Of a DNA stretch of 64,000 nucleotides, positions 1 through 64,000 are shown piece after piece. The stretch covers positions 2,046,001 through 2,110,000 of the forward strand of contig NZ_CP019327.1 in NCBI RefSeq assembly GCF_001971705.1, written 5' to 3'. The first letter of the stretch is position 1. The number at the start of each line of letters is the position of its first letter. Made by a program: the position numbers and the translations under genes. Source of the stretch: Natronorubrum daqingense. Lineage in GTDB: Archaea > Halobacteriota > Halobacteria > Halobacteriales > Natrialbaceae. The notes below the pieces were generated by a model that had not been told where the DNA came from, did not search any database, and worked only from the letters and a program-made list of their open reading frames with translations.

Positions 1-876
1 GACTTCGGAGGGTTCGACGCGCGAGGCGTCACTGCCGACTAGTCGTCGGACGGGAACCGTGAGGTTGTGGAGTTTCGCGCGGATCGTACTGACGACGGCT
101 CCGAGCCGTGAGCCGCCGTAGACGTTTGAGAATCGAAGGTACTCCTTGACGCGCATGGACGACTGCGTGCCGAGATAGACGTTCGCTGCGAGAATAACGG
201 CCCACGTCTCCGGCGTGTCCATAATCCAGGTGATCAGCGTCTCGTTGCCGATAATGGCTGCGGCGATTATGATCGAGACGACCGTCCAGGAAAACCGTAC
301 TGCGGGTGCACGCCAGCCGCGTTCGGAGAGTTCACGCGCGAAGCGGTCCGCGTACCAGGCGGTGACGATCGCCGGGAAGAATACCTGCAGGGCATCGATC
401 TGCTGTGGCAGTACGCCCGTATCGCTCATCACGTGAAACGACGTGATCCCGATGGAGACGACCATGACGAGTCCGCCGATTCGGTGTGCCGTCCCGAGTC
501 GGAACGGCTCGAGGATGAGGTACGTTCCGAGCGCGAGCAAGAAGACGTTAGTAAACAAGACGAGCCCCCAGAAGATTCCGCTTTCGACCAGGATGAACGA
601 GATGATGATCGGCCCGAACATGCCATACGTGACGAGTCCGACCTTACTCCGAAGGACGGCGATGATGAGGCCGGCGATCAGCAACTCGAAGAAGATGCGA
701 TAGGGCTCGAGTGGCTGTTGTGCGAAATCGAGTTGATATCTAAACTCAACGCCGAGAATGACAATAGTCGCAAGTAACCCGAGGAGCGGAGCGTACTTCG
801 CGAACGCCGAAGCGAGTGCAGACGAGATGCGCGATCCGTCTGCCGTTGATCCGACGCCTCCATTTCGAAGTGACAT
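1..876 (-). CDS. 7TM protein resembling the membrane half of UUP1/inactive-transglutaminase proteins (partial, C-terminus outside window)
   Basis: An open frame starts at the ATG at 876 and runs through the window edge for 292 codons without a stop, so the C-terminus is missing. After about 30 polar residues come several hydrophobic segments, including one around YAPLLGLLATIVILGV, then a conserved-looking stretch SKVGLVTYGMFGPIIISF followed by LEPFRLGTAHRIGG and FFPAIVTAWYADRF. I recognise this pattern from the 7TM domain that in bacteria follows an inactive transglutaminase-like domain, usually beside a RimK-like ATP-grasp ligase and a retropepsin-like protein. Here no transglutaminase precedes the helices. 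The family assignment is from memory of the pattern; the role (membrane anchoring or peptide-tag handling) is unknown. Confidence 0.6.
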   Translation of the reverse strand, partial: MSLRNGGVGSTADGSRISSALASAFAKYAPLLGLLATIVILGVEFRYQLDFAQQPLEPYRIFFELLIAGLIIAVLRSKVGLVTYGMFGPIIISFILVESGIFWGLVLFTNVFLLALGTYLILEPFRLGTAHRIGGLVMVVSIGITSFHVMSDTGVLPQQIDALQVFFPAIVTAWYADRFARELSERGWRAPAVRFSWTVVSIIIAAAIIGNETLITWIMDTPETWAVILAANVYLGTQSSMRVKEYLRFSNVYGGSRLGAVVSTIRAKLHNLTVPVRRLVGSDASRVEPSEV

Positions 877-1030
877 TACCGGATCGTCGGCAAAGTTAGT
901 CATTGCTATCAACGAGATAAGCGAACATACGAAGACTGTATCAACGGCTGCAAACAGTTGCAAAGTTTGAAAGTGTTGACTGACTCCCACTAACTGTTCG
1001 TTAGTAGATACTGGCCTCGAGCGCGAATCG
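877..1030. other. Intergenic, AT-richer promoter region of the 7TM gene
   Basis: This 154-bp stretch separates the start of the 7TM gene from the stop of the next minus-strand gene. It is AT-richer than the flanking genes, as expected for a haloarchaeal promoter region. I see no RNA gene or repeat in it. Confidence 0.4.
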
Positions 1031-1255
1031 TCACCGATTCCAGACGAAACGGGTCGTCGCTCGCTCGAGTTTGCTCGTTACCTTCGAGAGCCAGAATCCC
1101 GGAGAGACGTAGCGGAGTTCTCGTTCCTCTACCTCGATTCGCTTACCACTGTACGGGCCGTACTCGCCTTCCTCATCGGTCCCCTGGTGTGCACGCACAA
1201 CGTCGACCGTAACGGACATCGAACATCGGCCACACGATTCACGGTCGGGTGCCAT
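1031..1255 (-). CDS. Small conserved-looking haloarchaeal protein with an N-terminal CxxC
   Basis: A 74-residue acidic protein on the minus strand from ATG 1255. It carries a single CGRC pair near residue 8, then a basic, aromatic C-terminus (FWLSKVTSKLERATTRFVW). One CxxC is half of a zinc ribbon, so metal binding would need a dimer or other ligands. The residue bias is typical of real haloarchaeal coding sequence, and no competing frame fits better. I do not recognise the family and give no function. It lies 154 bp downstream of the 7TM gene on the same strand and could be cotranscribed with it. Confidence 0.55.
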   Translation of the reverse strand: MAPDRESCGRCSMSVTVDVVRAHQGTDEEGEYGPYSGKRIEVEERELRYVSPGFWLSKVTSKLERATTRFVWNR

Positions 1256-1417
1256 ATCGGATGTACGCTCGCTCGAAGCAAAACCATTGTGTCCCGATCA
1301 ACATTCTGTGTCGATTCTCAGACGATCACGATCACGATAGGTGTCAATTAAATTTTAGAATTCCGGTAAGGCCCCCGACGCCGACGCACTTTTCCCCTCC
1401 CCGTGGTATCACCAGCC

Positions 1418-2083
1418 ATGGACGGAACCGACCGCGACTCGCCGATCGAACGCGAGGAGTCCGAGCAGACTGGGTCTGGGGAAACCGAGTGGGACGAGTC
1501 GACGGTACCACCCGAAGTCGTCGAAAACGTCCCAGTCTGGGACGACGAGTACCTCGATCGCGTCAGCGACCGGCTCATGCACACCTACGACCTCGATAAG
1601 GACGTCCGAGTCGACGGCGAGTCGTTCGACCTGTACGGAGAGCTACGAGTCGAGAGCAGCAAACACCTGTTTCATCCCTCAGTTCAGTACGCGAACCACC
1701 ACATGCGTGAGTATCTCTACGCGGATCGTCGCTCGAGCGTCTCGCTCGCCGACCTCGAGCGCCTCGTGGAGTTCGGCCACGAACTGGCAGACGAACGCGT
1801 CGAACCCAACGACCAACATCGGGCGACGGAGTTTACGTTCGTCGTAATCGTGCCGGAAATTTCCGAGGACGTCCACTCGTTCGTCAGAGGATTTACGGAC
1901 CGAACGCTCCTTCGTTTCGGGTTTCACGGTCACTACGAGATTCATTGTTGTGTCGTCGCACCCGAGGAAAAACGACTCGTCGCGAGCAAACGCACGGAGA
2001 TCGACGACGCGTTTCGACTCTGGGAGCGAATCGACCACAAAAGAAGCGTGTTCGAACAGCTGCGAGCAGCTGTCTTCCGTTAG
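1418..2083 (+). CDS. Hypothetical acidic haloarchaeal protein
   Basis: A 221-residue protein from ATG 1418; a GTG at 1403 in the same frame is a less likely start. The first 40 residues are Glu/Ser/Asp rich and probably disordered. The rest is mixed alpha/beta with a hydrophobic strand (FTFVVIVPEI) around residue 145 and an FRGFTDR..LLRFGFHGHYEIHCCVVAP stretch in the C-terminal half. There is no transmembrane segment or signal peptide. Its stop overlaps the stop of cstA by 4 bp in a convergent arrangement. I do not recognise a domain and the function is unknown. Confidence 0.65.
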   Translation: MDGTDRDSPIEREESEQTGSGETEWDESTVPPEVVENVPVWDDEYLDRVSDRLMHTYDLDKDVRVDGESFDLYGELRVESSKHLFHPSVQYANHHMREYLYADRRSSVSLADLERLVEFGHELADERVEPNDQHRATEFTFVVIVPEISEDVHSFVRGFTDRTLLRFGFHGHYEIHCCVVAPEEKRLVASKRTEIDDAFRLWERIDHKRSVFEQLRAAVFR

Positions 2084-3927
2084 TCGTCGTCTGCACCCGG
2101 CGCTTGACTACCGGGATCGGAGTCGAGGAGGTCGTCTCGTTGTTCTTGCAGGTTCGCGTATCCCAGTCGGATGATCGCGATCGCGAGCCAGATCAACACG
2201 AGCGCGATGGCCATTCGCAGGCCACTCGAGACAAGCTCGAGTATCGTCGCGTCGGCCCGTGCGTCGGCGTCGAGGAACATCGTGTAGAGGTTCTCGTAGA
2301 CGACGAGCCAGAGCAGTCCGATGATCGTTATGGCCGTCATCACGACAACCGGGATACCGGTGCTCAGTAGCTGTTTCGTGTCCTTCCAGTTCGCCAGCCA
2401 GATGGTCGCTGTCAGCAAGGCGAGTGCGGCCAGGAGCTGGTTCGCACCGCCAAAGAGCGGCCAGAGTTCTTCCCACTGGCCACTCGAGACGAGCAAGAAG
2501 GCGGCGAACGTCGCCAGACCGGTGTTGACGTACTTGTTCGCGGCCGTTTCTTCGACTCCTGTCTCGGGCGTGCCGACCAGTTCCTCGATCATGTACCGAC
2601 CGAGTCGAAGGCCGGTGTCGAGGCTGGTCAACAGGAAGCTCACGAAGACGAGCGCCATGAAGATCTCACCGTACTCGAAGGGGATGCCGAGACTCGTCAG
2701 AATGAGTCCACCACCCTCCGCGAAGTTCGGGAGTGCGGCGTCGATGCCGCCGATGTCGTCGACGTCCGTAATCGCGACGACGGACACCGCTGCGAGCGCC
2801 GTTGCCGCGAGCAGTCCCTCGGCGAGCATGCCGCCGTAACCGATCAGACGCGCGTCGCTCTCCTTGTTGAGTTGCTTCGCCGTCGTCCCGGAGGAGACCA
2901 GCGAGTGGAAGCCACTGATCGTCCCGCAGGCGATGGTGATGAACAACAGCGGGAACAGCGGCATCGCAGCGGGTGCGAGGTCGCCGCCCATGAAGCTCGT
3001 GTATGCAGGGAGTTCGGCCGTCAGCGGTTCATCGGACGTTCCAAACGCCGTCCCGACGAAGACCGCGGTAATCGCTCCGCCGACACCCGCGTAGAGCAGG
3101 AACGACGAGAGGTAATCTCGAGGCTGGAGCAAGATCCACACGGGAAGGATGCTCGCGACGAATGCGTACCCCAGTGACACGAGGATCCACGCGGCGGTGT
3201 TCGCGCCGAAGAGGGCCTCACCGGGCACCCACGACGCTAATTCGGCCGGCAGGAGTACCGTGGTGTCACCGGCGAATCCGGACGGCTCGAACAGTGCAAT
3301 CGGGAATTGAATCCCCGCCCAGATGCTCGCGAACACGCCAAGGACGAACAGGACCGTCCCGCCGATAAACGACAGGTTGAGTTGGTACAGCCAGACGCCG
3401 GCGAACAGCGCCAGCGTGATGTACAACAGGCTCGCGGTCGCCGCCGGTGGGTAGGCGTCCAGAATCACCGCGACGAGCAGTGAGAACACCGCGACGACGA
3501 GGATGATCACGAGGAACGCGAACCAGAGGAACATGTTCTTCCCCCGTTCCCCGATGTACTCGCCGATCACGAATCCGATCGACTTCCCCTCGTGGCGAAT
3601 GCTCGAGGACAGCGCCATGAAGTCGTGGACGGCACCCATCAGCGGGTTCCCGATCGCGACCCACAGCAACGCCGGGAGCCATCCCCAGACGAGTGCTGCG
3701 GTGACCGGGCCGGCGATCGGTGCCCCACCCGCGACGCTCGAGAAGTGGTGTCCCAGCAAGACCGGTTTCTTCGCCGGAACGTACTCTTGTCCGTCTTGAT
3801 ACTTGTGGGCCGGCGTCTCACGTGAGTCGTCGAGTTCGACGAATCGCGAGAGATACCTCCCGTATCCGATGTAGCCGACGGTGAACAACACGACCACCGT
3901 CGCGACGATCCAGATTACCCCTGTCAT
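2080..3927 (-). CDS. cstA: Carbon starvation protein CstA family transporter
   Basis: A 615-residue polytopic membrane protein with roughly 16 hydrophobic segments. The N-terminal region contains KPVLLGHHFSSVAGGAPI and GPVTAALVWGWLPALLWV, hallmarks of CstA, and the centre has TIACGTISGFHSLVSSGTT. E. coli CstA and its relative BtsT take up peptides or pyruvate under carbon limitation; substrate here is inferred from the family only. I chose ATG 3927 (MTGVIWIV) rather than the GTG at 3939, because the TATA-like element at 3958-3965 then gives a near-leaderless transcript. The gene is monocistronic and convergent with the upstream-coordinate gene. Confidence 0.93.
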   Translation of the reverse strand: MTGVIWIVATVVVLFTVGYIGYGRYLSRFVELDDSRETPAHKYQDGQEYVPAKKPVLLGHHFSSVAGGAPIAGPVTAALVWGWLPALLWVAIGNPLMGAVHDFMALSSSIRHEGKSIGFVIGEYIGERGKNMFLWFAFLVIILVVAVFSLLVAVILDAYPPAATASLLYITLALFAGVWLYQLNLSFIGGTVLFVLGVFASIWAGIQFPIALFEPSGFAGDTTVLLPAELASWVPGEALFGANTAAWILVSLGYAFVASILPVWILLQPRDYLSSFLLYAGVGGAITAVFVGTAFGTSDEPLTAELPAYTSFMGGDLAPAAMPLFPLLFITIACGTISGFHSLVSSGTTAKQLNKESDARLIGYGGMLAEGLLAATALAAVSVVAITDVDDIGGIDAALPNFAEGGGLILTSLGIPFEYGEIFMALVFVSFLLTSLDTGLRLGRYMIEELVGTPETGVEETAANKYVNTGLATFAAFLLVSSGQWEELWPLFGGANQLLAALALLTATIWLANWKDTKQLLSTGIPVVVMTAITIIGLLWLVVYENLYTMFLDADARADATILELVSSGLRMAIALVLIWLAIAIIRLGYANLQEQRDDLLDSDPGSQAPGADDD

Positions 3928-3957
3928 AGGTTTCCACACAGTGGATTAGAGTAGTAC

Positions 3958-3965
3958 AATATAAA
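3958..3965 (-). promoter_or_regulatory. TATA box of cstA
   Basis: Reading the minus strand, the sequence TTTATATT is centred about 34 bp upstream of ATG 3927. This is the normal spacing for an archaeal TATA element serving a transcript with a very short leader. A short imperfect inverted element (CCACAC ... GTGTGG) flanks the region between the TATA box and the start codon. Confidence 0.55.
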
Positions 3966-4049
3966 TCGTGTGGTACAACCGGTCGTTCGACCCTCACAGA
4001 AGTTGATAATAGAAACGCCGCTCGGGGAATAATCGGAAAATTGGGTAGC

Positions 4050-5000
4050 TCAGGTGTCGATCTCGAGTTCTGACGCGACGTTCGCCAACGAATCGCGGCG
4101 TACTTCGCTGACGCGCGATTCGATTTCGGCCACGATCGGCGGTGAGAGTGTCGTCCGGGCGGTCTCGAGGCGATCTCGCTCGGTTTCGACTCGCGACCGG
4201 AGGTACCGTGCACCCCGTCCCTCCTCGTCGGGGTCGGGCTCGGGAGTCAGTTTGTTCGCGACGAGTCCTCGAACCTCGAGTCGGTGTGAGTCGAGTTCGT
4301 CGATGGCGCGGCCGGTTTCCCGAATCGAGAGCGAATCCGGGTTGAACACGAGGAAGAACGCGGCGTCCTCGCGCAGCGTCTCCCCGGCGTACTCGAAGAA
4401 CTCCTTGCGATTTTGGAGATGAGCGAGGACGGGATCACCCTCGAGCACCCGTCGGGGCTCTCTATTCCCCAGTGCGGCCTTCTCGTAGAGATCGATGCTC
4501 TTGCGGCGTTTGGCCATCAGCCGGTCGATCCAGCCCTCGAGGTATTCGGGCAGCGAGAGCAGGCGCAACGTCCCCCCGGTCGGCGACGTGTCGAAGACGA
4601 TTCGGTCGAAGGCGTCGGCCTCGCGCATCACGTCGACGAACCGATCGAACAGGGCCGCTTCGTACGCTCCCGGCGTGCCGTGGGCCATCTCGATCTGTCT
4701 GTCGACTTCGTTGACCATCGCCGCCGACACCTGCTCTGAGAGCTGTCGCTTGACCGACTGGAGGTGATTCGACACCTCCTCCTCCGGATCGATTTCCATC
4801 ACGTGGAGGTTCTCGACGCCGTCGACGGCTCGCGGTTCGTCGGCGAACGATTGCTCGAAGAGGTCGCCCATCGAGTGGGCCGGATCAGTCGATACGACCA
4901 GCGTCTCGAGGCCAGCATCGGCACACTTGTGCGCGTACGAGGCCGAAACCGTCGTTTTCCCGACTCCACCCTTCCCACCGAAGAAGACGTGTCGGTCCAT
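4050..5000 (-). CDS. ArsA/GET3-family ATPase
   Basis: A 316-residue P-loop ATPase. The N-terminus carries the deviant Walker A GGKGGVGKTT at residues 8-17, followed by STDPAHS (switch I region, about residue 42) and DTSPTGGTLRLL in the middle, as in ArsA/GET3 proteins. Single-domain ArsA relatives are either arsenite-pump ATPases or GET3-like tail-anchored protein targeting factors; no arsenic genes are nearby, so a targeting or assembly role is more likely. The frame stays open upstream to 5324 but the real start is ATG 5000, which overlaps the stop of the 98-residue gene (TAATG), indicating translational coupling. Confidence 0.88.
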   Translation of the reverse strand: MDRHVFFGGKGGVGKTTVSASYAHKCADAGLETLVVSTDPAHSMGDLFEQSFADEPRAVDGVENLHVMEIDPEEEVSNHLQSVKRQLSEQVSAAMVNEVDRQIEMAHGTPGAYEAALFDRFVDVMREADAFDRIVFDTSPTGGTLRLLSLPEYLEGWIDRLMAKRRKSIDLYEKAALGNREPRRVLEGDPVLAHLQNRKEFFEYAGETLREDAAFFLVFNPDSLSIRETGRAIDELDSHRLEVRGLVANKLTPEPDPDEEGRGARYLRSRVETERDRLETARTTLSPPIVAEIESRVSEVRRDSLANVASELEIDT

Positions 5001-5296
5001 TAGAAGTGATACTGGCGACCTTTGCGCTCGACGAGCGAGCCTCGATCCCACAGTCGACGCTCCCAGGCTTCGAACTCGTCCTCTAAGTACGGCAGCAGTT
5101 CCGACGTGTAGTAGGAGACGGGCGACGGAACGCCGAAGGCGTCCGGGAAACAGGCCAACATGAACGTATCCTCGTGATCCTCGGCTGCCGCCTCGATCTT
5201 CTCGTAGGCGGGATGAGAGAGCATTCCGTGATAGAGCCCGCGGAGCCACTCCTCGAGGTCGGTTCGAAACGCGGCGATCCGGTCGGCGAGTGTCAT
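5000..5296 (-). CDS. Small helical protein translationally coupled to the ArsA-type ATPase
   Basis: A 98-residue soluble protein beginning MTLADRIAAFRTDLEEWL. It is predicted mostly helical with many Trp, Tyr and acidic residues (TSELLPYLEDEFEAWERRLW), and has no cysteine pair beyond a lone Cys near residue 50. Its stop codon shares one base with the start codon of the ATPase gene, so the two are made together. I do not recognise the family; a partner or substrate adaptor for the ATPase is the natural inference from the coupling, not from sequence. Confidence 0.75.
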   Translation of the reverse strand: MTLADRIAAFRTDLEEWLRGLYHGMLSHPAYEKIEAAAEDHEDTFMLACFPDAFGVPSPVSYYTSELLPYLEDEFEAWERRLWDRGSLVERKGRQYHF

Positions 5297-5452
5297 CGTC
5301 GGTCATGCTCGGCCCCGAAGACAAAAAGATGTCGCGTGCGTTCGGCCTCGAGGGCCAGAGACGCGCCGCTGCGTCGAAACCGAAACCGGGTGGTGAAAAG
5401 ACGGTGACACGAATACCACAGTTCTTGACGCTCGAGTCACAACCGCCACGGT

Positions 5453-6781
5453 ATGCAACTCGACTCCGGTGGGATTCCCGTCACCGTGCTCTCTGGCAGC
5501 CTCGGTGCGGGGAAGACGACGCTGCTCAATCACCTGTTGGAAACCGCGGGCGATCACGACCTCGCCGTGTTGGTCAACGATATGGGCGAGGTGAACGTCG
5601 ACGCCGAACTCGTCGCCGAAGGGTCGGATCTCGACACGGGCGGCGTCACCGAACTCTCGAACGGCTGTATCTGCTGTGAACTCCAGGACGACCTCGAGAC
5701 CGCCGTCGTTCGACTCGCCCGAAACAGGGACTTCGACCACCTGCTCGTCGAATCGTCGGGCATTTCGGAGCCCGAACCCGTCGCCCGGCTCTTTACGACC
5801 TCCTCGCGCGTGGCCGCGAGTTACGACCTCGACGCGCTCGTCACCGTCCTCGACACCCGGCTCTTTCTCGACGCCTTCGCGGGCGAGGTCATCCCAGTAC
5901 GGCAGGTCGACCCCGAGGCAGCCGATATCGATGCGGACGCCGGGGCCGTCGAGGACGAGCCACGTCCCCTCTCGGACCTCCTCATCGAGCAACTCGAGGT
6001 AGCGAACCTCGTCTTGCTCAACAAGAGCGATCTCTGTACCGACGACGAACTTGAGGAGGCGACGTCGCTCGTCCGAGCGCTCCAGCCCGATATCGAGACG
6101 GTCCGCACCGAGTTCAGCGCCGTCGATCCGGATCGCCTCCTCGGCGTCGACCTGTTCGACGCCGACCGAATGGGCGAACTGGCGGGCTGGCAACGCGCAC
6201 TCGAGGACGAACCGGACGACGATCACGATCACCACGCCGACAGTACCGAAGCCGACGATCACGGTCATAGTGACCACGCCGACCACAGCGACCACGCCGA
6301 TGAGGGCCATAACGACGGCCACGACCACCGCCACCCCGACGAGGTCTACGGGGTCGAATCGTTCGTCTTCCGGTCGCGTCGCCCGTTCCACCCGGAACGA
6401 TTCGAAGCCTTCCTCCGAGAGCTCCCGGAGGAGATCGTTCGATCCAAGGGAACCGCGTGGATCGCCGGCCGAGACGTGAAAGTCGAACTCTCGCAGGCTG
6501 GGCCGTCCGTCCGCGCGAGCGTCATCGGTCCGTGGATCGCCTCGCTCTCGGATGCCGACCAACAGCTCTATCGATCGAATCGACCCGGCCTCGAGTGGCA
6601 CGACGAGCACGGTGACCGACAAACGGAACTCGTCTTCATCGGCACCGAACCCGACGAGGACGCGCTGCGAGCCCACCTCGAGGACTGCCTGGTCACCGAC
6701 GAGGAGTGGAACCGCACGGACGACCTCGAGAATCCGTTCCCCGGCGAGGCGGGCGAAGAAGTGGTCGTTCGCGAGCCCTGA
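5453..6781 (+). CDS. COG0523/CobW-family G3E GTPase (putative metal chaperone)
   Basis: A 442-residue GTPase. Walker A GSLGAGKTT lies at residues 15-23, the metal-binding CxCC motif sits in NGCICCEL near residue 70, ESSGISEP follows, and the guanine-specificity motif is LLNKSDL. The CobW C-terminal domain (VESFVFRSRRPFHPERF) follows a His/Asp-rich loop with 12 His in 37 residues at 6224-6335. COG0523 proteins load Zn, Co or other metals into client proteins. The His-rich loop sits between the GTPase and CobW_C domains, where zinc-type members usually carry it. The gene is divergent from the ArsA-type pair, 156 bp away. Confidence 0.9.
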   Translation: MQLDSGGIPVTVLSGSLGAGKTTLLNHLLETAGDHDLAVLVNDMGEVNVDAELVAEGSDLDTGGVTELSNGCICCELQDDLETAVVRLARNRDFDHLLVESSGISEPEPVARLFTTSSRVAASYDLDALVTVLDTRLFLDAFAGEVIPVRQVDPEAADIDADAGAVEDEPRPLSDLLIEQLEVANLVLLNKSDLCTDDELEEATSLVRALQPDIETVRTEFSAVDPDRLLGVDLFDADRMGELAGWQRALEDEPDDDHDHHADSTEADDHGHSDHADHSDHADEGHNDGHDHRHPDEVYGVESFVFRSRRPFHPERFEAFLRELPEEIVRSKGTAWIAGRDVKVELSQAGPSVRASVIGPWIASLSDADQQLYRSNRPGLEWHDEHGDRQTELVFIGTEPDEDALRAHLEDCLVTDEEWNRTDDLENPFPGEAGEEVVVREP

Positions 6782-6823
6782 AGCCGGGTATCCGCCACCT
6801 CGTTTTCGGCCGCTGACCCGGAC

Positions 6824-7237
6824 TTAGCCGAACGCCGCCTCGAGTTCCTCGAGTGCGCGGTTCAACTCGCCCTTGCGCTTCCAGGCGGCGATTCGGTCGC
6901 CAAACGGCAGCGGAGCGGCGAGTGAGACCGACGAGCGAATCGTCACGACGGTTCCCGATCGTTCTTCCTCGAGTTCGATCCACGTCTCCATGTGCGAAAA
7001 CGGCCCGCGTTCGCCCTCCTGCGTGTAGTAGATGGCTTCCTCCCGGTCCTCGAATCGCAGCGGCAATTGCATTCCCGGCCCACTGGCGACGACGAGCGTC
7101 GCGCCCTCGTCGTCGGCGTCCTCGACGTGGTCGACGGTGAAACTCCCCTCCGCTTCGACGATCGTCTCCGGCTCGAGCCACGCTGAAACCGCTGCAGCTG
7201 AAGCGTCGACCGCTCGAGACACCGTAACTTCCCGCAT
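6824..7237 (-). CDS. SRPBCC family (START-like) protein
   Basis: A 137-residue protein starting MREVTVSRAVDASAAAVSAWL, the typical first beta strand and helix of the SRPBCC/polyketide-cyclase fold. The middle has the long antiparallel strands (HMETWIELEEERSGTVVTI) and a C-terminal helix ending ELNRALEELEAAFG lines the ligand cavity. The ligand is unknown. The gene converges with the CobW-type gene 43 bp away and is divergent from the small membrane protein gene that follows. Confidence 0.8.
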   Translation of the reverse strand: MREVTVSRAVDASAAAVSAWLEPETIVEAEGSFTVDHVEDADDEGATLVVASGPGMQLPLRFEDREEAIYYTQEGERGPFSHMETWIELEEERSGTVVTIRSSVSLAAPLPFGDRIAAWKRKGELNRALEELEAAFG

Positions 7238-7327
7238 ATCGTCACTATTCGACTCGGCCGATATAAATGCCGGCGGCCGAATCCGCGCAGGGAAACGGCT
7301 AAGTGGGAGACGGACCCGTATTCAGCC

Positions 7328-7555
7328 ATGACGAGTGCCGACAACAACCAACGCGGCTTTCGCGACGGACTCGAGTCCTCTCGGGGCGACCCTCGCGTAC
7401 TGGCCGTCATCAACGCGATCCTCTCGACGCTATTCGCCTGGCTCGCGGTGTTCGCGAGCGACATCGTCGGCATCGCCTCGCTCACCGCCACGAACGTGAT
7501 CGTCGTCGCAATCGGCGTGTTCCTCCTCACGCACGTCATGACCCGAAGTAGTTGA
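7328..7555 (+). CDS. Small two-helix membrane protein
   Basis: A 75-residue protein. After a polar 28-residue N-terminus two hydrophobic helices follow (AILSTLFAWLAVFASDIVGI and NVIVVAIGVFLLTHVM), ending in TRSS. Codon bias and the clear two-helix pattern support a real gene, but no family is recognised. It starts at ATG 7328, 90 bp from the divergent SRPBCC start. Confidence 0.65.
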   Translation: MTSADNNQRGFRDGLESSRGDPRVLAVINAILSTLFAWLAVFASDIVGIASLTATNVIVVAIGVFLLTHVMTRSS

Positions 7556-7724
7556 GGCGTCTCAACGCTCCAATCGATTTTCTGGGAAGACTGGCACTCG
7601 CCCGCACTTGTCGCGTTTGCGCCGTTCTCGCTGTCGGTTCGGGGTCGTCGCACTCGAGTACCGCGTTCACGTCCATCGCGTCAAGCCGACAGGTACTCAC
7701 CGCCCGGCCGTTTTCGAACAGGCA

Positions 7725-9410
7725 ATGGACGCGCGGACCGTCGCGAACTACCGGCCCACGAAACCCGAACTCGCCGTCTTCGTCTCGGGTGTCACCAGTA
7801 TGGGCCTCGAGATTCTCGCCGTTCGCCTCATCGCACCGCAGTTTGGCAATCACATCTACACGGTCGGCGGCATCCTCACGGTCGTCCTCGCCGCGTTGAG
7901 TCTCGGCTACTGGCAGGGTGGAAAACGGGCCGCCACCGCAACGAACCGAGAGATGTCGTGGCTCATGCTCGCGACGGCGGTCTACGTCGCCGTCGTCATC
8001 TACGCCAGCGAGTTCCTCATGCAGTACACGGCGACGCTCGCGTTGCCGCCTCGGTACGCGTCGCTCCCCGCCGCGATTATTCTCTTTGGCCCGCCGACGT
8101 ACTTACTCGGGTTCATCAGCCCCTACGCTGCCGAACTCTCACAGAAACGCGGAACCGGCGAAGCCTCGGGCCACGTCTACGCCCTCGGGACGATCGGCAG
8201 CATTCTCGGCTCCGGGGCGACGACGTTCGTCCTCATTCCACAGCTCAGCATCGACGGCATCGGCCTCCTCTTCGGCGTGATCCTCGTCGGAACCGCACTA
8301 ATCCTCGTCTCGCCCTCCCTTCCCCGGAAGCCAGTCCTCACGAGCGTCGCCGTCGTTTTGCTGCTCGTCGCCGCGACCGGTGCTGGCCCCGTCGCGATCG
8401 ATCACCGCGGAGACGTCGTCTACCAGACCCAGACGGCCCACCAGGAACTCGAGGTCGTCGACGACGGCGACGAGCGAACGATGTACCTGGATGGAGCCCG
8501 CCACAGCGCGATGGACCTCGAGGATCCCGACCGACACGTCTTCGCCTACACCGAGTACTTTCACCTGCCGATGCTCGTGAACGACGATCCCGACGACGTC
8601 GACGACGTCCTGTTTATCGGTGGCGGCGGCTACACTGGTCCACAGGACTTCGAAGAACGCTACGACGCGGACGTCGACGTGGTCGAAATTGATCCCGAAG
8701 TCACCGACGCCGCCGAGGACTACTTCGGTCTCGAGCACGGCGAGAACATGACCTCCCACGCCGAAGACGGCCGGCAATTCCTCCAGGATACCGACCAGAC
8801 GTACGACGTGATCGTCCTCGACGCCTACAAACAAGATCAGGTGCCGTTTCACCTGACGACGGAGGAATTCATGGAACTCGTCTCCGATCGACTGGCCGAC
8901 GACGGCGTCTTACACGCGAACGTGATCGCCGCACCGAGTGGCTCAGCCGCCGAGTTCTATCACGCACAACAGGAGACGATGGACGCCGTCTTCCCCGACA
9001 CGTACGCATTCCGGACGTCTGACTCGAGTTCCATCCAGAACATCCAGGTCGTCGCGACCAACGACGAGACGAATGTCTCCGCGGACGACCTCCGCGAGCG
9101 AAACGACGAGCGAGAGATCGGCGTCGACCTCGAGGACGCCATCGACAACAAACTCGGGGACCACGACGCCGACGCACCCGTGCTCCGGGACGACCGCGGC
9201 GAGGTCGACACCCTGCTCGATCCGATGCTCGGCCAGCGCTACGTCATCGAGGAGACGGATGGTGACACCGAGAGCGGGGGCACAGGTCCCGCCGAACCAG
9301 CAGTGATACTGGCACCTGATTCGGGTATCTCGTCGCTCGAGACGGACTCGCCGTTGCTCGAGAGTGGTGTCTCTTCGCTCGATGCGGACGCGGTTTCCGT
9401 TCAGGAGTAA
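7725..9410 (+). CDS. Membrane-fused spermidine-synthase-like methyltransferase-fold protein
   Basis: A 561-residue protein. Residues 1-220 hold about seven membrane helices beginning ELAVFVSGVTSMGLEILAVR, and residues about 250-470 form a Rossmann-like domain with FIGGGGYTGPQDF, VEIDPEVTDAAEDYF and VIVLDAYKQDQVPF. The layout matches fused-membrane spermidine synthase homologues common in archaea and bacteria. The canonical spermidine synthase DxxDP-type loop is replaced by DAYKQDQVP, so true aminopropyl transfer is doubtful. The last 70 residues are an acidic, Ser/Asp-rich tail. ATG 7725 is preferred to the upstream frame extension to 7608 because the hydrophobic start follows at the usual distance. 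Confidence 0.8.
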   Translation: MDARTVANYRPTKPELAVFVSGVTSMGLEILAVRLIAPQFGNHIYTVGGILTVVLAALSLGYWQGGKRAATATNREMSWLMLATAVYVAVVIYASEFLMQYTATLALPPRYASLPAAIILFGPPTYLLGFISPYAAELSQKRGTGEASGHVYALGTIGSILGSGATTFVLIPQLSIDGIGLLFGVILVGTALILVSPSLPRKPVLTSVAVVLLLVAATGAGPVAIDHRGDVVYQTQTAHQELEVVDDGDERTMYLDGARHSAMDLEDPDRHVFAYTEYFHLPMLVNDDPDDVDDVLFIGGGGYTGPQDFEERYDADVDVVEIDPEVTDAAEDYFGLEHGENMTSHAEDGRQFLQDTDQTYDVIVLDAYKQDQVPFHLTTEEFMELVSDRLADDGVLHANVIAAPSGSAAEFYHAQQETMDAVFPDTYAFRTSDSSSIQNIQVVATNDETNVSADDLRERNDEREIGVDLEDAIDNKLGDHDADAPVLRDDRGEVDTLLDPMLGQRYVIEETDGDTESGGTGPAEPAVILAPDSGISSLETDSPLLESGVSSLDADAVSVQE

Positions 9411-9440
9411 CGCGTTTTCGCCTCGAGGGTGTCGGGACGG

Positions 9441-9770
9441 TCACGATCCGCCGCCCCGAAACAGTCGAATCACCGCGGCGATGGGGCGGACCACGTACAA
9501 CGCTGCGTCGGCGATGACCAGGTCCCGTTCGTGGCGACGGTCGTAGATGTACAGCGCAAGCGCGAGTACGATCGGGAAGATCACCACGACGGCCGCACTG
9601 ATCGCGGGATCGACCCACTCGAGCACCGCCGGTCTGAGCCAGGAAACGCCGAATACGACCAGAATCATCACCGCGGCGGTAATCCCGACCGCGTAGGCTA
9701 CTCGGGTCGACTCGAGCACGACGCTCCGGCGGGGATAGCCGAAGATCCGGTCGGTCTCTCTCCGTCCCAT
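9441..9770 (-). CDS. Small membrane protein with three predicted helices
   Basis: A 109-residue protein with hydrophobic segments around residues 28-48, 57-75 and 86-105 (AVGITAAVMILVVFGVSW, AISAAVVVIFPIVLALAL and a weaker third), and a basic loop YDRRHERD. It converges with the spermidine-synthase-like gene 30 bp away. No domain is recognised and no function is assigned. Confidence 0.65.
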   Translation of the reverse strand: MGRRETDRIFGYPRRSVVLESTRVAYAVGITAAVMILVVFGVSWLRPAVLEWVDPAISAAVVVIFPIVLALALYIYDRRHERDLVIADAALYVVRPIAAVIRLFRGGGS

Positions 9771-9902
9771 CGATCCTTGTTTCCCACGACGGGACCAATC
9801 GACGTAGTTCTAGCGGCGCGCTGGGCGTACTCGAGGGTTGGTACCGACCGTTTGTGGTGTCGTTCCCACCCGGAGAAGTAGCGCGAAGAGTTCCCGAGAG
9901 CC

Positions 9903-10322
9903 CTATCCGCCGCCAGTCACGACGACCGGTCGGTCGGTGTTCAAGATCACCGACTGGGTGACGCTGCCGAAGACGGCCTTTCCGACGGGAGAGCGTTTGC
10001 GGCCGCCGAGAACGATGGCGTCGACGTCGTACTCCTGGGCCGTCTCGAGGATATCGCCGTCTTCGACGGTACCGCTTTTCTCGAGGATGGTGACGTCGAC
10101 ACCGGTGTCCTCGAGGTGGGTGTTCGCCCGTCGAACGGATCCGATCCGGGACGCGGATTTGTACTGCTCGAACTCCTGTGGCAAGTCCGCACTCTCCTCG
10201 TCGAAGATGAAGAGGACGTAGGCCTCGACGATTTCGTCTGCGTCGGGCAGTGAGGCGACGTACGATGCCTGTTCGAGCGCTCGATCTTCGTTCGTGTCGA
10301 CGGGGACGAGAACGCGGTGCAT
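9903..10322 (-). CDS. Universal stress protein (UspA family)
   Basis: A 139-residue protein starting MHRVLVPVDTNEDRALEQA, the classic Usp first strand with the nucleotide-binding Asp. The C-terminal phosphate-binding segment is GGRKRSPVGKAVFGSVTQS followed by DRPVVVTGGG, typical of ATP-binding haloarchaeal Usp proteins. The partner or stress is unknown. ATG 10322 is favoured over the longer frame because a TATA-like element lies 28 bp upstream. Confidence 0.92.
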   Translation of the reverse strand: MHRVLVPVDTNEDRALEQASYVASLPDADEIVEAYVLFIFDEESADLPQEFEQYKSASRIGSVRRANTHLEDTGVDVTILEKSGTVEDGDILETAQEYDVDAIVLGGRKRSPVGKAVFGSVTQSVILNTDRPVVVTGGG

Positions 10323-10345
10323 AGCGAAGCATTCACACAGCGAGC

Positions 10346-10353
10346 TAATAAAA
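10346..10353 (-). promoter_or_regulatory. TATA box of the universal stress protein gene
   Basis: On the minus strand the sequence TTTTATTA is centred about 28 bp upstream of ATG 10322. This is the spacing seen for leaderless haloarchaeal transcripts and supports the chosen start. Confidence 0.5.
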
Positions 10354-10366
10354 CCGACTTCAGTTG

Positions 10367-10552
10367 TCACGTCGCTGGAAGTGCGAGCGTCTCGTTCCTC
10401 GTCGTCGCGAAGGCCGCGGCGTTGAATCTCGCCGCTCGATGGACGTCGAACGAGTCGGTCTCGAGGGCGTTCGAGCCGTCGTACTGGCGCACGACGGTCT
10501 CGACAGACGCCGGGATTTCGGGGCCAGCACGTCGCGTGTTTCGACACGTCAC
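10367..10552 (-). CDS. Possible short hypothetical gene or gene remnant
   Basis: An open minus-strand frame from GTG 10552 gives 61 residues ending RFNAAAFATTRNETLALPAT. The third-position GC bias looks coding, yet no ATG start or TATA element supports it and no domain is recognised. It sits in the 367-bp gap between the Usp gene and the metalloprotease gene, which otherwise holds only promoter sequence. It may be the tail of a decayed gene. Confidence 0.25.
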   Translation of the reverse strand: MTCRNTRRAGPEIPASVETVVRQYDGSNALETDSFDVHRAARFNAAAFATTRNETLALPAT

Positions 10553-10689
10553 ACGCTGATCGTTCGGCCGTGGGTCGCTACCACCCTCAGTGTAAATACA
10601 GCTTGATCGAGCGACACAACAGTCAGAATTGGTGCAACAGTGGGAAGTCACTGAACAACTATCCACAGAAGACGTGATCGTTCGGTCTG

Positions 10690-11544
10690 ATGATCCCTCA
10701 CTCGAGACGAAACGTACTCAGAGCAGTCGGCGCCAGCGGCCTCGGTCTCGCCGGCGTCGCCGGAACCGCGAGTGCAACCTGCCAACCCGAACCTTCGGGA
10801 CAACGCTACGAGGTACAAGTGTTCGTCACCGACGCGCTCTACGAGCACTGCGCTCAACAGTACGGCGACGGATTCCGCGCGAGAGACCGGGCCGAGACCT
10901 GGATCGAAGGTGCCTTCGATCAGGTCAACCAGGAGGTCACGGTTCTCTCGACCGACGAAGTGATCCCCGCACCGGCCGAGATTATCCGCGGTTCGGAGAC
11001 GGTGTGCGTGCAAAACCCGTGTGGCTCGACGACGACGTGTTACCCGTCGGTGCTCCAGTGGTGGCGAGACTACGCGTGTCAACTCGAGTCGCCGCTGGCG
11101 GCCGATTCGAACGTGTTGCTCACGGCGGCGTTGAGCGCCGCTGGAAATCGACTGTTGAGCGGCGGTCGGGCCTACCGCGGCGGCAACATGGCGGTCGCGT
11201 ACACCGGTCGAGCGGCGGCGGACGCCGGTACGACGTACAGCGAGACCGTCTCCGCACCGAACACGGGCGCAAACGGCATGCACACGGTGCTTCACGAACT
11301 GGGTCACACCCTCCAGATGACGAACGGCGAGGCGGGGGCCGCACACGGGAACGACGGCTACGACGTGCACAACGTCGGCGGCGCGACGACCGCCTCGGGC
11401 GGGTTCGTTCCGACGACGGCGGTCAGTCCGCTCGCCGATCCGACCGCATCGACGAGCGAGTGTGGCTGTGGAGTCGGCGACCGCGACGCGTTCTTGATGC
11501 GCTGGACCGGTTGTAGCATCTCCTACTGGGGTGACGCACGATGA
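10690..11544 (+). CDS. Tat-exported, cysteine-rich HExxH metalloprotease-like protein
   Basis: A 284-residue secreted protein. The N-terminus has a Tat motif SRRNVLRAVG, a hydrophobic stretch and an Ala-rich cleavage region (GTASA before residue 30). The zinc motif HELGH in LHELGHTLQM lies near residue 202, with further His residues at AAH and YDVH as candidate third ligands, so a zincin peptidase is likely. Nine cysteines in the mature part (for example CVQNPC, CGCG and TGC) are unusual for a haloarchaeal protein and suggest disulfides. Specific peptidase family and substrate are not recognised. The stop overlaps the start of the next gene by ATGA. Confidence 0.72.
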   Translation: MIPHSRRNVLRAVGASGLGLAGVAGTASATCQPEPSGQRYEVQVFVTDALYEHCAQQYGDGFRARDRAETWIEGAFDQVNQEVTVLSTDEVIPAPAEIIRGSETVCVQNPCGSTTTCYPSVLQWWRDYACQLESPLAADSNVLLTAALSAAGNRLLSGGRAYRGGNMAVAYTGRAAADAGTTYSETVSAPNTGANGMHTVLHELGHTLQMTNGEAGAAHGNDGYDVHNVGGATTASGGFVPTTAVSPLADPTASTSECGCGVGDRDAFLMRWTGCSISYWGDAR

Positions 11545-12113
11545 ATCCAAATCCGATCGAACTCGAGGTGTTCAACAACACCGCTCACCCGCGTACGGTG
11601 ACGGTGTTACTGACACCCTACGACGAGGACGACTCCGTCGTCGACGAACGAACGGTTCGCGTTCCACGGATGCCCGAACCCCTGCAAAATGGGTCGGTCA
11701 ACGGAAGCGTTCCTCGGGACCAGCTCCCGAATCACCGCGTGATTCGCCTCGAGTCCGGCGAGAACGAGTCGCTCACCTGTCGCGTCGACGTGCCACTCGA
11801 GGACGGAACGGAGTCGCGTTCCGCATCGGTCTCAATCACGGTCGACCAAGAACCCGACGAGGCGACGACCGTCGTGTCGATCGAGGCGGAAGACAACGGC
11901 CTCGAGGCTGACGAAACCGACGGGGAGAACGTCGATATCGACCGTGGCAATCACGGGGGCGCTGAACCGGGGCGTGGCCGTTCGAAAGGCGACGGAAATC
12001 CCGGCAGGAATCGATCGAAACGGTCCACACGGACGGAAGCAAACGACGGCCGAAGCGACGACGAGGTCGTACTCGTGCTCGAGCGACTCGTCTACTGCGA
12101 TACGGCGGCGTAA
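11541..12113 (+). CDS. Small protein coupled to the metalloprotease; possible beta-sandwich domain with acidic tail
   Basis: A 190-residue protein whose ATG overlaps the protease stop (ATGA). Residues 5-120 alternate hydrophobic and polar residues in a beta-sandwich-like way (IELEVFNNTAHPRTVTVLLT, then CRVDVPLEDG), resembling small Ig-like or CARDB-like domains. The rest is low-complexity Asp/Gly/Arg. There is no signal peptide or Tat motif, so if it acts with the exported protease it either stays inside or rides along with it. An inhibitor, chaperone or substrate-like role would be inference only. Confidence 0.6.
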   Translation: MNPNPIELEVFNNTAHPRTVTVLLTPYDEDDSVVDERTVRVPRMPEPLQNGSVNGSVPRDQLPNHRVIRLESGENESLTCRVDVPLEDGTESRSASVSITVDQEPDEATTVVSIEAEDNGLEADETDGENVDIDRGNHGGAEPGRGRSKGDGNPGRNRSKRSTRTEANDGRSDDEVVLVLERLVYCDTAA

Positions 12114-12238
12114 ACGCCCTCTGCGGGCCTTTCGCCTCGGGTCGACACAAAGACGCACCCGAGACACCCTCGAGACGCACCCGAGACGCGGACGAACCGA
12201 CGGGTACCGTTATGGTCTCCGACCACCACGGTCGAGGT

Positions 12239-13366
12239 ATGTCACAGGACGTCCTCGAGAGCGGGCTCTTCGAGCGAGCCCCTGACGACCCGATTCGGGT
12301 GCTCGACAGCGACGGCGAAGTCGTCTCGGCCGCTCTCGAGCCGGATCTCGACGTCGAAACGTTGCTCTGGATGTACCGGGATATGCGATTCTCCCGTCGA
12401 TTCGACGAACGGATGATCAGTTTGCAGCGACAGGGGCGACTCGGAACGTACGCCTCGCTCGCCGGGCAGGAAGGCTCCCAGATCGGCTCGACGTACGCGC
12501 TCGCGGACGACGATCTGCTGTCCTACCAGTACCGAGAACACGGCGCGGTTATCGCTCGAGAGCTCCCCTGGGAGTACCTGCTCTACTGGATGGGCCACGA
12601 GGACGGCAACGCGGCGCTCGCCGAACTGGACGTCTTCCCGCTCAACATCTCCATCGGCGGGCACCTCCCACACGCCGTCGGCTGGTCGTGGGCGGCGAAG
12701 CGAAACGACGACGAGCGCGTGAGCGTCGTCCACTTCGGCGACGGCTCGACCTCGGAAGGCGATTTCCACGAGGCGATGAACTTCGCGGGCGTCTTCGACA
12801 CGCCGACCGTCTTCTTCTGTAACAACAACCAGTGGGCGATTTCGGTCCCGCGAGGGGCACAAACAGCCAGCGCGACGCTGGCCCAGAAGGCTGACGCCTA
12901 CGGCTTCGCTGGCGTCCAGGTCGACGGCATGGACCCCCTCGCGAGTTACGTCGTCACGGCGGCCGCTCGAGAAAAGGCGCTCGAACCCGGCGACGAGCAG
13001 TTACGCCCGACGCTGATCGAAGCGATCCAGTATCGATACGGCGCGCACACGACCGCCGACGACCCGTCGGCCTACCGCGACGACGACGAGGTCGAACAGT
13101 GGCGCGAGCGCGATCCAATCGACCGGTTCGAAGCCTACCTGCGCAATCGAGACCTGCTCACCGACGATCGGATCGAATCGATCGACGAGGAGATCGAAAC
13201 GACGCTCGAGGACCTCCTCGAGCAGGCCGAAGGAGCCCACGCGGATCCTCGAGAGCTATTCGAGTACACCTACGAGACGCCCACGCCGCGACTCGAGGAA
13301 CAGCGGGCCGAACTCGAGCGGCTTCGAGAGACGCACGGCGACGAGGAGTTACTCGAGGACGAGTAA
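12239..13366 (+). CDS. Thiamine-diphosphate-dependent dehydrogenase E1 component, alpha subunit (orphan)
   Basis: A 375-residue protein of the pyruvate/branched-chain 2-oxoacid dehydrogenase E1-alpha family. Visible motifs are MYRDMRFSRRFDERM, a GDGSTSEGDFHEAMNFAGV...NNNQWAI thiamine-diphosphate site near residue 170, and YRYGAHTTADDPSAYR near the C-terminal third. E1-alpha needs an E1-beta partner, but none is in the window, so this is a stand-alone paralogue whose partner must be encoded elsewhere. In-frame ATGs occur at 12212 and 12239; I used the second because the conserved region starts close to it. The 2-oxoacid substrate is not known. Confidence 0.85.
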   Translation: MSQDVLESGLFERAPDDPIRVLDSDGEVVSAALEPDLDVETLLWMYRDMRFSRRFDERMISLQRQGRLGTYASLAGQEGSQIGSTYALADDDLLSYQYREHGAVIARELPWEYLLYWMGHEDGNAALAELDVFPLNISIGGHLPHAVGWSWAAKRNDDERVSVVHFGDGSTSEGDFHEAMNFAGVFDTPTVFFCNNNQWAISVPRGAQTASATLAQKADAYGFAGVQVDGMDPLASYVVTAAAREKALEPGDEQLRPTLIEAIQYRYGAHTTADDPSAYRDDDEVEQWRERDPIDRFEAYLRNRDLLTDDRIESIDEEIETTLEDLLEQAEGAHADPRELFEYTYETPTPRLEEQRAELERLRETHGDEELLEDE

Positions 13367-13443
13367 CGCTCGAGTCCCCCGGATAAAGTCGACACTGAGA
13401 CAGGGAAACGACTACCCCCGATTCGTGTGCATCCACGCATACG

Positions 13444-13959
13444 ATGGAACTCGAGCAGTCGGCACGTGAGCCGACGCAGTCGGGACAGGCTCGTTGGGAG
13501 GGGACGGTTCCCAGCGCGATCGATGCGCGAATTCTCGGACTCGTGGTAGTGACCGCGGGAGTAGCCGCGTCCGTGAACATTCCCGCTGGCGGCGTGGTGG
13601 TTGCCCTCGCAGCCTTCGCGTTGCTCGCGAGTGCGGGCGTCGTCGTTCACCTCCTCGGCGAGCGGAAACTGCGTCGAATTACGGACGAACTCGTCGAGCG
13701 CTGGGTCGCCGCTGGCGGCGAGATTACCGACGTGACGCGAACGTCGGCTGGGATGCGGACGGAGTGGACAATCGAGACGCCCGACGGCGAGGTAACCGTC
13801 GGCGGAATCGCACTGGTTCCGGTCGCGCAATTTTTCGTCGAGTGGCAGGGCGTCGGCGACTCGATGGCCGCCAGCGAAGCGGAGGAAAATATCGACGCGC
13901 TGGCTGAGAGTCTCTACGAGGAACTCTTCGAGATTGGCTCGGCACCCCAGCGATCGTAA
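13444..13959 (+). CDS. Hypothetical membrane protein with two helices and a soluble C-terminal domain
   Basis: A 171-residue protein. Residues 28-75 form two hydrophobic helices (ILGLVVVTAGVAASVNI and GVVVALAAFALLASAGVVVHL). The C-terminal part (ERWVAAGGEITDVTRTSAG to FVEWQGVGD) is soluble and beta-rich and could be an attached domain on the cytoplasmic side. No family is recognised. It follows the E1-alpha gene by 77 bp on the same strand. Confidence 0.65.
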   Translation: MELEQSAREPTQSGQARWEGTVPSAIDARILGLVVVTAGVAASVNIPAGGVVVALAAFALLASAGVVVHLLGERKLRRITDELVERWVAAGGEITDVTRTSAGMRTEWTIETPDGEVTVGGIALVPVAQFFVEWQGVGDSMAASEAEENIDALAESLYEELFEIGSAPQRS

Positions 13960-13976
13960 TCGGCGAACGGGGCAGT

Positions 13977-14084
13977 CATCTATCTTCGTACGGCCCAATC
14001 ATCTATCTTCGTACGACTTAACCATCTATCTTCGTACGGCCCAATCATCTATCTTCGTACGACTTAACCATCTATCTTCGAACG
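13977..14084. repeat. Five-copy 23-bp tandem repeat
   Basis: The core CATCTATCTTCGTACG begins at 13977, 14000, 14023, 14046 and 14069, an exact 23-bp period. The spacer after the core alternates between GGCCCAAT and GACTTAAC types, giving a 46-bp higher-order unit, and the last copy has one core change. Copies of the second type contain the palindrome TCGTACGA. The array lies between the stop of the preceding membrane-protein gene and the start of the small membrane protein gene upstream of the APC permease. It is not in a coding frame, since 23 is not a multiple of three. Confidence 0.9.
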
Positions 14085-14204
14085 ACCGTTTCGGCGACGG
14101 AGGCCGTCGTTTTCGAGTCCGAACGCGGACTCGAGTCGGACGTGCGGAGAACTCATGTCAAATCGTCCGAAAGGTATTTGGCCCATATCATGGTGAGTCA
14201 TGAC

Positions 14205-14468
14205 ATGGCAATTGGCCGATACCGCGACGTCCCCGCCGAGATGGACGAAATCGAGCGCGAAGTCGCCGCAGCGCAGTACCCCGAAGGCGGCCTCGTCGTC
14301 GGGCTCGGCATCGGCATCGTGCTCCCCTTGGCACTCGCCGAGATCCTCCTCTTGTTCGCGCCGCTCGCGGGAGGGATGCTCGGCTTCGCACTCGGGCGTC
14401 GGCTCAGAGACTACAAGATACGCCGCCGGCTGGCAAAACGCCGCCTCGAGCATGAGCGACACCACTGA
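14205..14468 (+). CDS. Small two-helix membrane protein overlapping the APC permease gene
   Basis: An 87-residue protein from ATG 14205 (an in-frame ATG at 14190 is an alternative). After an amphipathic N-terminus (MDEIEREVAAAQYP) there are two hydrophobic stretches, GGLVVGLGIGIVLPLALAEI and LLLFAPLAGGMLGFALG, then a very basic tail ending LEHERHH. The last 17 bp overlap the start of the permease gene, so the two are translationally linked. It may be an accessory subunit of the permease; that is inference from the overlap. Confidence 0.65.
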   Translation: MAIGRYRDVPAEMDEIEREVAAAQYPEGGLVVGLGIGIVLPLALAEILLLFAPLAGGMLGFALGRRLRDYKIRRRLAKRRLEHERHH

Positions 14469-15837
14469 CAGCGAGTCGACGACGCTCTCCTCGAGCATCG
14501 GGCTGGTGGGCGTGCTCGCGTTGCTCGTCGGAAACGCGATCGCCGTTCCGATCTTCGTGTTACCGGGTCCACTGGCCGGAACGTCGGGGCCCTCGCTCGT
14601 GTTAGCTATCGTGCTGGCGGCGATTCCGGCGAGTTTCGTCGTGTTGTACAACGCGTTGCTCGGCTCAGCGATGCCCGTCGCTGGGGGACTGTACGTCTAT
14701 ATTTCGCGGCTGACAGCGCCCTACTGGGGGTTTCTGGTTCCGTTTACGATCCCGCTCGTGGCGTGGGCGTCACTTTTGATCACGGCGACGGGGTTCGCCG
14801 AGTACACGCGCATCTTCTTCGACGTGCCGTCGTTGTTGCTCATTTACGTCTTGCTCGGATTCGTACTCGTCATCAACCTCATCGGACTCAGGATGGTCGC
14901 ACAGGTACAGATCCTGTTTTTCCTCGGACTCGTCGTCACCCTGCTCGTCTTCATCGTCCCGGGGCTAGGGTCCGTCGAGACGGCCAACTACACGCCGTTT
15001 TTCCCCGATTACGGCGCGTTCGCGCTCGCCGTCGTCGCCCTATTCTACCCGTTTCTGGGCTTTGGCTTGCTCATCGAACTCGGCGAGGAGATCGAAGATC
15101 CCGGCCGGACGATTCCCCTCGTCCTTGGATTCGGAATCGGGATCGTCGCGCTGTTCTACGTGGCGCTCATCGCGGTTCTCGTCGGCGTCGTTCCGTACAC
15201 GAATCTCGGCAGCGAAGCCGACCTCGCACTCGCCGCCGCGACGTTCCTCCCCTGGTGGGGCGAGTACGTCGTCGCTACCGGCGCAATCTTCGCGGTCGTG
15301 ACCACGGTGAACACGACGCTGCTCGTTTTCTCGAGAACGCTCATGCGAGCGAGTCGTGATGGCGTGTTTCCCGAGTTCCTCGCGACGATCCACCCGCGTT
15401 TCGAGACGCCTCACTACGCGATTTTGGTCCTCGGGCTCCCGCCGTTCGTGCTCGTGCCCCTCGCCGGCGAAATCGTCGGCCTGTCGACGTTCATCGGCCT
15501 CGCTAGTCTCACCGCGTACTTCTTCTGTGCGATCGGCCTCTGGAACCTCCCTCGAGAGTTCCCCGAGCACTACGCGAACGCCCCGTTCCGACTCCGTCGG
15601 TACCGGGGCCTCCTGTTCGCCGTCGTCGGCGGCGGGGTCGTTACGGGCGCGTTCTGGCTCGTCACGCTCTTTCAGCAACCCGTCGTCGGCGTCGTCCTGA
15701 TCGGCTGGTTCATCCTCGCGTACTGCTACTACCGCTATCGGCTCCGGAGTAGCGATCGAGCGGCGGTCTACCGGACGATGACGACGCTCGACGTCCACGA
15801 ACGAGTCGATACGTCGGGAGAGCACGGTGACGATTGA
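14452..15837 (+). CDS. APC superfamily amino acid permease
   Basis: A 461-residue protein with about 12 transmembrane helices. The first helix has the GLVGVLALLVGNAIAVPIFVLPGPLAG pattern and the family signature PVAGGLYVYISR follows, as in amino-acid/polyamine/organocation permeases. Mid-protein FYPFLGFGLLIELGEEIEDPGRTIP is the conserved segment after helix 6. The substrate is not predictable. ATG 14452 overlaps the preceding gene by 17 bp; the frame opens further upstream but that part overlaps the small gene. Confidence 0.88.
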   Translation: MSDTTDSESTTLSSSIGLVGVLALLVGNAIAVPIFVLPGPLAGTSGPSLVLAIVLAAIPASFVVLYNALLGSAMPVAGGLYVYISRLTAPYWGFLVPFTIPLVAWASLLITATGFAEYTRIFFDVPSLLLIYVLLGFVLVINLIGLRMVAQVQILFFLGLVVTLLVFIVPGLGSVETANYTPFFPDYGAFALAVVALFYPFLGFGLLIELGEEIEDPGRTIPLVLGFGIGIVALFYVALIAVLVGVVPYTNLGSEADLALAAATFLPWWGEYVVATGAIFAVVTTVNTTLLVFSRTLMRASRDGVFPEFLATIHPRFETPHYAILVLGLPPFVLVPLAGEIVGLSTFIGLASLTAYFFCAIGLWNLPREFPEHYANAPFRLRRYRGLLFAVVGGGVVTGAFWLVTLFQQPVVGVVLIGWFILAYCYYRYRLRSSDRAAVYRTMTTLDVHERVDTSGEHGDD

Positions 15838-16004
15838 ACAAGGGATTCCGTGCGTCAGAACGAAGCCAAAGGGGAAGTCGAGTTACTGGAAAGCAACGAG
15901 AGCAAACGACTCAGCAACTGGTATCGGAATCCGACAACGGCGCCACGGTTCCTATCAGTTGATAGTGTACTCACAGTTAAGGGACGGGGCAAGGATGTTG
16001 TACT
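15838..16004. other. Intergenic promoter region of the R2-like gene
   Basis: A 167-bp gap before the R2-like gene. It contains an imperfect palindromic run around ATCAGTTGATAGTGTACTCACAG about 45 bp upstream of ATG 16005, which may be a TATA/operator region. I see no gene in it. Confidence 0.35.
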
Positions 16005-16940
16005 ATGCCAACAAAGTACACACCGACCGAGATGATGAACCGGGAGTCCCGGTCTAATCGCTACTATCGAAACGCAGTCGAACGCCACTGGGATCCCGGT
16101 GAAATCGACCTCGAGCGAGACGTTGAGCGCCTCCTCGAGTACATCGAGGGAGCGGAGAACTACGACGAACAGTCGTGGGATCGGACGCTCAACGGCATCG
16201 CGAAGTTCGGCGCGGGCGAGGACGCCGTCACAGAGGACCTCGCGCCGCTGGCGACGGTACTCGAGGATATCGACGACCAGCTGTTCTTGACGACCCAACT
16301 TTACGAGGAGGCCAAACACGCGGACTTCTTCGATCGCTACTGGCGCGAAGTCGTCTGGGCGGTCGAGGACGAACTCGGCTGGGAGCGATCGAATCCGCGC
16401 GATGACAAGTGGTTCAACGAGCCCTACGTCGAACTCTTCGACCGAAACAAGAAGGCCCAGTATCGCCTGCTCGAGGACGACACTCCCGAAAACCGCGCGA
16501 AAGCGTACTGTCACTACCACCTGACGGTCGAGGGGATCCTCGCTCAGACGGGGTACTACGGTATGCAAACCTCCTACGGCGGCGAGTTCGAGGAGTTACC
16601 GCACCTGCCGGGGCTCGTCGAGGGCTTCACGAAGATTAGAAGCGACGAGGGTCGACACGTCGGCTTCGGCATGAACCAGCTGAAGACGCTCATCAAATCG
16701 GAGGGTGTCGAACCGACGTTGATCGAGAACACCGTCAACGAACTCCTCCCGCTCGTCCAGGGAATCACCGAGGACAACCGGTACCAGCCCGACGAGGACG
16801 AAGAGCGCGTCGGTCTCCAAGACGGCGAACTGGCCGCCTACGCCGTCGACAAGCACACCGACCGAATGCAACAGATCACCGACGCCGCGGCCGATATTCC
16901 GGACGTCGACGAACTGGTTCGACTCGAGGGCGACGATTGA
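16005..16940 (+). CDS. Ribonucleotide reductase R2-like di-metal carboxylate protein
   Basis: A 311-residue helical protein of the ferritin-like R2/R2lox superfamily. Metal ligand motifs are seen as LYEEAKHADFF (first E..H pair), HLTVEGILAQTGYYG, and RSDEGRHVGFG (second E..H pair). Haloarchaeal homologues are usually annotated ribonucleotide reductase beta chain, but R2-like ligand-binding oxidases have the same ligands and no large subunit, and no R1 gene lies nearby. Either class would bind an Fe/Fe or Mn/Fe centre. The C-terminal 60 residues are acidic and lack an obvious R1-docking tail that I can point to. Confidence 0.82.
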   Translation: MPTKYTPTEMMNRESRSNRYYRNAVERHWDPGEIDLERDVERLLEYIEGAENYDEQSWDRTLNGIAKFGAGEDAVTEDLAPLATVLEDIDDQLFLTTQLYEEAKHADFFDRYWREVVWAVEDELGWERSNPRDDKWFNEPYVELFDRNKKAQYRLLEDDTPENRAKAYCHYHLTVEGILAQTGYYGMQTSYGGEFEELPHLPGLVEGFTKIRSDEGRHVGFGMNQLKTLIKSEGVEPTLIENTVNELLPLVQGITEDNRYQPDEDEERVGLQDGELAAYAVDKHTDRMQQITDAAADIPDVDELVRLEGDD

Positions 16941-16982
16941 CCGGACGGACACCTCGATACACGGGGTGGAATTTTCTGCGCG

Positions 16983-17747
16983 TTAGATCTCGATGGCGTC
17001 AGCATCTTCGTCGTCTTCCTGGTCATCGCCATCTGACTCGTCGTCCGATTCAGCATCATCATCATCGACACCATCACCGTTGCCACCATCACCATCCATC
17101 TCGTCGACGTCTTCGATGACACCTTCGATCAGCGAGCGGACGTTTGCTTCTTCCTCTGCTTGCACGTACTCCGGATAGACACCGATCGCGATCAACAGAT
17201 CGTCGTTGCTTTCGACGGCCTCAGTGACGTGTAGATAGACGTCGAGGTCGGTGCCGTCGAACGTCGCTTCTGCACTGAATCGAGATTGAGTCGTATCTTG
17301 CTCGAGCAGGGAGACGTCGTCGTCTTCTTCGTGAGTGATGTTGCTGATGTCGTCGTAATTGTCTTCGACCAGTTCGACCAGTTCTTCGGTATTCATCTCT
17401 CCAACGGGGTTGAATTCCTGCCCGGCGACGCTTACCTGCGGCGTCGTCAAGAGCAAGAACACGGCACCCCGCTGGCGACCTGCTGGCCCCATATCGACCG
17501 TCTTCTCGTGCTCCGTGAGGTGGTTCAACACGGTAACGCTCTCCTCGTACAACAGGAGATCAACCCCCTCGTCGATGGGGATTTCTTCGACTTCGGTTTG
17601 CTCGTACCCCGTGTCGTCGCGGATAGCCCGTTCGACGCCAGCAGGGGACGAGGCATGTTCGTCGAGTCCGGCTAACCCTAAACAGCCGGAGAGACCGACG
17701 AGCCCTGCCGTTCCAGCACCAGCAAGGACGGTTCTTCTGTTCATCAT
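16983..17747 (-). CDS. Tat lipoprotein, DUF6517-like
   Basis: A 254-residue protein with a Tat signal RRTVLAGAG, a hydrophobic stretch and a lipobox LSGC (Cys near residue 22), so it is exported by Tat and lipid-anchored. The extracellular part has the repeat-free acidic sequence typical of the haloarchaeal family I recall as DUF6517, with YLLLYEESVTVLNHL-like segments. The last 40 residues are almost all Asp, Glu, Gly and Ser. The function is unknown. Confidence 0.75.
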   Translation of the reverse strand: MMNRRTVLAGAGTAGLVGLSGCLGLAGLDEHASSPAGVERAIRDDTGYEQTEVEEIPIDEGVDLLLYEESVTVLNHLTEHEKTVDMGPAGRQRGAVFLLLTTPQVSVAGQEFNPVGEMNTEELVELVEDNYDDISNITHEEDDDVSLLEQDTTQSRFSAEATFDGTDLDVYLHVTEAVESNDDLLIAIGVYPEYVQAEEEANVRSLIEGVIEDVDEMDGDGGNGDGVDDDDAESDDESDGDDQEDDEDADAIEI

Positions 17748-18131
17748 GTTCAGAATTTCTTTTAGGTTTACTTTAGTTTATAGGTTCGGTATCGTAGACA
17801 CTCCGAGCCGAACGACCGTCAGACGACTCACAACTCGTTTTCATACGCCCAGCCGGTTGATCCGTCGGACGATTCGCGTCCACAACGCATGTATGCAACC
17901 GCAACACCCATACGAGAATGCGACGGATACCCACACTTTCAGAGTACGGGTCGGTCGAGTGGGTTTCGAGGTTGACAAGGCTTCCGTACCCGACGTGACA
18001 CTCGAAACAGCGATTACCGTCTGACGGTCAGATACAGCGTATTTCAGGAGATACATCCACTCGAGTCCGTTCTCACCGGGGTTCGTCGGTCCAAACGTTC
18101 AAATCCCTGTCCGTCAATATTTGCCACAGCC
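17748..18131. other. Divergent intergenic region, no gene seen
   Basis: This 384-bp gap separates the divergently transcribed lipoprotein and acyl-CoA ligase genes. The first 40 bp upstream of the lipoprotein are AT-rich (TTTAGGTTTACTTTAGTTTATAGG) and probably contain its promoter. Short open frames in it have no coding bias I trust, and I see no repeat or RNA gene. Confidence 0.45.
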
Positions 18132-19775
18132 ATGATGGGTGTTCAGTTAACACTTGACAAGATACTCGAGCGAGCGGTCGACCTCTTTCCCGAGCGGGAA
18201 CTGGTGACGAAACTGCCGGACGGGAGCACGCACCGCTACACCTACGGCGACGCGTACGAGCGGATCTGTCAGCTCGCTCACGCGCTCGACGAGATGGGAC
18301 TCGAGGAGGGAGCACGCGTCGGGGTGGTCGCGACGAACCACTATCGCCACTTCGAACTCTACTTCGGGCCTGCGTGCTCGGCGCGGTCGATTCACATGTG
18401 CAACATGCGACTGCCCGACCACCACTTCGTCCACACGATCGAAGACGCCGAGGACGAGGTGATCTTCGTCGATCCGGCGCTCGTCGAGAAAGTCGAGGCG
18501 AACGCGGACGAACTCGAGACGGTCAAACAGTACGTAATCCTCTGTGAGGAGGACGAGCTGCCCGAAACCGACCTCGAACCGGTGGTCGCCTACGAGTCGC
18601 TGCTCGCCGGCCACCCGACGGAGTACGAGTGGCCCGACATCGACGAGGATCGCGAGTACGGCATGTGTCACACCTCGGGGACGACGGGGCTCCCGAAGGG
18701 CGTCCCCTACACTCACCGGGCGATGTACCTCCACAGCATCATGTGCGGGCACGTCGACGCCAACCAGGTGAGCGAGGGTGACGTCGCCCTGCCGGTCGTG
18801 CCGATGTTCCACGCCAACGGCTGGGGAATCCCATACGCCGCGACGTTCGCCGGCGCGAAACAGGTGTTCCCGTCCGTCCACACCGACCCCGAGTCGCTCG
18901 CGCACCTGATCGACGATGAGGAGGTCACCGTCTCGGCGGCCGTCCCGACCATCTGGCTCGAGATGGCGAACTACCTCGACGAGAACCCGGACGTCGACAT
19001 CTCCAACATCGACCGCCTTACTGTCGGGGGCTCCGCGCCGCCGGAATCACTCATCCGCAAGTACGACGAGGAGTACGACGCGCCGATCATCCAAGGCTGG
19101 GGGATGACCGAAACGTCGCCACTCGGCACACTCAGCACGCTCCGAACGGAAGTCGAAGCGCTCTCACCGGAAGAACAGTACGAGTACCGGACGATGGCGG
19201 GCTTCCCCGTGCCGGGGATGCAGGTCCGTATCATCGACGACGACGGCGAGGAAGTCCCCCGAGACGGTGAGACGATGGGCGAACTCGAGGTTCGCAGCCC
19301 CTGGGTGACCGATCACTACCACAACCGGCCGGAGGAAAACGAGCAGGCGTTCACCGACGACGGCTACCTCAGAACCGGCGACATCGCCGTACGCGACGAA
19401 CTGGGCTACGTCGACGTCGTCGACCGCGACAAGGACGTGATTAAATCGGGCGGCGAGTGGATCTCGTCGGTCCAACTCGAGAACGACCTCATCGCCCACG
19501 AGGATGTCGCCGAGGCGACGGTCGTCGGCGTCGAACACGAACGCTGGCAGGAACGGCCCCTCGCGATCGTCGTTCCGACGGCTGACGCGGATCTCGTGGC
19601 GGACGACCTCGCGGACCACCTCGGGGAGACGTTCCCGGACTGGTGGCTGCCGGACGCCTACGAGTTCATCGACGAAATCCCGAAGACCTCAACCGGGAAG
19701 TTCGACAAGAAACGCCTCCGTGACCGCTTCGATATAGTGCTCGAGGCAACCGACGAGGAGGAAGCGGAACTGTAA
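18132..19775 (+). CDS. AMP-forming acyl-CoA ligase
   Basis: A 547-residue ANL-superfamily enzyme. The AMP-binding P-loop is TSGTTGLPKGVPYTH near residue 180, followed by GWGMTETSP (A5 motif), YLRTGDIAV (A7) and the C-terminal TSTGKFDKKRL carrying the catalytic lysine. It activates a carboxylic acid, probably medium or long chain fatty acid, as the acyl-adenylate and then the CoA thioester. Tandem ATGs at 18132 and 18135 are both possible starts. It converges with the F420 oxidoreductase gene. Confidence 0.9.
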   Translation: MMGVQLTLDKILERAVDLFPERELVTKLPDGSTHRYTYGDAYERICQLAHALDEMGLEEGARVGVVATNHYRHFELYFGPACSARSIHMCNMRLPDHHFVHTIEDAEDEVIFVDPALVEKVEANADELETVKQYVILCEEDELPETDLEPVVAYESLLAGHPTEYEWPDIDEDREYGMCHTSGTTGLPKGVPYTHRAMYLHSIMCGHVDANQVSEGDVALPVVPMFHANGWGIPYAATFAGAKQVFPSVHTDPESLAHLIDDEEVTVSAAVPTIWLEMANYLDENPDVDISNIDRLTVGGSAPPESLIRKYDEEYDAPIIQGWGMTETSPLGTLSTLRTEVEALSPEEQYEYRTMAGFPVPGMQVRIIDDDGEEVPRDGETMGELEVRSPWVTDHYHNRPEENEQAFTDDGYLRTGDIAVRDELGYVDVVDRDKDVIKSGGEWISSVQLENDLIAHEDVAEATVVGVEHERWQERPLAIVVPTADADLVADDLADHLGETFPDWWLPDAYEFIDEIPKTSTGKFDKKRLRDRFDIVLEATDEEEAEL

Positions 19776-19905
19776 GACGTTCGACGGAGGCCGCGATACA
19801 GGCCATCACTACGACCGGCTACAGTGAGTTCGTGCTCGAAAAGGCGAGTGAGTACGGTACCGACGCGTTCCGAACGCAGGCGAGCACACGCAACGAACTC
19901 TCGAG

Positions 19906-20871
19906 TTACGTGAGTTCGGGAAGTACTCTCTCTCCGAAATCCTCGATGAAGCGCGATTGCGATCGAGCGACGTTGTGCAGGTAGATTCCGTCGACATCGA
20001 GCGCGCGATCGCGCTCGAGCCACTCGATGTGGTCCTCGAGATCGCTCGAAACGCGAACGTTCGCTTCGACCTCCTCGCGGGTGATCGACTCGCCGAGTTC
20101 GTCGTACTCCTCCGGTGTTCGAAGCTCCTGCGTGACGGCCCCCGGAACGCAGTTCGTCCGCCACTGATCGTACGCGCCCTCGAGTGCCGCCTCGTTGTCC
20201 TTGTCGTAGGACAGTTGCACCTTGAGAAAGACCGATTTGTCGGGCGCGTGCTCGCGGAAGGCCTCGACGCGGTTTTCGACGCCCTCGTGATCCGGCGTCG
20301 CGATGGTGATCAGGCCGTCGACCCACTCACACGTTCCGAGCCAGCGAGCTGTCTCTTCGGAGAGGGCCGCACCGATCACTGGCGGCGGCGTCTCCGGGCG
20401 GGAGTACAGTTTCGCTCGTTCGACCGTAACCTGACCGTCGTGGGTCAGTTCTTCGCCGTCCCAGAGTCGTCGCATGATCCGTGCGGATTCCTCGAGACGG
20501 GCGTTACGATCGTCTTTGATCGGCCAGTCGGTGCCCGTAATCCCCTCGTTGAGCAACTGGCCGCTACCCACGGCGAGCCAAAATCGCTCGGGATACGTTT
20601 CCCGAAGCGTCGCCGCCGCCTGCGCGATGATCGCCGGGTGATACCGGTACCCCGGCGCGTTGACGGTCCCGAACGTCATCGACGTTCGCTCGAGTGCCGA
20701 CCCGAGCCAGGACCAGACGAAGCCGGACTCGCCTTGACGCTCGCTCCAGGGATGGAAGTGGTCCGAGGCGAGTGCAGCCTCGAAGCCGTGTTCGTCGGCC
20801 TGTTCGACGTACTCGAGCAGCGTCGAGGGTGAAAACTGTTCGTGGGAGGCGTGGTATCCGATGAAACTCAT
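19906..20871 (-). CDS. F420-dependent LLM-class oxidoreductase, G6PDH-like subfamily (TIGR03557 type)
   Basis: A 321-residue TIM-barrel enzyme. The N-terminus MSFIGYHASHEQFSPS and the active-site region ASDHFHPWSERQGESGFVWSW match the family typified by mycobacterial F420-dependent glucose-6-phosphate dehydrogenase, and WLAVGSGQLLNEGITG is the phosphate-binding segment. The physiological substrate in haloarchaea is unknown. ATG 20871 is used; the frame continues upstream but the motif starts at this residue. Confidence 0.87.
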   Translation of the reverse strand: MSFIGYHASHEQFSPSTLLEYVEQADEHGFEAALASDHFHPWSERQGESGFVWSWLGSALERTSMTFGTVNAPGYRYHPAIIAQAAATLRETYPERFWLAVGSGQLLNEGITGTDWPIKDDRNARLEESARIMRRLWDGEELTHDGQVTVERAKLYSRPETPPPVIGAALSEETARWLGTCEWVDGLITIATPDHEGVENRVEAFREHAPDKSVFLKVQLSYDKDNEAALEGAYDQWRTNCVPGAVTQELRTPEEYDELGESITREEVEANVRVSSDLEDHIEWLERDRALDVDGIYLHNVARSQSRFIEDFGERVLPELT

Positions 20872-21292
20872 AACTGGGGTGAGCGTCGTGGCGACCGGCC
20901 GCCTGCCGGTGAGTGACGGACGACAGTTCCAGACCGAGACACTTCGACGCTCGCCCGGAACGTGTAAGCAGCGCCACGATTCAGCCGTTCGTCGATCGGT
21001 CCGTTTCAGACTCGGCTCCGGCGGAATCGACGCGAGGACACCGTTTCTGGGCACTCGTCGGCATTCTCGACGACTCGATACGTTGCTAGCGCCGACTCGT
21101 CGTCACTCGGGTCCCTCGGCGGGACGTATTCACTCCAGGAAGGAGCCACACAGAAACGCGATGTCGTGTCTAATCAGTCGGTATTCGAGACCCACGAACA
21201 ATCGGTGACGAAGGAGCCAAGAACCAATCAAAAGCCCAATCAGCAAGAAAACCCACCCAGTCGAGAATCGTCGAGAGCGACAGTATCGGCAC
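20872..21292. other. Intergenic region, no gene seen
   Basis: A 421-bp gap between the start of the LLM oxidoreductase gene and the stop of glnA. Open frames here are extensions or shadows without coding character. The stretch near 21190-21250 is AT-richer and holds the 3' end of glnA transcription. No repeat or RNA gene is evident. Confidence 0.4.
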
Positions 21293-22648
21293 TCAGAACG
21301 TCTCGAGGTAGCGATCGAGTTCCCACTCGGAGACGTCGATGAGGTACTCTTCGAACTCCTGGCGCTTGGCTTCGACGAACTTCTCGCCGATGTGCTCGCC
21401 GAGTGCGTCGAACATCGCGTCGTCTTCCTCTAAGGCGTCGACCGCCTCGCCGAGGTTCGCCGGCAGCGTGTCGATGCCGTACTCCTCTCGTTTTTGCTCG
21501 TCGAACTCGTAGATGTTCTCTCGAACCGGATCTGGACACTCGAGGTCCTGTTCGATGCCGTCGAGACCCGCGTGGATCATGACAGCGATGGCGAGATAGG
21601 GGTTACACGAGGGGTCGGGCGAGCGCAGTTCGACGCGGGAGGCTGCAGGGACGCGGGCAGCCGGTTTACGGATCAGCGACGAACGGTTGCGGTCGGACCA
21701 GGCCACGTAGACGGGTGCCTCGTAGCCGGGCACGAGTCGCTTGTAGCTGTTGACCGTCGGGTTCGCGACCGCCGTAATTGCGGGTGCATGCTCGAGGACT
21801 CCGGCGGTGAAGGCGCGGGCTTCCTCGCTGAGGTTGAACTCGTCGTCCTCGTCGTGGAAGGCGTTCTCGCCGTCCTCGGTGAACAACGAGATGTGCGTGT
21901 GCATGCCCGACCCGTTAATCTCCGGAATCGGCTTTGGCATGAACGTCGCGTGATAGTCGTGTTGGGCGGCGATGGCCCGAACGACGGTGCGGAAGGTGGC
22001 GACGTTGTCGGCCGTGGTGAGCGCGTCGTCGTACTCGAAGTTGATCTCGTGTTGACCTTCGGCGACTTCGTGGTGGCTCGCTTCCACTTCGAAGCCCATG
22101 TTCTCGAGGCCGTAGATGATGTCACGTCGGACGTCGCTCGCGAGGTCTTTCGGTGCGAGGTCGAAGTACCCGCCTGCGTCGTTGGTCGTCGTCGTCGCAC
22201 GGCCCTCTTCGTCCTCCTCGAAGAGGAAGAATTCGGGCTCTGGGGCGGCGTTGACTTCGTAGCCCATCTCGTGAGCACGGTCGAGTGCGTTCCTGAGCAC
22301 GCGACGCGGGTCGCCCTCGAATGGCTCGCCCGAGGTCGTGTTGTAGACGTCACAGATCATTCGGGCGGACGCACCATCCTCACGGTTTCGCCACGGGAGA
22401 ATCGCAAACGTGTTCGGGTCCGGAACCAGACGCATGTCCGATTCCTGGATGCGAACGAACCCTTCGATCGACGAGCCGTCGAAGTAAATACCTTCGGCGA
22501 ACGCTTTTTCGGCCTGTCGGGCTGGCACTGAGACGTTTTTTACAGTGCCAAGAATATCGGTAAATTGCAGTCGCAGGAAGTCGATATCGTTCTCCTCAAT
22601 GTCGTCGAGTACGGCCTGTTCGGCCTCAGTGATGTTTCCGCTTGTCAT
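21293..22648 (-). CDS. glnA: Glutamine synthetase, type I
   Basis: A 451-residue enzyme joining ammonia to glutamate with ATP. N-terminal [19 protein letters not shown], the catalytic segments [38 protein letters not shown] and [17 protein letters not shown] are all present in order. Length is normal for GSI-alpha and no adenylylation-type insertion is apparent. The divergent lrp-type regulator 125 bp away is the known neighbour in other haloarchaea, where it controls glnA. Confidence 0.95.
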
Positions 22649-22678
22649 CTTCTCGTCGTCCTACCCAAGTAACTCTGC

Positions 22679-22688
22679 TACTAAAACC
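22679..22688 (-). promoter_or_regulatory. TATA-like element of glnA
   Basis: Read on the minus strand, GTTTTAGTAG is centred about 36 bp upstream of ATG 22648. The 125-bp glnA-lrp intergenic stretch must hold the promoters of both genes and probably Lrp binding sites; I could not pick out an unambiguous operator. Confidence 0.4.
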
Positions 22689-22727
22689 CTACTGCTCCAA
22701 GCAAATCTTCTCTCTCCCCTCTGGAAT

Positions 22728-22735
22728 TGTATATT
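22728..22735 (+). promoter_or_regulatory. TATA box of the lrp-type regulator
   Basis: TGTATATT centred about 42 bp upstream of ATG 22774 fits an archaeal TATA element with a leader of about 15 nt. A GTG directly before the ATG (22771) is an alternative start. Confidence 0.45.
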
Positions 22736-22773
22736 CGTAAAGTTCTAAAGGGTCGAGTGAGAGGGTAGATGTG

Positions 22774-23235
22774 ATGACGTACGAAAATCTCGATGCAAAA
22801 CTAGTGAATGCACTCTTGGGTGACGGTCGCGCGAGCCTCCGTAGCCTCGCCGAAGAGCTCGACGTCTCTGTCACCACGGTTTCGAATCATCTCTCGGATC
22901 TCGAGGAGGATGGCGTAATCGAGGGCTATACACCGCGTGTCGATTACGACGCGGTCGGATACGACGTCACCGCCGTTATTCAGCTTCAGGTCGAAGGGAA
23001 CGCGCTCCCGGACATCACCGAAACGCTTCGCGATCACCGTCAGATGACCAGCGTCTACGAAGTGACCGGCGACTACGACGTGATCGCCATCGGCAAGTTC
23101 AAAGACACCGACGGGATGAACGATCAGATCAAGGCGTTGCTCACTGATCCAGATATCAAAGCATCGAACACGAGCGTCGTCCTCAACGCTGTCAGCGAAA
23201 ACGAGCAGTTCGAACTCGACGTTACCGATACCTAA
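22774..23235 (+). CDS. lrp: Lrp/AsnC-family transcriptional regulator, divergent from glnA
   Basis: A 153-residue regulator. An N-terminal winged HTH ([20 protein letters not shown] to [17 protein letters not shown]) is followed by an Lrp/RAM effector domain with [16 protein letters not shown] and a final strand [15 protein letters not shown]. In Halobacterium salinarum an Lrp encoded divergently beside glnA controls glnA and other amino acid genes, and the same arrangement here supports the same role. The ligand is probably an amino acid such as glutamine; that is inference. Confidence 0.9.
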
Positions 23236-23381
23236 TCGACCGGCAACAGATCGAAGGGCGGTTTTACCGTACGTTCCGACCACGGAGCGACTGCCACTCG
23301 AAAACTTCGGCCTCGAGTCCGTTTTCGATACGACACGTCGATCAATCGCGAGCGTTCGAATAGTGACGAGAGAACTCGACG

Positions 23382-23522
23382 CTACCGAAGATACAAGATT
23401 AGGAGGCCGAGTGCGAGAAGCATGAGTCCCCACCACAGCGAATCACCGGGCAGAACGATCAGGATGAGCGTGACGATACCGGACGAAAACAACGACCAGC
23501 CAATGGTAGTTTGATACGCCAT
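23382..23522 (-). CDS. Small two-helix membrane protein
   Basis: A 46-residue protein starting MAYQTTIGWSLFSSG with two hydrophobic helices separated by LPGDSLWW and ending LLILYLR. The compact two-helix shape with a central Trp-Trp is a pattern I recognise in short haloarchaeal membrane proteins. ATG 23522 is preferred over the longer frame starting at 23570, which lacks sensible residues. Function unknown. Confidence 0.6.
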   Translation of the reverse strand: MAYQTTIGWSLFSSGIVTLILIVLPGDSLWWGLMLLALGLLILYLR

Positions 23523-23570
23523 AGGCGGCGTACACGAGCGAGTACGAACAACCATCGGCTTGCAACGCAA

Positions 23571-23903
23571 GTACGGTGTGACATCAAGCAGATTCGGGAG
23601 GACTCGAGTCAGTGAACGGTTGCTCGAGCGGTCGTAATCGCTATGCTGTTATCGGCGAGTGAGCGTTCGGCAAACCCCAATCACTGCTGTTCGCCGAGCG
23701 CTTCGGCCTAGGCCGACGACTGAAGTGGAGTGCGCAGCGCTACGAGCCGCTACGATCAAGCGAACGGCGCAGCCGTAAACTGAGAACGTTCCGCGTCTCC
23801 TAACGGAAGAAAGAAGCTTTTGCACTGAATTTTGCTCGCGGGTCACTGTGTTCCCCGCTCGCTCTCAGCGATTCTCGTTCATCGCGGTCGCTCCGAATCG
23901 CTC
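23571..23903. other. Intergenic region with a 14-bp palindrome
   Basis: A 333-bp gap downstream of the thermosome gene. It holds the palindrome TCGGCCTAGGCCGA near 23704 and several GC-rich short repeats (GCTACGA types at about 23738-23758), but no open frame with coding character and no recognisable RNA. It could contain the 3' untranslated end of the thermosome transcript. Confidence 0.4.
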
Positions 23904-25565
23904 CTACATCATGCCGCCCATGCCGCCGCCCATGCCGCCCATGCCACCGCCGGGTGCGCCTTCTTCGTCGCCACCCTTGTCGGTGGAGAGGTCGCCGGCG
24001 GAGATGATGTCGTCGATTTTGAGCACGAGGTTGGCCGCTTCGGACGCGGAGGTAACGGCCTGCTCTTTGGCGTGTGCCGGCTCGACGACGCCTGCTTCGT
24101 ACGTATCCTCGATATCGCTCGAGAAGACGTTCAATCCGGCCTGTACGTCGCCGTCGTCGTGTGCTGCGCGCAGGTCGACGAGCGTGTCGATGGAGTCGAG
24201 GCCGGCGTTCTCGGCGAGCACGCGGGGGACGAGTTCGAGCGAGTCCGCGAAGGCCTCGACGGCGAGTTGCTCACGACCGGAGACGGAGTCGGCGAAGTCG
24301 CGCAGTCGGGACGCCAGTTCGACTTCGGTTGCACCGCCGCCTGCGAGCACGCGGCCGTCGGAGACCGTCTGTGCGACGACGTCGAGGGCGTCGGTGACGC
24401 CGCGCTCGAGTTCGTCGACGACGTGGTCGGTCGAGCCACGAAGGAGGAGGGTCACGCCGTGGGCGTCCTCGCCTTCGACGTAGAACAGTTCGTCTTCCTC
24501 GTCACGGGTAACGTCACCGTAGCCGAGGTCGTCCTCGCTCGCGCTCGAGAGGTCGGAGACGATGCTCGCGCCGACGACTTCCGAGAGGAACTCGAGGTCG
24601 CTCTTCTTGGCGCGGCGGATGGCGAGGATGCCCTCCTTCGCGAGGTAGTGCTGTGCGAGGTCGTCGATCCCCTTCTGACAGAAGACGATGTCTGCGTCGA
24701 GGTCGACGATCTGCTGGACCTTCTCCTTGAGCTGTTTCTCCTCGCGGTCGAGGAACTGCTGGAGTTGGTCGGGGTCGGTGACGGAGACTTCCGTGTCGAC
24801 GTCAGCCTCCTCGACCTCGATGGACTGGTTGAGCAACAGGACGTCGGCGTCCGTCGCCTCAGTCGGCATGTTGTCGTGGACGGGGTCCTTGTCGACGATG
24901 CCGCCCTCGAGGAGGTCAGATTCGCCGGTTGCGCGGCCGGTCTGGGTCTCGATGTTGAGGAACTCGAGGTCGACGACGTTGTCGCCATCCTCGGTTTCGA
25001 CGGTAACCTGACTGACGGCGTCGACGATGAGTTGGGCGAGGTGTTCCTTGTTGACCTCGGTGCCCTTGCCGGTCATCGACGTTTCGGCGGTCTTCCGGAT
25101 GAGTTCCTCGTCCGTCGTGTCGATGTCGGTCGCGATATCGTCTACTTCCTCGCGAGCCTGCTCTGCGGCCATGTGGAAGCCTTTGATGATCGCCGTCGGA
25201 TGGATGTCCTGTTCGAGGAGATCCTCCGCGTTCTTGAGGAGTTCGCCGGCGATTGCGACGGCGGTCGTGGTCCCGTCACCAGCCTCATCCTCCTGCGTTT
25301 CGGCGACCTCGATAATCATCTCGGCCGTCGGGTTGTCGATGTCCATCTCCTGGAGGATGGTGACGCCGTCGTTGGTGATCGTTACCGATCCCATCGAGTC
25401 GACGAGCATCTTGTCCATCCCTTTCGGACCGAGTGTCGAGCGGACGGCCTCGGCGACTGCACGGGCCGCGCTGATGTTGTAATCCTGCGCGTCTTTGTCC
25501 TTGACACGCTGGGAATCTTCGCTCATCACGATCATCGGCTGTCCCTGCTGCATTCGCTGGCTCAT
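23904..25565 (-). CDS. Thermosome (group II chaperonin) subunit
   Basis: A 553-residue CCT-type chaperonin subunit. RSTLGPKGMDKMLVDS and GDGTTTAVAIAGELL mark the ATPase domain, VLAGGGATEVELASRLRDF the C-terminal equatorial region, and the protein ends in a GGMGGMGGGMGGMM tail. The tail projects into the folding cavity in this family. ATG 25565 (MSQRMQQGQ) is chosen over 25580 because the TATA element at 25592-25601 places the transcript start just downstream of 25580. Haloarchaea carry two or three paralogues; which one this is cannot be said. Confidence 0.95.
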   Translation of the reverse strand: MSQRMQQGQPMIVMSEDSQRVKDKDAQDYNISAARAVAEAVRSTLGPKGMDKMLVDSMGSVTITNDGVTILQEMDIDNPTAEMIIEVAETQEDEAGDGTTTAVAIAGELLKNAEDLLEQDIHPTAIIKGFHMAAEQAREEVDDIATDIDTTDEELIRKTAETSMTGKGTEVNKEHLAQLIVDAVSQVTVETEDGDNVVDLEFLNIETQTGRATGESDLLEGGIVDKDPVHDNMPTEATDADVLLLNQSIEVEEADVDTEVSVTDPDQLQQFLDREEKQLKEKVQQIVDLDADIVFCQKGIDDLAQHYLAKEGILAIRRAKKSDLEFLSEVVGASIVSDLSSASEDDLGYGDVTRDEEDELFYVEGEDAHGVTLLLRGSTDHVVDELERGVTDALDVVAQTVSDGRVLAGGGATEVELASRLRDFADSVSGREQLAVEAFADSLELVPRVLAENAGLDSIDTLVDLRAAHDDGDVQAGLNVFSSDIEDTYEAGVVEPAHAKEQAVTSASEAANLVLKIDDIISAGDLSTDKGGDEEGAPGGGMGGMGGGMGGMM

Positions 25566-25591
25566 AGTCAGCTGATTCATTGATTGCCCTT

Positions 25592-25601
25592 CTATATATA
25601 T
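25592..25601 (-). promoter_or_regulatory. TATA box of the thermosome gene
   Basis: AATATATATA on the minus strand is centred about 32 bp upstream of ATG 25565. The run is unusually strong for a haloarchaeal promoter, matching the high expression expected of a chaperonin. Confidence 0.6.
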
Positions 25602-25810
25602 TCTTCGCTATTCGATATTGACACATGATAACATACGAAAGACGGTATTGCCGAAGAACCCCCGTAACGGACGCCGACCACCGCCATCACGTGCTCAGTG
25701 AAACCAGTTCACAGAACCCGTCACGAAACGGGATTACCCCGCACATTTAAATACGAGTTAGATTGCGGTCACACCGGAACGACCAGCGCGACACGGAGAC
25801 GCCCCCGACG

Positions 25811-26575
25811 TCAGGACTCGAGCGGTTCGACTAAGGAACGGTCGTCGACTGTCGGGTTGTTGACCGCCGTGGAAACGGGATACGCGCGCATGTCGGCTGC
25901 GGAAATCGGCTCGAGAAGATTCGACGGATCGTCGGCCGTCAGCCACTCCCGTTCGGCCGCTGGCTCGAGAATAACGGCCATTCGATGGTGAAGGTCCTCG
26001 ACGACCGCGTTCGGCTCCGTCGTGATGATAGTAAAGGTCTCGAGTGAACCATCGTCGTCCTCGTCGGTTTCGACACCGCCACCGAAGCTGTCGAGGCCCG
26101 CCTGCGTCGTCTCGTCGTCCGGTTCCCAGCGCGTCCAGAGACCCGCCAGCGCGAACACCCGATCGTCCTCGAAACAGACCCTGTAGGGCTGTTTTCCGTC
26201 GTCGGTCTCGACCCACTCGTAGAAGCCATCCGCGGGAACCAGACACCGACCCGCCGACGGCAAGTCGTGTTCGCCGTCGCGTTGCTCCGAAGCGCTTGGG
26301 CGGCGTTCGTACGCGTCTCGAAAACTCGGCTTTTCGGCGACGGTTTCCGCACGCGCGTTGATGAGTCCGTCGCTGTCGTCGTCGGCCCACGAGGGAATCA
26401 GCCCCCACTCGAGTCGCCGAATCGTCTCGGGTGCGTCGTTCGTGATCACTGGGAGCTGTTGGCCCGGTGCCATGTTATATCGCGGACTGAACCCGCCACT
26501 CGAGTCCACAAACCGCGCGTCGAATCGGTCCTCGAGTTCAGTTTGTTCGACGAATAGCGTGTAGCGCCCGCACAT
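25811..26575 (-). CDS. SRAP (SOS response-associated peptidase / HMCES-YedK) protein
   Basis: A 254-residue protein. It begins MCGRYTLF, with the catalytic Cys2 that forms a thiazolidine crosslink with abasic sites in single-stranded DNA. Further motifs are INARAETVAEKPSFRDA, RCLVPADGFYEWVE and VEDLHHRMAVIL, carrying the Asn, Glu and His of the active site. The family protects abasic sites during replication. ATG 26575 is certain because Cys must follow the initiator Met after its removal. An acidic insert near the middle (VETDEDDDGS) is lineage-specific. Confidence 0.93.
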   Translation of the reverse strand: MCGRYTLFVEQTELEDRFDARFVDSSGGFSPRYNMAPGQQLPVITNDAPETIRRLEWGLIPSWADDDSDGLINARAETVAEKPSFRDAYERRPSASEQRDGEHDLPSAGRCLVPADGFYEWVETDDGKQPYRVCFEDDRVFALAGLWTRWEPDDETTQAGLDSFGGGVETDEDDDGSLETFTIITTEPNAVVEDLHHRMAVILEPAAEREWLTADDPSNLLEPISAADMRAYPVSTAVNNPTVDDRSLVEPLES

Positions 26576-26751
26576 ACCCGAGTCTTCGCTCGCGACGCGT
26601 ATAGCGTTGTTCGCTTCTAACGCCTGCCCCTCGGGACGATCCGTTGCATCGCGCACAACTCGGCTGGTATCGGCCCCGTACCACCTCGGACCACATCGGT
26701 AGGACCCGTGTTACGATACCCGGCCGCACCGGACATCTCGACGAGACTCCC

Positions 26752-26865
26752 ATGACGGATCGATACGAACTCCTGGTGTGTCAAGACGGCCAACTCGAGA
26801 TCCGCGACCCCGACGATCCCCGTCGCTGGATCACGACCGATTCGCCCATCGAGATCAGACGGTGA
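26752..26865 (+). CDS. Very small conserved-looking protein
   Basis: A 37-residue product starting MTDRYELLVCQDGQLEIRD and ending DSPIEIRR, with strong coding bias. It is divergent from the SRAP gene, 176 bp away. The pattern (two short strands, one Cys, RRWITTDS turn) resembles other tiny haloarchaeal proteins, but I recognise no family and assign no function. Confidence 0.5.
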   Translation: MTDRYELLVCQDGQLEIRDPDDPRRWITTDSPIEIRR

Positions 26866-27249
26866 TCGGTCGGTCACCGTCCGTCGACCGCAGCGTCATT
26901 CGATTGCTGTGAGTCGGTCGGTGAAATCGTCACGCTCGAGCCTGCTCGACGCCGTTCGGTGAGGCCGCAGTACTCTCGAGTGTGTACGACGGAGAAGACG
27001 CCGTGACTGGGAGTTGAACGACGCGAAACCGTTCGCGCACGTTCGTGGTTGTGACTCGAGAGTGTGAAATTACAGAAACGCCAGGACTGGGATTTGAACT
27101 ACGTGAAGACGTTCCGGGCGTGCGGCCTCACTGCGTTCGGCCGTTCCGGGGCTGCGACTTCTCCTATTCAAATCCTGCTTTGTGGCGTTTCGCGATTTCG
27201 AATAACTCGCGTCGCGATGCGCCGCTCGTCGGTATTGAAATCGCGAAAA
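26866..27249. other. Intergenic region with partial copies of a tRNA 3' end
   Basis: Downstream of tRNA-Ser (on the tRNA strand) lie a near-copy of the tRNA 3' end at 27077-27099 (22 of 23 bases identical), a weaker one at 26998-27019, and an inverted copy at 27167-27204 that pairs with 27233-27269. No functional second tRNA can be folded from them. This kind of debris is what repeated integration or excision at a tRNA attachment site can leave. Confidence 0.6.
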
Positions 27250-27330
27250 CGCCAGGACAGGGATTTGAACCCTGAATCCCAAAGGGAACACGCTTTCCAG
27301 GCGTGCGCCTTACCGTTCGGCCATCCTGGC
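27250..27330 (-). tRNA. tRNA-Ser (anticodon GGA)
   Basis: Reading the minus strand from 27330, acceptor stem GCCAGGA pairs with TCCTGGC and the discriminator is G, as expected for serine. A D arm with GGTAAGGC follows, then an anticodon stem-loop CACGC-CTGGAAA-GCGTG giving anticodon GGA. The long variable arm TCCC-TTT-GGGA is class II, and the T arm is CAGGG-TTCAAAT-CCCTG. CCA is not encoded. No intron is visible. Confidence 0.95.
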
Positions 27331-27357
27331 TCGAGTGAACGTAACCACGTCCGTCGT

Positions 27358-27636
27358 TTAACTCTTACTTTTACTGTCGCCGTCGTGTGATTGGGGATCA
27401 TCCGACACGCGGCCGGCCATCCACGCGAGGAGTCGGTGCTCGAGCGCGTACGCACCGACTGCTGTCACCGCACCGACGCACGTCGCGACGAACACCCCCT
27501 GCGTGATCGACACCAGTGGCTCGACGACGAGGGCGTACCCTTGCACGAGCGTCAGAAACGCCGAGAAGCCGACGGCTCCCCACAGGAGCGCCGACAGTAC
27601 ACGCGAGCGATCGATTGGAGTGTTTGGAGCGAACAC
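27358..27636 (-). CDS. Small membrane protein
   Basis: A 92-residue protein with a GTG start at 27636. Two hydrophobic helices (ALLWGAVGFSAFLTLVQGYAL and VFVATCVGAVTAVGAYAL) are followed by a polar acidic tail. It sits 10 bp downstream of the RidA gene on the same strand, so cotranscription is likely. No family is recognised; the GTG start is the least secure part. Confidence 0.6.
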   Translation of the reverse strand: MFAPNTPIDRSRVLSALLWGAVGFSAFLTLVQGYALVVEPLVSITQGVFVATCVGAVTAVGAYALEHRLLAWMAGRVSDDPQSHDGDSKSKS

Positions 27637-27646
27637 GCTCGAGCGC

Positions 27647-28027
27647 CTACTCGAGCGTCGCCACGGCTTCGATCTCGACGCCGACGCCCTTCGGGAGGGC
27701 CGCGACCTCGAGTGCGCTTCGTGCGGGTGGCTCGTCGTCGAAGTAGTCGGCGTAGGTCTCGTTCATCGCCCCGAAATCGTCGATATCGTCGAGGAAGACG
27801 GTGACCTTGAGGACGTCCTCGGCCGTCGCGCCGTCGGCCTCGAGCACCGACGTGAGGTTGTCCAGCGCCTGCTCGGTCTGGGCTTCGATCGGTTCGTCCG
27901 CGAGGAGTTCACCGTCGGTCGTCAGGGGAATCTGGCCGGCGGTGAACAGGAGCGAACCGTCGGTGGTCGCCTGGCTGTACGCGCCGACCGCAGCGGGTGC
28001 GTCGTCGGTCTCGATGACACGTTTCAT
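27647..28027 (-). CDS. ridA: RidA family enamine/imine deaminase
   Basis: A 126-residue protein with the RidA pattern: VGAYSQATTDGSLLFTAGQIP near residue 15, Arg in PPARSALEV, and a final LPKGVGVEIEAVATLE. RidA hydrolyses reactive 2-aminoacrylate and enamine/imine intermediates made by PLP enzymes such as threonine deaminase. The threonine deaminase gene is 91 bp upstream on the same strand, a functionally sensible pairing. Confidence 0.92.
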   Translation of the reverse strand: MKRVIETDDAPAAVGAYSQATTDGSLLFTAGQIPLTTDGELLADEPIEAQTEQALDNLTSVLEADGATAEDVLKVTVFLDDIDDFGAMNETYADYFDDEPPARSALEVAALPKGVGVEIEAVATLE

Positions 28028-28118
28028 ACACGACGTATATGGTCGAGTACGCTTAAATCGGTCCGTCGTCTCGAACGGCGTCGAAAAGAACACAAAGTGA
28101 GACTCGCGAGCGATCCAG

Positions 28119-29330
28119 TTAGGCCAGAATGTCCACGGCGTATCCCGCTTCCCGCAGATCCGAGAGAAACGCGTCGACGTGATCTGGCCCGCGCATCTCG
28201 AGTTCGATCTCGACTTCTGTATCGCTCATCTCGACCTCGCGGGACGTACGGTCGTGATGAATCGCGTAGATATTCGCTCGATGTGCGGTGAAGATGTCGA
28301 GCAGGTCCTCGAGCGCGCCGGGGCGGTCTTTGAGCACCGTCCGAATCTTCAGATACCGACCCGTCTCGACGAGGCCGCGGACTACAACGTTCGTCAACTG
28401 GTTGAGGTCAATATTGCCCCCCGAGAGGACGGGCACGATCGTCTCGTCCGCCTCGTACTCGAAGGATTCGAAGAGCGTCGCCGCCAGCGGAACCGCCCCT
28501 GCACCCTCGACGAGCGTCTTCGAGCGCTCGAGGAGGTAAACGAGCGTGACGGCGATTTCCGAATCCGAGACCGTGACGACCTCGTCGACGTACTCCTGTA
28601 TGTACGGAAACGTGTGTTCGCCGACGCGCCGCGTTGCGATTCCGTCCGCGATGGTGTCGACGCCATCGAGGGAGATTCGCTCGCCCTTCTCGAGTGACGA
28701 CGCGGCGCTCGAGGCTCCTTCGGCTTGCACCCCGACGACGCGAGTCTCGGGGCGGCGTTCTTTGATCGCCGTCGCAATTCCGCTGATGAGGCCGCCGCCA
28801 CCGATCGGGACGACGACCGTCTCCACGTCGGGACAGTCCTCGAGGATCTCGAGACCGATGGTGCCCTGACCTGCCATGATGTCTTCGTCGTCGAAGGCGT
28901 GAACGTACGTCCGGCCTTCCTCGCGTTCGATCTCGTGTGCGCGGTCGGCGGCTTCGTTGTAGTCGCACCCGGAGAGGACGACCTCCGCGCCGTAGTTCTT
29001 CGTCGCCTTCACCTTCGAAATCGGCGCGTGCTCGGGCATGACAATCTTCGAGTCCACGCCGGAACGCGTCGCCGCGAGTGCGACACCCTGGGCGTGATTC
29101 CCCGCGCTCGCGGTGACGACGCCGGCGTCCTTTTCCGCCCTCGAGAGCGTCGCGATCCGGTTCGTCGCGCCGCGGATTTTGAACGCGCCGGTTCGCTGAA
29201 AGTTCTCGAGTTTCAGTCGAACGTCGGCATCGGTCATCGACGAATACGTGTGTGAGTGCTCGAGCGGGGTGTGTCTGGACGTTTCGCGGACCCGTTCGCG
29301 TGCCTCGAGAATATCGGCGAGTGTGAGCAT
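28119..29330 (-). CDS. ilvA: Threonine ammonia-lyase with C-terminal ACT domain
   Basis: A 403-residue PLP enzyme converting threonine to 2-oxobutanoate and ammonia. LENFQRTGAFKIRGATNR carries the PLP lysine, SAGNHAQGVA and PIGGGGLISG bind the cofactor phosphate, and the last 75 residues (KDRPGALEDLLDIFTAHRANI) form an ACT regulatory domain. Compact length with one ACT domain fits the catabolic or biosynthetic archaeal type; direction of use is not determined. ATG 29330 starts the conserved MLTLADILEAR. Confidence 0.93.
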   Translation of the reverse strand: MLTLADILEARERVRETSRHTPLEHSHTYSSMTDADVRLKLENFQRTGAFKIRGATNRIATLSRAEKDAGVVTASAGNHAQGVALAATRSGVDSKIVMPEHAPISKVKATKNYGAEVVLSGCDYNEAADRAHEIEREEGRTYVHAFDDEDIMAGQGTIGLEILEDCPDVETVVVPIGGGGLISGIATAIKERRPETRVVGVQAEGASSAASSLEKGERISLDGVDTIADGIATRRVGEHTFPYIQEYVDEVVTVSDSEIAVTLVYLLERSKTLVEGAGAVPLAATLFESFEYEADETIVPVLSGGNIDLNQLTNVVVRGLVETGRYLKIRTVLKDRPGALEDLLDIFTAHRANIYAIHHDRTSREVEMSDTEVEIELEMRGPDHVDAFLSDLREAGYAVDILA

Positions 29331-29698
29331 ACACCTGACTACTCGGGACGTAGTGTAAGACTGTCGGGGATCGGCCGGTCGGTCGTCCCAGCCCCGGCCC
29401 CGACAGAATTGTGTTGCCAAAGGCAACACGACAGGGAATACAGGAAATGCACGGCGTGTGACGTGCAGATGAAGAAGGGAACGCGGTGCATATAAAGCTC
29501 ATGGCTCCACGGTGAAAGTGAAAACGCCAGACTGGAGCGGTGACGCGGCCGTGTCTGACACCTGGCAGACGGTCGTCGTTCGTGATATATCAACACGGTA
29601 TAGCGTATCATGCTGGTGATGAGTCTGGCTGTGCCATTCGTCGTGAACGTAATCGACAGGAAAATGGCCGGGGCCGAGTGCCCGGTCGTAAACGGTAC
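29331..29698. other. Intergenic region between ilvA and citrate synthase
   Basis: A 368-bp gap. Besides the inverted repeat described separately it holds AT-rich stretches near 29488-29500 and 29580-29600. Short open frames do not show coding bias. I see nothing else in it. Confidence 0.4.
29411..29429. promoter_or_regulatory. Perfect 8-bp inverted repeat upstream of ilvA
   Basis: GTGTTGCC-AAA-GGCAACAC forms a perfect stem with a three-base loop, about 80-100 bp upstream of the ilvA start. It could be a dimeric regulator's operator or a structured leader, since its position fits neither terminator of a known gene. No T-tract follows on either strand. Confidence 0.45.
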
Positions 29699-30847
29699 TT
29701 ATCGGTCCTCGAGCGGGACGAACTCCTGGTCTTCCGGGCCGGTGTAACGCGAAAGTGGGCGAATGAGACGGTTATCCTCCTGATACTCAAGGACGTGACC
29801 GACCCAGCCGCCGACGCGGCTCATCGCGAAGATTGGCGTGTACATATCGATCGGAATGCCGAGTTGGTAGTAGACTGAGCCGGAGTAGAAGTCGACGTTC
29901 GGGGCGATTCCTTTCTCGGCGAGTCCCTGTTCCTCAGAGAGGTACTGTTCGATGGTGGTGGTGTAATCGTACCACTTGCTGTCGCCTTCGTTGGCGAGTT
30001 CCTTGCTTCGTTCCTGCAGGATCTCCGCACGCGGGTCCTTGACGTTGTAGACGCGGTGACCGAAGCCGGGAATTCGTCGTCCCGCTTCGTTGGCTTGCTC
30101 GACCCACTCGCGGTGATCGAGGTCGCTCTCGTCGATTTCGAAGAGGACCTCCATCACGTCCTGATTCGCACCGCCGTGGAGTGGACCGGAAAGAGCGCTC
30201 ACGCCGCCGGTGACGGCGCTGTAGATGTCGGCCATCGTCGAACCGATCACCATCGACGTGAACGTCGAGGCGTTCAGGCCGTGGTCTGCGTGCAAGATGA
30301 GCGCCTGATCGAACGTTTCGGCGTGGATGTCGCTTGGCTCCTCGCCGGTGAGCATGTAGAGGAAATTCGCCGCGAGCCCCAGCTCTGGGTGGGGGTCGAC
30401 GGGCTCTTCGTCGAGTCGGTAACGTTCGAAGGCCGCGAGCGCGGTCGGAATCTTCGCGGTGATCCGACGACCCTTTCGAAGCGTCGCCTCGAGATCTTCG
30501 GGGTCGGCATCGGTCTCGGGTTCGGACGCCGAGAGCATCGAGACCGCAGTCCGGAGTGCGGCCATCGGCTGTTCGTCGGCTGTCGCGAGGCGTTCCATCG
30601 TTTCGAGGACGTCCTCGGAAACGTCGCGTTCTTCGTTGATCGCGGCGGTGAACGACTCGAGTTCATCCGCGCCTGGGAGTTCGCCGTGCCAGAGGAGATA
30701 GAGGACTTCCTCGTAGCTCGCGCCGCGAGCGAGTTCCTCGATCGAATACCCTCGATAGATCAGCCGACCGGCGTCACCATCGATCGAGCTGAGCCCGGAC
30801 TCTGCAACAAGGACTCCCTCCAGTCCTTTCTTGAGATCGTCAGCCAT
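29699..30847 (-). CDS. Citrate synthase
   Basis: A 382-residue enzyme condensing acetyl-CoA with oxaloacetate. Present motifs are HADHGLNASTFT (His of the first cluster), SGPLHGGANQDV, GFGHRVYNVKDPRA with the second catalytic His, and NVDFYSGSVYYQLGIP with the catalytic Asp. Length and layout match the type used by haloarchaea. ATG 30847 begins MADDLKKGLEGVL, the standard N-terminus; the open frame upstream to 31066 has no coding character. A methylcitrate synthase activity cannot be excluded from sequence. Confidence 0.94.
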   Translation of the reverse strand: MADDLKKGLEGVLVAESGLSSIDGDAGRLIYRGYSIEELARGASYEEVLYLLWHGELPGADELESFTAAINEERDVSEDVLETMERLATADEQPMAALRTAVSMLSASEPETDADPEDLEATLRKGRRITAKIPTALAAFERYRLDEEPVDPHPELGLAANFLYMLTGEEPSDIHAETFDQALILHADHGLNASTFTSMVIGSTMADIYSAVTGGVSALSGPLHGGANQDVMEVLFEIDESDLDHREWVEQANEAGRRIPGFGHRVYNVKDPRAEILQERSKELANEGDSKWYDYTTTIEQYLSEEQGLAEKGIAPNVDFYSGSVYYQLGIPIDMYTPIFAMSRVGGWVGHVLEYQEDNRLIRPLSRYTGPEDQEFVPLEDR

Positions 30848-31160
30848 AGTGGGAGTTTCGCACCCCGGTGGAAAAGTATTGTCGTTTGGTCGCCGTGACC
30901 GTCTATCACGGGCGATGTTTCCGTTTCGTTCAGGATATTCGAACAATTGAGCAGTCCATTCGGGTTTGGAAGTAGACACCCGTACACCCATTAGAAGAGT
31001 GAATGGATTATTTTCATTATTTTTCGGGGAGTACACCATCACGGATAGTGACAGAAATCGCCACACCGCGGCGGTGATAGACGGAACGATCGTTCACCAC
31101 GACAGGAGACGTCGTAGTTCGGGACGAGAAGAGTCGCGCTCGAACGCCGAGCCGTTCGCG
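30848..31160. other. Intergenic region upstream of citrate synthase
   Basis: A 313-bp gap with the promoter of citrate synthase and the 3' end of sepF. An AT-rich tract near 31005-31025 (GGATTATTTTCATTATTTTTC) follows the sepF stop by about 140 bp on its strand and is compatible with a T-rich terminator for sepF in minus reading only if inverted, so I do not call it. No gene is seen. Confidence 0.4.
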
Positions 31161-31523
31161 TTAGGATCGCTTGCCCAGTTTCTCTCGGCTGATCCGGACG
31201 CCGGTCGGCGTGATGATCATCTGATCGTCGCCTTTTCGAACGATGTCGCCGTCGACTTCGTGCGCGACTTGGCGGAGTTCGTCGACGATGTGTTCGACGG
31301 TGGCGTCTTTCGTCCGCAGTCGCGTGATGTCGGCGATGACGATGTCACCGTCGTAGACGGCGTCTTTGATGTCGATCGCATCGGCCTGTCCGCTGACCTC
31401 CGCGATGTGTACCTGCATGGCTGCCTCGGCCGATTCCGACGACACGTCGTCGAGGTCCAATTCGACGTAATCCTCGGCAGCCCGCGAGTCGCCCCCGCCG
31501 AGAATTTTACTCATAAATCCCAT
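31161..31523 (-). CDS. sepF: Cell division protein SepF
   Basis: A 120-residue protein starting MGFMSKILGGG, with a short amphipathic membrane-binding N-terminus and the SepF core IDIKDAVYDGDIVIADI followed by IITPTGVRISREKLG. In archaea SepF anchors FtsZ to the membrane and is essential in Haloferax volcanii. No ftsZ is in the window. It lies upstream of the citrate synthase gene on the same strand with a wide gap. Confidence 0.93.
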   Translation of the reverse strand: MGFMSKILGGGDSRAAEDYVELDLDDVSSESAEAAMQVHIAEVSGQADAIDIKDAVYDGDIVIADITRLRTKDATVEHIVDELRQVAHEVDGDIVRKGDDQMIITPTGVRISREKLGKRS

Positions 31524-31735
31524 TGGCGTAACCCACCGCCGCCGCCAGTATAGTTCTTACGTCAGACGGTCCCGAGCGCGCACCGATCACGGTCGGTGCT
31601 CACGCGGAGGACGACGACAGCCACGTTCCTCGAGAGCCCGGGCAATACGTGTCCGACAGGAGCCATCGAGCGCTCGCGTCCGACTACGAGGTTTTGCCAG
31701 CACGTATTTATCCAAAACGGAAGTATAGTGACGCG

Positions 31736-32500
31736 ATGACGTTCAGCATCTGCGTCCGCGAGCGCTACGAGACAGACGACGGAGAGAGCCACCATCGATT
31801 CGGCGTCGCCGTGACGACGCGCCTCCCCGGCGTCGGCGCGCTCTGTCCGTTCGTCAGCGAACACGGAGCCGTCGCGACACAGAGTCTCGTCAACGTCGAA
31901 CTCGGCGAGCGGGGTATCGAGTACGTCGACGAGGGACTCGCCGTCGACGATTCGATCGAAGCGCTGCTCAACACCGACGACGGCGCACCACAGCGACAAG
32001 TTCACGGCGTCGACCGCGACGATTCGTTTGCGTTCTCCGGCGAGGAGTGCGTCGACTGGTTCGGCCACCTCGAGCGAGACCACGCGACCGTCGCCGGAAA
32101 CATGCTGACCGGCGAGGACGTCCTCGAGTCGGTCGCGACGACGTACGAGGACCACGCGGTTCACGAGGCGACGGATCGATCGACCGGCCCGGGTGCCGTG
32201 GTCGCCGACACCGAGACCGAACCGCTGGCGAAGCGACTGATCGACGCGCTCGCTGCGGGCCATCGGGAAGGTGGCGACAAGCGCGAGGAGTTGTCCGTTC
32301 AGAGTGCGGCCGTCGTCGTCGAGTCGACGGAGTCCCACGAGTGGGAGCCCCCGTACAACGATTTGCGAGTCGACGCGACTGAGACGCCGATCGAGTCGCT
32401 CCGCGAGACGTACGACCTCGCGGTGATGGGCTACGAGGCGACGCTCGAGCGCTACAGCGACGCCTTCGAGGAAGATTCGTTAGCCGAAGCGACCGACTGA
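31736..32500 (+). CDS. DUF1028 family (putative Ntn-hydrolase) protein
   Basis: A 254-residue protein. The N-terminus MTFSICVRERYETDDG, FGVAVTTRLPGVGALCPFVSEHGAVATQSLVNVELGERG matches the DUF1028 pattern, where the processed N-terminus after Met is often Thr, fitting an Ntn-type nucleophile. A Gly-rich (NMLTGEDV) mid-segment and a C-terminal helical part follow. The enzymatic activity of the family is not established. ATG 31736 is chosen; the frame extends upstream without coding features. Confidence 0.85.
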   Translation: MTFSICVRERYETDDGESHHRFGVAVTTRLPGVGALCPFVSEHGAVATQSLVNVELGERGIEYVDEGLAVDDSIEALLNTDDGAPQRQVHGVDRDDSFAFSGEECVDWFGHLERDHATVAGNMLTGEDVLESVATTYEDHAVHEATDRSTGPGAVVADTETEPLAKRLIDALAAGHREGGDKREELSVQSAAVVVESTESHEWEPPYNDLRVDATETPIESLRETYDLAVMGYEATLERYSDAFEEDSLAEATD

Positions 32501-32530
32501 GAGACGGGTCAAAAACGTTGATTCGCTGCG

Positions 32531-33010
32531 TTAGCCGCTAAATTCGTAGAGGTCATCGCCGACGTGGTGAAGCGAGTCGACCACCTTTCCCTCCTCGCCG
32601 GCCATCTCCGCGCCGTCGACTCGAGCGCGGCCGACGGCGAGGACCTTGCCGTGTGATTCTTCGGCGATGACGACCAGATCGTCGGGAGAGATGTCCTCGG
32701 TCGCCTCGGTGATGCCCGGTCGCATCACGTCCGCGCCGTCGCTGACGAACGAGATCGCACCGGCGTCGACGGTCACGACGCGTCGGTCCGGACCGTACGC
32801 GTTCGCCCCTCGCACGGTCACGAACGGCTCCTCGTCGAAGTAAGCGACCTGTGGCTCGCCGTCGATGAGGACGACCTCCCAGTCGGTGTCTTCGAACTCG
32901 ACGCGCTCGTAGGTATCACCGTCGGGGGAGACGCCGAGTTGGTCCTCGAGCGTTCCCTCTACGTCCGAAACGGCATCACTTCGGAGGTGATGTCGAGATT
33001 TGACCTGCAT
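32531..33010 (-). CDS. PUA-domain RNA-binding protein
   Basis: A 159-residue protein. The C-terminal half has the PUA signature VTVDAGAISFVSDGADVMRPGI, then DLVVIAEESHGKVLAVGRARVD, as in archaeal MCT-1/Tma20-like and tRNA-modification associated proteins. The N-terminal 75 residues form a pre-PUA domain. It is a likely RNA or ribosome-binding protein of translation. ATG 33010 (MQVKSRHHLRSD) is preferred over the upstream ATG 33034. Confidence 0.85.
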   Translation of the reverse strand: MQVKSRHHLRSDAVSDVEGTLEDQLGVSPDGDTYERVEFEDTDWEVVLIDGEPQVAYFDEEPFVTVRGANAYGPDRRVVTVDAGAISFVSDGADVMRPGITEATEDISPDDLVVIAEESHGKVLAVGRARVDGAEMAGEEGKVVDSLHHVGDDLYEFSG

Positions 33011-33181
33011 ACCCGTAGTATCGCACGTGTGCATTTAACAGATTAGATTCGTCTCGAGGCCGACAGCGGTCGCCACGCAGCCACTGGCAGGTCACCGAAA
33101 TCGAAAGACCGGTCGCTCGAATACTCACCGCCGCCAAGGAGTGTGCTAATTGCTAAATAATAGCATGGCGTTCTCTCTAGT

Positions 33182-33475
33182 ATGTGGCCTTCCCGAACGC
33201 AGACTGAGACGGTCACGTGTCTCGCCTGCGGCGATCAGGTGACGCGATCGATGGCCCGAGAGTACGACAAATACGGTGATCGGTGGAATCGTGAAGAGAA
33301 GGCGTTCGAGTACCTCTGTAAGTCCTGCGACGACGAACTCTGTCGACAGCCCCGCGAGGACCTCGAGGACCTCCTCGTCGAGACGCGCGCCGGCGAAACC
33401 GACCGCGAGAGCTTTCTCTCGCGGTACCTCCACACCGTCGAAGAGCGATACGGCAGACTCGAGGAAGAGTCCTGA
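33182..33475 (+). CDS. Small two-CxxC zinc-ribbon-like protein (DUF7562-like)
   Basis: A 97-residue protein with CLACGDQVTR near residue 13 and LCKSCDDELC near residue 45, together a four-cysteine zinc site. Between them is the conserved AREYDKYGDRWNREEKAFEYL, which I recognise from a haloarchaeal family (DUF7562). Nucleic-acid or protein binding is possible; the role is unknown. It is divergent from the PUA gene. Confidence 0.8.
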   Translation: MWPSRTQTETVTCLACGDQVTRSMAREYDKYGDRWNREEKAFEYLCKSCDDELCRQPREDLEDLLVETRAGETDRESFLSRYLHTVEERYGRLEEES

Positions 33476-33626
33476 GCGTGCGCGGGCAGAGACGGGCGGT
33501 CGCTACTGACAGCCACCCTGTCCTCAAACGGCTGTCCCCGACGCTCGAGAGAGGAGATGGCGACGGGTCGAGTTCCCGCCCCGGCGTCCCGACACGACTT
33601 TCACCCTTTCGTCCGTAGGCCACGCT

Positions 33627-34925
33627 ATGAGTGACGACGCACAGGCCGAAGCCGGCACGGCCGAAGGGCAGGGCCCCGTCGAGGTCAGCGAAGAAGTGGC
33701 ACGCCATCTCGAGAACAAACGCGACGAACTCTTCGAGAAACTCGAAATTCGCGACGAGTTCCCTCCGAACGTGATCGAGGAGGCCGAGGAACGAACCGAC
33801 GGCGTTCAAGCGGAGATCGAGGACGAAATCGACGAGCGCGAGGATCTCCGGGATCTGACGACGTGGACGACGGACCCCATCGATGCACAGGACTTCGACG
33901 ACGCGCTCTCGATCGAAGAGCGCGAGGACGAGTACGTCCTCTGGGTTCACATCGCCGACGTAACCCACTACGTCAATCCCGAGACGGCGATGTGGGACGA
34001 GGCCGTCGAGCGCGGGAACACGGTCTACCTGCCGGGCTACACCATCCACATGCTGCCGCCCGTCCTCGCCGAGACCGTCTGCTCGCTCGTTCCCAACGAG
34101 GACCGACTGGCACACACCGTCGAGATGCACCTCGACAAGGAGACGCTCTCGTACGACGACATCGAGATCTACAAGTCCGTCATCGAGTCCGACGAGCGAC
34201 TCACCTACAGCCAGGCCGAGAACCGACTCGAGGATCCCGACGCGCCCCTCCACGAGGAGAACAAACTGGTCCACGAGGTCGCCGACCGAATGCACGAGAT
34301 CCGTAAGGAGGACGGCTCGCTCGTGCTCAACCCGGCCCGCGACCGCGCCCACACCATCATCGAGGAGTGCATGCTCAAGGCCAACAAGGCCGTCACGCAC
34401 GAACTGATGTGGAATCGCGGCGTCGAGGCGATGTACCGCGTCCACCCACAGCCCAGCCCCGACGAATGGTCGAAGGCGCTCCAGGAGATTCAGGACTTAG
34501 ACGGCGTCTCGATCCCCGGTAGCACGTGGGACGATCCGCGAAAGGCCGTCAACGCGACGCTCGAGGACGCCCCGGGTCGCCAACTCGACAAGATCCAGTG
34601 GGCCGTGATGAAGGTGATGCCCCGCGCGAAGTACATGAACGACCCCTTCGGCGGCCACCACGCCCTGAACTTCGAAATCTACGGCCACTTCACGAGCCCG
34701 ATCCGCAGGCTTAGCGACCTGATCAACCACTGGATCGTCTACCAGAACGACGTGCCCGAGAACCTGATCGAACTCTGCGATCGCGCGAGCGACAAGCAAA
34801 AGGACGCAGAGCAGTGCGAACGCGAGTACAAGACCTTCCTGCAGGAGGTCGGCCTCGATCCGATGGCGGTCAACAACCGCGGGATCGAGGTCGTTGATGA
34901 CGACAAAGCTGAAAAGACGCTCTAA
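33627..34925 (+). CDS. RNB-domain ribonuclease (RNase R/II-like)
   Basis: A 432-residue exoribonuclease. The catalytic cluster is DPIDAQDFDDALSIE near residue 85, followed by WVHIADVTHYV and, late in the protein, HALNFEIYGHFTSPIRR with the conserved Arg. At 432 residues it lacks the cold-shock and S1 domains of bacterial RNase R and is essentially a lone RNB domain with a helical N-terminus. RNase R-type proteins of haloarchaea degrade RNA 3' to 5'. It stands alone, converging with a GNAT gene. Confidence 0.92.
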   Translation: MSDDAQAEAGTAEGQGPVEVSEEVARHLENKRDELFEKLEIRDEFPPNVIEEAEERTDGVQAEIEDEIDEREDLRDLTTWTTDPIDAQDFDDALSIEEREDEYVLWVHIADVTHYVNPETAMWDEAVERGNTVYLPGYTIHMLPPVLAETVCSLVPNEDRLAHTVEMHLDKETLSYDDIEIYKSVIESDERLTYSQAENRLEDPDAPLHEENKLVHEVADRMHEIRKEDGSLVLNPARDRAHTIIEECMLKANKAVTHELMWNRGVEAMYRVHPQPSPDEWSKALQEIQDLDGVSIPGSTWDDPRKAVNATLEDAPGRQLDKIQWAVMKVMPRAKYMNDPFGGHHALNFEIYGHFTSPIRRLSDLINHWIVYQNDVPENLIELCDRASDKQKDAEQCEREYKTFLQEVGLDPMAVNNRGIEVVDDDKAEKTL

Positions 34926-34944
34926 GCTGGGGCGATAACCTGCC

Positions 34945-35496
34945 TCACAGCGATTTTTCGTAGACGCACTCCTCGAGCCCGTCGGCCAGGTCGGTCGAGC
35001 GCACCTCGACGCACTCGAAACCGGCCGATTCGTAGAACGAAATACCGATTTCGTTGTCGGCGAGGACGGCGAGGCGGATTCGATCGAACGACGACTCGAG
35101 ATCGGCCTCGAGTCGCTCGAGCAGCGTACTTCCTGCACCTGCTCGCCAGTAGTCTGGCCGAATGTACAAGCGCGCGAGGTACGCCACGGACCGATCCTCC
35201 GGCCACGGAACGACGTGAGCGAAGCCCAGACAGTCACCGTCGAAATCGGAGCCGGAGTCGCTCGGTTCCACTCGCTCGGTCCCCTCGGGCTCGACGACGA
35301 GGAACGTCGCGTTCTCTCGCTCGAGTGCGTCGGTGATCGCCGACTCGAGATCACCGATCGCGTACCAGTCGTCGACCACTTTGTCGACGAAACGTGGCCC
35401 GAGAATATCGTCATAGGCGGCGTGCCAGCTCTCGCGGGCCGTCTCGTGGACGGCCCACACGTCGTCGCTCGTCGCGCGCCGAACGACTCGAGTCAT
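34945..35496 (-). CDS. GNAT family N-acetyltransferase
   Basis: A 183-residue protein with the GNAT fold: RRATSDDVWAVHETARESW at the start, acetyl-CoA motif LARLYIRPDYWRAGAGSTLLERL near residue 120, and the final LADNEIGISFYESAGFECVEV. Acceptor is unknown. The gene converges with the RNB ribonuclease gene 19 bp away. Confidence 0.88.
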   Translation of the reverse strand: MTRVVRRATSDDVWAVHETARESWHAAYDDILGPRFVDKVVDDWYAIGDLESAITDALERENATFLVVEPEGTERVEPSDSGSDFDGDCLGFAHVVPWPEDRSVAYLARLYIRPDYWRAGAGSTLLERLEADLESSFDRIRLAVLADNEIGISFYESAGFECVEVRSTDLADGLEECVYEKSL

Positions 35497-35612
35497 GGTG
35501 AATTTATACTCGGCCCGCAGGGAAAAGTTCGCACCCAGCCCGTGAGCGGTCGTTCACTGTTGAGACGCGATTAGGGGAGTCGAGCGTTCCGACGCGCCGC
35601 TGCGAGCGAACG

Positions 35613-36566
35613 TCATCGGGAGATCGTGGTCCCGTCGTCCGCGACGACGGCGTCGACCTCGTCTTTGGTGAGGAGCGCCACGTCCCCCGGAATCGTGCGT
35701 TTGAGCGCCGCTGTCGCCGCGGCGTACTCGAGCGCTTTGGGAACGTCGTCGCCGTGGAGTCGCCGAGCGATGAACGCGCCGCTGAAGGCGTCACCGGTGC
35801 CGATCGGCGAGACGGTGTCCGTCTCGTAGGCGGCCTGATCGTGGACGACGTTGTCGTGCCAGGCGAGTGCCCCCTCGGAGCCGCGGGTGACGACGACGGT
35901 CGTGAAGTCGTACTGCGACCCGAGCTGGTGGGCGAGTTGGCGCGGGTCGCCCTCGAAATCGAGCACCGTCCGCGCGTCTCGAGCCGCGATGAGCAAGACG
36001 TCGATTCCGGGGAACAGACGGGTCAGTGTCTCTCGAGCTTCCTCCGGCGTCCAGAGCTTTCGACGGTAGTTGAAGTCGAACGCCGTCGTGGTTCCACCCT
36101 GTCTGGCCGCCTTGAGCATGCTCGCCGTCGTCTCTCGCAGCGTCGAGGAGAGCGCGGGTGTGATCCCCGTCGTGTAGAAGACGCGGGCGTTTTGCACCTG
36201 GTCGATGTCGAACTCTCGAGCTTCGGCGCTCGAGATGGCAGTATTTCCCCGATCGTAGATGACGTTCGTCCCTCGCGGGCTGCCCGCCCGTTCGTGGTAA
36301 TACGTCCCCTGTCGACCCTGCTGACTCCAGACGACGTCGGTTTCGATACCGTGTCCCCGAAGTTCGTTGACGACGCGTCGACCGAGGGGCGAATCTGGAA
36401 CTTTCGACACCCAGGTCGCCGTCGCGCCCAGTCGGTCGGCCGCGATCGCGGCGTTGCTCTCCGCCCCCGCCGCGCGGACTTCGAACTCGCCCGCGTTCTC
36501 GAGTCGTTCGTCTCCCGGCGGCGTCAATCGCAGCATCGTCTCGCCGAACGTGACGATATCGCTCAC
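35613..36566 (-). CDS. kdgK: PfkB-family sugar kinase, probable 2-keto-3-deoxygluconate kinase
   Basis: A 317-residue kinase with GTG start at 36566 (SDIVTFGETMLRLTPPGDERL). PfkB signatures are AAGAESNAAIAADRLG at the start and PIGTGDAFSGAFIARRL at the end with the catalytic Asp. The MLRLTPPGDERLENA start is typical of haloarchaeal KDG kinases of the semi-phosphorylative Entner-Doudoroff route. A KDG-aldolase-type gene lies 6 kb away. Fructokinase-like alternatives are possible because PfkB members cross-annotate. Confidence 0.82.
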   Translation of the reverse strand: MSDIVTFGETMLRLTPPGDERLENAGEFEVRAAGAESNAAIAADRLGATATWVSKVPDSPLGRRVVNELRGHGIETDVVWSQQGRQGTYYHERAGSPRGTNVIYDRGNTAISSAEAREFDIDQVQNARVFYTTGITPALSSTLRETTASMLKAARQGGTTTAFDFNYRRKLWTPEEARETLTRLFPGIDVLLIAARDARTVLDFEGDPRQLAHQLGSQYDFTTVVVTRGSEGALAWHDNVVHDQAAYETDTVSPIGTGDAFSGAFIARRLHGDDVPKALEYAAATAALKRTIPGDVALLTKDEVDAVVADDGTTISR

Positions 36567-36800
36567 GGGTCGGTCCCCCAGACCGGACCGCACGTGTGTT
36601 CCACAGCCATACCGAGAAAAACGAACGGCGGTGGCATAAGTTATGGCGTTATCACACTTGCTCGTGTGCACACGCTCGCACCTTGCTCGCGCGCACAGGC
36701 TCGAGACGGCTCGCGGTTCTTCGTCGACATCTCGTCCGTCCGTAGAACGCAGTCCGGTCGAGGAACTGGTTCACTCGCGTCGGAAATCGGTCTCGATCGT

Positions 36801-37976
36801 TCAGCCCTCCAGTGGCGAGTCGACCGAGAGCAACGCGCTCGCCGTGTCCGATGTCCCTGCTCCGTCGTCGCTCACCGACGACCGCTCAACGTCGACCGCA
36901 GCCCCGAATTCGGCGAGCAGCTCACGACTCGAGGCCACGTGGTCGGTCACGCTCGGCACGCGAAGGCGGCCGCCAGCGAGCGCGAGGAAGACGAGCAACT
37001 GATCCGCCAGGTGTCGGTCGATCGGTGGGGCTGGCTCGTCCGACTCAGCACCTCTCTCGAGAAATCGAAGCAACTCGTCGGCCGCGTCCTCGCCGACGCG
37101 TTCGGCCGGTTTGCCGCGCTCGCCGAGCGCCGCGAAACCCGCAACGCCGTGCGTGTGGTCGAGTCGGAGCACGATGGCCGACCCCGGCGACGGACTGTCG
37201 ACGACCTCCTCCCGTCGCTCGAGCAGTTCGAGCGCTCTTCCGTCAGGTCCGCCGTTTCCGACTGAATCCGCTTTTCCTATTCCCAGTCGCTCGAGTGCGC
37301 CTTCGGCCTGTCTGTACGCGACGTCGCGATCCGCAAGCGATTCCGATTCCGTCGAGTAGAGCCGGACACCCTCGAGTTCGCCCCGTTCGGTCGAGTCGAT
37401 CGGCTCCACGCTCGAGGGGTCGACGTGCAGCGTCACTCGGCCGCCGCCGTCGGGGTAGAACCCGCGTCGCTCGACCTCGCAGGACGCGGAGAGGCCGTGT
37501 CGTCGGAGGAAGGGAAGCTTGACCCGGCGGAAGTACTCGAGGGGCGGCGACCACTTCACGTCCGTGCCGCCGGTGGCCGTCACGGTGAGTCGAGACTCGA
37601 GAATCGCCGCGAGCGGGAGCATGGCGTCGAATAAGAGCGTCACGCTGCCCGCCGTGTCGATATCGACGGCGTACTCGCCGCCGGGGAGGCTACCGGGTCC
37701 GCGGCTTTGCCAGTCTGTCGCCCCGTCGGTCGACTCGAGGCCGGGATCGAATTCGACGGTTTCGGACCCGAGTTCCCCGCCGGAGATGTCGGCGTCGCAC
37801 AGTTGAGCCATCGTCTCGAGCACCGCGAGGTGTTGGTGGCGAAGGCCGGGCGTCGGTCGGTCGCCGCGGACGGACTCGATGCGGATCGACTCGTTTCTCA
37901 GGGTGGCGAGGGTGAGCGCGCTCCTGACGAACTGGCCGCCCGCGTCAGAACCGTCGAGTTCGTGGTCCGGAGACAT
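36801..37976 (-). CDS. rtcA: RNA 3'-terminal phosphate cyclase
   Basis: A 391-residue enzyme converting RNA 3'-phosphates to 2',3'-cyclic phosphates with ATP. DAGGQFVRSALTLATL is the N-terminal family motif, RRGFYPDGGGRVTLHVDPS marks the conserved core and PPIDRHLADQLLVFLALA carries the His that is adenylylated. An acidic, Ser/Asp-rich insertion after the catalytic region (about residue 365 on) is a halophilic extension. RtcB is not in the window. Confidence 0.92.
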   Translation of the reverse strand: MSPDHELDGSDAGGQFVRSALTLATLRNESIRIESVRGDRPTPGLRHQHLAVLETMAQLCDADISGGELGSETVEFDPGLESTDGATDWQSRGPGSLPGGEYAVDIDTAGSVTLLFDAMLPLAAILESRLTVTATGGTDVKWSPPLEYFRRVKLPFLRRHGLSASCEVERRGFYPDGGGRVTLHVDPSSVEPIDSTERGELEGVRLYSTESESLADRDVAYRQAEGALERLGIGKADSVGNGGPDGRALELLERREEVVDSPSPGSAIVLRLDHTHGVAGFAALGERGKPAERVGEDAADELLRFLERGAESDEPAPPIDRHLADQLLVFLALAGGRLRVPSVTDHVASSRELLAEFGAAVDVERSSVSDDGAGTSDTASALLSVDSPLEG

Positions 37977-38099
37977 GGGGAGAATACGTCTCTCGAGAAG
38001 CGTATTGTTACCGATGACGACAGCGAAGCCGTGTGATGAATGGTACCTACTGTGCCGCTTTCTGAAGCTTTTCCGTGATGGATCGACGAGTGTGGACGA

Positions 38100-39416
38100 A
38101 TGCGAATCTGGGCCGATCCACTCAAACGCCGCTGGCTGCTCTGGGCGACGCTCGGCGTCGTCTTCTTGCTCGTCAACGTCAATCGTCTCTCCTCGGCGGT
38201 GCTGGCGGAGGATCTCATGGGTGCGTTCGAGACGACGGGAGCCCAGTTAGGAACGCTTCACGCCGTCTTCTTCTGGGTGTACGCGTTCATGCAGATCCCC
38301 ACGGGCATCCTCGCGGATCGCGTCGGGCCGCGGGTGACGGCGACGGTCGGCGCGGCGGTGATGAACGTCGGCGTGATCTGGTTCGCGCTGACCGACAGCT
38401 ACCTCGCCGCACTCGCCGCCCGCGGACTCGTCGGCCTCGGCGGCAGCGTGATCTTCGTCTGCATCCTTCGTTTCTGTGCGAACTGGTACCGCGCCGATGA
38501 GTTCGCGACGATGAGCGGCGCAACGTTCGCGATCTCCGGCATCGGTGGCGTCGTCGCGACGACGCCGTTGGCCCTCGCCGTCGACGCCACTGACTGGCGA
38601 ACGGCCATCGGCGGACTCGGGGTCCTCGGCCTCCTCTTCGCGGTCGTCGTCTTCGCCGTCGTCCGAAACAGTCCGCGTGAGGCCGGTTACGACTCCCTCG
38701 AGGGCGTCCCCGACCAGCCGACGCTGACGAACGCCGAGCTCAAGACCTACCTCTCCGATATCTTTCGCGATCCCCTCATCTGGGTCGTCGCCATCATGCT
38801 GTTCTGTGCGAGCGGCGTGAACCTCACCCTGTTCGGCCTCTGGGGGATTCCCTACATCGTCCAGGTGTACGACGTCTCGGTCACGTACGCCTCTTTCTTC
38901 ACACTCCTCGGCGGCGTCGGCGTCATGATCGGGCCGCCCGCTATCGGCTGGCTCTCCGATCGAATCGGGAAACGAGGCGAGTTGATGGTCGGCGGTGGGG
39001 CCCTCTTCGTCGCGAGTCTCGCGATTATCGCCCTCGTGGGCGACCCGCCGCTGGTCGTCGTCGGTGCCGTGTTCTTTTTCAGCGGCCTCTTGCTCGGGTC
39101 GTTCTTGCTCGGCTACGCGGTCGTCAAGGATCGCCACCCCGACAGCGCGAGCGGCATTTCGACGGGAACGGTCAACGGTGCGGGCTTCTTCGGCGCGGCG
39201 ATCTTGCCGACCCTGATGGGGTGGGCCCTCGACGACTACTGGGCGGGCGACATCGTCGGCGGCACCCGCGTCTACACGGAGACCGGCTACCAGATCGCGT
39301 TCGCCATCGCGACGGTGGCCGGTTTGATCGCCCTGTGTTGTACGATCTGGCTCTATCGCCACGAGCGACGGACGTCAACAGCCACCGTCGAAGACGGACG
39401 ACAGCCCTCGCACTGA
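38100..39416 (+). CDS. MFS transporter (NNP/sugar-phosphate-type antiporter family)
   Basis: A 438-residue, 12-helix transporter. The first cytoplasmic loop motif GILADRVGPRVTATVGA is in place, and the second half repeats it as PAIGWLSDRIGKRGELMVGG. The layout is that of OFA or glucarate/hexuronate-type anion transporters, but the solute is not predictable. ATG 38100 opens MRIWADPLKRRWLLW. It is convergent with the small membrane gene that follows. Confidence 0.88.
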   Translation: MRIWADPLKRRWLLWATLGVVFLLVNVNRLSSAVLAEDLMGAFETTGAQLGTLHAVFFWVYAFMQIPTGILADRVGPRVTATVGAAVMNVGVIWFALTDSYLAALAARGLVGLGGSVIFVCILRFCANWYRADEFATMSGATFAISGIGGVVATTPLALAVDATDWRTAIGGLGVLGLLFAVVVFAVVRNSPREAGYDSLEGVPDQPTLTNAELKTYLSDIFRDPLIWVVAIMLFCASGVNLTLFGLWGIPYIVQVYDVSVTYASFFTLLGGVGVMIGPPAIGWLSDRIGKRGELMVGGGALFVASLAIIALVGDPPLVVVGAVFFFSGLLLGSFLLGYAVVKDRHPDSASGISTGTVNGAGFFGAAILPTLMGWALDDYWAGDIVGGTRVYTETGYQIAFAIATVAGLIALCCTIWLYRHERRTSTATVEDGRQPSH

Positions 39417-39436
39417 TCCTCCCGGACTCGAGCCGT

Positions 39437-39646
39437 TCACGCGGCTTCGTCGTCGATCCCCGAAAACAAGGTCCAGAAGGCGAGGAGGACCAGGAAGAAG
39501 ACGACGCCGATCGCGACCCGAAGACCGATCTCTTCGATGCCGGTCGCCTCGGCGTGGACGAGCGAGGCCGCCCACCCACCGCCGGCGACGGCGAATCCGG
39601 TCGCGACGATGAGCATGAGCAAGAGCCGATCCGTGGGTACATCCAT
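39437..39646 (-). CDS. Small two-helix membrane protein
   Basis: A 69-residue protein starting MDVPTDRLLLMLIVATG. Two hydrophobic helices (LLLMLIVATGFAVAGGGWAA and VAIGVVFFLVLLAFWTLF) are joined by an acidic loop ATGIEEIG, and the tail is DDEAA. Coding bias is good; no family is recognised. The longer frame upstream to 39877 is not coding-like. Confidence 0.6.
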   Translation of the reverse strand: MDVPTDRLLLMLIVATGFAVAGGGWAASLVHAEATGIEEIGLRVAIGVVFFLVLLAFWTLFSGIDDEAA

Positions 39647-39764
39647 GCCAGACGCTCCGCTCGAGAGCGAGTTAAGCCCGCAGCCTGAATTAGCCACTCC
39701 TTCAGCCTGAATTGGCCACTCCTGCATCCACGACGCGGCGACAGCCGAACGCAGCGCCAGCAGG

Positions 39765-41954
39765 TTAGCCCTGGTGGCCCGGATAATCGCGCTCGAATCG
39801 GTCCTCGAGTTCAGCCTCGTCGAGTTCGACCAGCACTGGCCGCCCGTGCGGGCACGCATAGGGATTCGCACACCCATCGAGTGCCTCGAGCAAATCGAGC
39901 ACCGATCCCTCCGTCAGCGACGTGTTGCCGGTGATCGAGGGGTGACACGCCAGATCGCCGAGGAACTCGTTCGCCAGCGCGTCGACGGTCTCCGATCCGG
40001 CGTCTCGATCGCCCTCGAGCACCGACGTGAGAACGTCTCGCAACCGTTCGGGCTCGAGGGTCTCCTCGAGGACGGCGGGGACCGTTGTCACGGCAACCGT
40101 CCGGTCGTCGACTCGATCCGCGTAGAATCCGAGTCGCGACAGTGCCTCGCGGTAACTCTCGAACGCCTCGGCTTCGACGGCCGTCAACTCGAGTTCGACG
40201 GGGGACGCGAGCGCCTGTGCAGCAGAATCGGCAGCGAACGCTCGCTGGAGTCGTTCGTAGTTGACGCGCTCGTCGGCCGCGTGCTGATCGATCAGTACCA
40301 GCCCGTCCGCCGTTTCACAGACGAGGTACGTGTCGTGTAGCTGCCCGAGGACGCGAAGGGGCGGCAGCGAATCGAACTGCGTCTCGTCGCCGGTCGCGGC
40401 CCCGCCCTCGAGCGTTCGCTGTTCGGTCTCGACGGAGAACGTCCGGTCCGAGTTGGGGTCGGGACTCGAGTCGGTTCCTTCCGGACCCGTGGACGTCGAG
40501 TCGGCAGACGAAGCGTCTTCAGCGTGCGTGTTCCCTGGAGACGGAGACTCGGTGTCGGTCGTCGCTCGAGCCGTCTTTGGCCGGGGTTCGGCAGTCGACG
40601 CTGCTCGAGGAGCCGCCGCTGGTTGTCCCTGGGACGGGGACGACTCGGACTGAGCGGTAGTGTCTGGCGCTGAGTGAGCTTCGGATTCGCCGCCTGCCTC
40701 CACTGCAGCGTCTGATTCACCCGACGCGACGGAACGCGATTCCTCGTCTCGAGTCCGCTGATCGGAGTCCGCGCCGGACTCGTCGCTCCCCGATTCGCCG
40801 CTCGCGCGCTCGTGAGACGACCGTGCCGTCGACTCGAGCGTTCCGGGCTCGAGTCGGGCTTCCTCGGGTGCCGAGCGACCCCGCGGCGCGCGCGAGCGAA
40901 GGAGGCCGTGCTCGAGCAGCGCGGACTCGACGACCGTATCGACCTGCCGGCGGACCGCGTCGTCGTCGTCGAAGCGAACCTCGCGTTTTCTGGGGTGGAC
41001 GTTCACGTCGACGGCGTCGCCGGGAACCTCGAGGAAGAGGGTGGCGAACGGGTATCGATCGCCGCCCAACTGCGTGCCGTAGGCACCCATGATTCCCTCG
41101 CGAATCGCGTCCGCGGTGACCGCGCGGCCGTTGACGTACGTCGCGAGGTACTCCCGACTCGAGCGGTTCGTTTCGGGGTGTGAGACGAGTCCCGAGACGG
41201 ACTCGAGCGGGCCGGGCGGGAGTTCGTCGCCGTCGATTTCGACGGAGACCATCGCGCTCGCGACCTCGCGGCCGTAGACGGCCAGCACGGCTGCCTGCAG
41301 GTCACCCTGCCCGGTCGTCGCAAACACCTCGCGGCCGTCGTGGGTGAGCGAAACGGCGACGTCCGGGTTCGCGAGCGCGTAGCGCGTGACGATCCGGTTG
41401 ACGTGGGCGAACTCAGTCGCCGTCGTCTTGAGGAACTTCTTGCGAGCGGGCGTGTTGTAGAAGAGGTCCGCGACCTCGACGATGGTTCCCGTTGGACAGC
41501 CCGTCGGTTCAACGGTCGTCACCTCCCCGCCCTCGTAGACGAGTTTCGTGCCAGCGGCGTCTCGACTCCCCCCGTCGACAGCCTGCGGTCGGGACTCGAT
41601 CGTCACTCGAGACACCGACCCGATCGTGTGGAGCGCTTCGCCGCGGAAGCCGAGCGTCGTGACGCCCGACTCGAGGTCCTCGAGGTCGTCGATCTTGCTC
41701 GTGGTGTGCTCGCGGACGGCTGCACGAACGTCCGTTTCGCTCATCCCGTCGCCGTCGTCGGCCACGCGGATCAGCTCCGTGCCGCCGTCGTCGATCGTCA
41801 CGTCGATGGTTTCGGCCCCGGCGTCGAGGCTGTTCTCGACGAGTTCCTTGACCGCGCTGGCGGGCCGTTCGACGACCTCGCCGGCGGCGATGCGAGCGAC
41901 CGTGTCCTCGTCTAATTGGTGGATGTCGGTGTCCTGTGGTGGCTCTGCTGTCAT
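39765..41954 (-). CDS. mutL: DNA mismatch repair protein MutL (endonuclease-type)
   Basis: A 729-residue protein. The GHKL ATPase motifs are NSLDAGAETIDVTI, DDGDGMSETD and GFRGEALHTIGSV. The C-terminal domain carries DQHAADERVNYE, matching the metal-binding endonuclease motif DQHA(x2)E(x4)E, plus ACHPSI and CPHGRPV motifs, so this MutL is predicted to nick DNA. The linker between the two halves is a roughly 150-residue Ser/Glu/Asp-rich low-complexity stretch. MutS is encoded 2.2 kb further along the same strand with two unrelated genes in between. Confidence 0.95.
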   Translation of the reverse strand: MTAEPPQDTDIHQLDEDTVARIAAGEVVERPASAVKELVENSLDAGAETIDVTIDDGGTELIRVADDGDGMSETDVRAAVREHTTSKIDDLEDLESGVTTLGFRGEALHTIGSVSRVTIESRPQAVDGGSRDAAGTKLVYEGGEVTTVEPTGCPTGTIVEVADLFYNTPARKKFLKTTATEFAHVNRIVTRYALANPDVAVSLTHDGREVFATTGQGDLQAAVLAVYGREVASAMVSVEIDGDELPPGPLESVSGLVSHPETNRSSREYLATYVNGRAVTADAIREGIMGAYGTQLGGDRYPFATLFLEVPGDAVDVNVHPRKREVRFDDDDAVRRQVDTVVESALLEHGLLRSRAPRGRSAPEEARLEPGTLESTARSSHERASGESGSDESGADSDQRTRDEESRSVASGESDAAVEAGGESEAHSAPDTTAQSESSPSQGQPAAAPRAASTAEPRPKTARATTDTESPSPGNTHAEDASSADSTSTGPEGTDSSPDPNSDRTFSVETEQRTLEGGAATGDETQFDSLPPLRVLGQLHDTYLVCETADGLVLIDQHAADERVNYERLQRAFAADSAAQALASPVELELTAVEAEAFESYREALSRLGFYADRVDDRTVAVTTVPAVLEETLEPERLRDVLTSVLEGDRDAGSETVDALANEFLGDLACHPSITGNTSLTEGSVLDLLEALDGCANPYACPHGRPVLVELDEAELEDRFERDYPGHQG

Positions 41955-42153
41955 AGCTCGATCTTCGGGCGAACGGCGGAATTTCGGGGCGCTTCGAGCG
42001 TGTGAAATCGCGATCGAACGTGCTCGAACCCGTCCGTTCGGTTCATGCCGTTCGCTCTCGCTCGAGCGTGGTTAAACTGTGGGTTGGCGTCCGTCCGAGC
42101 GAACGACGCAACGACGAACGGGCAACCGAGTGGGGAGTGCTGGGCAAGCAGAC

Positions 42154-43050
42154 CTATCCGTCGAGCAAGTCGTCGACGGCGACCTCGATAGTACCTCGAC
42201 TATCCGCAGGGACCTCGACGAGCGGCGGTCGAACTGCGTCCGTGGGAATCACGCCGGCGTGCTCGAGGGCCGTCTTCGTCGCCGGGGCGAAGCCGTAGTC
42301 CGCACAGGCGTCGAACAGCGGGACGATGGCATCCTGAATCTCCGCGCCGCGGGGATCGACAGCCGTTTCGTAGAGTTCGGAGTACTGCGCCGGGGCAACG
42401 TTCGAGAGCGCGTTCAACCCGCCGTCAGCCCCCATCCGCAGCGCGGGAACGAGCAGCGCGTCGTAACCCTGTAGCGCGAGGAAGTCTTCGGGAGTCTGGC
42501 GCATCACGGAACAGAAGTACTCGAGGTCGCCACTCGAGTCCTTGATCCCGAGGACGTTCTCGTGGTCGGCAAGTGCCCGAATCGTCTCGATGGGGATCGA
42601 GTCGCCGGTACACGGCGGGATATTGTAGAGCAAGAGTGGCAACGGCGAGCGGTCGGCGACGGCCTCGAAGAACCGCTGGTTCCCGGCGGGGTCGTTCGCT
42701 CCGTGAAAGTACGGTTCCGTGACGACGGCCGCGTCGGCACCGATGTCGGCGGCGTGGGCGGCGTAGTCGACGGCCTCGTCGACGCTCGTCGCGGCCGCCC
42801 CGGCGAGCACTGGGACCGCACCGTCGACCACTTCGACCGTTCGTTCGTGAACTCGCTTGCGTTCTGCAGGCGTGAGACTGGCGAATTCGCCCGTGGTCCC
42901 ACACGGAAAGATGCCGTCGATGCCACCCTCGAGGAGGTACTCGATCAGGTCGTCGAACGCGGCTTCGTCGACCTCGTTCGCCCCGGCGGTATCCTCGAAG
43001 GGCGTGACGACTGGACAGGTGATTCCGGAAAGTGCCTCGGTGAGCGTCAT
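42154..43050 (-). CDS. kdgA: Dihydrodipicolinate synthase/KDG aldolase family protein
   Basis: A 298-residue class I aldolase of the NAL/DHDPS superfamily. FPCGTTGEFASLT is the 2-keto-acid carboxylate site, YNIPPCTG carries the conserved Tyr, and GIKDSSGDL the Schiff-base Lys. In Haloferax volcanii the KDG aldolase of the semi-phosphorylative Entner-Doudoroff pathway belongs to this family, and a KDG kinase is 6 kb away, so that role is likely; true dapA or another 2-keto-3-deoxy acid aldolase is an alternative. ATG 43050 starts MTLTEALSGITC. Confidence 0.78.
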   Translation of the reverse strand: MTLTEALSGITCPVVTPFEDTAGANEVDEAAFDDLIEYLLEGGIDGIFPCGTTGEFASLTPAERKRVHERTVEVVDGAVPVLAGAAATSVDEAVDYAAHAADIGADAAVVTEPYFHGANDPAGNQRFFEAVADRSPLPLLLYNIPPCTGDSIPIETIRALADHENVLGIKDSSGDLEYFCSVMRQTPEDFLALQGYDALLVPALRMGADGGLNALSNVAPAQYSELYETAVDPRGAEIQDAIVPLFDACADYGFAPATKTALEHAGVIPTDAVRPPLVEVPADSRGTIEVAVDDLLDG

Positions 43051-43247
43051 GCACAGAGAATGTGTCGGCGAGCGCAAAAACGTACCTGCTCTCGAGAACG
43101 ACTCGAGTCACCGAACGGCTGAGCGACGGCGAACGGGTCTCGCTCACGCTCGTCGCATTCGCGCTACACCGCGCACCTTCGTTCGGCGGGGCCCCGCTGA
43201 CCGGGATGTCGGCTGGGCGGCGGAAAGTCGCTACAAGGTCGGTCGCG

Positions 43248-44045
43248 TTACTCGAGGCCCAGATCCTTCGACATCGAGTTGCCCGCGCGTGGAACGCCCT
43301 TCACGGTCACCGTTTCGCCGTTCATGAACGAGGCGGCGGGACTCGAGAGGAACTGGGCGACGTCGGCGATCTCCTCGACGTGACCGATGCGACGGTCGGT
43401 CTTCTCGCGGGGCGGCATGTCCTCGCTGTCGATGCCGAGCGTCTCGGCGACGCCGGGAGTCTGGATCAGGCCGGGCGCGATACAGTTGACGCGGATGCCG
43501 TCGTCGGCCCACTCAGTTGCCAGCGTCTCGGTCAGGCGGATGATCGCGGCTTTCGAGGCCCCGTAGTGACTCTCTCCGGGGGCTGCGTGCTGGCCGTTGA
43601 CCGACGAGAGGTTGATGATGGCACCACCAGAGCCCTCGCGCATCACTTCACCGGCGAGTTGCGTGCAGTGGACGGTACTGTTGAGGTTGAGGTCGACGAT
43701 AGTCTGCCAGCCGTTGGCCGAGATGTCCTCGAATGGGGCGACGAACTCGCCTCCCGCGTTGTTGACGAGAACGTCAATATCGCCGAACGTTTCGACCGTT
43801 TCGTCGACGAGATTCTGGACCTGCTCGCGCTCGCGGACGTTACACTCGAGAGCGAGTGCCTCGCCAGCGTCGTCCGCGTCGTTGATCTCGTCCGCGACCG
43901 GGCCGACGCGATCCATCGAGCGCGAACAGATCGAAACGTTCGCGCCGCTGGCGGCGAGCGTCTTGGCGATGGCTTCTCCGATTCCCTGACTTGCACCCGT
44001 GACGATCGCGGTCTTCCCCGTGACGTCGTAGTCCGGTTCGTGCAT
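43248..44045 (-). CDS. SDR family oxidoreductase
   Basis: A 265-residue classical short-chain dehydrogenase. The cofactor motif TGASQGIGEA is near residue 17, NNAGG follows, and the Ser-Tyr-Lys catalytic set is in NLSSVNGQHA and HYGASKAA. SRSMDR after the cofactor strand suggests NADP. Substrate unknown; sugar acid or glucose dehydrogenase roles would fit the nearby KDG genes but are unproven. It is separated from the aldolase gene by 197 bp. Confidence 0.87.
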   Translation of the reverse strand: MHEPDYDVTGKTAIVTGASQGIGEAIAKTLAASGANVSICSRSMDRVGPVADEINDADDAGEALALECNVREREQVQNLVDETVETFGDIDVLVNNAGGEFVAPFEDISANGWQTIVDLNLNSTVHCTQLAGEVMREGSGGAIINLSSVNGQHAAPGESHYGASKAAIIRLTETLATEWADDGIRVNCIAPGLIQTPGVAETLGIDSEDMPPREKTDRRIGHVEEIADVAQFLSSPAASFMNGETVTVKGVPRAGNSMSKDLGLE

Positions 44046-44161
44046 CGTGTTAGCTGGCTATCTGGCACGTGATAACAATACCGTTCCCGGATAGTTGAGT
44101 TCGATTGACAGTATGCCCGCGTTAGACCAACGAGAAACGCTTTGAGCGTGTACAGGTCGGC

Positions 44162-46897
44162 CTATGAGTCCTCGAGTCGCCGCTGTAAGTCCTGGACTTT
44201 CGACATGAGTTCGATTGGCGGCGTCGTGTTCACGTCGAGTGACTCAAGATCCTCGAGGACGGCTTTCGCGTCCGGATCGATTGGTTCGTCTCGCTCCTCC
44301 TCACCCGCCTGCTGTCGATCTGGTTCACCGCCGTCGGCGTTGGCTGGCCCACGGAACTGGCCGCTCGAGACGTCGAACACCGTTTGAACGGGCTCCCTCG
44401 AGGAGCCTCCCTTCGCTTCGATCGCCTTCTCCTCGCGCAAGCGCTCGAGAACGTCTCTCGAGCGGTCGACGACGGGGTCGGGGACGCCAGCGAGGTCTGC
44501 GACGTGGATCCCGTAGGATCGGTCGGTCGGCCCGTCGCGGACGCTCCGCAGGAAGGTGACGTCGCCGTCGCGTTCGTCCGCCGCGATGTGGACGTTCGCA
44601 ACGCGTGGAAGCCTCGAGGCGAGTCCGGTCAACTCGTGGTAGTGGGTTGCAAAGAGCGTCTTCGCCTGGATTTCGTTGTGCAGGTACTCGGTCGCCGCCC
44701 ACGCGATGGAGATGCCGTCGTACGTCGCCGTGCCGCGGCCGACTTCGTCCAGGATCACGAGCGACTCCTCGGTCGCGGTGTGGAGGATGTTCGAGAGTTC
44801 ACTCATCTCGACCATGAACGTCGAGCGACCCTGTGCGAGTTCGTCGAGCGCACCCACGCGGGTGAAGATGCCGTCGACCAGCCCGATCTCGGCCGCTTTC
44901 GCCGGGACGAAACTACCGATTTGGGCCAAGAGCACGATGCAGGCGACCTGTCGCATGTACGTCGACTTCCCGGACATGTTGGGACCGGTGACGACTAGAA
45001 AGCCCCGCTCGTCGCTCGCGCGTCCGTCAGCGCGTTCCTGGCTGGCGGCGGTAGCCGCCCCATCCATCCGAACGTCGTTCGGAACGAACTCCGTCGTTTG
45101 CTCGACGACAGGGTGGCGACCCTGCTCGATGTCGAGCACGTTGCCAGCATGGAGGTCGGGCTTGATCCATCGATTCTCCGCCGCGTGGGTCGCCAGACTC
45201 GAGAGCGCGTCGACGGTCGCGAGCGTTCTCCCGACGTCTTGAAGCAGTTCAGCCCGGCTAGCGACCGCCTCGCGGAGTTCCGCAAAGAGTTCGTACTCGA
45301 GTTCGCCCCGTTGTTCCTCGAGGCGGAGGATCTCGCGTTCTCGCTCCTCGAGTTCGTCGGTCGTGAACCGCTTCGAGTTCTTGAGCGTCTTGATCTCCTC
45401 GTAGTGGTCAGGGACGCCGTCCGCTGCGGACTTGCCGACCTGAATGTAGTAGCCGTCGGTCTTGTTCCGGTCGACGCTCACGTGCGAGAGACCGTGGGCC
45501 TGTTTTTCGCGATCCGCGAGCGTCTCGAGCCACCGCTTTACCTCCTCGTGGCGCTCGATCACCTCGTCGAGTTCGTCGTCGTACCCTCGCTGGAGGAGTT
45601 CACCCTGCGTGACGGTCGAGGGCGGATCCTCGGCGATGGCCTCCTCGAGCGTCGCGTGGAGTTTCCGAGCGGCCTCGCGGTCCGGCTGATCGACGATGTC
45701 CGACAGCGGCGCATCGGCCAGTTCCGGCGTCGACGCGATGGTGTCCGCCAGTGCTGGCAACACCGCCAGCGTCTCCTGGACGGCCTGTAAGTCTCGTGCA
45801 TCCGCACTGCCGTGAGTCGCCTTCGACGCCAATCGCGCCAGATCGTACGCGTCATCGAGCGTGTCCTGAATCTGATCGCGTGCTAACGCTGCCGACGACA
45901 GCGCTGCGACGCTCTCCTGTCTGCGCTCGAGCGTCTCGAGCGAGCGTTGTGGACGCTGAAGCCACTCCTTCAACAGCCGGCCGCCCGCGCTGGTCTCGGT
46001 GTGATCGATCGTCGTGAAGAGCGAGCCGTCGGTGTCGCCTTGCATCGTCTCGGTCAACTCGAGGTTGCGCTGCGTGGTCGCGTCGAGCGTGACGTGATCG
46101 TCGCCCTGGTGGCTCTGAATGCGCGTCATCGACGCGAGTACGCCCGCACCGGTTTCCTCGACGTACGCGAGAATCGCCCCCGCAGCCGCGAGCGCAGGCT
46201 CGCCGACGGCCAGTCGGTCGACCGCCTCCGACCCGAAGTGCTCGCGAACCGCGTGGGTCGCCCGCTTCGGGGCGAACGACTCCGTCTCGTGGAGGCTCAA
46301 CGTGGCGTCGACGCGTTCGCGGACGTGCGTCAACAACTCGTCGTCGGTTCGGGCCTCCGGCCCCGGCAACACCTCGACGGGATCGAATCGGTACAGCTCC
46401 GTCAGCGCGTCGTCGACGTCCTCGCCCTCCGCGACGAGAAAGCGACCGGTCGTCACGTCGGCGAACGCGAGTCCGTAGCCCTCGGCGGATCCGGAGGAAG
46501 ACGAACTCGAACTCGAGCCCGAGCCGTCGACGATGGCCGCCAAATACTGGGCGTCCGCGTCGGTCGTCTCGAGGAGGGTTCCCGGCGTGACGACGCGAAC
46601 GACTTCGCGTGCGTGGCCGGCATCGGTCTCGTACTGGTCCGCGACGGCGACCCGGTAGCCGCGCTCGACGAGGGCCTTCAGGTAGGGCGTCAGGTCGTTA
46701 ACTGGCACTCCGGCCATCGGATACGACGAGCCGTGGGAGGACTTCTGGGAGACTTTGAGATCGAGTTCGTCGCTGACGGTCTCGGCGTCCTCGCCGAAGA
46801 ACTCGTAGAAATCGCCACACTGCATCGCCAGCAAATCGGCGTCGGTGTCCTCCTTGAGCGAGAAGAACTCACCGACGATCCCCGTCGCCTCGGTCAT
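44162..46897 (-). CDS. mutS: DNA mismatch repair protein MutS (MutS1 type)
   Basis: A 911-residue protein. The mismatch-recognition motif FYEFF lies near residue 30 (CGDFYEFFGED), and the ATPase P-loop TGPNMSGKSTYMRQ is in the C-terminal third, followed by LDEVGRGTATYDG and ATHYHEL. A Gly/Ser run (GSGSSSSSSSSGS) around residue 145 is an unusual low-complexity insert in the connector region. ATG 46897 is chosen over GTG 46918 because TTTTAG sits about 27 bp upstream, the leaderless spacing. Confidence 0.95.
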   Translation of the reverse strand: MTEATGIVGEFFSLKEDTDADLLAMQCGDFYEFFGEDAETVSDELDLKVSQKSSHGSSYPMAGVPVNDLTPYLKALVERGYRVAVADQYETDAGHAREVVRVVTPGTLLETTDADAQYLAAIVDGSGSSSSSSSSGSAEGYGLAFADVTTGRFLVAEGEDVDDALTELYRFDPVEVLPGPEARTDDELLTHVRERVDATLSLHETESFAPKRATHAVREHFGSEAVDRLAVGEPALAAAGAILAYVEETGAGVLASMTRIQSHQGDDHVTLDATTQRNLELTETMQGDTDGSLFTTIDHTETSAGGRLLKEWLQRPQRSLETLERRQESVAALSSAALARDQIQDTLDDAYDLARLASKATHGSADARDLQAVQETLAVLPALADTIASTPELADAPLSDIVDQPDREAARKLHATLEEAIAEDPPSTVTQGELLQRGYDDELDEVIERHEEVKRWLETLADREKQAHGLSHVSVDRNKTDGYYIQVGKSAADGVPDHYEEIKTLKNSKRFTTDELEEREREILRLEEQRGELEYELFAELREAVASRAELLQDVGRTLATVDALSSLATHAAENRWIKPDLHAGNVLDIEQGRHPVVEQTTEFVPNDVRMDGAATAASQERADGRASDERGFLVVTGPNMSGKSTYMRQVACIVLLAQIGSFVPAKAAEIGLVDGIFTRVGALDELAQGRSTFMVEMSELSNILHTATEESLVILDEVGRGTATYDGISIAWAATEYLHNEIQAKTLFATHYHELTGLASRLPRVANVHIAADERDGDVTFLRSVRDGPTDRSYGIHVADLAGVPDPVVDRSRDVLERLREEKAIEAKGGSSREPVQTVFDVSSGQFRGPANADGGEPDRQQAGEEERDEPIDPDAKAVLEDLESLDVNTTPPIELMSKVQDLQRRLEDS

Positions 46898-46946
46898 GTA
46901 CGGTGACTGTTCGGCCACCGCTAAAATCCTGCGGGTTCCGCGGTGG

Positions 46947-47030
46947 GCTATCTGTCAGCGTTTGCGATGGACCATCTGACAGGTTTCGCGATGGACCATC
47001 TGACAGGTTTTGCGATGGACCATCCAACAG
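46947..47030. repeat. 24-bp tandem repeat upstream of mutS, about 3.5 copies
   Basis: Units starting GCTATCTGTCAGC (46947), ACCATCTGACAGG (46971 and 46995) and ACCATCCAACAGC (47019) each end in GCGATGG except the last partial one. The period is 24 bp. The array lies between the stop of the CsaA-like gene and the mutS promoter, about 50-130 bp upstream of mutS. A period of 24 and lack of reading-frame constraint argue for a recent slippage product. Confidence 0.85.
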
Positions 47031-47045
47031 CTCCCGCAGTTCCCC

Positions 47046-47381
47046 TCAGAACAACAGGCCGCCGAGCGGAACGTCCTTCTCCGTATCCGGCTCGACGAGA
47101 ATCGGGTACTCCTCCTCGTCCGGAACGCCGACAGTCAACGCTTCGGATTTGAACCCCGCGATTCGGACCGAGCCGAGATTCGTCGCACAGAGCACCCGCC
47201 GCCCCTCGAGTTCGTCGGGATCGTAGTGGTGATCTAACTGCCCTGCAGATTGAATCTCGCCGTGCTCTTCGCCGAGGTCGATCCACAGCTTTGTCATCTT
47301 CGGCTTGTTCGCCTCCGGAAACGATTCCGCCTCGAGTATCTCTCCGACGCGAATCTCGACGTCGAACGGACTTTCGACCAT
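47046..47381 (-). CDS. CsaA/MetRS-tail-like tRNA-binding OB-fold protein
   Basis: A 111-residue protein of the EMAP/CsaA type: VEIRVGEILEAESFPEANKPK, then CATNLGSVRIAGFKSEALTVG and a final PDTEKDVPLGGLLF. This OB-fold binds tRNA, and in archaea stand-alone copies often pair with methionyl-tRNA synthetase. It is encoded just upstream of mutS on the same strand. ATG 47381 (MVESPFD) is used; the longer frame upstream is not coding-like. Confidence 0.85.
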   Translation of the reverse strand: MVESPFDVEIRVGEILEAESFPEANKPKMTKLWIDLGEEHGEIQSAGQLDHHYDPDELEGRRVLCATNLGSVRIAGFKSEALTVGVPDEEEYPILVEPDTEKDVPLGGLLF

Positions 47382-47480
47382 GCGTCGCGATATCATCCCC
47401 CTCCAAAAAGATCCTTTCTGTTTCCGTACCCGGATCACTTCGCGGTCGTCGTCGCTCGCGGAGTTCAGCGGCGATCGGCG

Positions 47481-48452
47481 TTACTCTCGAAGCACCTCGG
47501 CCAACAGCGAGAGACTCTCGTCGTCCGGATCGGCCGCGTCCGGAATCACGAGCATGGCCGTCTCGATACCGACGGCAGCGTACTCCTCGAGTCGCCTCGC
47601 TACGTCGTCCGGCGTCCCGGTCGGTGCCGACTCGAGGTAGCCCGCGAGGAAGTGCTCTCGAGGGGTCGTCGGGCCATCGGGGAGGAATTCGCTCTTGAAC
47701 CGCTCGCGTTTGTCTTCGGCGGCGTCTGCGGTCTCGGCGACGAACACGAACAGTTCGGCGGAGGTTCGGATCTCCTCGAATCGCGCGTCGTCCGCGCAGT
47801 GATCCCGCAGTACCTCGAGTTTGTCGGCAAAGCCCGACGGCGTTAGCGTGCCGTAATTCCAGCCGTCGGCCAGTTCGGCGGCGTACCGGAGGGTGAACTG
47901 CTCACCGCCGCCGCCGATCCAGATCGGCGGGTGGGGGTCTTGCACCGGTTTCGGTTCGCAGATGGCCTCCTCGAGGTCGACGTCGAGGTGGTTCCCCGTG
48001 TGCGTGTACGTCTCGTTCGTCCAGAGCCCCTGAAGGATCTCGATCGTTTCGGCGAGCCGGCGGATTCGGTCGGCCGGCGGCGTCCGAAACTCGTAGCCGA
48101 ACCGGTCGTACTCGTCCTCGTACCAGCCGGCACCGAGTCCGAGCTCGAGTCGACCGTCGCTGAGGTGATCGACCGTCGTCGCCATCTTCGCCAGCAGCGC
48201 CGGGTGACGGTACGATTGGCTCGTCACCAAGGTCCCGAGGCGAATTCGGTCGGTCGCCTCGGCGATTGCACTGAGCGTCGTCCAGCACTCGTGGGTATCC
48301 CGCCGCGGGTCGCCGATCCACGACTGCAAGTGATCCTCGAGCCAGACCGCGTCGTACGCGAGTCGCTCGGCCTCGAGTGCCGTCTGGCGAACCGTCTCGA
48401 CCTCGCTTCCGTACTGCGGTAGGATGATACCCACTTCCGACAGTCCCGTCAT
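47481..48452 (-). CDS. F420-dependent LLM-class oxidoreductase coupled to thiDN
   Basis: A 323-residue TIM-barrel flavin/F420 enzyme of the luciferase-like monooxygenase class. GIILPQYGSEVETVRQTALEAERLAYDAVWLEDHL is the N-terminal signature, TLVTSQSYRHPALLAKMATTVDHLSDGRLELGLGAGWYEDEY the central one. Its ATG 48452 overlaps the stop of thiDN by ATGA, so the two are cotranslated. A redox step near thiamine metabolism is an inference from that coupling; family substrates are very diverse. Confidence 0.85.
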   Translation of the reverse strand: MTGLSEVGIILPQYGSEVETVRQTALEAERLAYDAVWLEDHLQSWIGDPRRDTHECWTTLSAIAEATDRIRLGTLVTSQSYRHPALLAKMATTVDHLSDGRLELGLGAGWYEDEYDRFGYEFRTPPADRIRRLAETIEILQGLWTNETYTHTGNHLDVDLEEAICEPKPVQDPHPPIWIGGGGEQFTLRYAAELADGWNYGTLTPSGFADKLEVLRDHCADDARFEEIRTSAELFVFVAETADAAEDKRERFKSEFLPDGPTTPREHFLAGYLESAPTGTPDDVARRLEEYAAVGIETAMLVIPDAADPDDESLSLLAEVLRE

Positions 48453-49813
48453 CGCTGTCCCACCTCCGCCGTGAGTTCGATCACGCGGTCGACAAGCGTC
48501 TCCGGGTCGCTCGCGACCAGTTTCGCCATCGCCTCCTTGCCGACGTCGCCGCGGTCGATCACGGCTACCGGGGGTTCCTCGCGTCCGCCGAACGCCTGCC
48601 GGGCACCCCAGCCCATCGTGTGCCCCTCCTCGCTCTTCCCCGCTGCTGGCTCGTCCGCTCGATCGTACCCAGCGATCGACCACTCGAGGGCCTCGAGCGC
48701 GTCGTCGACGTCCGGACCGAACCGGCAGTTGACGGCGAATCGGAGTTCGGGGAAGAATTCCCGGGCCGAGAGCAGGAACCGGGCAACGTGACTCGAGGCA
48801 CCGAAGCGAACACCGCGGTTCGGTTGGACGCCCGAGAGCGTGCGCGCGATTCGTCCCTCGACGGCCGCCGTCTCCTCGACCGTTTCGGCGGAGGGCGTTG
48901 CCCCGACCACGTTCATCCCGACCTCAGGCACGAGCGGGGACACGTCGCGTTCGACGAACCGATCGACGACGCCCTGCACCGCTTCGGCAGTCGGCTCCCG
49001 GGCGGCCTCATTTCGCAGGTCGACGAGGTGGTTGACCGCGCCGGGACCGCCCCCGACGTCGGAGTGGTAGCGCACGGCGCGCTCGAGGAACGCCGTCGCG
49101 CCCTCGACCGCCGCCTCGAGCGAGTCACCCCTGGCGAGACGGGACGCGATCGACGCGGCGAGCGTACAGCCAGAGCCGTGGGTCGCCTCGGTGTCGACCC
49201 GCGGGTGTTCGAACGTCCGAACGCCCTCGCCCGTGACGAGCACGTCCCGAATTCGGTCGCCGGGAACGTGCCCTCCTTTGACGAGCGCCGCGTCGACGCC
49301 GGTCTCGAGGATTTCCTCGCCGGCTTCGCGTGCGCGCTCTTCGTCCGTCACTTCGATCCCCGTCAGCACTTCGGCCTCGTCCGCGTTCGGCGTCGCGACC
49401 GTCGCTTCCCCTAACAGCGCTTCGTACGCCCGTTCGGCTTCGGGCTCGAGCAACCGATCCCCCGAGGTGGCGACCATCACCGGATCGACCACGAGCGGAA
49501 AGTCGAACGACTCGGCGTGGTCGGCGACCGTCTGAACGATTTCGGTCGTCGCGAGCATCCCCGTCTTCGCCGCGCCGACCGCGAAGTCCGTCGTGACGGC
49601 CTCGAGTTGGGCGACGACTTCGTCGCGGGGGAGCGTGAACGAGGAGTCGACGCCGCGGGTGTGCTGGGCCGTGACGGCGGTGATCGCCGAGGTTCCGAAG
49701 ACGCCGTGGGCCGCCATCGTCGCGAGATCGGCTTGAATGCCGGCTCCGCCGCCGGAGTCGCTACCGGCGATCGTCAGCGCGACGGGGCGGGAGTCGGGTG
49801 CGGACGTTCTCAT
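48449..49813 (-). CDS. thiDN: Bifunctional HMP-P kinase ThiD fused to thiamine-phosphate synthase ThiN
   Basis: A 454-residue thiamine biosynthesis enzyme. The N-terminal ThiD kinase has IAGSDSGGGAGIQADLAT and HGSGCTLAASIASRL, phosphorylating hydroxymethylpyrimidine phosphate. The C-terminal part (GMNVVGATP, RGVRFGASSHVARFLL, EEGHTMGWGARQAFGG) is ThiN, which couples the pyrimidine to the thiazole in archaea lacking ThiE. Its stop overlaps the LLM oxidoreductase start. A TATA-like element lies just upstream. Confidence 0.93.
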   Translation of the reverse strand: MRTSAPDSRPVALTIAGSDSGGGAGIQADLATMAAHGVFGTSAITAVTAQHTRGVDSSFTLPRDEVVAQLEAVTTDFAVGAAKTGMLATTEIVQTVADHAESFDFPLVVDPVMVATSGDRLLEPEAERAYEALLGEATVATPNADEAEVLTGIEVTDEERAREAGEEILETGVDAALVKGGHVPGDRIRDVLVTGEGVRTFEHPRVDTEATHGSGCTLAASIASRLARGDSLEAAVEGATAFLERAVRYHSDVGGGPGAVNHLVDLRNEAAREPTAEAVQGVVDRFVERDVSPLVPEVGMNVVGATPSAETVEETAAVEGRIARTLSGVQPNRGVRFGASSHVARFLLSAREFFPELRFAVNCRFGPDVDDALEALEWSIAGYDRADEPAAGKSEEGHTMGWGARQAFGGREEPPVAVIDRGDVGKEAMAKLVASDPETLVDRVIELTAEVGQR

Positions 49814-49831
49814 GCGAGTGTGTATTTTCCG

Positions 49832-49842
49832 GTTATACTAAG
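49832..49842 (-). promoter_or_regulatory. TATA-like element upstream of thiDN
   Basis: On the minus strand TTAGTATAA is centred about 24 bp upstream of ATG 49813, a near-leaderless spacing. Thiamine genes in haloarchaea are regulated by the transcriptional regulator ThiR rather than by an RNA; I saw no TPP riboswitch sequence here. Confidence 0.4.
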
Positions 49843-49933
49843 CGGTAATGGTCATCAATCCTGAATAGCCACCCGCACGGAAACTAGCTGCTTACGCAAA
49901 AACTGCCCACTCGCACGATACGAACCACCGTAG

Positions 49934-50007
49934 TGGCGCGTGCATAGTCGTGACCGCGAAGGCGCGTACAGGGCCGTGACCGCGAAGGCGCGTGCGGAGC
50001 CGTGATG
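49934..50007. repeat. 26-bp tandem repeat, about 2.5-3 copies
   Basis: The element CGTGACCGCGAAGGCGCGT begins at 49949 and 49975, and a truncated copy CGTGATG at 50001; an earlier partial (GGCGCGTGC) precedes it at 49936. The period is exactly 26 bp. It lies in the gene-free stretch between thiDN and the AIR-synthase-like gene. Confidence 0.8.
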
Positions 50008-50033
50008 AGTGGCGACGAATCACGGCTCGACTC

Positions 50034-50479
50034 CGCGCGAGGGATGAACGAACGACCGTGGGAGTGAGTGAATCGGTTGGGGAGGACGTGGAAATCATCG
50101 CGCCCACGAGTGGAGCGGTGGGCTGCGTCTCGAGCGTCCGATTTCTACCAGCGTGTCGACCCTGGACGGCGTGTCGACCCCGGACGAAGTGATCCCCCGC
50201 TCGCCCTCTCGCGTACCAGCGCCACTCTCCGATGTTTTCTCCCCCAGTAGATTTTCTCGCGCCGGCTTCACCCTCGTCGCCAGTTGCATCGTCTCAATTT
50301 CACTCGAGACCGAGATCATCGCCACGCCAAGACTACCGTGAATCCAGTTCCACCGTCACGCCAAGACTACCGTGACACCAGTTCCGCCGAGTCGCTTCCT
50401 GCACACGCTGGCAACAAGGGTTTCCACGTCCTCCCCAGCCGATTCGCTCGTTCGCGACGCTCGCTCATCCCTCGCGCGA
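50034..50479. repeat. About 60-bp imperfect inverted repeat pair around a gene-free segment
   Basis: The left arm 50034-50094 (CGCGCGAGGGATGAACGAAC ... GGGGAGGACGTGGAAA) and the reverse complement of the right arm 50421-50479 match over nearly their full length with a 2-base indel. Between them lies a second, direct repeat with a 34-bp period at 50323-50390 (CACGCCAAGACTACCGTGA). The inverted arms read similar peptides (NRLGRTWK) on opposite strands, which shows that they share ancestry. No transposase is present. Confidence 0.75.
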
Positions 50480-50707
50480 GTTCGAGTCGCGATTCGCTAC
50501 GACTGCTCATCGCGACTCCGCACACGCCACTGCGGTAACTGCAGGTGGGGCCGGCCGCGTGGCGAACGCCCATCTCGAGGAGCCACCACCATCCTCGATC
50601 GAAATCCACTCGAGCGTAAATCCACTCGAGCGAACTCGAAGCAAACGAGTGTCGAATCGATCCTCCAGGTCGATCCGATCAAACACATCCCACTCGAGAG
50701 AGATCGA

Positions 50708-51760
50708 CTACTCGTTTGCCGCCCCGGCCAGGTCGGCGTACGCCCGCCAGGAGGGATCGACGCGCGGGTGCTCGAGTCGGTCGCCGTCGACCAACACCTC
50801 GCCACCCTGGTCGTCACCATCGCCGTCGCGGTCATCGCCGGTATCCACGACGCGGCCGATTTCGGCGACGGCCGTCCCTCGCGCCTCGAGCGCCTCGCGA
50901 ACGGCGTCCACCCCGGCGGGATCGACCGCGATCACCAGCGAACCGCTGCTCGTCGCCGCCCACGGATCGATCTCGAGGTGCTCGCACACCCTTTCGACGC
51001 CGGGTCGCATCGGGACGGCCTCGCTGTCGATCGAAAACCGAACGCCCGCACCGTCTGCCATCTCGTTGAGCGCGCCCGCCAGTCCGCCCTCCGTGACGTC
51101 GTGCATCGCCGTCACCGGCCCCGCCGCGGCCGCGGTCAACGCATCGCGAACGCAGTAGACGTCCTCGAGTCGATCCTGTGCGGCACCGACGATATCGTCC
51201 GGGAGCCCCAACTCCGCCGGGAAGAGCGTGCTCAGGAGGCCGACCGTCTCCGCGGCCGGGCCCGTGGTCAACAGGAGTCGATCACCGTCGCTGGCCCCGT
51301 CGGGTCGGACAATGTCGTCGTGCTCGCCGACGCCCATCGCGGTCGCCGCGCCAACCCAGGGATGGGACGGGTCCGAGTATCGGGCCGTGTGTCCGGTTAC
51401 GACGGCAACTCCGAGATCCACACACTCCGCGTGGATCGTCTCCCAGACGGTGCCAAACTGCTCGTCGGTCATCGTCTCCGGGAGCGTAAAACAAATCGAG
51501 AGGTGTGACGGCGCGATACCACTCACCGCTACATCGGCGAGTACGAGGTCGAGCGCGAAGCGCGCCGCGCGCTCGAATCCGAGCGGCGGAGCGATAGACA
51601 GTGGATCCGTCGCGGTTACCAGCGCCCGGCCGTCGATATCGAGGACGCCGAAATCGACGCCGTGAGTCGGGCCGATGGCGACATCGTCTCGTTCCGCACC
51701 GAGATTCGGCGCGACGCGACGGTCGAAGAACTGCCGATCGATTTTGCCGAGATCGCTCAC
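50708..51760 (-). CDS. AIR-synthase/PurM-like superfamily protein
   Basis: A 350-residue protein with a GTG start at 51760. The N-terminal half reads DRQFFDRRVAPNLGAERDDVAIGPTHGVDFGV, DPLSIAPPLGFERAARFALDLVLADVAVSGIAP, and the second domain has TAMHDVTEGGLAGALNEMA, as in HypE, ThiL, SelD and PurM relatives that bind ATP and an acidic substrate. It is not canonical PurM. Nearest sequence-like family members are HypE-like, but no hydrogenase maturation genes are near, so the substrate is unknown. Confidence 0.78.
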   Translation of the reverse strand: MSDLGKIDRQFFDRRVAPNLGAERDDVAIGPTHGVDFGVLDIDGRALVTATDPLSIAPPLGFERAARFALDLVLADVAVSGIAPSHLSICFTLPETMTDEQFGTVWETIHAECVDLGVAVVTGHTARYSDPSHPWVGAATAMGVGEHDDIVRPDGASDGDRLLLTTGPAAETVGLLSTLFPAELGLPDDIVGAAQDRLEDVYCVRDALTAAAAGPVTAMHDVTEGGLAGALNEMADGAGVRFSIDSEAVPMRPGVERVCEHLEIDPWAATSSGSLVIAVDPAGVDAVREALEARGTAVAEIGRVVDTGDDRDGDGDDQGGEVLVDGDRLEHPRVDPSWRAYADLAGAANE

Positions 51761-52152
51761 GCTCGAGTCGTTCCGGCGAGTCGCCTTAGCGATTGCTGAT
51801 TCGGCGCTCGAGATAGCCTGTGGACTGTCTCTCCTGGCGAATCAATGCGGACGACTCGAGGCGCTCGAATCCGATTCGATATAGCGATTTTCAGTTCATG
51901 GACTCGGTGAGGGGGAGTCGGTATGGAGCACAAAATCTGGACCGTCGAAGCCCTATTCCACTGTATACTGCACTTCCGAGGGTGTTCGTTGCCGCCTTCG
52001 GGTCCACTCCGTCCGCGTTCAGATCACCCCGGTCAGTCGGTTCGCTCTACTCGCACCATATCCGAAATCAAATTCCCTTACGCCGAACGAGTATCGAAAC
52101 GGCGAAAAGTTACAGAGAATAGTAAAGTGCGTCACGGCCTTACCGGCTGTAG
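51761..52152. other. Intergenic region upstream of the MOT1-like transporter
   Basis: A 392-bp divergent gap. An AT-richer stretch with GTTACAGAGAATAGTAAAG at 52110-52128 precedes ATG 52153 and is the likely promoter. Short open frames such as one around 51923 have no recognisable domain. No repeat or RNA is evident. Confidence 0.4.
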
Positions 52153-53253
52153 ATGGCGTACTCACTCGGTTCGTCGACTGACTCCGATCTCGAGTTCTCG
52201 ATGTCCGAACTGACGGGTGCGCTAGGTGATTCGGTTACCGTTCTCCCCCTTCTCATCGCCCTCGCAGCGACGACGAGCGTCTCGCTGCCACACGTCCTGG
52301 TCGGGTTCGGCATCTTCCAGATCGTCTGGGGGCTGTACTACGGGATGCCCCTGTCCGTCGAACCGATGAAAGCGCTGATCGGATTGGCCATCGTCGGCTC
52401 GCTTTCCTACCCTGAACTCGCCGCAGCCGGATTGCTCGCGGGCGGCGTCTTGCTCCTCGTCGGGAAACTCGGACTCGTCGGCGAGATCCAACGACTCGTC
52501 GGCGAACCCGTCATCCGCGGCGTCCAGTTCGCAGTCGCCTTGCTCTTGCTCGAGGCAGCGCTGGATCTTACCGTCGAGAGTATCCCGCTCGCGCTCGCCG
52601 GCCTGGCAATCGTCGGACTCTTCGCGCTCGCCGGCCACCAGGGAACGAGCATCCTGCTCGTCCTCGGCCTCGGGGGACTCGCCGCGGTCGCGACGGCTGG
52701 CATTCCGACGCCGCGTCTTCCCGACCCGACCCTCTTTCCCGCAGGCACGCCGACGGTATCGAGCGCAGCACTCGAGGGCACCGTCGCTCAGCTGGGGATG
52801 ACGGTCGGCAACGCGGCTATCGCGACCGCGTTACTCTGTAGTGACCTCTACGATCGGAACGTTTCGGCGGATTCACTGTCCAAAAGCATGGGCGTAACGT
52901 GTCTTGCCGCGGTTCCGATCGGTGGCGTTCCGATGTGTCACGGCAGCGGCGGCCTCGCGGGGAAGTACGCCTTCGGCGCTCGCACCGGGGGTGCAAACGT
53001 CATTCTCGGGGTCGGCTACCTGGCCCTCGCGCTCGTCGCGACCGGGGCCTTACTCGCCGCGTTCCCCGTCGCCGTCCTCGGAGCCTTGCTCGTCGTCGTT
53101 TCCATCGAACTCGCTCGAGCATCGTTCGCCCCCGTCGACGGCCGGCAATCGCTGGCGATCGTCCTCGGCGTGGGGATTCTCGGATTAGCGATCAACGTCG
53201 GGGTCGCGTTCGTCCTCGGTGCCATCGTGTTCTGGGTGCTCGCTCGCGAGTGA
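52153..53253 (+). CDS. Putative sulfate/molybdate transporter (MOT1/SulP-like)
   Basis: A 366-residue protein with about 10 membrane helices. MSELTGALGDSVTVLPLLIAL, then YYGMPLSVEPMKALIGLAI and VPMCHGSGGLAGKYAFGARTG are conserved segments of the MOT1 family, which imports molybdate or sulfate. The PMKA segment is the recognised family core. Start ATG 52153 or an internal ATG at 52201 are both possible. Which oxyanion is carried cannot be told from sequence. Confidence 0.83.
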   Translation: MAYSLGSSTDSDLEFSMSELTGALGDSVTVLPLLIALAATTSVSLPHVLVGFGIFQIVWGLYYGMPLSVEPMKALIGLAIVGSLSYPELAAAGLLAGGVLLLVGKLGLVGEIQRLVGEPVIRGVQFAVALLLLEAALDLTVESIPLALAGLAIVGLFALAGHQGTSILLVLGLGGLAAVATAGIPTPRLPDPTLFPAGTPTVSSAALEGTVAQLGMTVGNAAIATALLCSDLYDRNVSADSLSKSMGVTCLAAVPIGGVPMCHGSGGLAGKYAFGARTGGANVILGVGYLALALVATGALLAAFPVAVLGALLVVVSIELARASFAPVDGRQSLAIVLGVGILGLAINVGVAFVLGAIVFWVLARE

Positions 53254-53652
53254 GACGGCGGCGCTTCGTTCTCGAGGAGAAGGGTGTAATCGTCGTCAGC
53301 AACGCGCCCTTCAGGTGATTGTGAAACCGGGCAGACGACGAGAACCGGTCTCGAGAGTGACGAGGGCGAATGGCAAACCACTGATGGCGGCCTCGAGAGA
53401 CGAAGTCCACTCGCGTAAGTGCTGAATCCGTCTGCCATCTCGTTCTGAGAGTGTCAGCGATACTAACGAACGCCCTGGACAGGCGGATACACGCCCGGAC
53501 GGGCAGTTACACGACAACCACGAACTCGAGAACGGTCGGCTACTCCGACGTAGAAATGGTTCCGGACAGGCCGTATACTATTGAGCGCTATATCAAATCA
53601 TCTCGACACGGGAGACACGCCGTTTTTCTCGCTCGAGGGTCAACGTTCGACA
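53254..53652. other. Intergenic region, no gene seen
   Basis: A 399-bp gap before the PIN-like pair. GC-rich with several short open frames lacking coding character. An AT-richer stretch at 53570-53595 (CGTATACTATTGAGCGC) lies about 60-80 bp upstream of the 40-residue gene and may be its promoter. Confidence 0.35.
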
Positions 53653-53775
53653 ATGACCACGAGTTGGGACGATCTCTTCGATCGAGCCAGCGAATCGAGC
53701 GTGACGCTCGAGGAGTTACGAGAAACGGCCGGGAAACGATCCGACAGATCCGGAACAGAGGAGGGCGATGCCTGA
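53653..53775 (+). CDS. 40-residue acidic protein overlapping a PIN-like gene (possible antitoxin-like partner)
   Basis: A 40-residue product starting MTTSWDDLFDRASES with strong Ser/Glu/Asp content and helical propensity (VTLEELRETAGKRSDRSG). Its stop (53773-53775) overlaps the start of the PIN-like gene at 53768 by 8 bases, so both are read from one message. A small acidic protein preceding a PIN protein is the standard arrangement of VapB-VapC type toxin-antitoxin pairs, but this peptide has no DNA-binding domain that I can see. Confidence 0.55.
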   Translation: MTTSWDDLFDRASESSVTLEELRETAGKRSDRSGTEEGDA

Positions 53776-54241
53776 CACTCCACGTCTCGAGCGCGTCGTC
53801 GCGGACGCGGACGTGCTCGCAGCCGACCTGTTGGTTGGAGGAGACGCTCGAGACGCGCTGGATCACGTTCGCCGCCACTCGTGGGTCGAACTCGTCGCGA
53901 GCGATGCGTTGCTCGAGCAAACCGAACGACTCGTGACGGAACTGGCCGATGCGAAGTTGGCGAGCGATCATCGCGACCGACTCGAGGCAGAGCGAGTCGC
54001 CGTCGACCACCCCCCGGAGGACCACCCGGCGCTGGCTTCGGCCTACCACGGTGACGCTGCACACCTGCTTTCCTACGACGAGACGCTGCGCTCGCCGCAG
54101 GCGGCGCTATCGCTCCAACCACGCGTGTCGGTGAGCGTCCGCCCACCCGACGCCTTCGCGCGGTTGTTCGATCCCGAGAGCGTCTATAGAGAAGTCGAAG
54201 ACGGAGCGTATCCGGGACCCGATCGAGATCCTCGAGACTGA
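53768..54241 (+). CDS. PIN-like domain protein (DUF7384-like)
   Basis: A 157-residue protein with the PIN nuclease layout: an N-terminal strand ending in Asp (ERVVADADVLAADLL, residues 8-22), a helix with a conserved Glu (LLEQTERLVTEL, near residue 49), and a C-terminal Asp-rich strand-helix (HGDAAHLLSYDETL, around residue 100). Those positions are the metal ligands of PIN nucleases. Length is close to VapC. The C-terminal 35 residues are an acidic tail. I recall related haloarchaeal proteins as DUF7384; the RNA target is unknown. Confidence 0.65.
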   Translation: MPDTPRLERVVADADVLAADLLVGGDARDALDHVRRHSWVELVASDALLEQTERLVTELADAKLASDHRDRLEAERVAVDHPPEDHPALASAYHGDAAHLLSYDETLRSPQAALSLQPRVSVSVRPPDAFARLFDPESVYREVEDGAYPGPDRDPRD

Positions 54242-54284
54242 CCCGGTCGAACGCGTCACTCGAGTCGCCCCGAGACTGTCGGAG

Positions 54285-54836
54285 TCAATCCTCGTTCGAC
54301 GCGTACCACTCCGCAAACGCAGCGAAGGCACGGCCGCGGTGTGAGATGGCGTTTTTCTCCTCGGTGCTCATCTCCGAGAGCGTCTGTCCGTTGTACTCGA
54401 AGAGCGGATCGTAGCCGAACCCGCCGTCACCGCGTGGCGCAACGAGCGTTCCGGCGACCGATCCCGTGAACGTCTCTGTCCCGTCTGCGTCCGCGTAGGC
54501 GAGCACCGTCCGAAAGCGCGCCCGTCGGTTCGCTTCCTCGCGTGCGAGTCGCCAGAACCGTTCGATACCGACGGTATCCTCGACGTAGGCGGAGTAGGGA
54601 CCCGGAAATCCACCCAGTGCGTCGACGAACAGTCCCGTGTCGTCGACGATAACCGGGTCGTCACCCTCGCGCGCCTCGAACGTCTCTCGAGCGCCGTGTC
54701 TCGCGATCTCCTCGAGCGAGTCGCTCTGGATTTCGGTGTAGTCGTACTCGATCTGTTCGATGGTGTCGATTCCCTCGAAGTACTCGCGCGCTTCGCGGAC
54801 CTTGCCGTCGTTTCCCGTCACGAATCGGATGGTCAT
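54285..54836 (-). CDS. XTP/dITP diphosphatase (RdgB/HAM1 family)
   Basis: A 183-residue nucleotide pool sanitiser. IRFVTGNDGKVREAREYF opens it, VDDTGLFVDALGGFPGPYSAYV, GDGGFGYDPLFEYNGQTLSEMS and ISHRGRAFAAF complete the family signature. It hydrolyses deaminated purine triphosphates such as dITP and XTP. ATG 54836 is used; the frame upstream to 55373 is a Lys/Arg shadow and not coding. It converges with the PIN-like gene 43 bp away. Confidence 0.93.
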   Translation of the reverse strand: MTIRFVTGNDGKVREAREYFEGIDTIEQIEYDYTEIQSDSLEEIARHGARETFEAREGDDPVIVDDTGLFVDALGGFPGPYSAYVEDTVGIERFWRLAREEANRRARFRTVLAYADADGTETFTGSVAGTLVAPRGDGGFGYDPLFEYNGQTLSEMSTEEKNAISHRGRAFAAFAEWYASNED

Positions 54837-54976
54837 GTGCGAGCAACGTCTCGGTGACGCCAAAGCGTCGTCGGTTGCACGCGAGCGATCGAAGATCGAG
54901 AGAAAGCTAGCCACACGGCTGGCTACGAGCGGAAAAAGCGTGTGCGGCGGCAATGGAGTGGCTTCGTTCCCGCGTC

Positions 54977-55261
54977 TCAGTTCTCGTCGTCGTCGACGAT
55001 GACTTCGACGGGGTCGTCCTGGGTCTCTTGTTCTTGACTCGAGGTGCTCTGTTCTTGGTGCCAGAGGAGGACGCCGGCGACGAGGACGACGACCCACGAG
55101 CGCCAGTTCGCGAGGTTCAGCGTGTAGCCGACGCCGAACGGTTTCTCGACGAGCATGCCCTTGCCCGGTTTCCAGTACGACGAGAGCATGCGGCTCATGC
55201 TTGGTCGTTCGAAGTTGTACGGTACCCCGAGAATTTCTCCGGACGTCGGTTTGTCTGCCAT
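54977..55261 (-). CDS. DUF5808 domain protein
   Basis: A 94-residue protein: GEILGVPYNFERPSMSRMLSSYWKPGKGMLVEKPFGVGYTLNLANW matches the DUF5808 pattern, after which follow a hydrophobic helix (WVVVLVAGVLLW) and an acidic tail. The role of the domain is unknown. It is a likely single-pass membrane protein with its DUF domain inside or outside undetermined. The next gene on the plus strand starts 163 bp away. Confidence 0.78.
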   Translation of the reverse strand: MADKPTSGEILGVPYNFERPSMSRMLSSYWKPGKGMLVEKPFGVGYTLNLANWRSWVVVLVAGVLLWHQEQSTSSQEQETQDDPVEVIVDDDEN

Positions 55262-55423
55262 GGGCGAATGTACGGCGTCCCCTAATATGAGTATTGGGTG
55301 CTCGTCTCCATGGTCGAAACAGGGGTGGTCGTGTTCGAGGGAGTGGCGGCGGTGCAAACTCGCCGTCGATCACCGTCGCTGGCGGGCCCGAACTGTTTTG
55401 TTCGCGTCCGTCGAGAATCGGCT

Positions 55424-55636
55424 ATGAAACGCAACGTCGGCCGGAGAGACCGTATCGTGAGAGGGGTCCTCGGTATTTGGCTCCTCGTCGTCGCGAGCGC
55501 AGCGTTCTCCGAGGACAAGTACGACAGAGCCGCGATCGCGGCGATTGCCGGCCTCGGGCTCCTCCAAAATGCACTGACCAGTTTCTGTGGCGGGAATTTC
55601 CTGTTCGGCATCGATACGACGAGCGACGCCGAATAA
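55424..55636 (+). CDS. DUF2892/YgaP-like small membrane protein
   Basis: A 70-residue protein starting MKRNVGRRDRIVRGVLGIW with two hydrophobic helices and a short C-terminus ending in FLFGIDTTSDAE. The RNVGRRDR-IVRGVLG start is the DUF2892 signature. The gene converges with the Kae1-Bud32 gene, 3 bp apart. Function unknown. Confidence 0.8.
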   Translation: MKRNVGRRDRIVRGVLGIWLLVVASAAFSEDKYDRAAIAAIAGLGLLQNALTSFCGGNFLFGIDTTSDAE

Positions 55637-55639
55637 CGC

Positions 55640-57313
55640 TCACTCCTCGACGTACCGACCGCGGCCTTCGATATCTCGCAGGCGCTCGAGGACGCGCTCG
55701 TGGCCCACCTCACGATACCCCGCTTGGACAGCATCACGAAGCAGTTCGGGATCGTCCGCGGTGCCAACCAGACTCTGATCGAAGACGTGGAGGTCCATCG
55801 CGTAGTCTTCGACGTGGTCGGTGTGATAGCCGAGGCCGAAATCGATGAGGAACGTCCGTTCGGGACTCACGCGAACGTTTCGCGTCGTCGGATCGCCGTG
55901 GACGAACCCCGCTTCGTGGAGCGTCGCGAGGTGTCGACCCACGGCACGAACCCGCTCGCGAGACAACCCGTCGCGGAGGTCCGCGTCGCCGACGTACTCG
56001 AGTTCGAGCGTCGCCTCAAGTGGATCGACGTCGGAGAGCACGGGCGTCGGAACCCCCTCGCGGCGAGCGAGACTCGTGAGTCGGGCCTCGAGCGTCGTCC
56101 GTTCGCGTCTGAGACGGTCGTCGAGGACGGGATGACGGTACGTTTTGGCCACCCGACGCTTACGGACGCGTCCCGCCGTCGGATCGAGGTCGACGAGCGC
56201 CTCCGCGCCTCGAACCTCGGTTTCGTCCTCGCCACGACCGACCACCAGTTCGGATTCGTCGCTGCGCCACGTGACCGGGACCTGATCGGGTCGGTAGTTC
56301 GGATCGACGCGCGAGTCCTCGAGCGCGATCGTCTCGCCGGCGTCGTACATCTTCGCACCGAGGACGGCGATCATCCCGGCGTTGTCCCGGAGGAATCGAG
56401 GCTCGGGCGCGTGGAAGTCGGCCCCGCGTTGGTCGCACATGTCCGCGAGCATCTCGCGCAGTCGGGCGTTCTGGCCGACGCCGCCACCCAGGACGAGTTC
56501 GTCGCTCCCGGTCAACGAGAGCGCGCGCTCGGAGACTTCGGTGAGCATAGCGAAGACGTTCTCTTGGAGTGAGAAACAGACGTCCTCGAGAGGCGTTCCA
56601 TCGTCGGACGCCTGCTTCGCCGCGCTCATAATTCCCGAGAACGAGAAATCCATTCCCTTGACGACGTATGGGAGGTCGACGTACTCGCCGTCTTTCGCGG
56701 CCCGCTCGACTTTCGGGCCGCCGGGGTGTGACCAGCCGACGTGGCGCGTGAACTTATCGATCGCGTTTCCGACGCCCGTATCCATCGTTTCGCCGAGGAC
56801 GCGGTAGCGACCGTTTCGATACGCCAGCAGGTGGGCGTTCGCCCCGCTCGCGTTCAAACAGACCGGCGAGTCGAACTCGGCCGTGTGCCGGCCGATCTCG
56901 AGGTGGGCGACCATGTGATTGACGCCGACGAGAGGTACCGAGAGCGTCTGGCTCAGCGTGCGTGCGGCCGTTCCGACGATTCGCAGGCAGGGGCCGAGTC
57001 CGGGGCCCTGTGAGAAGGCGACGGCGTCGATGGGCGAATCCCGCTGGCTCGAAGAAGAGCGCTCGCTACCGTCTGTTGCTCGGGGCTCACTCGCGCTGTC
57101 AGCCGTTTCTCGGGCGTGTTCGAGGACGTCCGCCACGACCCGCGGGATCGCCTCGTGCATGTGTTCTGCGGCCTCGCGCGGATGGATGCCGCCGCTGTCG
57201 GGTTCGTACGCGTCGCTCTGGATGTATACGTCGTCGGACTCAGAATCGTACAGCGCCGCGCTGGCCGCCCAGGCGGTGCCTTCGATCCCGAGAATTCTGG
57301 TAGTAGAACTCAC
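55640..57313 (-). CDS. Kae1-Bud32 fusion: tRNA threonylcarbamoyladenosine synthase with kinase/ATPase
   Basis: A 557-residue KEOPS protein, GTG start at 57313. The Kae1 half has GIEGTAWAASAAL, the iron/zinc motif HMVAHLEIGRHTA with two His, and SGIMSAAKQASDD. The Bud32 half carries VHGDPTTRNVRV and FLIDFGLGYHT, the atypical small kinase motifs. Kae1 makes the N6-threonylcarbamoyl group at tRNA position A37, and Bud32 supports complex function. The fusion is normal in haloarchaea and lies next to S27ae and S24e. Confidence 0.93.
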   Translation of the reverse strand: MSSTTRILGIEGTAWAASAALYDSESDDVYIQSDAYEPDSGGIHPREAAEHMHEAIPRVVADVLEHARETADSASEPRATDGSERSSSSQRDSPIDAVAFSQGPGLGPCLRIVGTAARTLSQTLSVPLVGVNHMVAHLEIGRHTAEFDSPVCLNASGANAHLLAYRNGRYRVLGETMDTGVGNAIDKFTRHVGWSHPGGPKVERAAKDGEYVDLPYVVKGMDFSFSGIMSAAKQASDDGTPLEDVCFSLQENVFAMLTEVSERALSLTGSDELVLGGGVGQNARLREMLADMCDQRGADFHAPEPRFLRDNAGMIAVLGAKMYDAGETIALEDSRVDPNYRPDQVPVTWRSDESELVVGRGEDETEVRGAEALVDLDPTAGRVRKRRVAKTYRHPVLDDRLRRERTTLEARLTSLARREGVPTPVLSDVDPLEATLELEYVGDADLRDGLSRERVRAVGRHLATLHEAGFVHGDPTTRNVRVSPERTFLIDFGLGYHTDHVEDYAMDLHVFDQSLVGTADDPELLRDAVQAGYREVGHERVLERLRDIEGRGRYVEE

Positions 57314-57368
57314 GTATCGTGTCTACGCGCTCGAGGTCGAAACTGACCGAGCGCAGTGGTTGGCTCCG

Positions 57369-57503
57369 TTACTCCCACTCGGTGTAGCCACACTTACCGC
57401 AGTGCGTGCGGTCACCGTGGTCTGCGAGGAACGCGTCTCCGCATCGTGGACACTGTTCTCGCTCCGTGGTTCCGTCGTCGCCGTAGAGTTCGTGTCGGGC
57501 CAT
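57369..57503 (-). CDS. rps27ae: 30S ribosomal protein eS31 (S27ae)
   Basis: A 44-residue zinc-ribbon protein starting [21 protein letters not shown] and ending [11 protein letters not shown]. Two CxxC pairs (CPRC and CGKC) give the four-cysteine zinc site of S27ae. It starts one base after the stop of S24e and is followed by Kae1-Bud32 56 bp on, the usual archaeal order S24e-S27ae-Kae1. Its small size easily hides it from automatic gene calls. Confidence 0.92.
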
Positions 57504-57504
57504 C

Positions 57505-57846
57505 TTAGGCTTCCTCCGCTTCGGCTTCCGCGTCGGCATCAGCCTCAGCCTCTGCGTCGGCTTCTTCGTCGCCGATCTTGTTTCGCTCGAGCATGTGGTC
57601 TTGCTCGACGTCTCGGGCGTTGTCAGCCGTCTCGTAGACCTTCGCCTGTCCGACCGTCTTTCGCATACCGAATTTGGTGTCGAGTTTACGGACGACGACC
57701 TCGTCGGCGTCCTTGTTCAGTTTCGCCGCGAGGCTGTCGCGAACCTGCAGTCGCGACGGCGTCGCGTCCTCGTGGACCAGTTCGAAGGTTACGTCGGTAC
57801 GATGCAACATGGGATTTTCCGTTTCGGAAACGATGTCGACGTCCAT
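57505..57846 (-). CDS. rps24e: 30S ribosomal protein eS24 (S24e)
   Basis: A 113-residue ribosomal protein: [44 protein letters not shown] is the family opening, and [18 protein letters not shown] the core. The last 25 residues are an acidic Ala/Glu/Asp tail, normal for haloarchaeal ribosomal proteins. It is first in a S24e-S27ae unit. Confidence 0.94.
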
Positions 57847-57997
57847 GATATCACTCAGTTACACTACTATCCCCGTGTAGCGCCTAAAAGGATTTCGAAG
57901 CACTCACCGACTTCGACCGGAGAACGATGGGACCGCCACCGAATCAGGCGCAACCGACATCAAATTCAGGCGCGACCGACACCGGATCGGAGACACG

Positions 57998-59017
57998 TCA
58001 CTCGAGAACGACTAGTCCGCGCGGCGTCTGGGACTCGTAGCCGTCCGTCCACTCGAGTTGCAGTCGTTCCCAGCGGTCGCCGAAGTCGTCGCTCCGGAAG
58101 AGTCCGCGGTTATTCAGCGCGTAGACGCTCCCTTCGTTGGTGGTATCGAAGACGGCTCTGACGACACCCGACCCCGTCGGCAATCCGCGGTCGTCGAGTC
58201 GGGTCCACGCCTCGCCGTCGGTTTTTCGGTAGACGTACGATTCGGCTGTGTCGACGCTGTGCGCGCTCGAGGCACCGCTCGCACTCGAGACGATCACGGC
58301 GTTCGGATCGGACGGATCGACGGCGAGCCCCCAGCAGTAGGTGTGCTCGAGACCGTCTTGAGGCCGGCGCCACGACTCGCCGCCGTCGTCGCTCTCCGCG
58401 TAGCCGTCGCCCGCGGCGGTGTACACCCGGCCCTCTCGATCAGGGTGTACTGCAAGCGTGTGGTTATCACGCCGGGAACCTGCTGGACGCTCCTCCCACG
58501 TCTCACCACCGTCAGTGCTCAAGACGAACGCGCCGGCCTCGATACCGACGTAGAGTCGATCCGGATCGAACGGATCGACCTCGAGCCACCGAACGTGATG
58601 GGTGTGTGGTCGGGGCGGAAAGTACCACTCGTCCGACGAGGGCAGGTCCGTCACGTCCGAGAGGTGCGTCCAAGAGTTGCCGCCGTCGGTGGAGCGGTAG
58701 ATTCGACTCGGCTCCGTTCCTGCGTACAGGACATCCGGATCGTGGGGACTGATCGCGAGCGACATCACGGCGTCACTGACAAATGGTGTCTCGAGGTGCT
58801 CGATCGAGATATCGTCGCCGTCCGTCGGTGCGTGGACCCGAACGAGTCCGTTCTCGAACGTCCCGGCGAACGCGCGATCCGGCCGTTCTGATGAGGCGAC
58901 TACGCACTCGAGTTCGTGACTCTCGAGGGTGCTCAGGACACGCCAGTCGCTGCCCCGTTGGGCGTCTGTCTGGCACACGAGGAGCCGATCTCCTAACGCG
59001 ACGAAGAGCGTTGACAT
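57998..59017 (-). CDS. WD40/BNR-type beta-propeller protein
   Basis: A 339-residue protein made of repeated blades of the BNR/Asp-box type: IYRSTDGGNSWTHL, VLSTDGGETWEER, SDDGGESWRRP and FRSDDFGDRWERL all match the SxDxGxTW pattern. There is no signal peptide, so it is cytoplasmic. Relatives are sialidase-like or photosynthesis-system-II-repair-like, without a predictable role. It is the only gene on this strand between S24e and the HTH_10 regulator. Confidence 0.82.
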   Translation of the reverse strand: MSTLFVALGDRLLVCQTDAQRGSDWRVLSTLESHELECVVASSERPDRAFAGTFENGLVRVHAPTDGDDISIEHLETPFVSDAVMSLAISPHDPDVLYAGTEPSRIYRSTDGGNSWTHLSDVTDLPSSDEWYFPPRPHTHHVRWLEVDPFDPDRLYVGIEAGAFVLSTDGGETWEERPAGSRRDNHTLAVHPDREGRVYTAAGDGYAESDDGGESWRRPQDGLEHTYCWGLAVDPSDPNAVIVSSASGASSAHSVDTAESYVYRKTDGEAWTRLDDRGLPTGSGVVRAVFDTTNEGSVYALNNRGLFRSDDFGDRWERLQLEWTDGYESQTPRGLVVLE

Positions 59018-59064
59018 ACGTCAACAGACGGCAGCCAGCTACTAACGCTGTTGGGGTGGGTTCA

Positions 59065-59793
59065 CTACCTCGAGGGTTTCGTTTCAGCGCTTCGATCGGG
59101 TGTCGACGGCGTCCCATGATCCGTCCTCGAGGTGCCGCCGAGGACGATCGTCGACATGAGCTGGGACTCGATTCGACGAAGGTGCTGGCCGACAGTCCCC
59201 GCCGAACAACCCAGTTCGTCCGCTATCTCTTGGTACGTGACTTCTCGTGGTTCCTGGTAGTATCCTTCCTCGATCGCGACGGACAATACTTCTCGCTGGC
59301 GATTCGTCAGATCGATCAATGGTTGGCCATCGGAGGGATCGTACCGACCGAGTCGTTCGATATCCAGGTCAGTGAGGGCCCGCGTTTCGGAGATCAACGA
59401 CCGAAGTTCGCTCTCGCTGCCGATCTGTGAAACGCGGAGGTGTGCATTGTTCGGACCAGTGTATTCCATCGGATAATCGAGCAACACCGCGTGTCGCTGA
59501 TGGATCTCGAGGAGATTCGTCGTCAACTCGCTTGGCTGGTAGTGCATCTGCAAGATTTTGCTCTCGTTGACGTCACTGAGCATGTACTCGAAGACGTTCG
59601 ACGACGGATGCTCGAGCGCGCGGGTCACGTCCTCCCGATCCCCAACGATCTCTCGGCGCGTCACGATCGTACCGTCACTGAGGAAATCAGTATCCTGGAT
59701 CGTTCGAAGGGTGACGCCGTACTCGCTCAACACCTGTTCACCCGGATCGAAATACCCTTGCTGAGGTGTGAGTACGTATGTCACATATCGCAT
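59065..59793 (-). CDS. HTH_10 (bacterioopsin-activator-type) transcriptional regulator
   Basis: A 242-residue protein. The C-terminal part LTNRQREVLSVAIEEGYYQEPREVTYQEIADELGCSAGTVGQHLRRIES is the HTH_10 domain found in Bat and related haloarchaeal regulators. The N-terminal domain (MRYVTYVLTPQQGYFDPGE) is a ligand or protein-interaction fold of the GAF-like Bat-associated type. The target is unknown; the divergent gene at 60026 is a candidate. An AT-rich promoter lies directly upstream. Confidence 0.85.
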   Translation of the reverse strand: MRYVTYVLTPQQGYFDPGEQVLSEYGVTLRTIQDTDFLSDGTIVTRREIVGDREDVTRALEHPSSNVFEYMLSDVNESKILQMHYQPSELTTNLLEIHQRHAVLLDYPMEYTGPNNAHLRVSQIGSESELRSLISETRALTDLDIERLGRYDPSDGQPLIDLTNRQREVLSVAIEEGYYQEPREVTYQEIADELGCSAGTVGQHLRRIESQLMSTIVLGGTSRTDHGTPSTPDRSAETKPSR

Positions 59794-59814
59794 GTCATCT
59801 ATCTCAGACGTGCC

Positions 59815-59826
59815 GGTAAATAATAA
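59815..59826 (-). promoter_or_regulatory. TATA-like element of the HTH_10 regulator gene
   Basis: On the minus strand TTATTATTTACC is centred about 27 bp upstream of ATG 59793, leaderless spacing. The 232-bp divergent gap to 60026 also carries the AT-rich tract TTTAAATAAATTGAATAAATTG near 59834-59855. Confidence 0.5.
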
Positions 59827-60025
59827 TTACGGTTTTAAATAAATTGAATAAATTGTTTAACAGAAGATGGTGAAGGTTCCGTTCGTGGCGAACGGAGGCA
59901 GCGATTCGCTACGCAACACCGAACGGTGTAATCGTCTGGCGCGGAAGATGCGCGGCCTCCAGGTTCTGAAGTCAACACTGGTTCACCAGAACTATTAGGT
60001 CACAGCGGCCAATCGGTTTTCGACG

Positions 60026-60337
60026 ATGACCGATCGGCCGCCCTCCCCTCCATCGCCGACACTTTCCAGTACGAAGAGTACCGAGAAATCGCGCACCGTC
60101 GTTACGACGTCCCAACTTGCCAGTCGCATCGAAACCACCCTCGGTTGTCGACTCGAGGACGCGTTTCTCGAAGACGTCTTACTCGAATTAGACCGGAGCG
60201 ACTACGTCGAGTGGGTGCGAATCACCCGCGACGGCGAGTACGTCTGGGATTTAACCAATTCGGCCGACCGAATTGCGACAACCATCGCGACTCGTGTCGT
60301 CGACTGGGTCGTCGATTGGCTCGAGGGAACGGACTGA
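60026..60337 (+). CDS. Small hypothetical haloarchaeal protein
   Basis: A 103-residue protein with a Ser/Pro-rich disordered N-terminus and a compact C-terminal part (CRLEDAFLEDVLLELDRSDYVEWVRITRDGEYVWDL). Coding bias is good. There is no recognised domain. It is divergent from the HTH_10 regulator and might be its target, which is inference. Confidence 0.6.
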   Translation: MTDRPPSPPSPTLSSTKSTEKSRTVVTTSQLASRIETTLGCRLEDAFLEDVLLELDRSDYVEWVRITRDGEYVWDLTNSADRIATTIATRVVDWVVDWLEGTD

Positions 60338-61139
60338 GGACCCGTGACGACGTTCGTCTCGAGAACAGAGACATCGAAGAATAGCGTCAAAGTCGTCGTA
60401 AGTGATGTCGATCGAACCGTGAGTCGTGGACTCTCCCTACTACAAACCGAACATCTCCGTCCGTGGACCAGTGAGTAGCGAGTGAAACGACAGCATAGAC
60501 GACGCTGGTCGTGTGTCGAGACGCACCCACGTTTCGGACAAAAATCACGATAGACGTCGGTGGTGAGCCGACGTTACCGCCTCCCCTCCCCCTTCCGAGC
60601 GTTTCAACCGCACGGGGTCGTTATCGGTAGGTGCGATAGGGTGGTGACGTTGGGTTGTGCGTGATCGGTGACGGGGACGTTGTAATTGTCTCATATCGGA
60701 TGGAACCTGCCGGCGACGACAGTATCCCAATCCCCGTCAGTAAGGGAGTTCGAGCAAGACAAAATATACTTACTGGCAGAAAAACCGGCATTCAATTGTA
60801 TTATCCGTTCTGAAGCGTGTTTTCAACAGAAATCGTGTCTCGAGTATGACGCTTCGACGAGTCCACGACTGACCGAGCGAAGCGACATGAAAGAGTAGAC
60901 TCGAGAAGACACAGTTTGCCGAGCAGTTGCTCGGTTCCCTCTCAAAGACACCGGGATGTGACCTCGAGAAAAGACGAGTGCTCGAGACGCTGGCACTGCG
61001 ACGTCCAGGCTTCAAATCCCGCCTCGACCATTCTCGCTCATAGAACTCGCTCCGATGGACCCGTCGGGATTGAGCAAACGCGAAGCGTTTGCGATGTTCG
61101 ACGAGTCCACGACTGAACGAGCGAAGCGACGTGAAGAAG
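60338..61139. other. Gene-free 0.8-kb stretch upstream of tRNA-Ala
   Basis: It holds no convincing gene. It contains a 51-bp near-identical direct copy of the sequence beside the tRNA-Ala 3' end (60853-60903 and 61097-61147), a plus-strand tRNA-3'-end-like piece (GGCTTCAAATCCCGCC, near 61011) and a hairpin CCGAGCA-GT-TGCTCGG near 60919. Together these look like leftovers of integration events at the tRNA. Confidence 0.5.
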
Positions 61140-61147
61140 TGGACTCG
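60853..61147. repeat. 51-bp direct repeat bracketing about 190 bp beside tRNA-Ala
   Basis: TTCGACGAGTCCACGACTGA... at 60853-60903 repeats at 61097-61147 with five base differences. The right copy extends into the tRNA 3' end. Each copy begins with CGACGAGTCCAC, the reverse of the tRNA 3' acceptor strand. Confidence 0.75.
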
Positions 61148-61211
61148 TCGGGATTTGAACCCGAGGCCTCTTCCTTGCGAAGGAAGCGATCTACCACTGA
61201 TCTACGAGCCC
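61140..61211 (-). tRNA. tRNA-Ala (anticodon CGC)
   Basis: Reading the minus strand from 61211, acceptor stem GGGCTCG pairs with CGAGTCC and includes the G3-U70 pair that identifies alanine tRNA. The anticodon stem-loop is CTTCC-TTCGCAA-GGAAG, giving anticodon CGC. T arm CGGG-TTCAAAT-CCCG is intact, and the discriminator base is A. CCA is not encoded and no intron is visible. Confidence 0.95.
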
Positions 61212-61324
61212 GCGACCGTTTCTACCCGCGAGATCTATTTGTAGCTTATGCTTCGAGATTAGACGACGGCCGCCGAGTTTAGATGCAAAGCGATCCAACC
61301 GGCCGTCGTGCCTCGAGTCGATGC

Positions 61325-62023
61325 TCACCGGCTCGCGGAAGTTCCGACGTGCAAGATGCGAGCGCGCCCGGCGAGCATCCCGACTAAGAAGCCGGTGAAG
61401 TGGGCGAGAAGTGCGATCCCGGGGCCAGCAGTCGCCAACGTTACGGCGGCTGCGAGACCGACGAAGACGACGGCCGTCAGCCACTGTGGAACCTCGACGA
61501 ACGACGCGAGTCCGGCCGACAGTCGGTTCGACGCGATCAGGTAGCCCAACAAGGCGAAGACGCCGCCGCTGGCGCCGATGACGCCTCCGGTTCCGGGGAC
61601 GCCGAATATCGGTGCCGCCGCTGCGGCGTTCGTTAGAACGATCTGTGAGAGGCCGGCAATCGCCCCCGTCAGGAGGAAGAACGCGTGAAATCGAACTCGA
61701 GTGGTCGCTCGAGCGACGGGCCAGCCGAAGACGACGAGCGCGATACTGTTCGACAGTAGGTGTCCGAGCCCCTGATGCGCGTAGACGCTCGCGACGACCG
61801 ACAGGAGGTTATCGGTCACTGGCGGTGACAGGACGAACAATCCAGCCACGAGTCCTAGCCCGACGATCAACGCGAGGTGGTAAACGAAGAAGACGACGGC
61901 GAACACGACCAAGAGATCGACGATAGCGCCACTCGAGCCGGTAGCTGTGGATCCATCGTCGGGACTCGACTCTGGGAACGGGTTTGGAGAGGGTTTCACT
62001 CGTGAGTGCGAGCGACCAGCCAT
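61325..62023 (-). CDS. Rhomboid family intramembrane serine protease
   Basis: A 232-residue protein with about six membrane helices after a polar 30-residue N-terminus. The Ser motif GASGGVFALLGY (GxSG) and the His helix AHFTGFLVGMLAG form the catalytic dyad, and HQGLGHLLSNSIAL is the conserved upstream His/Asn motif. It cleaves within membrane helices; substrates are unknown. ATG 62023 is chosen over 62062. Confidence 0.9.
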   Translation of the reverse strand: MAGRSHSRVKPSPNPFPESSPDDGSTATGSSGAIVDLLVVFAVVFFVYHLALIVGLGLVAGLFVLSPPVTDNLLSVVASVYAHQGLGHLLSNSIALVVFGWPVARATTRVRFHAFFLLTGAIAGLSQIVLTNAAAAAPIFGVPGTGGVIGASGGVFALLGYLIASNRLSAGLASFVEVPQWLTAVVFVGLAAAVTLATAGPGIALLAHFTGFLVGMLAGRARILHVGTSASR

Positions 62024-62285
62024 GCTCGTACGTGCAACGTCACGAACCAAAAGTCTCTGCAATAGTCGCTGTTTTTCAGGTGTCGTCCGGTGAGCGTCGG
62101 GAATCTACTCCTCGAGGTCCTCGAGTGAGCGGTTCAGTACGGGGTGAGTAGGTCACTAAGAGTGGAGAACCAGGGGGCGATTCAGTATCGTCGGATCGGC
62201 TACTTCGGATGGGCGAAGTTGCAATGATAGCGCTACCGCTGGGTTGGGTACGAAAGGTGAAAACGAATCTGACCGCGATCGGCCG
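62024..62285. other. Intergenic region between the rhomboid and S10 genes
   Basis: A 262-bp gap beyond the rhomboid start and the S10 stop. Slightly AT-rich near 62135-62170; likely holds the rhomboid promoter and the 3' end of the EF-1 alpha-S10 message. No gene or repeat is seen. Confidence 0.4.
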
Positions 62286-62594
62286 TTAGTCTTCGAGGAC
62301 GATCTCGATCGAGACGTCGTTTGGCACCTGAATGCGCATGAGCTGGCGGAGTGCGCGTTCGTCGGCGTCCAGATCGATCAGGCGCTTGTGGACGCGCATC
62401 TCCCAGTGCTCCCACGTTGCAGTGCCTTCGCCGTCAGGCGACTTCCGGGCCGGCACCTCGAGGGTCTTCGTCGGCAGTGGGATCGGACCGCTGAGGTTGA
62501 CGCCGGTGTTGTTCGCAATCTCGCGGACGTCGTCACAGATATCGTCGAGGTCGTCTGGACTCGTGCCTGCGAGTCGAACGCGTGCCTGCTGCAT
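62286..62594 (-). CDS. rpsJ: 30S ribosomal protein uS10
   Basis: A 102-residue protein: [23 protein letters not shown], then [25 protein letters not shown] and [24 protein letters not shown], the standard S10 signatures. Its ATG follows the EF-1 alpha stop directly (TAA-ATG with no gap), the conserved archaeal tuf-rpsJ order. Confidence 0.96.
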
Positions 62595-63857
62595 TTATTT
62601 GCCGTCGACGTCGAGGACCTTGCCGGCCGCGATGGTCTGACCCATGTCACGGATGGCGAAGCTCCCGAGTTCTGGGATCTCGCTCGATGGCTCGATGCTG
62701 AGTGGCTTTTGTGGTCGGATCGTGACCACAGCAGCGTCACCAGACTGGATGAAGTCGGGGTTCTCCTCGGCGACTTCACCGCTTGCGGGGTCCATCTTCT
62801 TGTCGATGGATTCGATGGTACAGGCGACCTGTGCCGTGTGGGCGTGGAAGACTGGCGTGTAGCCAGCCGTGATCACGGATGGGTGTTGCATGACGACGAC
62901 CTGTGCCTGGAACGTCTCGGCGACGCTCGGTGGCTCGTCGGCCGGGCCACAGACGTCACCGCGGCGGATGTCGTCCTTACCGATGCCACGAACGTTGAAT
63001 CCGACGTTGTCACCCGGCTCTGCTTTTGGCACCTCTTCGTGGTGCATCTCGATCGTCTTCACTTCGCCACCGACGTCCGATGGCTGGAAGGAGACGTTGT
63101 CGCCGATGTTCATGATACCGGTCTCGATTCGGCCGACTGGGACGGTCCCGATTCCCGAAATCGTGTATACGTCCTGAATTGGGAGCCGAAGCGGCGCGTC
63201 CGTTGGTGGCTCCGGCGCTGGCAGGTCGTTGAGTGCCTCGAGGAGGGTACGTCCGTCGTACCACGGCGTCTCGCCGGATTCGTCGGCGATGTTGTCGCCT
63301 TCGAATGCCGAAATCGGGATGAACGAGGCACCGTCGGTCTGGAACTGAACCTGCTTGAGCAGCTGGTTGACTTCCTCGACGACCTCGTCGAAGGTGTCCT
63401 CCTTGTAGTCGACGACGTCCATCTTGTTGACGCCGATGATGAGTTCGTCGATACCGAGGGTCCGAGCCAGGAACACGTGCTCCTGGGTCTGGGGCGCGAC
63501 ACCGTCGTCGGCGGCGACGACGAGGACGGCGTTGTCCGCCTGGGATGCGCCCGTGATCATGTTCTTGACGAAGTCGCGGTGACCAGGACAGTCGACGATG
63601 GTGAAATCGTAGGCGTCCGTCGAGAACTCCTGGTGGGCGATGTCGATGGTAACACCACGCTCTCGCTCTTCGGCGAGGTTGTCCATGACGTAGGCGAACT
63701 CGAAGCCGCCTTTGCCCTTCTCTTCTGCTTCTTCGCGGTGCTGTTCGATGACGTGCTCTGGTACGCTCCCCGTCTCGTAGAGGAGGCGTCCCACGAGCGT
63801 ACTCTTCCCGTGGTCGACGTGGCCGATGATGGCCAAGTTTTGATGTTGTTCGCTCAT
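62595..63857 (-). CDS. tuf: Translation elongation factor EF-1 alpha (EF-Tu)
   Basis: A 420-residue GTPase. [19 protein letters not shown] near residue 11 is the P-loop, then [18 protein letters not shown] and [17 protein letters not shown]. It delivers aminoacyl-tRNA to the ribosome. The start is preceded by a TATA element at near-leaderless distance. Cotranscribed with S10. Confidence 0.97.
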
Positions 63858-63881
63858 TGTTGTAGCTCACGCGCAGAGGCG

Positions 63882-63889
63882 CTTATATC
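63882..63889 (-). promoter_or_regulatory. TATA box of the tuf-rpsJ unit
   Basis: On the minus strand GATATAAG is centred about 29 bp upstream of ATG 63857, as expected for a very short leader. The remaining upstream sequence to the window end holds no clear gene; the 21 bases from ATG 63980 could begin a divergent plus-strand gene, but too little is visible to tell. Confidence 0.6.
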
Positions 63890-64000
63890 GGTGTAGTTTG
63901 CCCGTTGCGGTTAAAACCATTTCGAAAGCGAATTCTCCCGAACCCGACGCTTTCGTGCGGTTTGACTAGCATTCACACGATGGACGTGGCGCACTACAAC

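Follow-up and report, generated by a model that had tools for sequence, protein, structure and literature searches.

In the genome of the haloarchaeon Natronorubrum daqingense, a putative metalloprotease with a twin-arginine (Tat) signal and the small beta-rich protein encoded by the overlapping gene behind it probably form a two-gene Tat hitch-hiker export module, whose complex would cross with a single signal and whose signal would have moved, in this lineage, onto the protease. The locus lies in a window of 64,000 nucleotides, by which we mean the whole stretch of DNA that was analysed. Across the haloarchaea the two genes are found paired with one signal to each pair, and gene order, the type of carrier and the position of the signal all change.

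The upstream gene (positions 10690 to 11544, plus strand) encodes a protein of 284 amino acids with nine cysteines. Residues 1-29 (10690 to 10776, plus strand) form a Tat signal peptide (SRRNVLRAV...ASA), in which the SRRNVLRAV segment is followed by a hydrophobic stretch and then by an AxA at residues 27-29. The HELGH zinc/catalytic motif occupies residues 202-206 (11293 to 11307, plus strand), and its E203 and H206 are unchanged across 24 aligned relatives. These features were described correctly in the initial annotation of this locus. TatC genes are present in the window genome; haloarchaea in general make heavy use of the Tat system. The canonical HExxHxxGxxH motif is absent from the window protease, which reads HELGHTLQMTNG... 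at this place, and is present in G053/G213b and in the distant homologues described below. The putative third zinc ligand, His227 (11368 to 11370, plus strand), lies about 20 residues on; the alignment with relatives, in which this residue is nearly invariant, places it after an insertion relative to HExxHxxGxxH, in a region of low pLDDT. The Met of the Met-turn is likewise absent from the window genus, which has TTAV vs TPM(G) in most relatives, as judged from the alignment in a region where the model is of low confidence. The initial annotation had also taken the protein to represent a disulfide-rich type, and as a family trait this does not hold: only C258 and C275 are conserved in the protease family, the number nine is specific to the window genus and the relatives have between 2 and 11 cysteines.

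The protease is predicted to be a divergent, adamalysin-like metzincin. In the AF2 model the core (residues 35-210) mostly reaches a pLDDT of ~90, and VIA-align gave Z scores of 11-12.4 to adamalysins over ~170 residues, the best match being snake-venom adamalysins (Z 12.4). A profile of the family produced weak matches to ADAMTS and venom metalloproteinases in the PDB. Neither the window protease and its partner nor those paired relatives and carriers that were tested match a Pfam or NCBIfam model above the cut-off. At three of the related loci (L060, L061 and L064, from G059, G389 and G158) the first His of HExxH is replaced, giving EELGH, EEVGH and QEVGH, and the gene pair is intact. These three proteases may be altered or inactive, and proteolytic activity cannot be assumed in every member because of this replacement.

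The second gene (11541 to 12113, plus strand) encodes a signal-less partner of 190 amino acids in the position that is held by a Tat carrier in the relatives. Its ATG overlaps the TGA of the protease gene in an ATGA (11541 to 11544, plus strand). Both the overlap and the lack of an export signal had been pointed out before and are borne out here: the partner starts directly at the mature domain, and a wrong start that hides a signal was ruled out, since the frame upstream of the ATG is open for just two codons. Residues 1-115 (11541 to 11885, plus strand) are predicted to form a beta-sandwich and the remainder (11886 to 12110, plus strand) a disordered charged tail with an AF2 pLDDT under 50. 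In the partner model residues 11-40 have a pLDDT of ~75 and the rest is low; structural searches with this poor model returned only weak beta-sandwich matches.

A second species of the genus (G352) has intact copies of both genes, joined by an identical ATGA overlap; identity between the two species is 96% for the protease and 92% for the partner. The protease codons that differ comprise 19 synonymous and 10 non-synonymous changes. Within the partner, residues 1-112 show 5 synonymous and 4 non-synonymous changes and residues 113-170 show 2 and 9, respectively; at the protein level the N-terminal half thus changes slowly and the disordered tail fast. Within the window genus the protease family is present in just 2 of the 10 genomes, and the arrangement of a signal on the protease with a signal-less partner is confined to these two species. 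The signal switch is a single evolutionary event, seen in one lineage of two species.

The relatives were sought in ~440 haloarchaeal genomes, a class-wide sample together with five whole families. The distribution of the protease family among these genomes is patchy, and the gene is nearly always paired. At 22 other loci, from 18 lineages, a protease that begins directly at the catalytic domain, without a signal, is accompanied on the same strand by an adjacent Tat-signal gene, with a gap of 0-12 nt or an overlap. No paired relative bears a Tat signal on the protease. Most of the adjacent genes encode a type I carrier, a protein of 139-212 aa with a beta-rich 'VxNNTxxxxxVxV' domain. The type II carrier has a two-repeat domain and occurs in G053, G213 (a shorter copy), G516, G528 and the second pair of G122, and in G100 the adjacent gene encodes a 296-aa protein. 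No sequence similarity was detected between carrier types I and II. The carrier mostly lies downstream of the protease; the exceptions, with the carrier gene first, are G092/G034/G004 for type I and G516/G528 for type II. In G528 (L113, contig 3), where the type II Tat carrier is upstream, a gene 117 nt downstream of the protease encodes a Tat lipoprotein with a type I-like Ig-like domain. A nearly identical pair is found in two genomes, G188 (L066, contig 30) and G189 (L069, contig 6), with proteases that differ at the N-terminus. Scans of public genomes with the window protein found no relative, and a five-sequence profile found one, on a MAG contig. A phage or plasmid origin found no support: phages, plasmids and viral contigs gave no match, which is weak evidence as the searches reach only close relatives.

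The association of signal and partner can be expressed numerically. Tat signals were called by a motif-plus-hydrophobicity rule rather than by a dedicated signal predictor; under the strict form of this rule 17 of 19 tabulated partners, none of 19 proteases and 31 of 324 background genes from the same stretches were positive (P ~7e-16). The background rate of 9.6% errs on the high side, as the rule accepted every Met or Val within the first 60 residues as a start, and the pairing is significant nonetheless. One of the two partners missed by the rule is the carrier of G188, where a frameshift directly follows a signal that is itself normal (the twin gene in G189 is intact), and the other is that of G100, which has a short hydrophobic stretch. 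Strong matches to the type I carrier profile were found only beside the protease, with the exception of one orphan (L126:1571-2014) in the fragmentary MAG G527; this MAG also has a truncated protease without a carrier elsewhere (L128; contigs 62 and 51). With the type II profile a further pair came to light in G122; its protease, which had escaped the search with the protease profile, matches the family profile with an E-value of 4.5e-12. This second, very divergent protease with its type II carrier (L133:722-1938, contig 1) has HELSH and no Met-turn Met. The type II repeat also occurs in haloarchaeal lipoproteins away from the protease (L134:1318-1917, L137:1066-1713). Neither a signal nor an adjacent carrier was found for the proteases of G383, G373 and G522, which belong to one genus, and for two G527 MAG fragments.

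Conservation of the pair had been proposed as the first thing to survey, and in the family proper the genes are almost always paired. A wide occurrence of the protease without the partner had been named as a refutation; it applies only to a deep and distinct branch of single-gene homologues, where each has its own Tat signal. All 16 distant homologues checked carry an RRxFL-type Tat motif, and in none of the 16 does a Tat gene follow within 60 nt downstream. These homologues were rejected as evidence that the family can do without the partner, since they branch separately and have a Tat-type motif of their own. A tree of the proteases places the window lineage within the paired family and apart from the single-gene branch (100/98 support); the locus nearest to it by path is G122, which is of the carrier type. 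The family member in G182 (L073:4679-5698) bears a Tat signal of its own and, fused at the N-terminus, a CBM5/12-like domain; it has no carrier, and a truncated copy is present in G437 (L101). A distant metzincin of the single-gene kind, equipped with its own Tat signal, is also encoded in the window genome (G000), on another replicon or contig (L077, contig 2, 60023-60457), and this homologue (G000:C2:60023) matches Peptidase_M10 with an E-value of 9e-6.

The module that we propose would operate as follows. The protease and its small beta-rich partner, encoded by overlapping genes, would be made together, would fold and bind each other in the cytoplasm, and the whole complex would pass through Tat by means of a single twin-arginine signal. 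The partner would be the carrier in most relatives, where it bears the signal, and the protease the passenger; in the window genus the signal would have shifted onto the protease and the partner would have been reduced to its mature domain. There the partner would most likely be the passenger, or else a chaperone or inhibitor that is still needed before export. The initial annotation had envisaged a functional pair, with the partner as a possible chaperone, inhibitor or hitch-hiker on the protease. The paired loci strongly support a functional pair and hitch-hiking, but the roles suggested were the reverse of those in nearly all relatives, where the partner bears the signal. What we infer from the arrangement of genes and signals is the physical complex, the export of both proteins together and whatever part the partner plays as inhibitor or chaperone. 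Since the partner has been kept although the protease has a signal, it likely has a second role in the window, as chaperone, inhibitor or co-exported subunit.

The weakest link in this scheme is the descent of the window partner from a carrier, which its position, fold class, a short motif and a weak profile match tentatively suggest. The N-terminal VxNNTxxxxxVxV motif is common to the window partner and the type I carriers. By hhalign, residues 3-42 of the partner align weakly with the type I profile (probability 17%, P 0.0014), and a search of the window genome with that profile did not match the partner. The type II carrier was rejected as its origin, as hhalign gave no match. One could accordingly regard the partner in the window genus as an unrelated or decaying gene that stands by chance behind a protease independent of any carrier, and the weak homology to the carriers and the fast-changing disordered tail speak for this. 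We nevertheless judge it distinctly unlikely, for neither species shows damage to the gene, both have the ATGA overlap, its N-terminal half has accumulated few non-synonymous changes (4 vs 5 synonymous), and its position and VxNNT motif agree with the type I carriers.

Other readings concern the relatives as well. The partner might be mainly a dedicated inhibitor or folding chaperone, similar to a pro-domain acting in trans, which would render the protease harmless until it is exported, with the Tat signal of the relatives serving to secrete an independent inhibitor and the protease leaving the cell by other means. Such a role would agree with the need to control a protease that is folded in the cytoplasm, with the retention of the partner in the window genus despite the signal on the protease, and with the beta-sandwich fold class of the partner. 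However, no partner accompanies the homologues that bear the signal in cis (G182 and the 16 distant proteins), and inhibition is therefore not a general requirement. Without hitch-hiking, moreover, the proteases of 18 lineages, having no signal, would be left with no export route, and an inhibitory function would have to be assumed for each of the unrelated carrier types. On balance this explanation is unlikely, and carrying is a better-supported role for the partner than that of chaperone or inhibitor because cis-signal proteases without a partner exist, both in G182 and in the distant branch. It is very unlikely, in our estimation, that the protease of the relatives is cytoplasmic, that the adjacent Tat protein is secreted independently and is either its substrate or placed in the operon for regulation, and that the window lineage gained a signal later. 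Cytoplasmic forms may exist, as the proteases of G383, G373 and G522 with neither signal nor carrier indicate, yet the pairing survives exchange of both carrier type and gene order, each pair has exactly one signal, secreted forms with their own signal occur on both sides of the family (G182 and the distant homologues), and cysteines are conserved. The hitch-hiker module is the simplest explanation of the locus.

The paired family as a whole is somewhat better explained than not by haloarchaeal Tat hitch-hiker proteases with an exchangeable carrier, in which unrelated domains serve as carrier, in either gene order, and the signal can jump from carrier to cargo. If this were so, evolution would keep the interface of the pair and not the subunit that bears the signal. 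Signal-less secreted enzymes might then be widespread and escape surveys of archaeal secretomes that look for signal peptides; in haloarchaea, standard predictors would call such enzymes cytoplasmic. The short list of Tat hitch-hiker complexes would gain an archaeal member and a cargo that is a protease rather than a redox enzyme, and the loci would offer natural signal-swap, order-swap and carrier-swap variants for testing what a carrier requires. Tat hitch-hiking is itself already known. For the archaeal protease family and the signal that changes subunit we found no earlier report in the open-access literature; exchangeable carriers were not reported there either, and such absence is no proof.

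As to the cargo, the adamalysin/reprolysin metzincins (M12B; snake-venom proteases and ADAMs) share with the window protease the predicted fold and an HExxH with conserved Glu, and differ in that the third His of the latter is displaced by an insertion, the TPM of the Met-turn is TTA and no Pfam cut-off is reached. The distant single-gene haloarchaeal metzincins have a homologous catalytic half and the conserved cysteine pair; unlike the window protease they combine the canonical HExxHxxGxxH with a Tat-type motif of their own in 16 of 16 cases, and have no partner. As to the route, several bacterial systems are comparable. In HybO/HybC (HybOC) and PaoABC of E. coli each folded complex has one signal, and the subunit without a signal relies on the one that has it (PMC4273604). 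The present pairs would resemble them in both respects, but the E. coli complexes are cofactor-containing redox enzymes whose carrier is a fixed enzyme subunit. The gamma subunit of the FAD glucose dehydrogenase of Burkholderia is a small Tat-signal protein needed to fold and secrete a signal-less catalytic subunit (PMC6719666), a division of labour like that proposed here, although with a helical carrier and a flavoenzyme as cargo. Closest in layout is the bicistronic MelC1/MelC2 of Streptomyces, where a signal-less tyrosinase is exported via Tat on a small Tat-signal helper; some paralogous MelC1-type helpers have no Tat motif, and their enzyme remains inside (PMC2758597). The relatives' pairs likewise join a small Tat protein and a signal-less enzyme in a bicistron, but MelC1/MelC2 consists of a copper enzyme with a copper helper from one helper family, in bacteria, with no reported move of the signal to the enzyme, whereas the cargo here has a predicted metzincin fold in place of a tyrosinase. 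In common with the known Tat hitch-hikers, the haloarchaeal pairs have co-located and probably co-expressed genes (same strand, 0-12 nt apart or overlapping, at 22 loci) and a Tat signal on one subunit only, the subunits being reversed in the window and G352.
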